Shown here one piece after another: positions 1 through 64,000 of a DNA stretch of 64,000 nt. How positions within the stretch are numbered: position 1 is the first letter of the stretch; each line of letters opens with the position of its first letter. The translations under genes and the position numbers were made by a program. A model generated the notes under the pieces. That model was given only the letters and a program-made list of their open reading frames with translations. It was not told where the DNA came from and did no database searches. Source of the stretch: Lunularia cruciata (lineage: Eukaryota; Streptophyta; Marchantiopsida; Lunulariales; Lunulariaceae); the NCBI GenBank assembly GCA_948567375.1, contig OX419758.1:42795473-42859472 (forward strand), given 5' to 3'.

Positions 1-1640
1 CATTCTCCCCACACTCTCTCATCTTCCTACCTCTTCCGCCACCGTGGCCTCCTTTCTACATCCATCCTTCCGGCCGGGGCCCGCCTAATTGTCATGGCAT
101 GGCCACCCCTCTGTCCATGCAGCAGCATGCTACATTTCTCTTCTTTCCTACTTGTTCTGCGCCTGCGCTTCGTAACGCTGCAACCTTTCCCACGACGGTT
201 AGATTCCGGTTCTCAGACCTGCATTGTGTCGTTCTAATTGGCTGCAAGGTCGTTATTTGCACGCTTTCGGCCTCTAGTTGAATCGCACGGGCTGTTTCCC
301 GGAAATAATGTTCTACCCTTGCACGGTCAGAGGCACCTGGACCGATGCTTCCTAAGGTAAAGATCGATGGTCGATTGTGGTTATGCAGGAAGGATTGTCA
401 GCAGTGGAGTACGGTAAGCAAGAAGGGTAACCAGGAAAACTGAAAGATTCGTGATTCTCTAATTGAAACTGAGGTAAGACTAAGAGTTGGATTGGTTTTA
501 AACTTCCGAGTTCGTGGCGAGATCATCTACTGACAGAAGAAGATATAGAACCGAGGATATCGAGGGGAGTTCAACGTTAGACCTCAACCCAGCGCGTGAC
601 GTCATAGATTTCACATTGTATCTGCAGCAACCTCCGCACTCTATACTTGACAATCCGTGTTGAGTTCCGCAGTTCCTACTGGCCCTTCAAAGTCTGAGCA
701 GTATGCGGCCGACGAAGATTTTAACACAGGTAACTCTGATTCTTTCAGCCAAAGAATCTGAATGTTCCCTTACTAGGTTGTAGGATGCAAGTCCATTCAA
801 ACAGATCAAAATCTGCATTAAATTCAGCTGGGAGTTCGGGCAATCCAGGCATCCTCGTGTTACATCCATCAATTTAGTCAAAGGTGTGAAGGTCAGCCTA
901 CAATTCCGAGTGCTACCATGAAACCACATGAACATTACTGCCACGACTACTCAACCGAAGCCCACAAAAGATCACTGAGAGGAGCCGAACTGCTTCTTGA
1001 TCAATCTAAACCGGAGTACAAAGAATGGGAAATAGAAAATGCGAATTCCTAAGCTTACATCTTGGCAAATCTTGTGAGCTGAGTCAGTCTTAGTCTAGCT
1101 TAAACTCAGTTGATAAAGAACCGATCAGATCAAATTTCCAATCAGGACTAGACTTGTACCCCAGAGGCAAAGTATTGCAGCCAAAGGTAAAGAACTACGA
1201 CGAACTGAAAGATTCGAATAGGATACTATATTACATGAGCCAAGATTACTCATTAATATATGCTTACATCCTTGTGTACTTTGAAGTCCTGAAAAACTGA
1301 GAGGTGATGACTATATTCTATGAACCTACAGCTACTGTGACCACCAGAGAAATTCAAAACAGTAGTCCAATCTGGGGGAGACTATCGAATGTGATCAAAA
1401 GCCTGGCCCGAAGTTAAAGTGCAATGATTTCAACCAGAATAATCTGATCCCTCCACGGATGTGGATTTATGGAAGTCCTTGGATGAGCTCAAGGTACCTC
1501 GAGCCTACCTGTTGCAACTAGATATACGTGAGAGGTGAGCTGGCTAGAAGGAGCTGAACTGAGCGGGTGCCCACGTTTATCCACTGTGACCTTCAACCGA
1601 TTCTAGAAACATAAATGAAGATAAAAGGCTTTGCTAGGAA
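1..1640. other. No confident gene; possible leader or promoter of a gene to the left
   Basis: The first 300 bases are pyrimidine-rich and have a moderate GC level, as expected of a plant 5' leader. A 60-codon frame at 99-281 (plus) and an 85-codon frame at 687-944 (minus) show no family I recognise and no flanking splice pattern I can defend. I see no RNA gene. The stretch may be the promoter or untranslated leader of a gene that lies mostly outside the window. Confidence 0.3.
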
Positions 1641-1647
1641 AGCTGTG

Positions 1648-1836
1648 GAGAAGTTGGATAGATACCATGTTAACTGAATTGTCACTTTTATTTAGTGTTA
1701 CTCCAAACTGATGGGAACCTTTATTCCTGCTCTTTGAAGCAGATGAGAAGTTAGATAGATACAATGTTAACTGAATTGTCACTTTTATTTAGTGACACTT
1801 CAAACTTATGAGAACCTTTGTTCCTGCCCTTTGAAC
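1648..1836. repeat. Two-copy tandem repeat, about 94 bp
   Basis: A unit beginning with GAGAAGTTGGATAGATAC occurs at about 1648 and again at about 1744 with only scattered changes. It is followed by three short reiterations of a GAACCTTTGTTC-like motif up to about 1865. No coding potential is seen. Confidence 0.75.
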
Positions 1837-2126
1837 CTTTGTTCATGCCCTTTGAACCTTTGTTCATTCTTTTTGAAGTAATGGTCTATCCTCAGTCATT
1901 CTCACTTATGATACATCAGGCATACTAGCACTCAACTTTTCTAGTCTCACCAAAGTAGATACTCCTGATCACACATAGTATAACTCAACTCACTCTCTTT
2001 TAGCTTTCAAAGATAGTATAGCCAGTTCACTCACGCAGCACAAATAGTCTCCAATACTGAAATATCACAAAACACTCCCGAGATGATCTCAGGATTTCAC
2101 GAATGCAGAGGTGAAGTATTAGAAAT

Positions 2127-2357
2127 AAACCCAGTAGAATAACTCCTTATTGGGATTATATAGATAGAAGGGTGTACTACCATAATGTTCATGTAACACA
2201 TGGAAAGCATGTGAATATTATGCATAAACAAACCCAGTAGAATAACTCCTTAAACAAACCCAGTAGAATAACTCCTTATTAAGATTATATAGATAGAAGG
2301 GTGTACTACCATAATGTTCATGTAACACATGGAAAGCATGTGAATATTATGCATAAA
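2127..2357. repeat. Two-copy tandem repeat, about 125 bp, with an extra partial unit
   Basis: The segment starting AAACCCAGTAGAATAACTCC is repeated almost identically, at about 2128 and about 2253. A third short copy of its first 24 bases lies between the two long copies. The near identity points to a recent local duplication. Confidence 0.8.
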
Positions 2358-2405
2358 CAGTAACTTGCACATGAACAATAACACATATGAACCGGAGCAG
2401 CATGA

Positions 2406-2602
2406 ACAATAATTAATTTATCTTATTCTAACAAAGAAATCCCTAAACTATAGATTACCTAATTTAACAAAAATTATTCTAACTCTTGAACCGTGAACTC
2501 CTCCCGTTATTGTAATTAATTTATCTTATTCTAAGTCACTAAACTAGAAATTACCTAGTGTAACAAAAACTATTCTAACTCTTGAACCTTGAACTCCTAC
2601 AG
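2406..2602. repeat. Two-copy tandem repeat, about 105 bp
   Basis: The phrase AATTAATTTATCTTATTCTA begins both copies, at about 2410 and about 2514, and both end near CTTGAACTCCT. The copies differ by substitutions and small indels, so they are older than the neighbouring duplication. From here to 3366 I see nothing else that can be named. Confidence 0.7.
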
Positions 2603-3366
2603 TTCTTTAGGTATTAGTAACGTCGGAAATACATGAAATTATGACAAATGAACTACAGTGTTCATTATATGACGCTTGAAGCGTAGTCTCTTGCAATCTC
2701 CTATCCATCTCGTCTCCACCCAAGGGCTTGCGATCAAAATTTTGGCCATAGTGGAACTTAATGGTGAGACCCCTTTGAGGCCAGTTTGTTGACAATCCCC
2801 GTAACACCTTCTTCTAAGTGCTTTCCAGTACACTTGTCAGGAGTAGTTTACGGACATCTCGTTTTGACTATAGCTTTTCTTTCCTACATACTTCTTTATT
2901 CACTCGAATCTACATCGAATAGTCTATTTTACATACATCAAGTCCCGTGCTTAGTTACGTACTTCAGAAACCTCTCCCTCAGTTTATAAAAGATATGCAA
3001 CTTAATAACGGAAAATTGGGAGTCTAGATTGTCAAATTATGGTGCAAAAGCTGAAAATACAGAACCTCTGGATAGCTATTGATATGTACATCTCTATCGT
3101 GGGAGAAACAATCGAGTGAGATCCCAGATAAAGCTATAAAAGTTCTGGTTTGCACCAGTTTGCATATAAACCTTCGTGCTGCAGATTCTATACCTTTTCA
3201 CCGTAAGTAAGAACTTGCCACATCTGTGACAGAGTGCTCGATCATACGGAGGAGGACCTTATATGTCAAGTTCGGATTTTTGTGACCACCTAAGAAGGTC
3301 CTCCTTCAGCACACCACGACATAAACAGGCTAAATTTATGCACTTCAATCAACGTCAAGCTGAAGT

Positions 3367-5514
3367 TCAGTAACCTCTGTGACAACAGCCACGACAGCAA
3401 TGGCTATGTACAGAACGTTGATGCCGAGCCACATTTTGCCAGTCGCAGGCCCCTGCAATAACTCTTCTAGAAAGAGCACGGAAGTGACAGCCTTGATGGT
3501 GGATGGGTGAGCAATGGCAGTGACAGGGCGGTAATTGCTGCATCTCTCTCTGTGGTCTGCTTTCAACACTGGATTCCTCCTCTTTAGGACAGGTTATCGT
3601 AACTGTATAATCGGGTGTTCTAGGAGGAGTCGGCTCCCTATATTTAAATTCAACATCCTGCTCTGGGGAACAATTCCATGCTCCATAAGTGTGGCAGTGG
3701 CCCATGCTATTCAGATTCTGTGAGGAGCTTCCCTCTGAGTTGCCTTGCCTGCAAATATTTATCGTAGTAGGAGTAGAGCAATCACTAGATGTATACACTG
3801 TTACATGCGGATGCTGAGGCCTTTGTCTAGCAGGAGCTCGTGATCTACTTTTCGTACTCCTTGGAGTCGCAGATCTAGAACTCGCAGGAGAAAAGTGTAT
3901 AGGGGCAGGCCTTTTCTTACGAACTGGAGTAGTAGATCTCTCGGGGGGGTTACATCCACTAAAATCTATAGCAGGAGTGGGCTGTCTACTCTTAGGAGGG
4001 TAGATCGATCCTGCAAACACAGGAGCCAATTGGCGGGGTGATGGGATGGAAAAGGGGGTGGATCTTCCTGAATTAAATTGTTTTGGACTTGCTTTCCTCG
4101 GAACGATGGCTCTGCTGGCAGGCCTTGAACGGCCTGGGGAAGTATCACAAGACCAGTTTCCATATTCGTGTCTGTGCTTATGCATATTTTTAGGTGGAGT
4201 TTCAACCCCGTATCCATACTTTCGAGAAGGAAGGCACAGTGGCCGTTCCTTACAAGTTTTAGCAGGCACTAATCTGGGGCTTTGCCTATTCTCACGAGAC
4301 TTACTTTGTGGGGAAAGTGATCTGTCCCGATTAATATTTACTGAACCAAGACCCAGATCCTCAACATAAGCTAAACCTCGAGCACGGGCACTGGTGGGAG
4401 GTGATGGTGACCGACTCCCTGCATGGCGTTTCGTCGATGGACAACCACAGGGTTGAAGATTCGGGTCATCATAAATGTATCTCTTATTTTTTGGCCAATC
4501 CTTGTCCCACCATCGCCCTCTTGCAGATTTTCGTTTGGGAGCATAAGTCCATCCAGGAGGAGAGATGGGGCGGATTTCTGGTGTGCCAAAGGGGAATTTG
4601 GACTCATAAAATTCTTGTTTGGATGGAGCCTCTGCCCGGGTGCAGTAAGAATCTGCACAGCTTTCAGTAACCGACTTTGGTGATCCGAGGGATTGTCCGT
4701 TTGCCTGAACTGCAAAATCATGAGCCACTTCTCGTTGTAATTCTTCTGCAAGATCTGTATCTCTCAACGAACTTTCGTATGATTGCCAGTGATGCTCATG
4801 ATCAGCGTCATGATCTACCCACTGATGGACGTGATCCGAGGGACCGCGTCCTTTCTTCGTCATGTGAGGGAGATCTCGCAGAGTGGGACTCACCGGTTCA
4901 GATCGAGATTGGACATTCTGGTGACTGGAGGGTAAAGAGGATGGAGGAGGAGTGGACGATTTTGGCAACTTGATCTTTAGTTTCGCTGGAAGGACTATAG
5001 GAGGGGTATCGGGACGGGGAGATGCTCTAGAAGATTTAAGGTCTGGAATAAAGAGGGTTGCATGAGATGGAAATTGAGTTTGTGATGAAGTTGTTGATGG
5101 AAACTGAGGTTCATGAGCTTGACAATGCTGGGGAGGACTTTGGGGCCTAGTAGATTGATGTGGGGGAGGGGAACTTTGGGGTCCTGCAACTTGATATGGT
5201 GGTGGTGGGTGGTTTCTTCGGACAGGGTGTGGAGGGGATATTGGAGGGTGATGAAACACGGCAGCTTGACGAGGTGTGTGAGGGTTTTGATATCGTTGGT
5301 CCTGCTGTTGAGGGTGATAATTTGGATCCTGCTTCTGGTTAATGCAATCCTGGTTCTGCTGGGTGGGGTGACCAAACTCTCGAACTACAGGGGAACCGGA
5401 ACGACTATGACGACGATCTCTATTGCCCCAACAGCAGGAGATTTCATGTAATCCGGAACTTCTTCCTGTTGCTCTTGGTTTTGGAATACATGGAAACATA
5501 CCCGTTACCCGCAA
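3367..5514 (-). CDS. Unrecognised Pro/Ser/His-rich protein, 715 codons
   Basis: This is the longest uninterrupted frame in the window. The methionine at 5514 is followed five codons later by a second one that begins MFPCIPKPRATGRSS, and either could be the start. The N-terminal 200 residues are rich in Pro, Gln and His. A His-rich acidic patch (DHVHQWVDHDADHEHHW) follows near residue 230. The C-terminal half is Ser/Arg/Pro-rich with many S-P and T-P pairs. Two copies of an HxHxYGxWxC motif (HRHEYGNWSC and HCHTYGAWNC) lie about 200 residues apart. No catalytic domain is visible. The last 60 codons are His/Cys-rich in this frame, while an overlapping frame (3345-3569) encodes a hydrophobic segment, so the true C-terminus may use a splice or frame I cannot fix. 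The composition suggests a disordered regulatory or scaffold protein. The function is unknown. Confidence 0.6.
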   Translation of the reverse strand: MRVTGMFPCIPKPRATGRSSGLHEISCCWGNRDRRHSRSGSPVVREFGHPTQQNQDCINQKQDPNYHPQQQDQRYQNPHTPRQAAVFHHPPISPPHPVRRNHPPPPYQVAGPQSSPPPHQSTRPQSPPQHCQAHEPQFPSTTSSQTQFPSHATLFIPDLKSSRASPRPDTPPIVLPAKLKIKLPKSSTPPPSSLPSSHQNVQSRSEPVSPTLRDLPHMTKKGRGPSDHVHQWVDHDADHEHHWQSYESSLRDTDLAEELQREVAHDFAVQANGQSLGSPKSVTESCADSYCTRAEAPSKQEFYESKFPFGTPEIRPISPPGWTYAPKRKSARGRWWDKDWPKNKRYIYDDPNLQPCGCPSTKRHAGSRSPSPPTSARARGLAYVEDLGLGSVNINRDRSLSPQSKSRENRQSPRLVPAKTCKERPLCLPSRKYGYGVETPPKNMHKHRHEYGNWSCDTSPGRSRPASRAIVPRKASPKQFNSGRSTPFSIPSPRQLAPVFAGSIYPPKSRQPTPAIDFSGCNPPERSTTPVRKKRPAPIHFSPASSRSATPRSTKSRSRAPARQRPQHPHVTVYTSSDCSTPTTINICRQGNSEGSSSQNLNSMGHCHTYGAWNCSPEQDVEFKYREPTPPRTPDYTVTITCPKEEESSVESRPQREMQQLPPCHCHCSPIHHQGCHFRALSRRVIAGACDWQNVARHQRSVHSHCCRGCCHRGY

Positions 5515-6827
5515 TTTCTTCCCTCTTCGTTCCTCGCATCCGTCTTTTCCTCCACCAGCACCTCCACGTTACTTTTCTCTTGACATTCATTTTCGCAATC
5601 GCAGCTCATAGCTCCGCTCCTAATATAGAGTACAACATTTTACCGATGTTTCTCAGGTAAGATTCGATCTTCGACCAAAACACCTAAGGACCAGCCTTAA
5701 CAGAACAACCTCCATTCACCATTGCATTTTGTGGACATATTCCTGTCTCAATCCCGCGGGGGAAGGCGCCCTTTCCGAACCGTTGCCATAGCAGTTTATC
5801 ATATACGACCTCTTTGTTAGAGCAATCCGAATTTAGCGGATTAAGCTGTAACTTGGAATGACCTGGTGGTGTACCTACAATTCCGGGTCCAAACCATTCG
5901 CTGATGTGTCCCAATGAGGTCTTGGTAGTTCTCAGGGACCAAGCTGAAATCCGAACATCACCCGCTTTCACTATGAACGGCGAACACAGACTCGCTGCGT
6001 GCCAAATGCTGTCAACATCCATACAAGGACTTGAGAAAAACCAAGAGATCCTAGCGGACCAATCTAAGCTCGTTACAGTATACGCTGAAAAGTGTTTGAA
6101 AGAAACAGAACGGGGCACTAATATCTTGACGGGTTTCAAAACTCAGAGCAACCACTAACCATTCTTCATTGCACAACTGAAACCTGGGCTAGTCATATAA
6201 CAAGTTGGAGTCCTCCCATTCCGTTGTAAAGGGCTTCTTTAGGTCTGTATCCTCATGAAAAGGAATTCATATAAAGTTCTCACGGGGATTTTCCTACTAG
6301 TCTGCACTTGAACTACACCTTGAGCAACTACCGCAATGAAATGGGCTCAGGAGTCACACGTCTCATTGTATGTACATCTACCGTAATTCACTTAATCCAC
6401 CCATGCCTTTGGAAGACTTAAAACTTGAGGCTAACGCAACTTTCTTCGTAGGAGTACTGAATGCTAGATTGATGCGATGCCGAGAGTCAGCGAAAACCTC
6501 AATGTCTTGGGGACACGAGGATCACGAGGTGACAACCCAAACCTACTCGAACTCCATCCAGTCCCCATTGTATTTTTCAGAAGTCCACTAAAACGAATTA
6601 CTCATTTCGGTGCTAGCATCATCTACAACTACCTAGATCTAGTGCCTTGCAACTAAGTAGCTAGAGCTTGCCTTCAGGCTCGTTGGCATCCTAGACCGAG
6701 CAACATGGCGGATTAGCTCCTTGTTAGACAAATCCAGGTATATTTACAAAAAGCAGGCCTACACCTGACAGATTTCCAAACCGATCCCTTGCCAAAACTG
6801 GTAGTGTGAAAATGAAGTTTCTCAAGA
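5515..6827. other. Intergenic region between two minus-strand genes
   Basis: This should hold the promoter and leader of the 3.4-5.5 kb gene and the 3' untranslated region of the YY1 gene. A 151-codon minus frame at 5684-6139 has no recognisable domain. It could be chance or an upstream exon. I see no repeats or RNA genes here. Confidence 0.35.
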
Positions 6828-9303
<2,476 letters not shown>

Positions 9304-9660
9304 CTCTCAATATATTATTTAGAGTGCGCAAACGCCAGCCCTTCTCATCCACCCAGTACTGGTGATCGGCCTCATCCAGAAAAGGTCAAGAAGACACAAA
9401 ATTGGGACGAGGAGAAGACAGAATTTTGCTGGCTGCACATACAGCATACACTTCCTCTTTTTTCCAGCAACTGCCAATGCAAGTTTAAGACAAGCTTCAG
9501 TTAACTCAAAGGCAGACAGCGCAACGACGGAAGCCGAGGGTTTAGAGTTTAGGGCAAACAAAGAAAGACTCGAAAATTCAAACCCCCTACATAATCCATG
9601 TACGAAGTAAATGAACAGAATTCAAACCCAGCACAAAGCATCTGAACAGCGCCAAAAAAT
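9304..9660 (-). promoter_or_regulatory. YY1 5' leader/promoter with telo-box-like motifs
   Basis: Read on the minus strand, positions 9555-9537 contain GCCCTAAACTCTAAACCC, two overlapping telo-box-like motifs of the kind common near plant growth- and translation-related genes. The transcription start cannot be placed. The distal part (9395-9655) has a decayed second copy at 25909-26145. Confidence 0.45.
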
Positions 9661-9689
9661 CCACGGAGCAACTCCCTTCTCGGCCAACC

Positions 9690-10215
9690 TCCACAAACCT
9701 CCCTCGGGGCTTCTGCCTCATGACCGCAACTTCTGTCGAATCACACCCCCTAACTTACAGACAATTCCTTCAGACCCCTAATCCAATTCCACCATCCTTC
9801 TTAAGGGATCGTCCTTTCCTCCCAAAAACACACGATGATTCCAGTACCTTCTAGCCTACTCAAACCTCGTCTACACTGCCGTCGGTCAGTCCACGCGTTT
9901 CAGTATTTCCTGCGCTTTAATCCACTGCATCAACCCCTCAAACGTCCTGTCACCACAGCCCTAAATTACTCTGTTCCAGCATTTCCTGCCGAAAACTAAT
10001 ATATGTCCCCAGCATAATTCAAGAAACGTTCTGCACCTCGTCGATCCCTTGATTAGCACAATCTTATCCTCGTCCTAACTGACTTTTCTGGTTTCACATG
10101 ATTGAAACTGTTCCACTAATCGCCTCCTCTTCTCGAAACAAGAGCTGTCTCTTTTCACTTCTGTCCTCTGTACACGGAGCAGTCAAACCTTCTCCTCACC
10201 CTCTCAAACCTTCTT
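9690..10215. repeat. Dispersed repeat block A (copy 1)
   Basis: Segments at about 9710-9780, 9805-9870 and 10190-10215 match 63068-63130, 63305-63380 and 63390-63420 in the same order, for example GGATCGTCCTTTCCTCCC and GATGATTCCAGTACCT. Both copies lie just upstream of a minus-strand gene (YY1 here, DXO there). They could be shared promoter-proximal sequence or an old mobile element. Confidence 0.65.
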
Positions 10216-10216
10216 C

Positions 10217-10266
10217 TCTGGTCGGTAAAGTAGGCTCCAATTGGTGAGCCTACTTTACCGACCAGA
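10217..10266. repeat. Perfect 21-bp inverted repeat with 8-nt loop
   Basis: The arms 10217-10237 and 10246-10266 are exact reverse complements (left arm begins TCTGGTCGGTAAAG), separated by CAATTGGT. The stem has no mismatch. It sits where copy 1 of the dispersed block diverges from copy 2, so it may mark the end of an inserted element. It could also be a small-RNA hairpin or a MITE relic. Confidence 0.85.
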
Positions 10267-12350
10267 ATGTTGCATCATGAAGCACCCGCATTCCGGCACC
10301 ATGCAGTACCGCAATCCACCGTGGCACTGCCTTCGTACTTCAAATGCATGATATGTGCTTTAAATTTGCGGGATTCTGACGGAATCTCGTTAAAACACAG
10401 TTTAGGATATCAATTAACGAATAATATTGCTGAAATTCTACAGGAGAGTGATTCTGTTAGAAAATCATAAACATTATATACCGTGAATAATATGAGAAGA
10501 GGTTTAAAATAAATCCAAACAATTCCTTTCGTGAATCATGCTTAAAACGAGGTTTAAAAACATCTTAAATCATATCAAAACTAGAATGAAAGTAATTTAT
10601 TTCTCAAACTATTCTAAATTTAAGTTTAAATTAGATAATAATTATCTATAGACGTTTCAGTGGTATACACATAGCTAAAACATGTACGTTATGTCGTAGG
10701 TGTTTTGTCCCAAAATTTTAACAAAAACGTTAAAGAAATTTAATTAAGCATAAAGTCACTCAAGAATAGTATCATATACTAAAATTTCTAAACACGAAAG
10801 TCAAAATGTTATATATGTTTACACAGATAAAAAGATTGATCAATCTGTTCAATAATTTCTGAAATATTTATTAGTATACATACCAATCCAAATTTTATAT
10901 TCAAGTAGATTTCAAAATTCAATAAACCAAAAGCCATAATAAAGTTTTTTAGGAAGACAACGTACTATTATGTTTCAATTTGAATTCGTACAACAATTTA
11001 CCAAAAATATTGATGAAAGCTGCAAATTTTCATTACATGATTATGTATGTAGTTAAAATAAGATTAACAATAAGGAAGGACTGAAAAGAATTATCTCCTT
11101 TATGAAAATATTAAGGAGTGAATAAGATAAGATAATTTTGCATTAATAAGACATCACTTGAAACAATTCAAATAAGAGTTGAAAATGATAATTTCATCAG
11201 TTAAATTACAGTTATTCCCGTACCTATTAAAATATTTTTAATTTTTTTGGACTAAATTTATTTTAATTCTATTTATTTTATTTGAATTAATAAAAGAAAA
11301 TGCTTATCATATGATCTTGAAATATTTTACTTTATTTTATTTCATTTTTTATATATAAGGGATTTTACATTCCAAGATAAAGAAATCAGTAAAATAATAA
11401 GAAATTATATACTCTAAATATTTGAAGTAGAAATGAAAAAAATATTGGTTATTTTATATTAAGCCTAATAGCTAACAAAATTACTTTGTAAAAAACAAAT
11501 TTTAAAAATTACATTATAGATAAATATCCTTACTTTATCAAAAATTCACTACATTTTATTAAAAGTGACCTTTCCTTATTTTTGTTTCTGCCAATAATGA
11601 GTTTTAAGTGATTGTATGAAAACAAAAGTACTTTCTTTGTCAACAATACTAATCTTATAATTTTACTTTATAAAATATAATAAATTTTATGTATTAACCC
11701 AAACTAATGTACTAGATATAAAAGACAAAATCTAAGGTGAAGAGGTTCATAAAGATTGAAAACATAACACTAAGAAAGACAATATGTATATCAAGGAGAA
11801 ATAAGTTAAGTCAACTATAAAATATTTCATTATAAGTTGAATAATTGAATAAATAAATAAAAACTGAATGGAAGATTAATTTAATTAATTATAATTATAA
11901 TTAATTTACTAGATTGAATAACAACTAAAAAAATTCCATCCTAAAAGTATGGAATAATAATTAAAAATAACCATCAATATTATCCATACATATTGAAATA
12001 TATAAAATTCTCTATTTTAATCATATATTAACAATATTTCTGTACAAGATATTCTATTTATTAGTCTATTCATTTTACAATATCTTTACAAAATACTTAT
12101 TTATTTATTTATATCTATGTTTGATTAAAAAAATAGTTTTTGTTATAAATTCAATATATGTAATATGAATAAAACTAAAAAATTACTCAAAATAAATAGT
12201 ATATATTATTATAATTCAATATAATAGCAAGTACTTTATATCATTAAATTAAATAAATATGAAGTATAATTTATATAAATACTATTATTTTTATTTTTAT
12301 AATAAAATTCTACAGTATAAATAATAATAAATGATATGTGAGTTTTTTTA
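10267..12350. other. AT-rich intergenic DNA absent from the paralogous block
   Basis: Roughly 2.1 kb of very AT-rich sequence with no open frame of note and no recognisable element. The matching block near 63.4 kb jumps straight from the sequence before the hairpin to the sequence after 12350, so this stretch was either inserted here or lost there. Confidence 0.5.
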
Positions 12351-12565
12351 TACATTTTTATCTTAGTATTGGAACTAATAACATTGAACTACTCATGAGT
12401 GAATATATAATTATAAACCTTGTGACATCTTTAGTTTTACATAAATTAGATAAACTCTAGTCATAAGAAACTCAACTATCAAATACTCGTAAGTACAAAC
12501 AAAATAAGAAGGGTGTGATACACTTAGAACACATTGTAATAACTTTAGACTTATCTTATTAGGGT
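12351..12565. repeat. Dispersed repeat block B (copy 1), left flank of the retroelement
   Basis: This matches about 63420-63660, for example TAACATTGAACTA and GTGAATATATAATTATAAA, and later AAATTAGATAAACT. The match runs up to the AGGGT that directly precedes the retroelement at 12566, which makes it a good left boundary. Confidence 0.65.
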
Positions 12566-13711
12566 TGTCACGCCATTTGTAGTTCCGCATCTAGCTGCTT
12601 GGACACTAGAGTTCCAGTGATAGTAGTTAGAGTTATTCTAGTAGTTTCTCAAGGACTACTTTCCGACAGTCTGATTTGGTGTTCGGGGTACTGTGAGCCG
12701 GCCTGTCTCTCACTCAGGATGAACCTCTGATGGCTATTATGGTAGCGCACCATGGACTAAGAAGGCAAGGAACCCCAACTCCATCATACTCCTCCAAGGC
12801 TAACACTCCAAGACTCAAGACATTGCTCACTAGAGAACTCAATGAGAGAGAGATAGTTGCAAATGAAAGGATGATGAGTACCTCCTCACTCCTTGTTTAT
12901 ATACTTGTGAAATAGTTACGTACCAAAGTTACTAATTACCGTAGTAACTCAAGTTACTAGACTAAAAGTCAAGTAAAGTCAAAAAGTAGAAAGGAATATC
13001 CATTCACATGGGCATATTCCCCTAAGCATGTGGTCTTATCTTGACCCAACCACTAAAGCAAGGATTCCTTCACATGGGCTATCCTTGGACTAAAGAAGAA
13101 TCCAAAACAAAAAGGCTTGCGGGCCCAAGAGTTCTCAACTCTTTCCCCAAAGCCAAACACCTAGGAATAATACCAAGTCAACACACTAAAATCCAAAATA
13201 GTGGTGCTCATCTTTTCTACTTCCTCTAAAGTAAGGTCCCATCTATCTTAGCTATGACTAACTTTAGCTAACCATGACTAATATAGAACCATCCTTTATC
13301 TCTATATAAATAATATCTCTTAAGTACTTGTAATACCAAGCTAAATATCACAATACCACACACATGCACAAATGGGTGTTACAGTACTGACTTCACGGTG
13401 GAGCCCACCGTCACTTTGCACCGTTTGCACCGTCGAGTGTGCCGTCAGCGGGACCGTTAGGGTTCCAGTGCTAGCTCGAGTCCAGGGGGTATAGTTTCAA
13501 AGTGAGCTCCAGAGAGCTCACTTCTTTGATGTTGAGCCTTCGAGTTCCTGGCTATGGTGGACAGAGGCCGACGAGCGTCACTTGGATTCTCTATGCTTGA
13601 GTGGGTGTGGCTTGACTGTAATCAGTGCCCAGTTGTTGGCAGTTTATAGAGTGACAGATCAAGCATTGATCTGAGTTGAGTTGAGTTGAGTTGAAAGTGT
13701 TAAGCAATCTG
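12566..13711 (+). repeat. Terminal repeat A1 (left), interrupted by a nested insertion
   Basis: Begins TGTCACGCCATTTGTAG and matches 22642-23091 closely over about 455 bp once the insertion at 12692-13382 is removed. It ends near CAATCTGATTA. The next bases, CATCAGAG, resemble the 3' part of the usual initiator-tRNA-Met primer site (TATCAGAG). The inverted copy near 50.75 kb begins at the same TGTCA, which supports this left end. Confidence 0.85.
12692..13382. mobile_element. Nested solo LTR of another retroelement
   Basis: About 691 bp starting TGAGCC and ending GTTACA, flanked on both sides by GTACTG; the right-hand repeat A2 has this hexamer only once, at the same site. It holds a TATA-like CTATATAAATAA near 13312, as in plant LTR promoters. 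No internal coding region remains. The element family is not recognised. Confidence 0.75.
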
Positions 13712-15030
13712 ATTACATCAGAGAAGTGAAGTCAAGGGGAAATCGGGTGCAGGAACGTTGAGTGTTGGTGGTATCTCCAAGCTCGGTGGATCGTGGTAGC
13801 TCAATTCAAGTTCTGTGTTTCCCTAGTGTGTAGAAGCTCGTTCAAGTGATGCAGATTTGGCAATTAGGCGGACGGTGTGCGGAAGTGATGGCCAAATTTT
13901 GAGCAAAAAAGGAGCAATTTTTGAGCAGTGTTGTGATTTTGAGCTCAACAGGTGAAGGTAGGACCAATTTGCTACGAGTTGGGCTCAGAAAGTGAAATTG
14001 AAGGTGGAGTTGGGAAGCTCTTCTCATGAAATTGTGATTTGGAAAAACCCGTTTTGTTAATTTGGCTCGAGTGGAAAGTTAGCGGGGGATTTGGCGGACA
14101 GCCATCTTTAGGGTTTACGTCAGATTTTGGAGGAGTTTTTGCTGTTTGGCCAGATTTGGAGGAGTTTTGCTAGTTTGGAGGACTTTTCACAGATTTGGAG
14201 AAGTTTCGCCAATTTTGGAGGAGGTTTCGAAGTGGCAACAAGAAAGGCCTCATTTGGTTGAATTTTGGCGTTTCGAGGCTTCAAGGCATAGGGCTGTGGG
14301 CTATGAGAGGCTACGAAGGCCTAGAAGGGCCAGCAAGCGAACTTGATGGCGTGAGGCTAGCTAGTTTAGAGTAGATCTTGGTCATTGGTTGGCAAAATCT
14401 GCCTTTCTTGCTAGATTGTGCGCAATAGGGTTTGACCCCTAGATCTCTTGTTCCTAGACTGGTGCCCTAGCCAACTGGTCCACCCTCACTTGTTGTCCTA
14501 GTGACTGTGCCACTATTATCTATAGACATGTAGCTTTGGTTAGGAGAGGCAGTTTGATCCCATTCTTGGTGATCCTTGTAGCTTAGGACTTAGATACGAA
14601 CACTCTCTTATGTCAAATGCCAAATGGTGGCAGAGTCAGTCCCGTGTTGTGTTATGAGATGGAGGGTTTTTGTTTAGATTTCTTGTGATTGGATCCCCTC
14701 CATTCTCTACTTCCTGTTTGTGCACCACGTTTGTGTGAGGTGCCCTGACTTTTGAGCGTTGGTGCTCTGGTGTGCTCTGGTGTGCTCTCGATGGTGAAGT
14801 TGGAGTGATGACCAATAAGACTACCTTTGTTTCTCTCCGGTGAGGCAGGAAGTGATGACCTGCAGACCATGAGAGTGCATGTTATGATGGCAGGTTACAG
14901 GTTGCCCTTCCTCTAGTGTAGTTATCTTGGTTAGAGTTACATTAGTGGGTGATGTTTAGTTGGTGTTGGCACGTGGTGGTGTTGGTACTTGGTGGGGTAC
15001 TTGCGGTTGCAGTTGGTGGTTCGGGTTTGA
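13712..15030 (+). other. Retroelement non-coding leader
   Basis: About 1.3 kb between repeat A1 and the gag frame. The part at 14110-14230 contains four or five imperfect reiterations of an AGATTTGGAGGAGTTTTGC-like phrase. A decayed version of the first half occurs inverted at 49800-50430. No conserved protein is encoded. Confidence 0.6.
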
Positions 15031-17150
15031 TGTTGCAGTTACTTGGTCACGACGGAGTTCTTTGGAGATTCCAAAGGAGTTAGCCCTGCAGTACGCAGTG
15101 GGTTTACTCGGAGTGGTGCTCGGTATCAGCCTGTATCTCAGGTCCCAGTGAGGGAGGAGATTGACTCTGAGTTGGAGTTTGACACAGGAGCTGATTCAGT
15201 TGAGAGTGCACTTGGTGTGTCCGCACCGTTGTTGTGGGACATGGACAAGATTTATGGGGCCTCCAAAGGCCCTAGGTGTTACTTTGGTACAGTGGGTACC
15301 ATTGAGTTGGATGACTTCATCTAGGAGTTTGATAGTTGGTGTGATCTACAGCAGATGCGGAACCCAACTTTGTTCACACCCTTCATGGCATGGAAGGGGT
15401 TGTTTTAGCATCTGGAGGGTCTGCCGATGGATGATTACCATGAGTTCAGGAGAGCTCATTTGGAGGAGATTGAGTTATGGAGACAGTATTGGTCTCCACA
15501 CTATGTTTCCATCACTTCAGGCTCGGTGGCCAGGAGTAGATCGGCTGTACCCACGAGTTCTAGCTCGAGTAGTGTTGGTGGAGCTAGTGGAGGTGCACTA
15601 GCTGGAGATAGTGCTACTACGAGTGGAGGTACCGCCGCAAGAGGTGGTGTGGTACCGGGGTTTAACCACATGGTTGAGTTCTTCCTATGTTTGAGGCAGA
15701 AATACCAAGGACTGCGGACTGACAAGCTGAGGAGCTTGCAGGAGTTCCAACAGAAGGCTGGAGAGAGCCTACACGAGGCATACACTTGCATGAGGCGGCT
15801 GATCAGTTTCACTCAGGGAGTTACTGAGGCCCAGGCAATCCAGTTTTGGTATGGGATACTGGATAGGGAGTTGCGAGGTAGAGTTCGTGATGTTACGTTG
15901 TTGCAGGCTACTTCGCCCACTTTGGCAGTAGTCTTTGGTTTGGCTGAGCGTATTGAGCTCAATATGGTGGAGGAGAGAGTGATGACATCTGGATTTGGTA
16001 AGGAGGCCTCATCCACGGCTGTGACTTCTTCTAGAGTGCAGCAGAGTGCACCACGCCCAATTGGTTTTCAAGGACAAGGTGGACAGCCCAGATCCTATGG
16101 AGCGAGTGGAGGGCCTAGTGGAGTTAGACCCTTACCTTTATTTTCAGGTTAGCAGCAGCCAGTGATTGGTGGTGTTGCTTGTTGGACTTGTGGTGGACCT
16201 CACCATAGGAGAGAGTGTACTTAGGGCAGCGGACCTGATACTTCTGGTGCATCACAGCCAACACAGAGGCAGTGTGAGCATTGCCACAGATTTGGTCACA
16301 CTAGTGACCGGTGTTTTGACCTACATCCGGAGTTACGGAGTGGTAGGGCTGTTATGGCAGGTAGTAGAGGAGCTCCAGTTCATGGAGGACGAGGTGGTAG
16401 AGGTGCTGGTAGAGGATCTTTACCTAGTAGGGGTGCAGTACCTGCCCTTACTTCTGACACAGCTATGGCTACTCGGATTGAGCAGTTGGAGCAGAGATTG
16501 GCTAGTATGGCTATTGCTCAGAGGAGATCAGATTCGGGTGCTAAGGCTTCCACCTCATATGCTGGTGATAGAGATGCTTTGGACTTCATGTGCGGAGCAG
16601 CATAGGTGGATGCATCTGCAGCAGTGACTAGGAGTGCAATACGTGCTCCAGAGCCTAGAGGAGCATAAGTGGAGTTGGACCCACAGAGAGGAGAGGTTGG
16701 GAGACAGGTCAGACTTCCCCAGTCTTTCACGCTATCTGAGGCATTGCAGACGACATCCATGGTTCCTAGACGTCCCAGTGCAGGTGTGGTAGGTGGTAAT
16801 GGAGTACCTGATGGACTACCTGCTAGTCAGCCACCTGCTACTACACAGACTGAGTCTAGCATGATGTTGGGGGCGGCTCAGCTGATTATGCGGCATCCTT
16901 TGTTTTCAGCCAGTGACATGTTTACATTGGGAGTTGACCCAGCCCCAGTATTCCGGTTGGTTGCCACGTTGTGTGAGAGTAGGGATGGTGCAGTTCCTAC
17001 TACTAGAGCAGAGGTGGTTGGTAGTGGAGCTGACTTGGTTGAGGAGCATGGGATCCGTTCAGCGACCAGTGGTTTATGGCAGGTGGCAACGGCTAGACTG
17101 GAGGAGTTGCCAACTAGACCGGCCTTTGAGAGAGCGCGGTTTACACTTGG
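15031..17150 (+). pseudogene. gag region with two zinc knuckles
   Basis: A capsid-like helical region typical of retrotransposon gag lies at about 15660-15980 (motifs LRQKYQGL, LQEFQQKAGESL, FWYGILDRELRGRV). Two zinc knuckles follow: CWTCGGPHHRREC (16180-16218, CX2CX4HX3C) and CEHCHRFGHTSDRC (16273-16314, classical CX2CX4HX4C). They would bind the element RNA. An Arg/Gly-rich stretch and a coiled-coil-like segment (IEQLEQRLASM) lie between 16350 and 16510. Stops at 15322, 16150 and 16603 are TAG where Gln (CAG) fits the context. The start is uncertain because an in-frame TGA at 15028 precedes the visible frame. Confidence 0.85.
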
Positions 17151-17560
17151 TGTTGTCCTATTGGATAACCAGAGGGGGATTTTTTGTTTGGTGGGACCTT
17201 CAAGGAAGGTCTATACACCACAGAGAGTCTTGTTAGACTCTGGTGCGCAGCTCCTTATGTTGGGGAAGGCTGCAGTTGTCGGTCTGGAGTTACAAAAGAC
17301 CGATGTGGAGAGGTGTCCATTTCAAATCCATACATCTCTAGGTGGTGGTTCGACATAGTACATCACACGTGGGGAGCTTGTTGTCCATGTTCAGCCTGGT
17401 CATCCGATTGATAGCTCGGTGGTGAGAGCTCAGGCTATTACAACGATAGCTGAGTCATATGATGTGCTAGTTGGAGGAGCAGTGTTATACCCTATGGGTT
17501 TCAACATTGACTATTGGGAGGAGACAGCCTCTTATAGACCTGGTTGGCAGTCTAGTAAGA
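17151..17560 (+). pseudogene. Retropepsin-like aspartic protease
   Basis: The active-site motif LLDSGAQ (DSG at 17236-17244) is followed by LMLGKAAVVGL and, after a TAG stop at 17356, by the flap and second half ending near DVLVGGAVLYPMGF (about 17467). This fits the single-domain protease that cleaves Gag-Pol in gypsy elements. It lies in the same frame as gag and the following methyltransferase, so all three would come from one polyprotein. Confidence 0.75.
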
Positions 17561-17889
17561 GACGGGTATGTCGCCTACCAGTACGCTTCAGTAGTGGCAG
17601 TCTTGGCTCACTACAGTCCGGGACCATGGCAGCATCAGTTTTAGCTTTCAGCGGTGCAGTTACTTGGCCTGGTGACTTGTTGGAGGGGAACGCCCATGTA
17701 GAGGATACTCTAGTACCAGAGGAGATCACTCGGCTTTGGAGTACGAGTGGGATTGTTCCATCCACCTTGGATGTTCCATTGTGGAGTTCAGAGGAGGCAT
17801 TGTAGTAGCATTCAAATCAGTTGGTGCAGTAGGCTTAGAGTGGAGCTTTCGTACCATCAAGGGATGAGTGTGAGGATGAGCCTCCAGAG

Positions 17890-18930
17890 GTGATTGCTTT
17901 GACACCTCTGGATACCACACTCATTGCTTGGCAGTATCCAGTAAAGGAGATATGTCTATTAGAGTTGTTTGGTGGGATCAACACCGGACTAGTTGCGGAG
18001 TTACAGGCGGGTGTACGAGTACAGAGGTACTTGTATGTAGAGAGAGATGAGACTGTTAGGCGAGTCTCTCTACATCATGTGGCACACTTGGCCTATCGGT
18101 ATCCGGAGTTATTACCAATGTCAGCAGTCAAAGGTTACCAGAAGGCCTTACCATGAGACATTTCCTTACTAGGGGTGCATGACCTAGAGAGACATGGGCC
18201 TATTCACTTGGTGATTTCTGGATGGCCATGTTAGGGACATACACGTGCAGGCTGCGGTTTGGGTCTTCAGGATCCTCGTTCTAGTGTGTTTTGGGAGATG
18301 TTACAGATACTACAACATCTCTAGGTTCATCAGTTTGTTTCTCCAACTTACCTTTTGGAGAACGTTCCATTGATGGGTGATTCTTGCACTAGAGTGGTGG
18401 CGAGTACACATCAGGTCCATTCATGGATGGGACCTGCTATATTGTTAGATGCAGCCAGAGTGGGATCACGGGCTCATCGTCTTCATCTTTGGTGGACAAA
18501 CCTCTTACCCAAAGAGGTTCTACAGCGTAGTTATGATGGGATTCAACGACTAGACCACATTCTTGTTGATGATATCTTGGATGCTGGACGTCAGTCTCAG
18601 ATAGTGGTAGTGGCTGATAGGTCACCTATGGTAGTGGTGAACCTAGTTGGACAGCCTAGAGCTGCATTTCCCACACTCATGAGTTTCCCAGGCTCTCATG
18701 CTTTTCGAGATGGAGGACTTGGACTTGTTTGGGACTCATAGTTACAGCAGTTGGTGGAGCCCAACGTTGATGAGAGAGAGCGGGCGATGGGTTTTTGCAC
18801 CAATATTACCGTTGTTCCAGTAGTGTTAGAGGCATCCAGGCGTCAGGTGTTAGGTCAGGCTATGGACCTAAACTGCTTGACCTGGATTGTGAGCCTTGGC
18901 TTGGTAGAGCAGCGTAGGATGCGCTTAATA
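17890..18930 (+). pseudogene. C5-cytosine DNA methyltransferase domain (DNMT3/DRM-like) inside the polyprotein
   Basis: The ordered motifs of C5-methyltransferases are present. Motif I, the SAM-binding loop, is CLLELFGGINTGL (17953-17991), followed by RYLYVERDE as motif II. Motif IV is SGWPC (18217-18231) with the catalytic Cys; the next codon, normally Gln, is TAG. Motif VI is ENV (18358-18366), motif VIII is SRAHRLHLWWTN (18466-18501), and motifs IX/X are ERERAMGF (18772-18795) and GQAMDL (18853-18870). Loops of the FxGIxTG and YxxxE kind are typical of DNMT3/DRM enzymes, which methylate DNA de novo. The domain lies between protease and RT in the same frame, so it was part of Gag-Pol and not a captured neighbour gene. 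Stops (18154, 18232, 18319, 18739) disable this copy. An ordinary host methyltransferase exon is unlikely given the frame continuity. Confidence 0.88.
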
Positions 18931-19233
18931 GGCATCACCACTCGGACACTTGTGAGCCCTGTGCCTATCGAGACGATTCAGGCACATGTTGGGGGCAATG
19001 GACCAAGTGGACATGGTATTCTTGGGACACATCCGGTAGCTACTAGGGAGAGTGGTCTACTTGGAGTCCATCCAGGTGAGTGTGGGCTACTTGGATTACA
19101 CCCTTGGTCCACATGGGATGCAGCCAGAGGACGTGTGGGGCTTGCAGCCAGAGTGGAGGGAGTTTTTCACACTGAGGTTGGGACCTCTAGTGGTCGGGAG
19201 CATGACACTATTGCTCCCAAGGGCCTAGTGTAG

Positions 19234-20740
19234 CAGTCAGTTTGTACGTCTTCCACTCCTACTACAGTTACAGAGGATACTTGGGAGCCAGATCTTGGAC
19301 CCAAGCTTACTGGAGAGGAAAGACGGAGGGTTTGGAGGTTCTTGAGGAGTCACACGAGTTGTTTTGCCTTCAATATGAAGGATTTGGGTGCTCTGAAGGG
19401 ACCTGGTATACGGATTGAGCTGACTAGCTACACACCAGTTTTCTGACGTCCTTATCAATATAGTGAGATAAAGAGGACATTGATTTAGAGCCGGAGTAGT
19501 GACCTTTTTGAGGTTGGTTTAGTGGAGATTTCACATGAAGAGTATGCATCAGCAACAGTGATGCCAGCCAAGAAGGATATGCATGGCAACTATACAGATA
19601 GGCGGATGTGTGGAGATTACCGTCCTATCAACCGATAAACCAGGGCTGATTGGTATGCCATGCCTACACCAGAGGAGATTTTTGATGCAATTGGGCATGG
19701 AAAGGTCTTCAATACTTTGGATCTTCAAGCGGGATATCATCAATTGCCAATTAGAGAGGAGGATAAGTCCAAGACAGCATTTTGGGCTATTGCTCCTCAC
19801 GGCAAGGATGTGTTATATTAGTGGAGGTTCTTACCATTTGGGTTGAAGAGCGCTCCTGCTGAGTTCCAGAGGGTCATGGATAGGATCCTAGCTGGATTGG
19901 ATTTTGCTCGGTGCTATATTGATGACATTTTAGTTTATAGCACTACCGTGGAGGAGCATGAGAGACAATTGTTGGAGGTGTTTGAGAGGTTGAGATCTCA
20001 TGGACTCAAATTACATCTTGGGAAGTGTAGGTTCTTCCACGAGCAAGTTGAGTATTTGGGTCACACTATCTACCCCGGAGGACTTGGTGTTCAGCAGACC
20101 AAGGTGGACGCTATTGCACGTATTCCTTGGCCTCCGGATCTGAGCAGAGTGCGAGCATTCCTTGGGTTGGCAAACTTCTATCACCGCTATGTTAGAGGAT
20201 TTAGTGCCATTGCCAAGGCCTTGACAAAGCTGACCAAGCTTACACAGGAGTGGTGTTGGGGAGATGAGCAGGAGAGAGCTTTTGTAGAGCTCAAGGAGAG
20301 GTTGACATCTGCTCCTATTTTGAGAAGACCGATCAGGGGATGACCATTTCAGGTTCACACTGATTGGAGTATGTTGGGGCTTGGAGCGGTGCTCATCCAG
20401 CATGATGATGAGGGGAAGGAGTTTGTGGTGGCCTATGCTAGTCACTCCAACAATTCAGCGGAGGCAAAGTATAATTCATATGAGGGAGAGTGCTTGGCAG
20501 CAGTTTGGGCAGTAGCACATTTCCAATGTTACCTATTTGGTAACCCCTTCACTCTCATCACTGATCATCAGCCGCTGAAGTGGTTGATGGAGTCCGACAA
20601 GCTTTCAGTGAAGCTTGCACGATGAGCTCTGATTTTACAGGAGTATGATTTCACGGTTGTTCACAGACCTAGAGTGGTGAACCGTGATGCAGATGGGTTG
20701 AGTAGAAACCCATGTCCCAGCCAGCAGGATCAGACCGGAG
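19234..20740 (+). pseudogene. Ty3/gypsy reverse transcriptase and RNase H
   Basis: RT motifs run in order: PTPEEIFDAIGHGKVFNTLD, RFLPFGLKSAPAEFQRVMD and the catalytic YIDD at 19915-19926, then HLGKCRFF, YLGHTI and FLGLANFYHRYV. RNase H shows VHTDWS (about 20353), YSSYEGE-type spacing (NSYEGECLAAVWAV) and LITDHQPLKWL. The frame is that of gag. Stops within it are mostly C-to-T type: CGA to TGA at 19444, 20341 and 20623, CAG to TAG at 19486 and 19819, and CAA to TAA at 19636. It would copy the element RNA into DNA. Confidence 0.92.
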
Positions 20741-20999
20741 CATATTGGCATGGTGAGATAGATGAGGAGATGGTGCCAGGTTGGCATGCATCGGCCTTTT
20801 TGTGTATATTTGCAGAGGCTTTGGTGGTATCTCTCTCAGTGCATACAGGAGGAGTTATTGAGGTCACAGATCCAGAGAGTGAAGATATTGGTACAGTTCA
20901 GCAAGACATTCATGATGATGTCTTAGTGATGGACTATCTTTGCATTGGTGCTGTGGGTGGCACAGTTGGGGCCAAGGAGAGAGACCGTGTTCTTCAGTG

Positions 21000-22150
21000 A
21001 GCCAGACGATTCAGATTGGAGGGTAGACACGTTTTGCGTGTATGGGAGGATGGTAGAATGCGAGTAGTACCACTTCCATCTCAGAGACCACAGTTGGTCC
21101 GTCATGCTCATGAGGAGCTAGGACATTTTGGAGTAAAGCATACGTATAGCTTACTTCAGAGTCATTATTGGTGGCGCGGTATGCAGACCAAGGTACATTA
21201 GTTTGTTGCCAGATGTGTGGTTTGTGACCGAGTTAGAGCATCATTCAATGCTCCTACGCCACAGTTACACCCATTACCTATCATGGGATTGGGTTACCGT
21301 TGGAGTTTGGACTTTGCCGGACCTAAACCGCTGACTGTGAGACATCATCGGTATGTTTTGGTGATGGTGGAGCACTTCTCCAAGTGGATTGAGTTGGTGG
21401 TACTTCCTGACAAGTCTAGTGAAGGGACATCTTACTTGTTCTTGGATCAAGTTCTTAGTCATTTTGGTGCACCAGCTGAGGTTTTGACTGATTAGGGTAT
21501 GGAGTTCTTGGGAGAGTTTAAGGTCTTGTGTCAAGGCTTTGATTGATCATCATATCACATCCCGAGATCACCCTAAGGCAGATGGCTTAGCAGAGAAAGT
21601 GGTTCAGACGGTTAAGAGAGGATTGTGAAAGTATGGTTTGCAAAGAGGCCACTTGGGAGATTGGGATCTCCAATTACCTTGATTGGCCATGGGCTATCGG
21701 TTCAGCCGGCAAGCCTCCTTAGCATCCTTCTCTCCATACTTTCTACTCTATGGACGAGATCCAGATTTACCTGCAGCCATTTGTCGAGATGCTACTGTAG
21801 TTTCGGACTTGGATGACCCCGATGTATGGATGAGCGCATGTTCTCAACGGGCAAAGATCTTTCGGAGAGTGATGTCGATGGCCTTTGAGAACTTAGCGAT
21901 TGCTCAGCATAGAGATACTTTACGCTATGCTACCATTCGAGGAGGAGGTTATAGATCCTCGATCCGTCAATTTCATCTAGGCAATTATGTATATCTATAG
22001 CAGACAGCACCGACGACACTTGATGTTTCTACAGGTCGCACTATCTTGAGAGTGCATGAGGTTTTGCCATCTGGAGTCCTTGTGTTAGAAGGACGTGATG
22101 GTGTTGTTTGGAAGGATCATGTGCGCAATTGTGCGCCATGCCACCTCCCA
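21000..22150 (+). pseudogene. Integrase (HHCC zinc domain and DDE core), frameshifted
   Basis: The zinc domain is HEELGHFGVKH ... CVVC (about 21110-21228). The core has Asp in WSLDFAGP (about 21301) and Asp in VLTD (21484-21492) followed by a TAG. A one- or two-base loss near 21530 moves the rest to another frame, where the expected Glu is found in AEKVVQTVKRG (about 21591-21623). The C-terminal barrel region reaches about 22150 (YGRDPDLPAAI, LEGRDGVVWKDHVRN). No chromodomain follows; a PHD finger takes that position. Confidence 0.88.
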
Positions 22151-22204
22151 AACATTGATGGTACTATGGACCCAAGCTTGGCACTTGTACGTGCAGGCTT
22201 GAGG

Positions 22205-22336
22205 TGTATGTTGTGTGGCTCTTTTGGTGGAGCTACTATGTTAGTGTGTGATAGTTGTTCGAGAGGATGGCATATGGCATGTATGACTCCTCCCCTCACG
22301 GTGGTTCCTCAGAGACAGTGGTGATGTCCTAGATGT
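22205..22336 (+). pseudogene. C4HC3 PHD finger at the integrase C-terminus
   Basis: Cys pairs at CMLC (22205) and CDSC (22247), His and Cys in GWHMAC (about 22265-22282), then a final WxCPRC pair at 22325-22336, just after a TGA where Trp is expected. The spacing is that of a PHD finger, a module that reads histone H3 tails. Its place after the integrase matches that of the chromodomain in chromoviruses, so it may steer integration to particular chromatin. No frame change separates it from the integrase tail. Confidence 0.85.
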
Positions 22337-22498
22337 ACTTGACCTATAGCCAGTTCATTCTTTTTATGGTATAGATTGTAGACAGGCGACTAACGATGGG
22401 GCTCCATAGCACCCAGCCTCCTGATCTTTGCCCATTAGAGGGTATACCATATACTTAGAGTAGATGGCTATTTGGAGTTAGAGGGACCTAACCGCCAG

Positions 22499-22641
22499 CT
22501 AGGGGGGCAATTGTGGCACTTTAGAGTCTATGTGTGAGTTGTGCTTCTATAGTGTATGATGTTGACAGCGATGTATGTTGTGTAGCGATGTATGTTGTGT
22601 AGCGATGTATGTTGTGTAGCGATGTATATACGCATGACAGC
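22499..22641 (+). repeat. Polypurine tract and repeat B1
   Basis: AGGGGGGCAA at about 22500-22509 looks like the plus-strand primer tract. Directly after it, TTGTGGCACTTTAGAGTC begins a 130-bp segment (B1) that recurs at 23092-23196 (B2) but is absent from the left end. B1 contains three and a half copies of a 17-bp minisatellite unit, GATGTATGTTGTGTAGC, at about 22570-22628. It ends at the palindrome TGACAGCTGTCA that overlaps the start of A2. Confidence 0.75.
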
Positions 22642-23091
22642 TGTCACGCCATTTGTAGTTCCGCATCTGGCTGCTCGGACACTGGAGTTCCAGTGATAGT
22701 AGTTAGAGTTATTCTAGTAGTTTCTCAAGGACTACTTTCTGATAGTCTGATTTGGTGTTTGAGGTACTGACTTCACGGTGGGGCCCACCGTCACTTTGCA
22801 CCGTTTTCACCGTCGAGTGTGCCATCAGTGGGACTGTTAGGGTTCCAATGCTAGCTCAAGTCCAGGGGGGTATAGTTTTGAAGTGAGCTCTAGAGAGCTC
22901 ACTTCTCTGATGTTGAGCCTTCGAGTTCTTGGCTATGGTGGACAGAGGCCGGCAAGCGTCACCTGGATTCTTTATGTTTGAGTGGGTGTGACTTGACTGT
23001 AATTAGTGCCCAGTTGTTGGCAGTTTATAGAGTGATAGATCAAGTACTAATCTGAGTTGAATTGAGTTGAAAGTGTTAAGCAATATGATTA
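22642..23091 (+). repeat. Terminal repeat A2
   Basis: Matches A1 from TGTCACGCCATTTGTAG to CAATATGATTA, with differences mainly of the C/T and G/A kind. It has no nested insertion and so gives the original sequence at the insertion site in A1. Confidence 0.88.
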
Positions 23092-23196
23092 TTGTGGCAC
23101 TTTAGAGTCTATGTATGACTTATGTGTGAGTTGTGCTTCTATAGTGTATGATGTTGACAGTGATGTATGTTGTGTAGCGATGTATATACGCACAAC
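23092..23196 (+). repeat. Terminal repeat B2 (right end of the element)
   Basis: A second copy of B1 with fewer minisatellite units, ending GTATATACGCACAAC before the flank AAGGTTGACTTCC. Its position outside A2 produces an A-internal-B-A-B layout. Confidence 0.75.
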
Positions 23197-23560
23197 AAGG
23201 TTGACTTCCATTTTTGTTTAGTTGTAAAAAATTAAAAAAAAAATCAATATCTGTTACAGATTCTATGGATTGTTGGAAAGAATCATCACATCAAGTTTCC
23301 CTTTGGCCATTTTTAAATACTTAAATAAAAGTAACATGAGATTTGTGAGATGTCCCATAGATTGTTAAGAGGTGTGAGAAAATAGATCCTTTTTTATGGG
23401 ATCTACTCCCTAACCCTATAAAGATTAACGGATCACAATTTTCATGACCCATCAACTTTTTCCATTTACATGATGACTTGTAGACCACATGGTGCAAAAA
23501 ATTGGACCAAAATTGACACCAAACCAAAAGATGATTTACTCTATTTTTTATATACCTATT
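23197..23560. repeat. Dispersed repeat block C (copy 1), right flank of the retroelement
   Basis: Matches about 63660-63900, for example GAGATGTCCCATAGATT at both sites. With blocks A and B it makes a collinear paralog of the last kilobase of the window. It is AT-rich and has no coding signal. Confidence 0.65.
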
Positions 23561-23699
23561 CTTGAATGATCTTGATATAATTGATGGGATCCCATCAAAA
23601 TATATGCATGAGGCTTATGGGATGAGACCATCTTCCATGAATCCTAAAAGTGAAACTCCCTTATCATCTACATAAACAGATCTAGATATCATTAAAAAC

Positions 23700-24300
23700 T
23701 TGCACTCTTGAAGCTCTTGCACCCAAGAATATACACTCTGAGTCATTGATGAAAATAATAAAAAAAGTCTGAGATAAAGAGCACACTTTAATTACCCCAT
23801 TGTGCTAAAGATAGATTCAAAGCTCAAAGAAGATACTCTCATAACAACCTTCTCATAAAGTCTAAATATATCACTAACTAAATTCTTTGAAATTCATTGA
23901 TTAACTATATATTCACTTGGAGCTTGATTGAGTACCTTATCATAGGCCTTTTTGAAATTAATAAAATTAGTATAGAAAGCTTTTCCAAATATCTGTGTAC
24001 TTCCACCACAAAACATGAAGCATAATAGATGATCCAAAGTGTTATAGTCTGATCTCCAATGTACTTTACACTTGGCACATGAATTTGACTTTTGAGCCCA
24101 AGTACTCAACTTGAATTCCAAAATATGTATATATAGTTTAGCAGAGATACTTCTCATTAGAATAGTGCAATAGTTTGTAATAATATCTTCTTGCAATACT
24201 TGTGAATAGAGATACCTTCTTCAAAAACCAACTATCAAGAAAACTACATGAGATAGCTTCATTCAAGAGAGAAATGAGTATGGAATTTGATTATCATCAC
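23700..24300 (-). pseudogene. Decayed LINE reverse-transcriptase remnant
   Basis: The minus frame at 23894-24196 contains YNTLDHLL and then FINFKKAYDKV, which resemble the (S/T)TxDHxxxL and FVDFxKAFDxV motifs of L1-like plant LINEs. It is very AT-rich and broken on both sides, and a full element cannot be drawn. This LINE type differs from the elements at 51-59 kb. Confidence 0.45.
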
Positions 24301-25908
24301 TTTATTTCACAAGTTCAACACAAAATCCATCAAGATCTTCAACCTTACCATTGGCTAGCTTCTTAAGCCAAGATTCAAAATAATCTTTAAAATGGTCAAA
24401 GGAGATACAACACTATGTACATATATGAAGCACTTGGAATGAAGTAGAGATCTCTTATGTAATTATAGAGCTTTTTCAAATCCAAAGATGTTGAAAAAGA
24501 CTAACAATAATTTTTTTCCAAAAAGTCTTGGGATTATATTTAACTCAATGTATAACTCAATCCATTTAAGCTTTGGAAAAGTTATCTTCTTGAATCCACC
24601 TATAAGAAAAACCATAACTAGTCTAAGAGGAAAATCAACTAAATAATAAGATTAGATAGAACAAGTTTGTTAATGGTAATCAATTAGAGTCAACATGTAG
24701 TCATAGTACCATGGGAAGTAGCAATTTATATCAAGTACTCAAAGAATAAGCAAAGAGCAAGACGACAAGAACAATAACAAAGGAGGGAGTAAATGGAGTT
24801 GGAGATGAGAAGAGCTTGGGGTGCCATAAGGGACTTTGTATATTATGAGGAAGAGGAATTAGATTAGAGGTGGATGCATACTTAAGAATATCAACATTCT
24901 AGAGCAAATGTGTAAATATTATACAATTTGTCATATAATATTAGATGTAAAAAAGAATAAAAATTCGCACTATATCTATGACACTTGTGAAAATAACTAT
25001 CATATAAGAACTCCTTGTATGGTTGAAAGAATATATTTTCTAAGATCTTTAAAGACATTGAGATCATGGTTGGAAAGGTCAAAGTGTGATTATGAATGTG
25101 GTTATAAAGGAACAATTAATTAATGGTTATGAACAGAAATTTGACAAACTAAAAGTTATAAAGTAATTGTGGATGTGAGACTAATGGTTGATTGTGAATG
25201 AATGAAAGTTAAAGTTAATCATAAAAAAAAATGATTAAATAATCTTAAATAAACCATGGTATAAATCAGTAAAAAAATTAAATAACCAATAATAATTAAG
25301 TAATGAAAGAAAACATGAGACAAATTTACAAAATTCAAGGACTACAAGATTAAAAGCATGAAATTGCAACAAATAATATATATGCCACTTACCATACCTA
25401 AACCACTATTGTTGTATGGCTTATCTAATGTATATAGAAGTAGTATCATATGCTTCTAAACAAAAAAAAGAGGCAGTTAAACACAAGCCATGATACTGCA
25501 TTCTCAATGTGCAAACAAGTTGTATATGAGGAGATAAGTTGGACAGTAAAGTAGAGTTTTTTAACATATTTATACAACTTTTTCAAATCCAAGGATCAAA
25601 AATATTATTCTTCCAATAAGCCTTGGGATTATACTTAATTGAATGCTATATTTAATACATTTACCGATAGAAAATCTCTCTTCCTCATAAATTTTCTATA
25701 AAAAAGAAAGATAATTTTGTGTGCAATTTGATCAAAAAGATTATCTATAGCTTTGATCCTTGTAGCTCTGTAATCTTTATCATACCACTTATTGCAAGGA
25801 AGACCAATCCACCTCATACAATACACTCTTTGAAAGAAAGTTGCTAAAGTATATTGAGGAAGTCTAATGAGTTGATCATTTTGTTGCTTAAAATCAAACT
25901 CTAGTCTA
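24301..25908. other. AT-rich repeat-derived DNA, no gene seen
   Basis: A phrase around TTTTTCAAATCCAA...CTTGGGATTATA occurs at 24475-24545 and again at 25575-25640, an old duplication. A 105-codon minus frame at 25635-25952 has no recognisable domain. Confidence 0.35.
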
Positions 25909-26145
25909 CAAAATTGGGACGAGGAAAAGATATAATTTTTTTTGATGTACATACATCACACATTTCCTCTTTCATCCATCAATTTCCATTGCAAGTTTTT
26001 GACAAGCTTCAATTAACTCAAAGGTGGACAACACAACAACAGAAGCCAAGGTTTCAAACAAAGAAAGACTAAAATATTCAAACCCATTCATGTATGAAGT
26101 AAGCAAATATAATTCAAACCCAACACAAAACATCTAAATAGAGCC
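25909..26145. repeat. Decayed second copy of the YY1 leader region
   Basis: Starting at ACAAAATTGGGACGAGG, this segment matches 9395-9655 for about 240 bp. Almost all differences replace C by T or G by A here. It carries no coding exon of YY1. It shows that a piece of the YY1 upstream region was duplicated about 16 kb away and then decayed. Confidence 0.75.
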
Positions 26146-28077
26146 AGAAAAATTTCCTAACCTGAATTCTATAAATTCTTCACTTGAGATGTTTGAACCA
26201 AACTCCAAATGAAAAATTTCACTCGAAACATGAATTCAACTCCAATCAACAAAACTACTACAATCATTGGGGAGAGAAAAATACCAGTCACAACATCAAA
26301 TTTGAACACCAAACACAACCAAGTGAAATCATGCTTCTCCTACTATTGCACTTTGGGAGACAAGAACAACAAAGGTTCATCCAAACAAATATGCAAGATC
26401 AAACACGATTGATGAATATGTTGCAATGATTGGATTGAATTCCATTCTCAAGTCCCAATTCATCAACCAAGAAAAGAGCAAAAAATCTGCATAGTTTACC
26501 AATTTGTACTACTAATGGTGACTAATTGAACAAGTTAAGCTCTTTAACTTGTTTTTCCATTTGAAAATATTATGTACTTTATTATGTATAGCTTAAAATT
26601 TTAAATTAACAATGAATTAATATGTATGATTATAAAAATAAAGTTGATTGGATTAACATGATTAATATTCTCAAATTTTCACATATATATGTTTTTTGTT
26701 GTTTATAGTTTCACTCGTAGGCCTACATACGATGCAATTATACAAGAGTTCTACTTGACTTTTGGACTTGTATATATACATCTACCACTATTTTATTCAT
26801 ATATGGTTTTTTTCCATGTGGTCTTTGAAGGTTTGCTTATGGACACGTGGGTCCACCTTGTCCACCACTTCATCTAAGGCAGATTTTGCCTCTTTTCTTT
26901 GCCCTTTCCTATGATGCTCTATGTCCTTTCATGCTTTTTCTTACTTCTTTGTTCTTTCCTTTTTACACTTCAGCTTTGCTTTTCTTGTTTGAGTAGACTT
27001 GCCTCTTCCCTTGCAATGCTGATGTTTCATGCTTCACTCTCATTTTACTAACAAACCTTTGCTTTACACTTTCTCATTGTTATGTCATAAATTTTCTCTA
27101 TATTGATGGATGTTTGTGAATTCAAGGATCCATCAGGTATGTCTATATTCCTTCCCTCCTCTTACTCATGTTGATTCATTTCTTTCTTGCATGATCCTCA
27201 TCATGTGGTTGAGACTCCTTCATTTATTTATGTGCTTGCACTTCTGCTTGCTCTTTCTTTCCACACTCCCACTTTTACTTCTGTTCTTCAGTTCTTTTTA
27301 CCTTCCCATTACGTATGAGCGTCACTTTAGGGAAGAGATCAAGTTTGCCTTAGCATTCATGAATTTTTGAGCATAAACTCAATACAAGTGGTATTGCCAC
27401 TTGCTCATCTGCTTTGGCACTACATGAGGCATTGATGAAATTGCATGTGTTTTTGTGGAGGTTTATTATGGCCACCTCCTACTTCCCTTTGTTGTTTAGT
27501 GTCTCAAGACTCAAGCGTCCATAGTGCTTGTTGCAATATACTTGATATCTTGTCCTCTTTTGCTTTGCTCTTGTACCTTGTTACACTTTGACATATCTCT
27601 ACAACCACACCATCCATGCGCTCTTGCATTGTTCCATTGTTCCATTCCCCAACTAATTTCTTCCCTGTTATTTTTCCTTTGCTCTTTGCTTGATTCATGG
27701 TTTGTATTCTCGCATCTATTGTGTTCCTACTAGACTCCAAACCACATTTTTATTTTTCATCATTTGTGCACTACTTATTGGTGGTCTATTACACAATGTT
27801 TTATTTTTCTTGTAGTTCTTCATTCCTTTGAGCCTTGCTCTATGTCCACCTAGTCAATCATTTTAGTCTCTTGAGCCATGCTTCGTGTTCATCTAGTTAG
27901 TCCTTTATGTCTCTTGAGCATTACTCCAAGTCAAGCATTACTTGCAACCTCTATTTGTTATTGTTCATGGTCTACCTCTCTATATGCCTCAAACCATATA
28001 TGACTCTGTTGGGTCTTGGTCTTTGTTCAGTCCAAGTTTTGATTCTCACATTGACTCTCCATTATTCACCCCAATAA
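26146..28077. other. Gene-poor DNA; pyrimidine-rich plus strand from about 26880
   Basis: From about 26880 onward the plus strand is strongly enriched in T and C, with few A/G runs, up to the end of the satellite near 29130. Short frames here are a by-product of that bias. No element could be named. Confidence 0.4.
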
Positions 28078-29055
28078 TTGTGTTCCTTTTATAGGTCCTT
28101 TTAATTCTATTTATTGCTTTACCAATCCCAAGGTTCACATCAGCCTCCTCCGGTCAACCACTTCTTGTTCATAGCATTTGTTTCATCCTCATTTCTTGTA
28201 CCATGTTGACTCACCTCTGTCCATGTTAAACTTACTGTTCATGGTCCCTATTATGTCTATGTTTGCCAATAACCATGTTTCTTTTATAGGTCCTTTTAAT
28301 TCTATGTATTGCTTTACCAATCAAAAGGTCCACATCAGCCTCCTCCGGTCAACCACTTCTTGTTCATAGCATTTGTTTCATCCTCATTTCTTGTACCATG
28401 TTGACTCACCTCCGTCCATGTTAAACTTACTGTTCATGGTCCCTATTATGCCTATGTTTGCCAATAACCATGTTTCTTTTATAGGTCCTTTTAATTCTAT
28501 GTATTGCTTTACCAATCAAAAGGTCCACATCAGCCTCCTCCGGTCAACCACTTCTTGTTCATAGCATTTGTTTTATCCTCATTTCTTGTACCATGTTGAC
28601 TCACCTCCGTCCATGTCATACTTATTGTTCATGGTCACTATTCTGCCCATGTTTGCCAGTAACCATGTTTCTTTTATAGTTCCTTCTTCTCATTCTACTT
28701 ATTGCTTTACCAATCCCAAGGTCAACATCAGCCTCCTCCGGTCAGCCACTTCTTATTCATAGCATTTGTTTCAATCTCATTTCTTGTACCATGTTAACTC
28801 ACCTCCATCCATGTTAGACTTATTGTTCATGGTCACTATTCTGCCCATGTTTGTTGATAACTATGTTTCTCTTATAGGTCTTTCTTCTCATTCTACTTAT
28901 TGCTTTACCAGTCCCAAGGTCCACATCAGCATCTTCCAGTCAGACACTTCCTATTCATAGCATTAGTTTCATCATAGTTTCTTGTACCATGTCTACTCAC
29001 CTTTGTCCACGTCAAACTTATTGTTCATTGTCGTTATTCTGTCTTCGTTAGGCAT
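28078..29055 (+). repeat. Satellite array, 195-198 bp unit
   Basis: About five units in head-to-tail order, the first and last incomplete. Unit starts fall at 28178, 28373, 28568 and 28766, giving periods of 195, 195 and 198 bp. Each unit contains a 63-64 codon frame that ends at the same TAG, so the period is a multiple of three. Units 1 and 2 are nearly identical; the later ones are more diverged. Confidence 0.9.
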
Positions 29056-31150
29056 TACTCTTTGACTCACCTCATGAAAACTATTTTTGTTTCATAGTTG
29101 TATTTTCTTTTTTCTATTAATAAAAGACTTTGGATACTAATTTTATTTTTCATTCATTTTTAGTAACATCAATAAGATTTTAAGTCAAATCACTATAATA
29201 ACAAAACTTAACAGATAAATGTTAACTACAAATTAATTCAAACAAATAAATTTTGAAAAATGTAATATTATTTAAATTTATTTTTTCATTTTTAATGAGA
29301 ATAATTTCATGAGGTTGGAATGTATTTCTTATTGGATTGTATTATCTATATTAAATTATCTCAATGCGAAGTAAGGATATAATTTCTTGTTATCTCAATA
29401 GTATTATTGAAAAAGTGTTAAATTTCAACATAAAAATAAACTAGTAAATTATTAAGTATACATAAAGTATGTCTCAATAAAGTGGACCATATGCTATTAA
29501 TAGATTACAAATTGCATTAAACTTTCATTTTGTTTATATAAGACATTAATGAACATTTAGTTTGTTTTATGTAATCTTTTTCTAATAGGTAAGAAAATCA
29601 AAAAATTAAAGAAGACTTAGCATAAGCATAAGTATGATATCTTTAAGGGAAGAAGATTAAAAGTAGTTGTTTTTTACATTGACACTTAACATTATTAAGG
29701 AAGAAGTTTAAGTATGTTAGTAAGATCCATATATATATATATATATTCCTTTTAACAAGATATGGATCTATTATGAGTATAATAATCTCACACAATACAA
29801 AACTAAGATGAATATAACACTATTTGAAGTATTATGATTATATTTTGAATCTTTTGTGATTCATTCTATACTCATAAACTGTCATTGATCTCAATCTCAA
29901 GTATTAGGAGGAAATTGAGAAAGTGCACTTCCACACATTTCAATCAATTTGACAAATGAATTACAATAAAGTCTTCCTTTCCTTAGCATGCATCCCATCT
30001 AGATAGCTACTTCTTATCAAAAACTTATTTGATAAGAAATGAAGGTATTTGGACCTCTTAAGTGACCAAAATGGGCATAAGATCTTAATCCAATAAAGAA
30101 CCATCTACTAATTCAACTCTATCATGATTATAGGCTTGAGATAATAAATCAATATTCATATGTTTCTTTCTCAGCTTATCCTCAATGGTGTAACCATACC
30201 CAAATAAGAATATCATCCACCTAGTTTGCCTCTCTTCCACCTAGTCTTATTGGAAATGTACTTTTAAGGCTTTGTGATATATTGCCTCCGATTGCTTTTA
30301 GATGTCCACTTTTTAAAAATAAGTAAAATCAACTAAGAGTTCTAAAAATAGTTTTCTTGAATGAGATCATTTGAATTCAGTTTTGAGTGTTTTTCAACAA
30401 TAAGAACAACATCCAGCTTGGAATGTGAGTAAACACTAAATTTTATATCAAATGAGCAATAGAGTAAACAACAATCAAGACACCTATATGCAATCCAAGT
30501 AGCAAACAAGACACCTATATTCAATCAAAAACACAATCTAGAATTGGACAGCTAAAACAAATCTGAAGAAGTATGACAATTGTATTCCAATCAATTAGTA
30601 TTAAAATTTGTTGAAACCAAAATTTATTACTAACCCTTCCTTTTATAACATTGAAATGTTCCTTTTATGTTGAAACAATTTGTTTACTTGCATAAGGTAT
30701 TAAATTATCCTGTTCATCTTCATATTCTTAACTAGAATGCATGCCATAACTTATTATAAGCATTAGTATAAATGATAAAAGGTTTATTTAAATCAAGTTT
30801 AGCAAGAATAAAAGCAAAAATACATATATTAAGCTACTCAAAAGATCTAAGTGCCTTTGTATTTTCTACAATCACCATGTAATCTATATCTGTAATCTGT
30901 AATCCATGTAACCTATTATTCCAAAGAATTTGTGCCACTTTCTCAAGCTTTCAAGGAATTGAAGTTTGAGTATCTTCCTTACCTTTTCAAGATCCACTAT
31001 TGTTCAATCTTTGAAAATGACATACCCCAAGATTAAACCTTATTTAGAACCAAAGATGCACTTCTACGAGTTGAGTGATAACTTAACCTCATCTAAGCAT
31101 TGCAAGATTTTGATCAAATGCTCAAAGTTCTCATCCTTACTCCCATATTG
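29056..31150. other. AT-rich intergenic DNA with a short (AT)n run
   Basis: A dinucleotide AT repeat lies at 29729-29746. On the minus strand, 30235-30190 reads like a worn reverse-transcriptase 'VDDILI' stretch, but I cannot support a full element. No gene is seen. Confidence 0.35.
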
Positions 31151-31154
31151 TAAT

Positions 31155-31450
31155 ACCAATAGTTAGACATATTAGCTAGAGGTGAAAATTTGCTTGGTAA
31201 CATCTGGAAGGTATTATATTTGATAGGCTAGATAGATCAGATAGAGGTGTCAACAAAAGAGTACTTCTACTAATGTGCAAGAACCAAAATAACATGAATG
31301 TACAATACCAAAAGCTAAACATATCATCTAGAGGTGAAAATTGGCTTGGTAACATCTGGAAGGATGCTATACATGATGGGCCAAGTAGATCAGATAGAAT
31401 TGTCACCAAAAGATGAATTCTATTAATAGGGTAGGAGTTAGAAATAGCAT
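31155..31450. repeat. Two-copy tandem repeat, about 150 bp
   Basis: AGAGGTGAAAATT(T/G)GCTTGGT and AACATCTGGAAGG occur at about 31172 and about 31330, followed in both by a GTAGATCAGATAGA-like phrase. It may derive from the terminal repeat of the gypsy remnant beside it. Confidence 0.7.
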
Positions 31451-31869
31451 GGAAACTTTAGAGCCAATTTTAGAGGCCTAAATGGATGAATTAGGCCTCA
31501 AAAATATGCAGATCCCCCCCCTTCTCGAAGAAAGAAATGTTGGCTTTCCCTCCCCCAATTTTGTCTCATCTAGAGCTTTCTAGTGATACCTCACCCACAC
31601 AATTTAGAGATCCATATAAGAAGATTCCCTAAATATTCCCTAAAGTCAAAGAATGTTTGACCAGCCACATAGGATCAGAACAAACATGTGACCCATGCAT
31701 GAAAGTAATCTAAGTGTAAAGATCACTAACATGTGACCAATCCATGTACCATGATGGAGTTTCCTTTGTGGAAGTCCTTTTTGCTATACAATATAGTCAA
31801 GGTGCTCCTTTGGACGCATCGGAGGTTGAGTGTGAAATTTGGTGTTTATTCTTCTGTGTTTCTCTTAAG

Positions 31870-32290
31870 GTCTCATATCCTCAGAAGATTACACATATAC
31901 ACATATGTCATCAATGAGATATTGCAGAAATTTCCCAATGAAAGGTTCAAACACCTTGTCCATGAACCATTGAAATACATATTAAGCACAAAATGTAGGA
32001 TCTTAAAGGCATAAGTATCCCAAGATGTGGAACATGACAAGGTGTTAATACTTTGATGCAATCTTTGTTTGGTTAAGGATATTATAACCATCTCAAATTT
32101 ATATTCTTCAAGACTTTAGACCTTCCATAATATCATCAATGAATGGTAAGAGCTAGTAGTACTTCTTTGTAACAACATAAAACTTATGTTAATCCATACA
32201 TGATCAATGTTAACTATTTTCTCTTCAACATCATAATTGGAGACATCCATTTTAGCTCAACAATAAATGGAACTTCCTTGACTTTATAAA
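31870..32290 (-). pseudogene. Remnant of a second Ty3/gypsy reverse transcriptase
   Basis: Read on the minus strand, about 31990-31880 gives MDKVFEPFIGKFLQYLIDDI, close to the FMxxVFxxFIGxFVxVxxDD region of gypsy RT. Further upstream (about 32140), LPFIDDIMEGL resembles the YPLPxIDxxLD motif. The rest is broken by stops and AT-rich substitutions. It is unrelated in detail to the methyltransferase element. Confidence 0.5.
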
Positions 32291-32299
32291 TATATTCGT

Positions 32300-35200
32300 T
32301 CATAACCATAGTTGTTGTTGGATACATAAAAGAATTGTTTTAATAAAAAGGTCTTTTATATGTCTATACCTCAAATTGATACTCCTCCAAGATGCATTTA
32401 TTGAGATTGTTATTATTAAAAGAAAGCATATGATGAACTTGTTGCAAAATGCATTGAATATCTCTTTCTTATCTTGAAAGATTTGGACCATATAAATGAG
32501 TATAGATAGTTCTCTTAAGTATTAATATTGATTATCAAGAGCTTTCAAAACCTTTAAGTTAGTTATAAAATACATGACACAAAAAAGATGCAAATCTAAA
32601 GTAAACTATGAGTCATCTTCATCTAAAGAGATCTACTCCTTCATGCTTATGTCCACATTCAGAGATCCTCCTTTCGAATTTTTGATTCTTAATAGTTGGA
32701 AGATGGTAAATCTGAATATGAAGTATATTTGATATAATAAGAAGAACTAAAATTCAATATTTGAATGGCTCAATCTTGAAGTATCTCTTATAAAATTAAT
32801 CTATTAGACCTATTTCTAGACACCATGATGCTCCAAGTAGCAAACCATACTTAGGTTCTTGCAAGAATTTAGAAGTCATTAAATTTTGAACTCCCACAAT
32901 AAAAACTACTACCTAGATTCTTGCAAAATTTTGAAAGTCATTAAATTTTGAACTCCCATAACAAAAACTACCATTGTGTCCATCACACCCACTAATCTGA
33001 CATAATTCTCCCATTAAAAAAACAACCATTGTGTCCATTGCACCCATTAATCTGACTTAATTTGTGTTTCAAATCTATTTCTATGTATCATTAAAGCAAT
33101 CTCTGTATACTTTGTAAATTGGTTTTAAGGGATAAAGAGCTATTATTATTAAGCTCCCTCTTACCAAAGGTGCAAGAGTGTTGCTCATATGAGTTGGTAC
33201 AAGTCTAATTTAGCATTTGTTAAATGAAGGTGCAAGAGTTACCAAAGAATTTTGCAAATCTATCCAAAACTCATATGGTATAATATTGGATTACATAGTG
33301 TGCAATTTTCTTTATGGAATGAAATTACTATGTGTGTTCTTTATGGAGAATAACTTCTAATTTTGAGGTAATTTAGACTTTTTACATTTTGTGTCTTCTT
33401 GACTCCATTACATGTATTCCTTGTGTGTGCATTTATAATTAGTTCCAATACTATGCTTGTGAACAATATAGAAATTATTATACACAAATTTTTAATTAAT
33501 CTCTCTCAAATAATATTCATTAGTGAGACTACATACGTAAATGCATCCTTGATGTTATGATTGCATAATCTTATATAAACTTTAGAGATACATTTACAAG
33601 CCTCATATGATGCTAGTGTTGCATTTACTACTCTATAGCCTTCTACTTTGCTTTATTTTATCTCTTGCTTCTTGTATAACTCAAACTACTTCTAAGCTCA
33701 TTTTGTAAGGTAGGATTTAAAGCAATCTATGACCTATTAGGATTTTTATCTTATGACGACCATTATCTTCCAATTGATTATAGTCTCATAGTTACTTTGA
33801 GATCAAGAAATCATTCATCCCATATTAATCTCTTTGAGTGTTTGTGGTTGAGAGTGTTTAGTTTGTGAAACAAGTACTCCTAGTTGGAATGGAACTATCC
33901 TTTCTAGTCATAAATATTTAGAAGTATTTAAGTCTTATAGCAAAAGACTCTCTTCTCTTCTTATTCCAAGTTAATAAATTCAAAATTAGAACACACATCC
34001 TCATTGTGCTTACTCTCAATGATAGTTATACATATAAGGATTCTATCCCTTTACTTCTATTTTGCAAAGGAGGTGCATTTCCTCTATACCTTCCTCTCTA
34101 TAATTTATTTTTTTCATCGATTCCTTTCTTGTTGAGAGGTAAAAATTGAATAGCTCTTTTAGATATGACCTCTATTTATACAACCAAAAAAGTTGTTTAT
34201 CATTCAAATTGATGTTTTTTGGTCTCTTCTATATTGATAATAACTATGGCTTCTAGATTCTTTACTAATATTATGGCTCACCTCTCTATTCTCCCATAGT
34301 TGTACTACATCAATCTTTGATCTAAATATTGCTCTATGGTGGTTTGTAATGGATCTCCTTGTAGGTGCAAAAATTGGAGCAATTTCTATCAGTACAATCT
34401 TTACAACCAAAGGATCAAAATCAATACCATGCTAGTGGAGGATGTGCTTCCATCATCACCAAAACACTCTCATCCTTTTCTAAACTCTCTATCATAACAG
34501 ATTTTAATCTTTATGACTTCTACCTTAGAAGGTAGAAGTAGGTTTCTCATACTTCATCATACTTTGAATTTTTGGATTCAACTCTTGCAACAAAACACTT
34601 GGTGAACATGACTCTTGAAAATTTCTCATTACTTGGTTACTTTTTTTCTAATTTTCTGAAACACCTTCTTGGTACCTTGTGCCTAGTTTAGTAAATGACC
34701 TTGAGTTCACCATGGAGCAATCATTAAAAAATGATTGATCCATGATGTATATAGATGCACAAATATATAGTATATATAGAATGCAATGACATAAGCATTT
34801 GGACATTTGACATTTTGACATTCGGATGTATTACATCCAAATGTGTGATATCCCATCTCAAAATATACATTGCTAATCGATGGATTGCAGTTTTCAAACT
34901 TTAGTACAATATTTACCTTTTACACACAAAATAATTTCAATATACATCACAAAAGTATATGAACAACAGAAAAGCTTCTTTTAGACGGGATTCTTAATGT
35001 TCATTTGATATTCACAAGTTGATTGGTTTCACAAACCAACTTCCAAAATCATAACAAGTGAAGTAAACTACACTTAATGAGGATAAAGAGGCATTGAATG
35101 ACAACACTGGATCATTAGACCAGGCCGTTGAATAATTCCAGGCATATTTAATGAAGCACAAACGGTGGTTTGCAGCTACACAGCAGATGATTGAAAGCTT

Positions 35201-35499
35201 GAGTTAGTTGAAGTTAGCTGCAAAATATCCCGGTGAAATAGCTTTACAAAGTGATATGGCATTGCTTTGTGAGCCAGAGATTATAAGAAGTCGGCTGACG
35301 GACGGACTCCAATAAGCAAAGTATCACATCCTTGGAGCACACAAATGAGATAGGATTGTAATTGTATCTAACCAAGAAAAGCTGAGGACGCTTAAAACCT
35401 GGAGCGAATGCCATTCTCGTTTTTTATGTGAAAATTGAAAAAGATATACGTATCTTATCATCATTTGGGTAGGTTTGAGTTGCTTATAACAAGGCATAC
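32300..35499. other. AT-rich repeat-derived DNA, no gene seen
   Basis: Short tandem duplications occur at 32865-33060 (CATTAAATTTTGAACTCCCA twice, and CAACCATTGTGTCCAT-like twice). A 68-codon minus frame at 34204-34410 looks like worn retroelement coding sequence but cannot be assigned. Confidence 0.35.
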
Positions 35500-35655
35500 A
35501 TGAGATAGGATATGATATCTCGTCCTTTCTCATATAGACTCTATTGGGGCTTAGCCCCATGTTACTTTTGTTTTTTGTTTTTTTTGTCTCTCCCTTGTTC
35601 GGCTGGCTTGATGGGGTCTTCCCATCCTTCATTTTTCCTACGCGGTCGCCTTTCC
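35500..35655 (+). mobile_element. 5'-truncated 3' end of the C2H2/RLE LINE family
   Basis: Contains CTCATATAGACTCTATTGGG, the inverted GGGGCTTAGCCCC, TTTTTTGTCTCTCCCTTGT and the 3' terminus TACGCGGTCGCCTTT. The same ordered motifs, on the opposite strand, end the elements at 51604, 55653 and 63160. Only the last 155 bases are present, as expected of an incomplete reverse-transcription product. Confidence 0.8.
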
Positions 35656-36337
35656 CCCTTTTAGAAGTCAAGTGAGAAGAGAAGATGGGTTGTATAACGC
35701 CCTCCACTTTAGATTGGACACAAATAATGTGATACCATCACATTTATTTCAGGCTAATCGAAAGAAGTACGAGAAATGTAGGATCGAGGGCAGCAGCGCG
35801 AGGCTGGATGAGATCGACGGCAGGGAAATAACCAAGTTGGTTTATGGACGTGGAACGTAGTGACCTTTGGATATAAAATCCGAGGACCAGGAGAAATCGA
35901 GATTTAATAGAGGAAAAGGGGCCTGTCGGGTGTCCAGGGAACAACCGGAGAGTAACCAGGGGTTAAGGGGACCGGGTCTATGGCTGGTCTGGAGGAAGGA
36001 GGTCGAGCAGGGTTGTGGAGGAACGCTTGCCCTAGAGAACAAGGAGGTGCTCTGCATGTTGCATTGGTGCAGCCAAGCCCTGGCTTGGCTTCTCGAGCTC
36101 TTCGCTGACGTCTGTCTGTGTGACACTACCAATGCATAGTCCAGTCACAGTAAATGCAAGCGAAGGATCCACAAGCTTTGTCTTTCAGTTAGTATTACTA
36201 TGAGCATGGGAAGGACCTGGCCAACTTCTCGAGGACTTCTTTAGGGCTTAGGGCTTTACATTTTTAGGGTATGTAAATGAGATTGGAAGGAATTGATTAT
36301 TGGTTGCAGATGTGAGTGGAAGGGGGAGGGTGTGGAA
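35656..36337 (+). promoter_or_regulatory. WDR75 upstream region with telo-box-like motifs
   Basis: TTTAGGGCTTAGGGC (about 36240-36254) and TTTTTAGGGTA (about 36261-36271) lie 65-100 bp before the start codon. Their complement, CCCTAA, is the core of the telo-box found in many plant ribosome-biogenesis promoters, which fits this gene. The transcription start cannot be placed. The open frames at 35867-36139 look like chance. Confidence 0.5.
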
Positions 36338-39300
36338 ATGGTGATCAGAGGTGGTGCTAGTCTTGTACGATACCAGCCTGCGTTTTCGAACGATGGAAAG
36401 CGCCTCTTGGTTTGCAAGTCTGCACTGGTTTCCGTTTTCAGCACTGCCACGTCTTTGCCGGTAGGTTTTTTCTCGTCGAGATCCAGAGTACACTCTAAGA
36501 GCAAATTATACTGAATCCTCGGAAAGCCGGTCATAATGAAGCATTTCTTCCATGCCGAGCTAAGATTGATAATGGAAGTTCTGTCAATGAGAGAGTGGAG
36601 ACTGTTAACTCCGTTTGGGCAGCCTACACGCTTTTTACAGTCTTGATAAATGAACGTCACTGTGTAGACGGTAACGGGAGGACTTAAACTCCATTGTTTC
36701 ATTCCCTCATCACAGCCAAATTGAGAGCAATTTGAAGTTTTCTGACCACGCACCCTGATAAGAAATTCATAACTGAACAATTAGACTGAATATTTGTATA
36801 CCGCATTTAGAATCGGTTTTTGTGTAATGAAAACAAAACATGGGTTGAAGAAGAATTAATGGTACCTGGGAAATGGAGCAGGGTAACGAAGCAAGGAGAG
36901 TTTTAGCTGATTGATTCTGTCATGACTTGGGGACAGACCCACGAGCTAATTCTAGTTCTGAAACTTCTTCGGGAAAGTGTAGTGCGAATCTCTTTAACAG
37001 TATCTCTTCTGCATCACAGGTTTTGCATCTGCATGGTCATACGGATACTGTCACAAGTGTGATAGTCGTCCCGACAAGCGTCACCAGGGATATGTCGACA
37101 AACCATGTCTGGACTTCATCGCTAGACGGCACCATACGTTTATGGGACTTCACTACGGATGCCGAACCAATCAAAACGATCGTTGTCGGTAAACCAATTG
37201 TTTCGATGGTAAGTTACCTACCGAGTGTCAATTGAGTACTCACTAAATCTTCTTCTGTATTTGAGAGGCTAGTAGCCTGGGACTTCCAAACATTTTTATT
37301 TTACGTTCTACAGCTTCTTTAGTCTGTAGGCTTCAGGGACGTCGACATATGCTACTTATGCTGCAAGTAGAAGTTCCAAGCGTTGACAGATGGTAGAGAG
37401 CAGGTTCTGTCGGGGGTGCTCTCTTTACAACTATGATGCATGAAAATTTGATTTTGAGGTCCTGTCAACACTGTTTATGAGAAGTCCTGAACTTTACCCT
37501 CGTTCGCTGCTTGATTGTCCGAGCAGGTCATTCCAAGCTTATTGAAGCCGGTGGAGAAATCAGGAGAGAAAAAGTGTGACACCTTAGCCTTTCTATCACT
37601 CCGCTGGTTAAAAGATGGGAAGGAACCTGTGTTAAAGAGTGGGGAAGGGACTACGTATGACTGGTTTGGCCGCGTCAAAATCTTCAATATGACCACTGGC
37701 AAGTTCATCCCAGGAACTTTAACGAAGGTGCACTTCTTTTTTCTTCTATTCCCAAATTCTGCTTCTGTTGTTTCTAAGTGCACATACTGTGTCGAGAGGG
37801 AATGAAGATGGTCGCTTATACCTTGCAGGCAGTGACTTCTGACGTCTTCACGCTTGTTCTACTTCTTGGGTTGACATAGCTTAAGCAAAAAATTCAATTG
37901 GATAACATGTATTTCACAGCAAATCGTTGTATAGGAATTCAGGTCAGCGCATCTTTGTGTGCGAAGAGTGCACACAGGGTGGGTTCAATCTTGCCTCAAT
38001 CCGTGGCTTCATGACCTTTCTTTCATCTGTACAATTATGGTAATTGGATTCTAATTAAATGCCTGTAATTTTTACAGACAGTTGTTCCTGAACCACTGTC
38101 CGTCAGCCCCTCAGGTAAACTTGTGGGGATGGTGCTAAGAAAGAAGGTTTTCGTCTGGAGAGTTCCTACTACCACCATGGTTAATGTGAAGTCAGTAATA
38201 GAAACAAGGCTCCATCACACCAAGATCTGTAGAACTGTCACGTTTGATCCCACAGAATCAGTTGTTGCTGCGGGTGATGACACCGGTCGAATTCTCTGCT
38301 GGCAAAATGTTGGAGAGTATCATCTAAATCAGTCGCTGAAAGGAAAGATCGGAAGCCCAACTTCCGTGATTCCCAAAACCCAAAATAGATCTGGAGTAAG
38401 GGGAAATGATGACGCCGAATCATGTACGACCTATCACTGGCATGCGAATGCAGTTCGATCTTTGTTGTTCTCTGTGGATGGGACATATCTCCTTTCAGGT
38501 AATGGGAACTTTTATCATGATGAAGTTGGAAATTCAGTTCGACGGTGGAGCGTGGCCTATTGCTGATGCAGCACGATAAGTAATTTGTCTGTGCGAAATA
38601 TGCTTCTTTCAGGAGGTTCCGAGGGGACACTCGTTATCTGGCAGCCAGAGACTGGCAAACAGCAATATCGACCCAGATTGGGAGGGCCTCTTGTGTTCAT
38701 CACACAGTCAAGGGATCCTTCTGTTTTCGCTGTAAGTCAGATGCAGCTATGTACCGTCTGTTCTGACTTTTAGGGGACATCCTCGGATTTCTGTATTTGT
38801 TTTGTCAAAATTGGAACACGCTGCTGTTTCATTGAAAGTTTAGTAGAGTGCTGTTTTCACCAGGAGCCTTGTTCTCTTCACGGGTCCCGCCCCCACCTGC
38901 TGCTAGTAGCACTACAGCCGGGGCCCACCCTTAATTTCTGTGCACTGGCAGCTTTGGGTGGGATTTTGGGTGCACTTGGAGCTTCCCTCGTTTTTAGATA
39001 TCATATTTCAATGCATGTATGATGATGCTGTGCTTCCCACTCTTCGTAGTGTGGCTTTGGAGGCGGTCAATGAGAACAAGAGGCTCAAATCATTTTCAGC
39101 GGTCAATTGAGGATCTAGGGCTTAGAGTTTCCCTGCGACCAGTTAAGTGAGCGACAGAAACTCTAAGTGAAGGAGGAAGGCTAGAGCAGAGTCATACTTG
39201 TTTTAGTTCATCCATAGTTTTACATGATATCTTATTTCTTTCTGTGTACGGCTAATTTATGCCTTGCGCTCTGCAGATCTCCTGTCTGGATAATACAATC

Positions 39301-42300
39301 AAGTTCATCAACCTCGGTTCTCCGAATGTGGAGAAATGCTTTCAAGGCATCAGGGTACGTACTGGTTCCGGTTTGACTTTTTCTGCCGAGGTTGATCACC
39401 AACTGCCGGCCTTACCTGCCTTCTATAATTGGGTGTTCTCATGTAAACAATTCAATCTGAGAGGAAGCCCCTCTCCATGATCCTAGATGCGAGGTGTCCT
39501 CATTCATAGTACACACCCGTTTGAAGAATAGACTGAGCTATTTATACGTTGATCTGGTTCATACATGCGATAGCTCTTCTGTTTATATCTGCACCTTAAT
39601 TGTAAAAGAATTGCCATCTTACTCCTCTATCTATCATATCTAATTTCATATTCTCTTTATCTTTCACCTATAGAATCAACCGCGACACTAAAGAATGCCT
39701 TGCATGTTTCCTGGCTAAATTTCAAACCATGAAATTTAGGACTTGTTTACTTTTGTTTATACATACGCCGGTTATTCACCTTTCATAGAAAATATGAGCT
39801 CATTAAAAACATTTTTGATGCACTTCCGCATTTCTTAGAGTTGCTTTAGCTTTCATGCTATTCCTATTTATGTAGATTTGCATGTGCTTAGTTTGCGTCG
39901 CTTCTGTCAATTGGTGTGGATTCACGGTCATGCAAATTTTCACAACCTCCCGTTGGTTCTCTACTTGGTATAGGTGCTCATCCTTCTTTTTGCTGTCGTG
40001 CTCAGCCATTTACACCGTTGCCAGAAGTGCTTAAGTCTGTGCAAAACACCAAGGCTTTGTTTGAACCGAAGGAAGGGAAATTTGCGTTTCCAACGGATAA
40101 CATGGGCTTGCAGTTCTATGATGCCGTCCGAGATCATCATGTATCTGAGGTGCGTTGTTTTAGAAGTGCTTAACCGGTTGTTGTCTTTTACAAACCGGGA
40201 TTCATGTTGTTGCCCGGTTACCGCACATACATACACGGTGCACGATACAATTGGCCAACGCCAACACTAATGTTCTGATGAGCGATATGGTTTTCAGGGG
40301 TTACTCGATTAGTGTGCTGGGTATTGGTTTTGTGATGGACCAAATAGATCTCTAAGTCTTGAGTTCTCATGCAGGTGCAAATTGCCCCCCGTACATACAT
40401 CGGGGCTGACTTTAAGAAGGACTTGAGCGAATCCGGACCATCGGTGCGTTTGGTTGTAGGACATATTGGTCCATTACATCTCTGCAGTGATAGTTGTACA
40501 TCAGACATTGATCTTTGAAAATGACATCCTCAAGAAATAACACGTGTGCTTTCCAGACCTTCGTTACTCATGTCGCATTCTCGGCCGATGGGTCCACTAT
40601 GGCCACAGTTGACGTCTGTTTGCCGGAGGAAGACATTGGTGGTACTGCCGTCTTGAAGTTCTGGGACCGGCATGCTAGAAAACTGAAGTACAGTGTCAGT
40701 ACCGTCGTTGATGAGCCTCACGGGTACAGAGCCTTTCAGCATTACCTTTATTACTTTCCTTACTTTATTACCTTTTAAATGGTTGCATCCGGAGCGATTC
40801 TCTGCATTTAATGAGTTCTGGAATGAGTCCCCCGTTCCTCGAACGACTTTTGCTCTCATCTCCTCATATCCAGTCCTGTGTACTCTCATTTTGTCATACC
40901 CATTCCTCTAACGTTTCGGTCCGACTCAGCCAAGACACCATCCACTCCTCTCCCACTTCGCTACACTGCACCTATTCTCACCTAATGCTCTTTCGATGGT
41001 TGTCAGTTTTAACTTAGCTCCGACTCAGCCAAGACACCATCCACTCCTCTCCCATTTCGTTCCGCCCCACCCATCCTCACCTAATGCTCTTTCAAGGTTT
41101 GTCTCTTTCATGGTTCGGACACGTCTCTCAACTTCATGATTTCAGCCCGACTCCCGATTCCAGATTACTTTATCTTTCATGTCTTGCTTAAAAGTCTTCG
41201 ATTATATGTTGCTCTTTGATTTAAGGTTGTGGTCTATTCCTCTATATGCTTTGCTTAGCGTTTGTCGTTTACATGATGTATAATAGTTCTCCACTAGTAT
41301 TGAGCAGGAAATATTTAGATTATGTCCGTTGCTTCGCCTTACATTCGTATTGTTAGATTCACTTCATCTCCTTTCCTCATTTACTATTCATTTCCATTAG
41401 TATATATCCTGTATCCATTTTATCTGCATAACATTGCACTCAATGAGTTCCGGATCTCCCGTTCCTCGAATGGCTTCTGCTCTCATTTCCTCATATCGAG
41501 TCCTGTCTCCTCTACTTCCCCCGTTCTCTGAGCGATTTGATACTCACAGTCTACCTGACTCGACTCTCTTCCTCGACTGTCGACTTCATGGCTTCTACAC
41601 GGTTCCCGACTTCAGATTAGCTTAATCTTTCTCGTCTGGCTCGTTAGGTCGTTTCTCCGTTGAGCTTTTCTCTCTACCTGCGCTGTTTATCTGTTACTGT
41701 TGATTCGATGCATGCTACTGGTATACAAGTGTTGCTCTTTAATTGTTTCCTAGATGGTGTTTACTTCTGCTTACATTCGATCAGTTGTTTCCATTTCATC
41801 TCCTTTCCCGGTTTTATACTAATTTCGTCGTGCACATATTTTGTATCCATTACATATCATGCATCTCACTTGCATTCAATGAGTTCTGGATCTCCCGTTC
41901 CTCGCATGGCTTCTGTCCTCATTTCTCAATATCCAGTCCTGTCTCCCGTTCCTCGAACGGCTCCAGCCCAGCCATCATCCACCAACGCTATGCCTTGCCT
42001 TTGCTTCTGAATGCATCTTCCTACTCGCTCTATGGTTTCCTCTGGTTTCGCTCACAGACGTATCCTCTGTTTCTGCCCAATAGGGCTCGCTTCCTTTCTT
42101 ACATGGATGCTACTCATGTGCTACTCATGTGGGAGGTGCTCATGGAATGTATCGATTTTCGCTCCTGCTGTCCATCGCTTTTCCGTTTGTTCCGCGCGGT
42201 TTTACTGCTTAGATCACCTTCCCTTCATTTTGAATCCCTTTCTCGATTGCATTTCGCTGCTTCCATATGCATGTTTCCGGTCCGGTCCGACGTGGGTTCT

Positions 42301-45234
42301 GGATGCCCCGCTCTGTGAACGGCTTCTGCTTGCATTTCTCAAATATATTTAGCGTTCCTGAATTTTGAAAGTTGCCATGTGACCAGGGCGGACATCACAG
42401 ATGTGGTGTATCATCCTACAGAAAATATTCTCGTCAGCTGTTCTTTGGATGGAACTTTTAAGGTAATTATTAATGGTTTTGCATACCCTTTTCATCCCAC
42501 GAAGCAAGGAGATATAATCTGTGGATGCAAATCATCTTTACAAATGTCTTGGTACTACTTTTGTGTAAGGAAGAAATGTCGGAACTTCAAGAATTCTGAA
42601 ATGATTATCTTTCGCTTGTCAGTTGCGAAGTTTGTGTCTTGTGGTCTTGAAGGTATTTTTTGTTGACGGGCCCATGGTGACATAGAGCATGCAGCGGGAG
42701 ATCCCAATCCGCATGCACTGGCTCGAAAGCTTTTTTGGATATTTTCTGCTTGGAGTGGAAAGTGGTTACCATTCCTACCATTAGAACATTGACGCAAATA
42801 GCTAGTTCTCGAGGGTACACTTGTTCTCATTAACCCTTGCCTGCAGGTACACGTAAGTTACAGGGTTTTGGTTTTCGCTAAATATCGAAGCTACACTTCT
42901 ACTAATCTACTAATCCTCGTCTGCAGGAAACAAAGCTAACTACAATCATGCCTCGCTTACCACCACTCTGTTTAACCGACAGTTAGCTGGAATTTAGTGT
43001 ACAATACAAACGTTGCAATGCAGCGGCACGTAGGTCATGCTTGTACATGCGGGTTAACGGGTCCTGTCTCTCATTACTCAGTAGGTTCTAAGACCGTTCC
43101 ATGAACGGCTTCTGTTCCCATTCGTCCTATATGTTTTCAGACCCAACTGACCTCTCTGTCCCTGACCTTTGGGTTGTCAGATGTGGGTTCAAAGTGCAAA
43201 CTTCAAAGAGGAAGATGATTACGAGTCGGTAAGCGGTTGGAGATGCCGTTCCGTGGGGTCATACAGGTTAAATTTCTTCGCCTTCTTCGTGTCCAAAATC
43301 TGTTCTGATGCTATATTGTTGTCTTTGGTCTTCAAGCTATAAGCAGTATTTAGAAGCGCAATCTCTCTACTGCGATGGAATGAAATCGACTGGGTTGACT
43401 AGATGCTGCAAACTACTGCAGACGCTGGTCAAGCAACAGATACTGTTGGCACGACCAGCTAGAACCTGTGTTTCACGCTAGGTCAGATAGAACCTGCAAT
43501 TGTGGAATTATGCTATCTCTGCATCTCGTATGTGAATGTTACCACCCAGTCCGCTCTAAGGAAGAATTCTTCGACGTGCATGTAGCGTAGGGGAGGTTTG
43601 TTTTGGGATTTGGGTCTTTCTCGTAGGGAATTTTTAGTTGTTAGGTATTCAAAGAATAAGGAGATGAGTACTCTTTACCTGCGTAGAGTTCGGCGAGAAC
43701 CACGTTGACTATAGTGTACTAACTGTAGTGGATTTACAGGCACAAGCGGATGCTGAAGGGAGCATTTTCACCAGATGGGTCTCTTCTGGCGGTCGCCGCA
43801 GAAGAGCTCGTGACTTTGTGGAATCCATATACGAATGGTTTTTTAACATCTCTGGCGTCAGTTCCTTCTCCACAGGTTTGAAATTTGCGACAGAATAGTT
43901 CAAGTTTTGGTACGGGCTCTTGTTGGAAATGGGAACAGCGTTTTGCTTAAACAATGTGGCTCGTTTGGACGCAGAAAATCCGGCATCTGGTGTTTGTGCC
44001 CAATTCCAAGTTCCTCGTTGCCGCATCAAATGAGGGCAAGCCTCGTCTGACCGTCTGGCATTTGCCTACACTTTCTGTTCAATGGTCGAGCCTAGTGTAT
44101 GTCGAAGGTAGGCGTCTGTTTAATCATCTTCTCTCCTATCTGTATCAGTGTTTCGTTTTTGCGCAAGGATGAAAGGGCTGATGTGTTAATTTGATCAACT
44201 TTATGAAGTGTTGCTTTTGTCTTTCTGTTAACATTACTTTCTTGACGTTTGTGGTGGATTGTTGTTCTGCGTACAACAGCTCTAGCGGCTGATCCGCAAA
44301 GCTCACTTTTTGGAGTAATTGCTCTGACTTCACCGCCCCCGGAGGAGGGTATGGACACGTTTGAAGACGCTAAGAACAAGAAAGCCGTGGTGGCTCTGTT
44401 TAATCCCGAAGATCCGACTCCCACTGCTGCCTGGAGCATTCGAGAGGTGGATCGACAACGTTGAACTTTCTGACGTTCATAGTATCGTGTTTTTTGAGGA
44501 TTTTCACTACGGCAATGGCCAGACATCTGACGTAAAACATAGAGCAGACTTCCATCCGTGTAGATTTGGGGTACACGACAACAATGCTGATTCTGTACAG
44601 AAGTTCTCGAACTTCTCGTATGTTAGATATCAGATCTATATTTTACTGACTTTGTGCGAGTCTAAATGTTCACGACGTTGCAGGGCCGTGGAGGAACTTT
44701 GTTTTTCTCTTCCTCGAACCTTCTCCAGAACTCAGTGAGGGAGGACTCTAATGCGAAAGAAGATAAGAGCAAATCTGGGAGCTGCTTAGCAGTCTTATCA
44801 GGATCTCGAGAGTACGTTCTCCTGAATCCAAACGAAAAGGAAGGAGACGCAGAAATGATTACATTCAATGCACCCACTCCACCCGAGCAAGGTTTGTGGT
44901 GCGGATTTTGTTACTTGGAAGTCATTACTCTGGGAGACTGTCCAGATATGGTTTAAGCAGGCCTCGCGTTGTCTTTTTTGCTCTGTTTGTTAACTTTTGG
45001 CACAAATTCACTTGTACCGCAGGTCTATCGGCGTACTCTGCGATGTATGGGAAAGCGGCAATGCCCAAGAAAAACAAGAAGAAAGACGTGACAGGAATAC
45101 GGGCCTCAAGGCCATGGGGAGATCTACTGAGTGCTCCTTCACATGTTTTGCCTTCTCTAACGAGAATAAGCTATGCATTTATGGAATCATTACTAGAGAA
45201 ACGGACGAACTTGGGAAATCAAACTCTTCTCTAA
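36338..45234 (+). CDS. WDR75: WDR75/UTP17-type WD-repeat protein (16 exons, 842 aa)
   Basis: Exons: 36338-36460, 37020-37208, 37527-37727, 38078-38498, 38613-38731, 39277-39354, 40006-40149, 40375-40443, 40557-40723, 42387-42462, 43181-43266, 43740-43875, 43975-44107, 44280-44446, 44684-44891, 45023-45234. They sum to 2529 nt with consistent phases. WD40 repeats include HGHTDTVTSV...SLDGTIRLWD, HHTKICRTVTFDP...GRILCW, WHANAVRSLLFS...GTLVIWQ, and DVVYHP...DGTFKMW. The tail SAPSHVLPSLTRI...FMESLLEKR is the WDR75 C-terminal signature. WDR75 (yeast Nan1/Utp17) belongs to the t-UTP part of the small-subunit processome, which couples rDNA transcription to pre-18S rRNA processing in the nucleolus. 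The length matches plant homologues. All introns are GT-AG; the largest, 40724-42386, holds internal repeats. Confidence 0.93.
40805..42350. repeat. Reiterated module inside a WDR75 intron
   Basis: A roughly 70-bp phrase with AATGAGTTC(T/C)GGATCTCCCG, TTCCTCGAA(C/T)GGCTTCTGC and a CCAGTCCTGTCT-like end occurs near 40809, 41440 and 41878. A weaker form lies near 42297, and another in the next intron near 43085. A CGACTCAGCCAAGACACCAT phrase is repeated at 40924 and 41022. The intron thus seems built from serial duplications. Confidence 0.65.
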
Positions 45235-47760
45235 GTGAGTCACATGCGAACATTTCGTTTATTAATTTCTTTCCATGTTCCTGGAAGCCATTATCTATTA
45301 ACTGTTCTAGTCAGGGAGGTGTCAACCTTTACAGTCAACCGCTTGCACAGTCGTCTCGCGCGGATGCTTCTTACAGGGGGCCGTAGGACCTGGGAAGTCC
45401 CTATCTGTGCGGTCGGTTAATCTCTTGGAATTGGTGATGCTGAGACCGATCGATGAAGGGAAAAGAACCATAGGACGGGCCTCTTATGAGGCGGTCTTGC
45501 AGAAGTCGTACCAGAGTAGACGAGGAGCAGTGATATATCTGGGATTCTTGGACAGTACATGGCCAAGGGAAGCTTTACCAGCTCGCAACTTAGAGCGGCC
45601 AAGAAATCGGGAGAAGTAGAGTAGTAGAATTATGGAAAATAGGAGGAGCTTTGGAGTAAAGATTTATACAGGTTCTTTTTGTGATGAATGGCTCAACCTT
45701 GTGGTGGAGTTGTGCGGCCATGAATGCAAAGGCCGCCTGCTTTCTACCTAAGAAATTTTGGTAGAGCCATTCTTCTTGTACAATGCTAGACAGTCAGTTT
45801 CATAGATCTGTAGGCGGACGCGAATAGACGAGTTGTACGTTGCTTGCAGCCGGAAAAGCTTCCAGAGAAGATTGATCCCTGAAACATTTTGGCAAGCGCT
45901 TGGCAACCAACTTCCAATGTAAATTATTGGTGTGGTCCGGATTTTCTGAACTTGCACTAGGGATCTTGGTAATCAGCCAACAGGAGTTCGACTCTTGTCT
46001 CTTTGGAAATGAATAAAAAAGACGACCGTTGTGGATGCCCTAGGGCAGTGTGCGGGTATGATGATAGCGCACTCAGAGGACTGCATCCCAAATGGTTGTT
46101 CGTCTCCTAAAATCTGTCACCTAGGAAGCACGTACCCTTTAACGTTTAAATTGCCCAAACATGTCATCGAGCTGCCTGGAATCCTCGACGATGGGAAGGT
46201 TCAAGATACCAGGATTCAGTACGGAGATGGTGAATGTCCGAACGAGGTTTTTAAGATGTGTCTGAAGACGTCTAAAACGCCCACTGTTTTCATCCATCTT
46301 CATCGAGCTGCCGAGACCACACAAGCAAGACAACCTTACACCAATACCATTCCAGAGGTCCACATTTGTGCAATTCGCAATCACACTCGATGTCAAAATC
46401 CCACACACAAGTTTACAGCGAACATACTGATCGAGCAATTCACATTACAAGCACTTTACGTCAAATATTGATCAAGCAGTTCCCAACAAACATTATGATC
46501 GCATATCGATGGAGCACCAATCTTCTATATTCGCACATGCCATTATTACTAGTTACTGATCAAATGAACAATCCTAAGTATTGATTGAATATCATTTGTT
46601 AAACGATTGACAGAGAATAAAGATCTAAATAGTATTTGAGTATCCGTGTTCCAACTCCTGTGACTATTTCGCATTATCACGCTACAAACTATCAAACAAT
46701 AGAAAAAATAAAACTACAAGAAATACAAAAGCATATGAGAAGAAGGGCAAAATGAGATAATTACCGAGTTTTAGTGTGTAAAAAAGAATGTGCCCGTCCC
46801 ATTTCAAAGCTAGAATTTAGAACAATGAGAACTAAATTGCACAATATTTTTTGATAAATATTTCTGGATACTTTGGAATTAAGTATAGTTAATAAAGTTT
46901 AATGACTATTAAGTGATAAGTTTGAATAGTGAAAGGCATAGCTTTTTTTCTTATTTCAAGATGATTTTAAATAAATTTTAGATTAGAAGTGGGTCAATTT
47001 TCCTTGGACTTTAAAGGGTAAATTTGATCTAGTAAGAGAAAATATCCTGTAGGTGATTAAAAAGAAGTGATTTTAGAAAGTAGTAATATGAGGTAGGTCA
47101 TTTTAAGTTGACATTTACAGAAATATGATTATAAGTAAAAAGTGTATGAGAGGACTCTATATTACTAGAAAGCACTTTTAAAAGTTGTCCAAAGAAGCGT
47201 ACTTGACCATAATTAGTATAAAATTAGGTTGTCATGTCTAGTTTCACCATTGGAAGAAATGCAGAACTATTGACGCATAATTGAGACTCAAAACTAAGAA
47301 TTTTTTTCTAAAATCATCAAAAAAGTATATAACAAATGGTTTGAGCACAACTAGATGTGAAATTATTATAGTAATTATTACGATAGATCTCAAAGTAATC
47401 AATAATGGTTAAATTACTCCGAAGAAGAAAGCAATGAGGAAAGGATGCCTTGTAGGTGTAGATTGGTTTGGACTTATAATTTTCATGTAAAGATTTATCC
47501 TAGTGACACACAATCGCGATCACAACCGTCCAACTCTGACAATTGTTTTACATGCAAAATTTACATGCAAAAGAATTTGATTTTCATTTAAAAATTTCCA
47601 TTCTTGATATAACTTATGGATGACGTATAGAATTTAATAAAATTTCTCTTAAATTTTGATATTTTACTTGTTCTGATTTGTGAAAGTTACTTCATTTTAG
47701 CCATTATCGACAACAGTGATGAGCCATGAAGATTATTATTACGTGTTGTTATTGAAATAT
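45235..47760. other. WDR75 3' region and gene-poor DNA
   Basis: The WDR75 3' untranslated region should lie in the first few hundred bases. A 146-codon plus frame at 46031-46471 has no recognisable domain or ATG context I trust. From 46600 the sequence becomes AT-rich without features. Confidence 0.35.
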
Positions 47761-49799
47761 CTCCTCCGTTCTCATTCCGTAATCACCGGTTAGTTCTCCG
47801 TTTTCCGTACGTTACCAGATGTAAGATTTCCGGCCGAAAATGTACCAGACTACGGCCGCAGAACACATACCGGGCAACGGAGGCAAACGGCGACGGCCGA
47901 TATATGCGATGCCGAGGAACGAAATTTGCGGCACGAGAACGTAGCTTGAAGGTTACCACGAAGAAATTTAGCATTCCCTTGCGCCACAAGCACACGAGAG
48001 AGGACATGACTTCCGTCCACGGCGAGCAAATGATACTTGAGACTTTCCTTGGTTTAAGGGAAATGGTATTTGAGATTATCCTTGGTTGAAGGGAAAGATA
48101 GTTGAGATTTGTGCTTGTGTTAAACCAAGGTCACCAGAGGTGATACCAAGAAGAAATGAAGAGCCTTTTTCCTCAAAATAAATTTCAAATTTTTGTTCAC
48201 ATGGTTCACTTTACAATGAGCAAAACGGGTTTGGGTCACCATCTTCGATCCGGCATTTATTATCGATTTAGATCGGCAACGGCGAATTTATCACCAAAGG
48301 AATTTTAGAGCAGATGTAAGGAAGACACTTAGTTTTAGAATGTGTTCAGGATAATTAGTGATACTTGCTGGAAATGAGTGCCATCTCATTTTGGATATGC
48401 AAAAAAATCTAATTTTTGGACGTGTTGACTAACATGTAATATTTTGCAAATAAGACACTCGTTCTACAAAAAATCAGTATTCTCTATTTAGTTTAATCAA
48501 TGATACTGGTTGAAAATGGATGTTACATTTTGGGTTAATAGAGAAAACATGATGTAACCTGTTTCATAATGAATTATAGTTTAAAGTTGAACTTCTGTCA
48601 ATCACTTAATTGCTATGTTTTATAATCAAGTTCAGTTTCTATAAAGGTGATGGACGAAAAGTATGACATCAGAATCCTTATACTATCTTCTCATATACAT
48701 TTATTTTCCATATTTGCTAAACATATAACCTATAATTATTTGTTATGGGGATGGTTTATAATGTTATATAGCTCATCTCGCTCTACAAAACGTAAGATTG
48801 TTAAACTTTGATCAGGAATAACCACGGTCCTATCTTAAATTAGTACATCCTTTTAGTTTCAAACTTTATCATGTAGTCATCTTCTCACCTTGTTCTTATG
48901 AGCAGACAAAGTAAACACTACCTTTTATCCATATTTTAGAATATAAAAGGAGCTCACTTCTTGCCTAACTGATCTATTATCCTCTCATACTGATCATGAA
49001 ATTTGACTACAATGAATCAATTAAATGTTTATGGAATAATCACATCATACCCTTCAAACATAATAAATTATATGACACTATACATAGAGCATACAAAATT
49101 GTTTATAGAAGTAAATCTCACTTTCACAAGTCCAACCTCGCTTTTGAGATATTGAAAATACACAAGAACATCAATACTCTAAAATCAAGATATTGAAAGT
49201 ACACAAGAACACCAATACTCTAAAGTCAATGCATTTCATACAAACAGGAAGTAGAGAATGGAAGGGTCCAATCACGAAAAGTCTAAACAAAACATTTCAT
49301 CTCATAAATCAACATCGTATTGATTTTGCCACAATTTAACATTTGATATAATAGGAGTGTCTATTTACTCCCAAACTATTAAGATCACCAAGGATGTGAT
49401 CAATTTGCCTCTCCTAACCAAACCTACATGTGTATAGATATCATTTGACTAGTAGTTAAGATAACAAGTGAAAGTGGACTAGTTTGCTAAGGCACCAATC
49501 TAGGAACCAAAAATTTAGAGTTCAAACACTATTGTACATGATCTAGAAGCATCGATAGATTTTGTCAAACAATGACCAAAAACTACCAAAAACTCATCTA
49601 AACTAGCTACCCTCACACTAACAAGTTGATTTGTTTGCCATTCTAGCACACCACCCTAACCTCAAGATGCCCAAATGAGGTATTTCTTCTTGCCAATTCA
49701 CACTAACAAGTTGATTTGTTAATTCTTCTAGCCCACAATCCGAGCCTCAAAATGCCCAAAAGAGGTATTTCTTCTTGCCAATTTGAACACTCTCCAAAT
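47761..49799. other. Gene-poor DNA with a short GC-richer island and small duplications
   Basis: Positions 47770-48010 are distinctly GC-richer than the surroundings and may be an exon relic. Beyond it, CCTTGGTT(T/G)AAGGGAAA is repeated at about 48048 and 48080. AATACACAAGAACATCAATA-like units repeat at 49155 and 49200, and an AACAAGTTGATTTGTT unit of about 80 bp repeats at 49620 and 49700. No gene is called. Confidence 0.35.
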
Positions 49800-50750
49800 C
49801 TGGCCAATCTTCACCAACTCGAGCACTAGCTAGGACAATTTGTGAGGCGTTTGCCAACCCGATCCACGCATTTGGACAACCTATGCCAATCTAATGCACC
49901 TCATTTATAGTCAATTGACCGCAAAATCCTACATTGACTCACAACTCGATCCAAATTGAAAAGATATGGATCTCCAAATCTCTAATTTGAGAACATGGGT
50001 TTCAAAATCCACCTCCAATTTCCACTTAGTGCTCAATTTGCACCAAATTGCATTGATTTCACCACTTGGGCTCAAATCAAACACCAATTGTTTCAAATTG
50101 ACTCAATTCTCAAAAATTTAGCTAACGCTTTTGCACACCATCTACCCCATTGCCAAATCTAAATCAACTCAAACAGGACTTCCACACATTATCCATCTTA
50201 GTGAAATCTAAGACCATGACTAAATGTACAAACAATCAACTACGTTTGGAGATATCAACAACACCCTCAATTCTTGCATCCAATTTCCCTTTGATTCTTA
50301 TTTTTTGGATGTAATAATTTCATTCTCACCCTCAAATCACATTCAAATCAAATTTGGATTCAATCATTCACGCAACAATCTACCAACAATTGTACATTCA
50401 TTATAGTCAAACCATACACTTTCTAGCTAAGAGACTCAAAATGACACTTGCAGACTTCTGTCCACCATAATCAAGAACTCAAAAGCTCAACATTAGAGAA
50501 ATGAGCTCTATGGAGTTACACTTTAGAGGTATCTCCTCTGCTCGACCTAGATCTCCAACCCTAATGGCGTAATTGATGACACATCCGACAATGCAAATGA
50601 TTGTAAATCACTCCATGTGATTAGTAACCCTAACATGAAATCCGATTGCAAACCAATAGTCCATTAGCAACTAGCAAAATAATAATGACTGCCAACATTA
50701 CTATTCTAATGTCTTAGCAAATTAGCTTTGGCACCACAAATATCATGACA
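49800..50750 (-). mobile_element. Second, heavily decayed 5' piece of the methyltransferase retroelement family
   Basis: On the minus strand it starts TGTCATGATATTTGTGG at 50750, against TGTCACGCCATTTGTAG in A1. It then follows A1 and the leader of the 12.6-kb element in order, with matches such as GACAGAAG(T)..., GGGAAATTGGATGCAAGAA and TTGGCCAGATTTGGAG, to about 49800. Differences are mostly C to T and G to A. No coding part and no right end are present. Confidence 0.75.
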
Positions 50751-51318
50751 AACATCCTTTTGGTTTTTTGAACTAAAACTTCAATGTAATGAAGAAACTA
50801 AGGTGGATGAACAATATTTATAAATTTGATGTATTATATACAAAGGTATTTAAATATGAAAAAGAAACAAGCCCTCCTTTTTGACTTGTATTAGGCACTC
50901 TTTTGACTTCTAATTGTTTATATTATTTGGAGATAAGGGGTAGTCATTACCATTTGAGATTTAAACTTTTTGCCCTTAGATAAAAGAATTGCTGTAGTCT
51001 AAAAGCGAGGCAATGATCTGATTAGAGTGAGATTTCATAAAATCAACCGTAAGTTATCGATGTGTTGAGCTGTCCTTTAAACTGTTTACTGTACCAGAGC
51101 TTCCTACCACCATCACGAATAGCGATTAAAGCACATCAAAAACATAACCAGATAGCACTACCTTTCCCATACTCTGCATAGACAAGTAACAGAATAGCGA
51201 AGTTACTACATACCTTTTCCGGCCTTCTCGTTCAGACCAAGTGTAGTTTCTGTTTTTATTGTTTTCATAGTTGAAATGAGGGTAATTGGCTCTTACGACT
51301 TTAGACTATAAGGAGAAG

Positions 51319-51602
51319 AAAGCGACCACATAGGAAGAACAAAGGATGGGAAGACACCATCAAACCTTACAAGAGACAAACAAAAAAGGTAACATGGTAT
51401 TACACCCCAATAGAGTCTATATGAGAAATCTATCTTTACAAAAAAGGTAACATGGTATTACACCCCAATAGAGTCTATATGAGACTCTTATCTTACGCAC
51501 CTAAGATATCCAAGCTATACAAGTAGTACACAAGTAGTACGATCTACACACAATTGAGACATCCAAAAAAATATCACCTAATGTGATTCCTTTTTTATGG
51601 AT
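51319..51602 (-). mobile_element. 3' half of an older LINE copy, split by the next element
   Basis: Has the family 3' terminus (complement of GCGACCACATAGGAAGAA) and an internal 55-bp tandem duplication around GGTAACATGGTATTACACCC. It ends at TATGGAT (51596-51602), where the element starting at 51604 is inserted. Its other half resumes at 55330 with TATGGATTGCACCAACC. Confidence 0.7.
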
Positions 51603-51603
51603 G

Positions 51604-54600
51604 AAAGGCAACCACGTAGGAAAAATGAAGGATGTGAAGACCCCATTAAGCCGTACAAGGGAGAGACAAAAAAGGTAACATGGGGCTAAGCCCCAATAGA
51701 GTCTATATGAGAAATCTGCCCTACCGCACCTAAGATATCTGAGCTATGCAAGTCGTACAATCTACACACAAATGGAGCATCCAAAGAAATATCACCTAAT
51801 GTGATTGCTCTCCTATGGATTGCACCAGACACTGCCTTCTATAGAGCAATGGACACACGCTGTCTACAATATGCTACAAAGTATGAGAGTGAGAGTGGTA
51901 CTCCCTGACGCCTAACATGATAAGCTCTCGTACACTCCTTGACAAATGTATCAAATGCCATGTCTATCGCTCCATATAACTCCAAGGCTAGAGGAATAAA
52001 GAAGTGACCTCACTGCATGCCCCTATAATTGGAGACCTTACAACCTACTGCTGCACTCGCCGCCCATCCAAGAGGATGGGTAATCACTCCCTCCAAAACT
52101 GTATCTTGCATAGGGTCCATAACCACGACATCTGCTACTGTTACCTGATCATCTCGGACCAAGTATAAGTCTACCTTGACACATGTTGTCTGCAAAGCAT
52201 ACAAACGCTCCTTCCAAGCCAAGTATCCAATCTCTCGTGCCATAGCAAACACTATGTCTCTAATGGCATCATGGGTAGCTATCCTCTGTCCTCCAAAAGG
52301 ACATAGTGTCATATGGACCGCTGCTGCATCTAGTGTAGAACCACACTCGCAAGTGAGTAAAGAAGATGCAGATAGGAGGACCAAACTTAGATGAAACCTC
52401 ATTGCTGTAGAGAAAGTAGTTGGTGCAAGTCGGAAAGCCCTAATGCACGGTCAAGCTAGGATCCAAGAGCTTGCACCCTTGCCAAAGCAAGAGCAAAGAC
52501 GTGCTCTAGTAGCTTGAGGAATGGACGAGTTGACTAAGAGAGAATGTAGCGTATGCTCACATTGTTGTTCCATCAAGGAAGAATGTAAACCTCTAATCCA
52601 ATCTGACAATAGTGAAGCAAAATGTGGAAAATCCTCTCGTGCTTGTGGGGATAGACTATCTCTTGTCTGCCGCAATAACACATGGAGAGAAAAGGATCTT
52701 CCTTCAACCTCTATCACATAAGTCTCCAAAACCGGCCTATTAGCAATCACAAAACGAGAAGAAAGTAAGGGTGCCGAGAGAGCACAACTACCCAAAAACG
52801 CTATAGGTGCCGTCTCCTCCATAAAAAGCAAGCCAACCCCATCACATGAGATTGGTAGAGCCGTCTATCTACGTGCCAAATCCCTTGTCACACACTCAAA
52901 GGTCCCTGGTCCAATAATATCACCAAAGACTCCCATAATCCTCATATCAAATGCTCTCAGACGCGATAGGAAGGACGGTGAAGGAGGAATTGTACGGATG
53001 AGGTAAGATGGTCGACAAGCAATAATGGAAGAGAGTATCCCAAATGCCACCTACGGATCTCCTAGAAATGGAAGGTCATCCGCATGGAGAACATTCTCTG
53101 CAAGAGCAACTTCTAAGAAGCATGTGACAAAATCCTCCGATCCTACTGGCACTCCAAGAACACGAAGTCTATATGTGAATGTGATACAACCCTCTAGAAG
53201 CTCAAGGTGGGGAGGAATACCTAGAGGGAACCATGCCCTACACTTTGACACCTTGACTCTCAAGCCTACTAGATGTAGCTCGGTAGTCAAGTAGTCAAAG
53301 GCCTGCCTAATTTGATCTACAAGGCCTACGATGTGTGTATCATCTACCAATGAGTGAAATACACAACCTGACATGGCCAAAGTAGTAGATAGGAGAGCTC
53401 TAAAGTGAGCCATGGCAAATAAGGGCCCTCCCAAAGGATCTTCCTGACATGTACTAACAATTGACTCCAAAATGGTGACTCCCTCTTGTGAACCACCATG
53501 CTGGTAATAAATGGAAGCCGGAGAGCCATAAAAAAACCGCATTGGAATGAAACTTGCCAAGGATCCACCAGCCTCCCTAAGCTCTCTAAAGATGGATGCT
53601 CGTGAGATGCTATAAAAAGAGTTCTCAACATCCACCTATAGGACGACCTACTCCGGATGGATATTTAGGAGAGCTCTGATGTCTAGAGATATAGCCTCAC
53701 ATCCTCCAAGTATAGCTACTCCAAACTGATATGGACTAAGGTGTTGTCGAAAGTGAGAACGATGTTGAAGGATAATAGTACGACTGACCAAACGCAAAAA
53801 GATCTCTCCAATAGCAATTGGTCTAATGCCTCCCGTGTCTTTCTCCATTGCGAGAAGTCGACTAGCACCTAACACCCGACTAATAAACATAGGAATGTCT
53901 CCTCTTGGCTACTACTGCAATCACCTGAAACAACTTGATAAAACCACTAGAAGGATCATCTACCTGGAAACAATCTCTAAAGTGCTCATAAACCATCCTT
54001 GACAAGCCTCTTGAGGAAAGGCGAGTGGCAATGCACAATGCTTATGCAAATAGCAATCTATCAAGACATAAAAGCTACTCAGGCTGATAATCTAAGACCT
54101 CTAGTGGTAGTCCCTTTATTGCTATAGGATGTAATGAGCGTAAGGAAGAGATGGTCTCATCAATAGGACTCGCTATAGACAAAGGATGCAGCGCTTGTGC
54201 TGCTCTACTAAACTCTCCCGCTTGACCTAATGTCTTATATCGTCGTAATCGAGTGGAATCTGTGGTATCATGTGACAATGCCTGTCTCCTAAATCGTGTA
54301 GCCCTAACAAACTCCTCCTGAAGGGCTACACAATCCACCGCTTGGAATCGACAAAATCTAGCCGCCACCTCTCTATGCTCCGCACATCCCTCTCTAGCAT
54401 AATGAAGACACCATCAAGGGAGTAAGAGGAATAGGAACCATGCTAACTCGTCCAAGGGATCACATGCCAAACAGTCTAGTGGTAAGCAAAAAGTCTATCT
54501 AGACTCATCATGGAGTGTGCGGGGTAGCCTATGGAATAAACGTGGACATGGAAAACTAGTCTCAAATAACCCTTAAATGCAACCTGCCTAAGAAGCTAAC

Positions 54601-55329
54601 CAATCCCACAACTCGATCAATATCCCTGGAACGATCAACGAAGGTATAGAAGAAACGTGCGTAATCTCGAGTGTCATTGCTGTCGATGTGATCTCTTGTT
54701 TCACGTGGGCATCCCAAGTGGTCCAATCATAGTCCTTGTGCATCCTTCCCACATGGGTCTTTACTCCTTGCGAGGTAAAACGTCGATGACACACCGGGCA
54801 TGGTGTATACTGACCCGCTGTAAGCGACCCTACATGGGAAGGCCATGGCTAGAACAAGAATAATGATAGTAACACATACTGCTCCTCTCCGTATCTCCCA
54901 ATATCTGCAAAACCACAACCCCTCACATCCAAACTCACTTAAAAAAATAATCTATCCAGGCCCTTAAATCTATAAACTCTCTCTCATAACTTTCAATTTC
55001 ATCTCTAAAATTTTCAAATTAAATTCCAATGGAATTTAATCATGAAAACCAAGAGATTAGAAATAAAAATCCACAACCTATCACTCTCCATGTATAATGA
55101 TCACTCTAAACCCTAAAAAATCTTCATAACTTTCTATTCCATTTTCTATAGTTTTCAATCTAGATGCCAATGGAACCAAAATTGAAAAACAAAGAGAATA
55201 TACTATTCATCCGAATGCTACATACGACACAACCATAAAAAATTATAGATATTATCTCATGATCTCTCCCTCTCTCTCCTATCTCCACACTCTCCCGCAG
55301 ATATAAGAGAGTAGACTTTCTATAGATTC
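51604..55329 (-). mobile_element. Near-full-length C2H2/RLE-type LINE, copy 1
   Basis: A 3.7-kb non-LTR element with the 5' end near 55305-55329 and the 3' end at 51604. It is flanked by TATGGAT on both sides (51596-51602 and 55330-55336). The 5' region (54950-55305) matches that of copy 2 (58600-59068), and both begin at the complement of CTCCCGCAG. The 3' untranslated part carries a GGGGCTAAGCCCC inverted repeat shared by the family. The coding region is described separately. Confidence 0.85.
51800..54860 (-). pseudogene. LINE polyprotein: C2H2 finger, reverse transcriptase, CCHC knuckle, restriction-like endonuclease
   Basis: N-terminus: CPVCHRRFTSQGVKTHVGRMH (C2H2 finger, about 54805-54740). 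RT (53890-52865): motif A DVENSF, motif B QEDPLGGPLF, motif C VDDTHIVG, motif D GLRVKVSKCRAW. C-terminus: CCHC-type CECGSTLDAAAVHMTLC (about 52350-52300), then KVDLYLVRDDQVTVADVVV (about 52175-52115). In the latter two Asp residues are separated by 12, as in the PD-X12-14-D core of the restriction-like endonuclease of R2-type LINEs; the Pro is replaced. RT and nuclease share one frame, with stops mostly TAG where Gln fits; the N-terminal part lies one frame away. The enzyme would nick target DNA and prime reverse transcription there. Confidence 0.8.
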
Positions 55330-55425
55330 TATGGATTGCACCAACCATTATACTTTGTAAAACAATGGACACACGTGGTATACAATATATTACAAAGTAT
55401 GAGAATGATACCCTTAACACTTAAA
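55330..55425 (-). mobile_element. 5' half of the older, split LINE copy
   Basis: Encodes SFSYFVIYCIPRVSIVLQS and GAIHR on the minus strand, the same C-terminal stretch as in copies 1 and 2. It continues the piece at 51319-51602. It breaks off upstream, so this older copy was already 5'-truncated. Confidence 0.65.
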
Positions 55426-55639
55426 CTTTAGACTAGAAGTTGTTTATATAGTTTGTTTTCAGTTTGTTTATATATACTTGTTAACGTTCTCAACTATATT
55501 TGCTAAACACCATTGGTCCTGAAGACATTTTAATAATATATTATTTGATCTCTCATGTCCTAGATCATGATGTCATTTATGTTTGAATCCTTTTGCTTGG
55601 CTTTGCTTAAAAGTGGAATTACTTTGAAGTCTGATTAGG
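55426..55639. other. Short spacer between LINEs
   Basis: AT-rich host sequence with no feature except CTGATGGTGT at 55640-55649, the left target duplication of LINE copy 2. Confidence 0.4.
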
Positions 55640-55649
55640 CTGATGGTGT

Positions 55650-58600
55650 TAGTAAAAGGCAATCGCGGAGGAAAAATGAAGGATGTGAAGACCCCATCAA
55701 GCGGTACAAGGGAGAGACAAAAAAGGTAACATGGGGCTAAACCCCAATAGAGTCTGTATGAGAAATCTGCCCTACCGCACCTAAGATATCCAAGCTATAC
55801 AAGTCGTACGGTCTACACACAATTGGAACATCCTAAGAAATATCACCTAATGTGATTGCTCTCCTATGGATTGCACCAGCCACTGCCCTCTATAGAGCAA
55901 TAGACACACGCTGTCTACAATATACTACAAAGTATGAGAATGAGAGTGGTAATCCCTGACGTCTAACATGATAAGCTCTCGTGCACTCCCTAACAAATGT
56001 GTCAAATGTTGTGTCTATTGCTCCATATAACTCCAAGGCTAGAGGAACAAAGATGCAAACCTCGTTGCATGCCCCTATACTTGGAGACCTTGCAACCTGT
56101 TGCTGCACTCGCCACCCATCAAAAGAGATGGGTAATCACTCCCTCCAAAATTATATCTCGCGTAAGGTCCATGACCACGACATCCGTTATTGTCACTTGA
56201 TCATCTCGGACCAAATATAAGTCTGCCCTAACATGTGTCATCTGCAAAACATACGAATGCTCTCTCCAAGCCAAGTATCCACTCTCTCGTGCCATAGCAA
56301 ACACTATGTCTCTAATAGCATCATCGGTAGTTATCCTTTGTCATCCAAAAGGACATTGTGTCATGTGGACCGCCGTTACATCTAGTGTAGAACCACACTC
56401 ACAAGTGAGTAGTGAAGATGCAGATGGGTGGACCAAACCTAAAAAAAATCTCATCGCTGTAGAGAAAGTAGTTGGTGTGAATCGGAAAACCCTAATATAC
56501 GGTCGAGCTAGGATTCATGAGCTTGCACCCTTGCCGGAGCAAGAACGTAGACGTGCTTTAGTAGCATGAGAAATGGACAAATTAACTAAGAAAGAATGTA
56601 GCGTATCACCAAAGATTCCTATAATCCTCCTATCAAATGCTTTTAGACGTGATAAGAAGGACGGTGAGAAGGGAACTATACAAATGAGGTAAGATGGTCA
56701 ATGAACAATATTGGAAGAAAGTATACCAAATGCCACATACGAATCTTCTAGTAATGGAAGGTCATCCAGATGGAGAACATCCTCTACAAGAACAACATCC
56801 AAGAAACGTGTGACAAAATGCTCCAGTCCTACTGGCAATCCAAGAACACAAAGTCTATCCGTGGATGTGATACATCTCTCTGGAAGCTCAAGGTGGGGAG
56901 GGATACGTACAAGGGACCATGCCTTACACTTTGACACCTTGACTCTCAAACCTACTAGATTTAACTTGGCAGTCAAAGGCCTGCCTAATTTGATCTACAA
57001 GGCCTACAATATGTGTATCATCTACCAAGGAGTGAAATACACAACTTGGCATGGCCAAAGTTATAGATAGGAGAGCTCTAAAGTGAGCCATGGCAAATTA
57101 AGGCCTCCCCAAAGGATCTCCTTGACGTGTACCAACAATTGACTCCAAGACAATGACTCCCTCATGTGAACCACCATGCTGGTAGTAAAGGGAAGCATGA
57201 GAACTATAAAAAGACCGCACAAAAAAAATGAAACTCAACAAGGATCCACCAACATCCCTAAACTCTCTAAAGATGGATACACATGAGATGCTATTAAAAG
57301 CGTTCTCAACATCCATCTATAGAACGATCCACTCCGAATGGATATCTAAGAGTGCTCTAATGTCTAGAGATATAACTTCACATCCTCCAGGTGTAGCTAC
57401 TCCAAATTGATGTGAACTAAGGTGTTGTCGAAAATGAGAACGATTCAGAAAGACAATGGTACGACTGACCTAACACAAAAAGATCTCTCTAATAGTAATC
57501 AATCTAATGCCTCCCGTGTCCTTCTCTATCGCGAGAAGTCAACTAGCACCTAACACACGACTAATAGACATAAGAATGTCTCCTCTCGCTATTGTTACAA
57601 CCACCTGAAACAACTCGATAAAATCACTAGAAGGATCATCTACTTCAAAACAATCTCTAAGGTGCTCATAAACCATCCATGACAAGCTTCTTGAAGAAAG
57701 GCGAGAGGCAATGCACAATACTTGTGCAAATAACGAACTATCAAGACATAAAGATTACTCAGGCTGAGAATTTAACACCTCTAGTGGTAGTCCTTCTACT
57801 ATTCCAGGATGCAATGAACATAAAGAAGAGATGGTCTCATCAGTAAGACTCGCTATACACAAAAGATATAACGCTAGTGCTACTCTACTAAACTCTACCG
57901 CCTGTCACAATGTACTACATCGTCATAATCTAATAGAATCTGTGGTATCTTGTGATGATTCTTGTCTCCTAAATCGTGTAGCTCTAACAAACTCCTCCTG
58001 AAGGGCTACCCAATCCTCTGTTTGGAATTGACAAAATCTAATCATCACCTCTCTATACCCCACACATCCCCTCTAGCATAACAACACACCATCGAGGGAA
58101 TAAGAGGAATAAGAACATTGCTAACTCGTCCAAAGGATCATGTGCCAAACGATCCAATGGTAGACAAAAAGCCTATCTAACCTCATCGTGAAATGTACGA
58201 GGTAACCTATGGAATAAACGTGGACATGAAAACTAATTTCAAATAACTCCAAAATACAACCCGCCTGAGAAACTAACCAATCCCACGACTCATTCAATAT
58301 CACTGGAACGATCAACAAAAATATAGAAGAAACATGCATAATCCTAAATGTCACTACTATCGATATGGTCGCTCATCTCATGAGAACATCCCAAGTGGTC
58401 AAATCATAATCCTTGTGCATCTTTTACACATAGGTCTTTACCCATTACGAGGTAAAACGTTGATGCATTACCGAGCATGGTGTATCCAGACCCACTCTAG
58501 GCGACCCCACATGGAAAGGTATAGCCATGGTTAACATAAGAATTATGATAGTAACACATATTATTCTTTTCCATATCTCTCTATATCTACAAAACCATAA

Positions 58601-59075
58601 CACTCGACTCCAAATTCATTTAAAAAAAAAAACCTCTCCGAACCCTAAAATCTATAAACTCTACTAACTTTTAATTTTGATCTCCAAAATTTTTAAATTA
58701 AATTCATCTAAAACTTAATAATGAAAACCAAAAGACTAAAAATAAAAAATCCAAGTCATATAATCTCATAATGATCATTCTAAACACTAAAAAAATTATA
58801 AATCTTCATAACTTTCTTCTCAGTTTTCCAATAATCTTTAACCTAGATAACTATGAAACCAAAATTAAAAAACAAAAAGAATTGACTATTCACTCTAATA
58901 CTCCAATAATCTTTAACCTAGATAACTATGAAACCAAAATTAAAAAACAAAAAGAATTGACTATTCACTCTAATACTGCATGCTAAAGAGCTCTCGGACA
59001 TTATAGAAATTATCTATAATTATCTCCCGTCTCTCCTTCTCCTATCCCGTCTCCACACTCTCCCGCAGCCCCACT
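55650..59075 (-). mobile_element. Near-full-length C2H2/RLE-type LINE, copy 2
   Basis: Flanked by a perfect 10-bp target duplication, CTGATGGTGT, at 55640-55649 and 59076-59085. It is the same family as copy 1 but more decayed and about 0.3 kb shorter because of an internal deletion at about 56606. RT motif A DVENAFNSI and motif B RQGDPLG lie at 57316-57098, GLRVKVSKCKAW at about 56950, and the nuclease stretch RADLYLVRDDQVTITDVVV at about 56235-56180. The 5' leader contains a 75-bp exact tandem duplication at 58828-58977. It landed 15 bp beyond the DXO stop codon in the same orientation. Confidence 0.85.
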
Positions 59076-59100
59076 CTGATGGTGTCCATACTTCTACAAG

Positions 59101-62100
59101 TTAGGTTTCTACACCTAGTTCCTCCAAATGCTTGGTTAAAATCTCAGGACAAGAATCTGCTCGCAGTAGCTCGAGTCCGTTTGCAGCTGGTATGAATCGT
59201 AACAAGTAATCTTCATCTGAACCATACGAGATACGTGATGGATCAGTCAACAATTGAACATTCAGGTATATTCTACAAAAGAATGCATGTTCTACATACA
59301 GACTATCTTCTCCATTTAGAAAGAACTCACTTTCCTTTACGCTGCCATACAGCCAGCGAAAGACCTGGTCAGCGAATGCCAGGCAAACACCACCCTGTCA
59401 TACGCCACCCGGATGTTAGGCACACAACGAGAGGAGTAATGAGTTCATAAAGGACAAAAAGGTTTAATTTCTGAAACATAGAACTGTAGTTCGAATGAGA
59501 TAATTTCTTGGCTTCCTCTTGACTCCTCCTTCCCTTCCTGTCCTCGTGGAAATCCTCCCAAACGTCGTAAGAAAAGGTGAAATAACATTACCTCCCAAAA
59601 GTGCTTGGCTATTACTCTCTGTGTTATTTCCTTTGTGCTCATCATTTCCGTGCGCACAAGTCTGCCTTCGTCGTCCCTGCATACCAGCACGGAATCCCAC
59701 ATCAGAGTGAAGAACAATGAAATCAGAACGCGCATTAAAATTTGAACCAATTTGAACATAGACTAAAATCTCCAATGCGTACCTGAATCCACAAACGATT
59801 CGTGGCACTCCTGCCAAGAATGACTGAATCTGCAGATGAAAACCACCGAATTGAAACAAGTAGAGATTAGTCCCTAGAAATTTCCAAATATAAAAAAATA
59901 AACGTCGTCGTTCCACGTGTAGAACCTGGAAGATTTTATAATATTCGTCATTTTATTTCATTAAAACCAAATCAATTAGAACAAAATACACCCTGCCTAA
60001 TAATATACAGGCGCTACGAGATTCTTAGCTTCCTGGTATCTCTGCCGGCTCCAAGATTTTCTTAGCCAAATTGCTGAGAAAGAAAGGTCTAGAGACATCT
60101 TTGCTTTCACAAGACTTGGTATACCAAGAACGCTTCTTGCCACGAACTACGCGACCAACCTCTGCCGCCTCCGGTCTATACCGTCAAAGTTCATAGAAGA
60201 ATGTTGTTACTGACCCAAAATTTAAGTAGCTTATCCTTCTCAAACCGGTCCACCGTGCGGGCATCAAGCTGGACAGATAAACGATCAATCAGTAAAGACC
60301 GCACCTAGAAGGCAGAAAGAACTCGAGCACGACAACATGTGAGAAAGGATACAGGATACGAGACCAGATACAGATGGAAGTCACTGAAGGCATGAGGAGA
60401 TGCTATCGTTCTAACCTCACGACTGGTTTTCAGCTCGATGTAACTCTTTTTCCCATCTCGTGAATACGCATAGCAATCCATTTCCGCACCCATAACAATC
60501 TGATGGGGGCCAAGCTCGGTGCGAAGAACTGCACAATACTTCACGTTGGCATCCACGACAGTTTCTTCATCACTACCTCCTCTCATTCCTACCCCATTGG
60601 CAGATTTAGAGGAACTGCGTTGTTCAGTAGCCAACCGCTCAAAGGAATAGCCCCAATAGCAACTGTGCGAGCCGATAAGAATATAATTATTGAAACTACG
60701 TAGATAGCCTTCATAACATCGTCCGATGTTTTCTATTCTTGATTTAGCAGGCAATAAGTGGGCCATTAGGATCCTGGAAGTAAGAGAAAGGCCTATCTGG
60801 AGGACATAACGCGTCAGAAATGGATCTTGAAGATAAAAAAGGTTAATCGAAGAAGCTTCGGTCTAGACGTTACTCACCACCTTCGGTGCCGCTCAGATTG
60901 ATTCATTTCCGGTATCTTGCGCACATACAGGTATACAGTGCCACGCCTTTTGTGCACGCCCATCTCCCATGGATGAAGTCTATCGTAAGCCGTTCCCATA
61001 ATCTGCGATGAAACAAACCTACCTTGAATTCTTTCTTCGTTTCCCAACAAGTAACTCATCGACACGAAAAAGACTTCAAATTTGCCCTGGACTATAGTGA
61101 AGCTTGACAGATTGTCGCCCTACACACGCGGTATATTCCAAACGTCCAGAACCCACGAAATGCAGGTTCAGGATACACTTCACAGGAGCGATAATTCAAG
61201 ATGCTGTATCAGTTCCATGATAAACCTTTGCACATGCCAGGACAAATCCCCGGAGGATCTGCAGAACTGGCTCAGGTTGCCGCGCAGCTCCTCACCTTAT
61301 TCAAGTTGTTGCGAAACGTCTGCGACACCACGCGACCCGCCCTATCAATAACTATGATGTCAGGATCATGGTTGAGGGGCCTCACAAACACCGCAGGTAT
61401 TCTAAATGGCATCAGCCTGATGCTTCATAACAAAAAGTCCATCCAAGGGCACAGCTACTTGCCACGAAGTGAATGTTGTCAAGAGGAGGTCCCTTCTTTC
61501 GCAGGCAAGCCAGCAAATCTCCGAATTCAGAGCCTTCAGTATCGGTAACAGTGCGAGCAACGGTTCTAATGAGAGAAATTATTATCGAAGTGACAAATTG
61601 CCCATGTAAAAGCATGGCATGTAAAAGCAGTCGAGTCTTTGACCCAACGTTGACCCAATGTAAAGGCATTCGCCAGTACCTTCCTCCTTTTCGACGTATG
61701 ATTCAAAGCCTTCATTTAAATCAGCCCCATACTCTTTCAAGATTCCAGCTCGGAAACGTCTCTGCAAGATCAAATTCAGGTTTTAATGACAGCTCCACAA
61801 GACTTGTATAAGTAATAGGCTAAAGTAATCATACAAATCCTAGAAAATGAGAATGCTTTTACAAGCGCAAACAACAAGGCCAGAAGCTAACGAATAGCAC
61901 AAATTCCACAAGAAGTACACAGTTAGGCGTGGACCTTTAAGTTACAAGTTGATAAACTGTTCTATTGCATGCAGACTTGCTCTGTCTAGTTGAAGTTGGT
62001 TTCTATTGGCCAAAAGCCCTATATTTATGCATCGAATCTCCAAATGCAAAACATGATCGTATTGTGAAAATTTGTTACCAGGCTCCGATCGTCCATATGC

Positions 62101-62613
62101 ACGCTGCCATCACGCGTCCGGCTGTAACAAGCTAGCTCAGATGGCTGATCCCCGCACCATGAATAAAACCAATGTACTGTTAGGATAAATAAATAATGGT
62201 TCGTTCCATGGATGTAAATATAGGTTTCTACGAGCATCCTCATTGACATCCTGCCTTCCTCAAACTTTCGCTGTTGCAATCATGCTGCTGCAGATTGACC
62301 AGCTTCTGTATACCTCTTGAAAAGAAGGGCACTTGTTGCGCAAACTTGCGTTATGGTGGCCTCTAGCACCTAGCTTCATTTCGGCAACAAGATTTTCGTT
62401 AACATCCCGGCGCCCTCCTCCTCCTCCCCCATGTGCTCCTCTGCTCCAACCATGCCTCATGTGAGGAGGCATGTACGGGGAAGGAGGCCCTCCCGTGCCT
62501 CCTTCCCCGTACCGATCTCGGTCTTGTCCGCTGCCACCATGTCTACCACCTCTCTCGCCACCAACACCTCCTCCAGAAGCGTCGTGATAATCTTGTCTCT
62601 TGGGGAAGCTCAT
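59101..62613 (-). CDS. DXO1: DXO1-type decapping and deNADding exoribonuclease (12 exons, 426 aa)
   Basis: Exons on the minus strand: 62613-62314, 62144-62079, 61761-61680, 61533-61463, 61319-61296, 61002-60878, 60662-60416, 60268-60215, 59829-59783, 59676-59592, 59394-59331, 59216-59101; total 1281 nt, all phases consistent. The first exon encodes a Gly/Arg-rich tail ([12 protein letters not shown]). Core motifs: [48 protein letters not shown], the metal-binding GAEMDC and [25 protein letters not shown], then [15 protein letters not shown]/Rai1 enzymes remove faulty or NAD caps and degrade the RNA; the plant protein also supports cap methylation through its N-terminal tail. Features: a 24-nt exon (61319-61296) and a GC-AG intron starting at 61462. 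The exon 3/4 junction (acceptor AAG before 61533) is the least certain. Confidence 0.92.
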
Positions 62614-63059
62614 GGGTGTAGGTAGTCCTGCAGATGAAAAACATTCGTCATGCCAGGAACGAGGTTGTTGAGAGCGGAGACTTTAATACAGCATGAGTGG
62701 CTGCTCCATGCTCCGAGACACTACTGCTCTCCGTACAATATTTCAACTCAGTACTTGCCACTGGTGACCCAACGAGTCCAGATGTACTCACGTTTCCATA
62801 ATTCTCCTCAGCATGATCTGCTAACGACAACGAGCGTCAAGAAGGAAAATACAGCTTATCACAATTGTTGGCTCTCTAATAGTCAGCTCGGCAGTCGATC
62901 GGAAGATCATAGTATGTGTTTCCAAGGATCCTCGGAGTCAATAATGCCGTCAACACAGCTCATGCTTCTCAAAATTCCAGCAAAGCGCAGCAGATGAGGA
63001 TGGTCCAGAGCTTACGAGGAGGCTTCAAAGCACTGACAGCGTTAGTCTTCACATAATCT
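62614..63059 (-). promoter_or_regulatory. DXO leader and promoter region
   Basis: Sequence upstream of the DXO start codon, with moderate GC and several short frames without known domains. A non-coding first exon is possible but not provable. Copy 2 of dispersed block A starts at about 63060. Confidence 0.35.
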
Positions 63060-63420
63060 CCCTCACGGTTTCTGCCTCGTGAACGCAACTTCTGTCGAAT
63101 CACACCTTAACTTTCAGACAATTCCTACCCTAATCCAAGAGGGAGAGAAAAGGGCGACCGCGTAGAAAACACGGAGGGAGGGAAGACACCGTCAAGACAC
63201 GTACAAGGGAGAGGGGAAAAAAAAGAAAAATATTAAAATGGATCTAAGCCCCAACAATAGATTCTATACGAGAAAAATCTATCCTACAATACCTAAGATA
63301 TTCCTTTAGAAGGATCGTCCTTTCCTCCCCAAAACACACTGATGATTCCAGTACCTCTACCCTAATCAAACCTCGTCAACTTAAACTCTTATCACCCATC
63401 TCAAACCTTGTCTTCATAAA
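63060..63420. repeat. Dispersed repeat block A (copy 2), split by a LINE end
   Basis: Shares GCAACTTCTGTCGAATCACA and GGATCGTCCTTTCCTCCC with 9715-9830. Between its halves lies a LINE 3' fragment (63136-63304) that copy 1 does not have. Confidence 0.65.
63136..63304 (-). mobile_element. 5'-truncated LINE 3' end inserted in block A
   Basis: Carries the complement of the family 3' terminus (GGGCGACCGCGTAGAAAA), then ACAAGGGAGAGG, TCTAAGCCCCAA and ACCTAAGATATTCC. About 170 bp long, 5'-truncated. Comparison with copy 1 of block A shows it is an insertion. Confidence 0.75.
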
Positions 63421-64000
63421 TTCTTATCTTAGTACAGGAAGTAGTAACATTGAACTATTCAGGGTGAATATATAATTATAAAGTTTGTGTTTATTTTCTT
63501 TTCATATAAATTAGATAAACTTTGATATAAATTTTTTTATTTATAAATATTTATAAATTCAATCACCAAATATTTATACAATACAAATATATAATAAAAT
63601 AAAAATTAAATACTTTTTTATATAATACCATGATTATTATAGATTTATTTTATTAAAATTCATTTATTTTTTAATCTATTAAAAACAAGTAAAAAATTCA
63701 ATTTGTTCCATAAATTCTATACATTATTGGGAAGAAAAATCATAACAAGTTTAGTTTTGGTCATTTTTTAATATTTAAATAAAATTTAAGTGAAATTTAT
63801 GAGATGTCCCATAGATTATTAAGAGGGGTTAGAAGATGAACTTTATTGTATGTTGGATGATTTGGACCAGAATTAACATTTGGTCATTTTTTAATATTTA
63901 AATAAGAATTAAGTGAAATTTATGAGATGTCCCGTAGATTATTAAGATGGGTTAGAAGATAAACTTTTATTGTATGTTGGATGATTTGGACCAAAATTAA
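63421..64000. repeat. Dispersed repeat blocks B and C (copy 2): paralogous empty site of the retroelement
   Basis: 63421-63660 follows 12351-12565, and 63660-63900 follows 23197-23530, with nothing between them that corresponds to the 10.6-kb retroelement. A 123-bp tandem duplication (GGTCATTTTTTAATATTTAA at 63759 and 63882) closes the window. Confidence 0.65.

What the first reader, a model, noticed from the sequence alone, without database searches (positions are those of the whole stretch)
17890..18930. A DNA cytosine methyltransferase built into a plant Ty3/gypsy polyprotein
Seen: C5-methyltransferase motifs I, IV (SGWPC), VI (ENV), VIII and IX/X lie in order between the protease (DSG at 17236) and the reverse transcriptase (YIDD at 19915), all in the same forward frame as gag. 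Known: catalysis in this family uses the Cys of the PC motif; the GIxTG and YxxxE features are typical of DNMT3/DRM de novo enzymes. As I recall, retroelement-borne methyltransferases are described in dinoflagellates and a charophyte, not as a usual land-plant feature. Inferred: the element could methylate its own cDNA or its surroundings, perhaps to escape or exploit host silencing.
Basis: partly seen in the sequence, partly recalled or inferred. Interest (0 to 1): 0.96.

Follow-up and report, generated by a model that had tools for sequence, protein, structure and literature searches.

The report
DNA-methylating jumping gene in a liverwort
A retrotransposon present in thousands of copies in a liverwort-like plant carries its own DNA methyltransferase, extending to land plants and other green organisms something reported in print for one related alga, and it has an unusual coding layout and an unusual arrangement of its ends.

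Summary
Window 12566-23197 is a decayed copy of a Ty3/gypsy-type element. A C5-cytosine methyltransferase (17932-18951; best structural match DNMT3A/B) lies between protease and RT in the gag frame. It is not a one-off: the host genome (566 Mb, liverwort-like by its own DNMT3 gene) has 3,017 matches to the methyltransferase motif-IV 30-mer. Ten of ten further copies, chosen by their RT, carry it.

An in-frame TAG followed by CARYYA, a known readthrough context, separates it from RT-RNaseH-IN-PHD; TAG stands in 708 of 724 junction matches. (2) It evolves about as slowly as PR (omega about 0.4), unlike the linker behind it (0.8-1.1). (3) Relatives occur in Marchantia, Sphagnum, three green algae and metagenomes; the transposon methyltransferases put in a tree form one clade, with two insertion positions. 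(4) The repeats are split (A-internal-B-A-B), with 4-bp target duplications in 11 of 14 copies.

Precedent: KnitGypsy-Dnmt3 (PMC5890265). Most likely the enzyme is packaged and methylates new cDNA before integration. That step is inferred, not shown.

The parts
12566..23197 (+). whole element copy, termini TGTCACGCC...ACGCACAACA; flanks GGGT (12562-12565) / AGGT (23198-23201), a 3-of-4 match to the 4-bp target duplication seen in other copies
12566..13714 (+). repeat A1 (5' copy), interrupted by a nested insert
12692..13383 (.). nested 692-bp insert with TG...CA ends flanked by GTAC, probably a solo LTR of another element
15241..19230 (+). ORF1 frame Gag-PR-DNMT from Met to the junction TAG; 15 in-frame stops in this copy
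   Evidence: open 1428-codon frame in L009 and L010
16237..16446 (+). zinc-knuckle region of Gag (CxxC...H...C, by eye; no Pfam hit)
17017..17646 (+). aspartic protease region, DSG at 17236
   Evidence: motif by eye, no Pfam hit or 30
17932..18951 (+). C5-cytosine methyltransferase domain (motifs I, IV GWPC 18220, VI ENVP 18358, VIII, X near 18784); four in-frame stops here
19231..19239 (+). TAG CAG TCA = UAG-CARYYA type readthrough context separating ORF1 from Pol
   Evidence: motif definition PMC3542737 and PMC4132726
19507..20091 (+). reverse transcriptase, YIDD at 19915
20242..20646 (+). RNase H (Pfam match from copy L010, placed here by alignment)
21067..21724 (+). integrase (H2C2 zinc finger and rve core in L010; rve piece in the window below its cut-off)
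22190..22339 (+). PHD finger at the C-terminus of Pol
   Evidence: E 1.6e-7; E 6e-11 in L010
22501..22507 (+). polypurine tract AGGGGGG two bases before repeat B1
22510..22641 (+). repeat B1
22642..23090 (+). repeat A2; the B1-A2 junction ACGCATGACA-GC-TGTCACGCC is nearly palindromic
23091..23197 (+). repeat B2 (3' end of element)

Best explanation
A decayed copy of a large, recently active family of Ty3/gypsy-type retrotransposons that carry a DNMT3-like cytosine methyltransferase. ORF1 makes Gag-protease-methyltransferase; a UAG-CARYYA stop is read through at a low rate to add RT-RNaseH-integrase-PHD (inferred from sequence). So the methyltransferase would be made in Gag amounts and carried into the particle with the genome RNA and cDNA (inferred). 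There it most likely puts methyl groups on newly made double-stranded cDNA, probably at CG (inferred from the Symbiodinium precedent, not tested), so that the DNA enters the nucleus already marked. Linear cDNA with B-A repeats at both ends is joined into a two-repeat circle and the integrase opens it at the internal B|A junction, giving A-internal-B-A-B flanked by 4-bp duplications (inferred from junction variants). The PHD finger probably guides integration by reading histone tails (inferred).
For: Domain set. Copy number: 3,017 DNMT and 3,676 RT 30-mer places at up to 2 mismatches. DNMT present in 10 of 10 RT-chosen copies. TAG in 25 of 25 copies, followed by CARYYA in 23 of 25; TAG in 708 of 724 exact-flank matches genome-wide. 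dN/dS of DNMT 0.34-0.44, PR 0.36-0.42, RT 0.27-0.35, linker 0.83-1.10. In an alignment of 143 rows (142 relatives and L009) the catalytic Cys is kept in 137 of 137 readable rows, motif VI Glu in 140 of 140, the second motif VIII Arg in 141 of 141. Transposon DNMTs one clade: 103 rows, 16 rows at 100/100. Both positions of the domain (before RT in 31 of 142 proteins, after RNase H or directly before IN in 111 of 142) keep it in a polyprotein, which fits action in the particle or on cDNA. Split repeats, 4-bp duplications in 11 of 14, variant A2|B2 joins in 3 of 19, one with 5 nt from the primer-site side and one with 1 nt from the polypurine side, against no length variant at the three other joins.
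Against: No activity, packaging, readthrough or methylation was measured. 20 of the 25 copies examined have a stop or gap in the DNMT, including L026, the youngest of 15 by A1-A2 divergence, so a cis-acting DNMT is not needed for each insertion. Copies L009-L011, with long ORF1, do not have a wholly open Pol next to it. Two of 25 copies lack CARYYA. Motif I Phe is Cys in 45 of 139 rows and motif IV Pro is Glu in 57 of 138. No stable RNA structure lies behind the TAG (z +1.0 to +1.8). Copies decay at CG and CHG sites, so they are probably silenced by the host (not polarised by an outgroup). L020, L026 and the window lack an exact duplication.
Confidence: 0.55

Rival explanations
1. The enzyme acts in trans on host chromatin: it methylates surrounding genes or competing elements, changing the host epigenome to the family's benefit.
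For: Catalytic Cys, Glu and Arg kept in every readable row; thousands of copies; PMC5890265 discusses host-wide effects in Symbiodinium.
Against: Its place in Gag or Pol ties it to the particle. Stand-alone forms were not searched for.
Confidence: 0.17
2. The domain no longer methylates DNA; it is kept as a nucleic-acid-binding or structural part of Gag, or methylates RNA.
For: In 57 of 138 readable rows the motif IV Pro is Glu, an unusual change; SymbioLINE-Dnmt did not methylate DNA in yeast (PMC5890265 Discussion).
Against: Cys, ENV Glu and motif VIII Arg are invariant in readable rows, beyond what binding alone would need; the liverwort copies keep Pro-Cys.
Confidence: 0.15
3. The TAG is not programmed: Pol is made by another route (re-initiation, splicing), and the CARYYA match is chance.
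For: A 9-base motif is short; no downstream RNA structure; the Marchantia and Sphagnum gene models P0006 and P0022 join across this place as if by an intron (seen by eye; annotation, not RNA).
Against: TAG in 708 of 724, while 119 of 129 other stop positions are shared by at most 3 of 25 copies and the commonest by 10; frame kept on both sides; exact type I context in 23 of 25.
Confidence: 0.15
4. Passenger: a methyltransferase picked up once and carried along without use.
For: 20 of 25 copies have lost the DNMT frame.
Against: Purifying selection like PR, unlike the adjacent linker; one clade spanning liverworts and green algae.
Confidence: 0.04

Closest known systems
KnitGypsy-Dnmt3 of Klebsormidium nitens (de Mendoza et al. 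2018, PMC5890265; abstract, sections 9 and 11 and passages seen)
   Same: Gypsy domain composition, DNMT3-type unrearranged methyltransferase in the coding region, DIRS-like repeat structure, purifying selection, several copies
   Different: Here in a land plant in thousands of copies; DNMT on the Gag side of a conserved readthrough-type TAG; PHD finger, which its main text does not mention (0 occurrences; its Fig. 4c is not held); relatives in green algae argue for an older capture than the K. nitens lineage. Its sequence was not retrieved here, so kinship is not shown by a tree.
SymbioDIRS-Dnmt3 and SymbioLINE-Dnmt of dinoflagellates (same paper)
   Same: Retrotransposon-borne methyltransferase; the DIRS type is reported to methylate CG
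   Different: Unrelated retroelement orders, DIRS or LINE machinery instead of a DDE integrase
Plant chromoviruses (Ty3/gypsy with chromodomain; recalled)
   Same: Ty3/gypsy Pol with a chromatin-reader module behind the integrase
   Different: PHD finger instead of chromodomain; extra methyltransferase; split repeats
PAT/DIRS-type elements with split direct repeats (recalled; PMC4157794 seen in a search listing only)
   Same: A-internal-B-A-B repeat order, taken to mean a circular intermediate
   Different: Integrase with 4-bp duplications; no tyrosine recombinase seen
UAG-CARYYA readthrough of TMV and other plant viruses (passages in PMC3542737, PMC4132726); MuLV gag UAG pol (PMC4178896, start of abstract in a listing)
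   Same: In-frame stop between upstream and polymerase reading frames with type I context
   Different: Readthrough not measured here; in a retrotransposon, behind a methyltransferase

Membership tests
Ty3/gypsy (Metaviridae) | Pol order RT-RNaseH-integrase | tested here: met
Ty3/gypsy (Metaviridae) | TG...CA termini and short (4-5 bp) target duplication | tested here: met
   11 of 14 exact 4-bp duplications; window 3 of 4 bases
Ty3/gypsy (Metaviridae) | two identical long terminal repeats | tested here: not met
   A1-internal-B1-A2-B2; so filed as gypsy-type with split repeats
Ty3/gypsy (Metaviridae) | tRNA primer site behind the 5' repeat | tested here: inconclusive
   ACATCAGAG behind A1, only a partial match to the initiator-Met site as recalled
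KnitGypsy-Dnmt3 lineage | DNMT in the coding region of a Gypsy element | tested here: met
KnitGypsy-Dnmt3 lineage | DIRS-like (split) repeats with Gypsy domains | tested here: met
   against the legend of Fig. 4
KnitGypsy-Dnmt3 lineage | DNMT groups with the K. nitens transposon DNMTs in a tree | not tested
DNMT3-type C5 methyltransferases | motifs I, IV, VI, VIII, X in the unrearranged order with catalytic Cys | tested here: met
DNMT3-type C5 methyltransferases | fold closest to DNMT3A/3B | tested here: met
   P0007 model (mean pLDDT 57.6); sequence
DNMT3-type C5 methyltransferases | tree position inside DNMT3 | tested here: inconclusive
   retro clade 100/100 separate; DNMT3 rows (83/64) and prokaryote-type rows (100/98) lie on other branches, root unknown. 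DRM was only; CMT and DNMT1 were in neither tree
DIRS/PAT elements | tyrosine recombinase | tested here: not met
   Pfam finds a DDE integrase and no recombinase at E<=1 in L009 ORF1 or L010 ORF2
Type I stop-codon readthrough | UAG followed by CARYYA, conserved | tested here: met
   (23 of 25)
Type I stop-codon readthrough | measured extension past the stop | not testable with these tools
   needs a reporter assay or proteomics

The most novel reading that the evidence does not exclude
An old clade of green-lineage gypsy-type elements carries its methyltransferase inside the particle, marks its own cDNA before integration, and integrates from a two-repeat circle opened at a nearly palindromic B|A site. 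In the land-plant branch the enzyme stands on the Gag side of a readthrough stop, raising its dose.
Probability: 0.3. Interest if true: 0.88.

Novelty: new variant of a known kind. Interest (0 to 1): 0.74.

Why it matters
Transposons carrying their own cytosine methyltransferase were described as independent cases in dinoflagellates and one charophyte. Here one such clade spans liverworts and green algae (with a moss relative) and is present in thousands of copies in one land plant, which makes the question of why an element would carry the host's silencing mark testable in Marchantia, a laboratory model that has relatives of it, and its kin. The readthrough stop and the split repeats give concrete, checkable mechanics for dose and integration.

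Tried and rejected
Rejected: recent capture of a host exon; chance motif match; plain LTR element; a conserved RNA structure behind the TAG (three sequences, none folds better than shuffles). A scan of viral contigs with P0015 found no relative. No tRNA gene by ARAGORN and no Rfam match at gathering scores in the window. Alternative genetic code not pursued: 197 of 237 other stop cells are CAG to TAG or CGA to TGA, and most positions differ between copies.

The first dN/dS script stopped on a division error and was rewritten. Its gag figure (0.28, 5 open of 25 copies) is from the part that ran.

The tree set was thinned: 142 transposon proteins, 133 with a domain of 230-520 residues, 102 kept plus L009 (Sphagnum P0022 is not among them). 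The careful tree used 16 transposon rows, 14 DNMT3 and 21 prokaryote-type rows. The RT tree used 5 rows of the first type and 55 of 83 of the second, plus 4 ungrouped. In one search row P0092 (a fish protein) was wrongly labelled bacterial; corrected. The 24 fetched copies were picked from PF00145 matches, so they lean to better-kept DNMTs.

Full report
What is there. The window lies at G000:C7:42795473-42859472 of a 565.8-Mb genome in 74 contigs. The host's own unrearranged DNMT3 gene (L001) is closest to Marchantia DNMT3b at 65%, with Riccia and Calypogeia among the next best, so the host is probably a liverwort; no name is given by the tools. The element spans 12566-23197. Its own pieces match RT (E 5e-21), integrase (E 3.6e-6, below the cut-off) and a PHD finger (E 1.6e-7); RNase H and a full integrase are clear in copy L010. 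The methyltransferase of this copy carries four stops, and its pieces do not reach Pfam on their own, but open frames of other copies do. The best PDB matches are DNMT3A by sequence (L006) and DNMT3A/3B by fold, using a model of the Marchantia relative P0007 with mean pLDDT 57.6.

It is a family trait. PF00145 gave 123 matches in the genome, most at one profile range. The 30-mer over motif IV occurs at 3,017 places with up to 2 mismatches, the RT 30-mer at 3,676, with 0 for both reversed controls. If those were all full length they would be about 5-6% of the genome; truncated copies lower this and more diverged copies raise it. Ten RT places on C1, taken from those with no exact methyltransferase 30-mer in the printed list beside them, all hold methyltransferase sequence at the expected distance (10 of 10; 314-601 aligned bases at 95-99%).

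Coding layout. L009 and L010 have an open ORF1 of 1428 codons that ends 93 codons after my domain boundary, then TAG. Pol follows in the same frame: 468 codons directly in L011; in L010 966 codons that begin 71 codons after the TAG, behind another stop; in L009 Pol is shifted. So none of these three has both parts wholly open. All 25 copies examined have TAG at the junction; 21 continue CAGCCA and 2 (the window and L012) CAGTCA, both CARYYA; 2 do not fit. Genome-wide, exact flanks with any codon give 724 matches, with TAG 708. CARYYA is the known stimulator of readthrough in TMV and other plant viruses (PMC3542737 and PMC4132726, passages). No strong RNA fold follows.

Selection. Pooled pairwise dN/dS: DNMT 0.44 over all 25 copies and 0.40 over the 5 open ones (0.36 and 0.34 with CpG codons left out); PR 0.41 both ways; RT 0.27-0.33; integrase 0.34-0.50; PHD 0.50-0.64; linker between DNMT and TAG 0.83, or 1.10 without CpG codons, in 23 of 25 copies. 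Pairs are not independent and the method is simple (Nei-Gojobori).

Relatives. Two protein searches (in one search only the 8,000 best word-sharing candidates were scored) gave 142 distinct transposon proteins. Named hosts are Marchantia (14 of 46 rows), Sphagnum fallax, Monoraphidium neglectum, Cymbomonas tetramitiformis and Chlamydomonas eustigma; most others have no host shown, and one (P0228) is labelled as from a bacterial MAG, which I take as misbinning. In 111 of 142 the domain lies after RNase H or directly before the integrase (both where the protein is complete enough); in 31 of 142 it follows PR or precedes RT, 22 of these ending with the domain. The DNMT tree has all 103 transposon rows on one side of a branch (100; 100/100 for 16 rows). 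Within it 16 of 18 rows of the second kind form one clade (97), while P0044 and P0046 branch outside it. The RT-RNaseH tree instead puts those two with the liverwort rows and splits by position (99). One old capture and a later move is the simplest account, but that conflict, the direction of the move and horizontal transfer are not resolved. The catalytic Cys is present in 137 of 137 readable rows of 143; the Pro before it is Glu in 57 of 138, and the motif I Phe is Cys in 45 of 139.

Ends and replication. Fifteen of 25 copies show all of A-internal-B-A-B; four more show B-A-B with A1 not found; the other six are cut by the end of the fetched stretch or are truncated; none shows a B behind A1. 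Termini TGTCA and C(G/A)ACA, with exact 4-bp duplications in 11 of 14 copies, show integrase-type insertion at these termini. A polypurine tract lies two bases before B1 and a primer-site-like sequence abuts A1, so the repeat made by reverse transcription should be B-A, not A-B. Of 19 A2|B2 joins printed, 15 are standard, 1 (L019) has the same length with substitutions, and 3 differ in length: L026 (+5, bases of the primer-site side), L029 (+1, the base of the polypurine side) and L015 (+1, source unclear). The 18 A1, 18 B1 and 17 B1|A2 joins printed show no such length change by eye. This is what ends joined anew at each event would leave. Hence the proposal: two-repeat circle, opened at B|A. 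KnitGypsy-Dnmt3 was reported to have DIRS-like repeats too.

Age and decay. A1-A2 divergence over 15 copies runs from 0.002 (L026) to 0.087 with median 0.025; the window (0.087 over 335 sites) and L020 are the most diverged. Stops other than the junction TAG are mainly CAG to TAG (146 of 237 cells) and CGA to TGA (51); taking L009 as reference, the window has T for C (or A for G) at 12.1% of CHG, 10.7% of CG and 2.7% of CHH sites. That fits host CG and CHG methylation of inserted copies; direction was not polarised.

Prior work. de Mendoza et al. 2018 (PMC5890265; abstract, sections 9 and 11 and passages seen) describe KnitGypsy-Dnmt3 and the dinoflagellate elements, state that SymbioDIRS-Dnmt3 enzymes methylate CG, and already propose cDNA methylation. 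PMC12344493 (section 5 and passages seen) repeats the streptophyte and dinoflagellate cases, calling them Copia and DIRS. I saw no paper on such elements in liverworts, mosses or chlorophytes, nor on a readthrough stop or PHD finger in them, in the listings of searches; several listings were cut to the top rows, and that library lacks most subscription papers.

Verdict. The kind is known; the land-plant spread, the scale, the Gag-side position behind a readthrough-type stop, the single green-lineage clade and the circle-type ends are the new parts.

Noticed in passing
12692-13383: A 692-bp insert with TG...CA ends and GTAC duplication sits inside repeat A1, probably a solo LTR of a different element.
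   Followed up: partly
P0203, P0236, P0244 and other proteins: Algal relatives have Glu-Cys instead of Pro-Cys in methyltransferase motif IV (57 of 138 readable rows), with the other catalytic residues kept; effect on activity unknown.
   Followed up: no
L026: The youngest of 15 copies by A1-A2 divergence (1 difference in 447) already carries two stops in the DNMT that are shared with other copies, which suggests that defective copies are mobilised in trans.
   Followed up: no
59467-60766, minus strand: Two open frames matching RAI1 (PF08652; E 1.3e-23 for one, 5e-4 and below cut-off for the other), a probable host gene.
   Followed up: no
L001, L004 and L002: The host has a DNMT3-like gene, a second DNMT3-like fragment and a rearranged DRM gene, apart from the transposon copies (by eye).
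   Followed up: partly
window 3370-5514, minus strand: A 715-codon open frame without any Pfam match at E 0.01.
   Followed up: no
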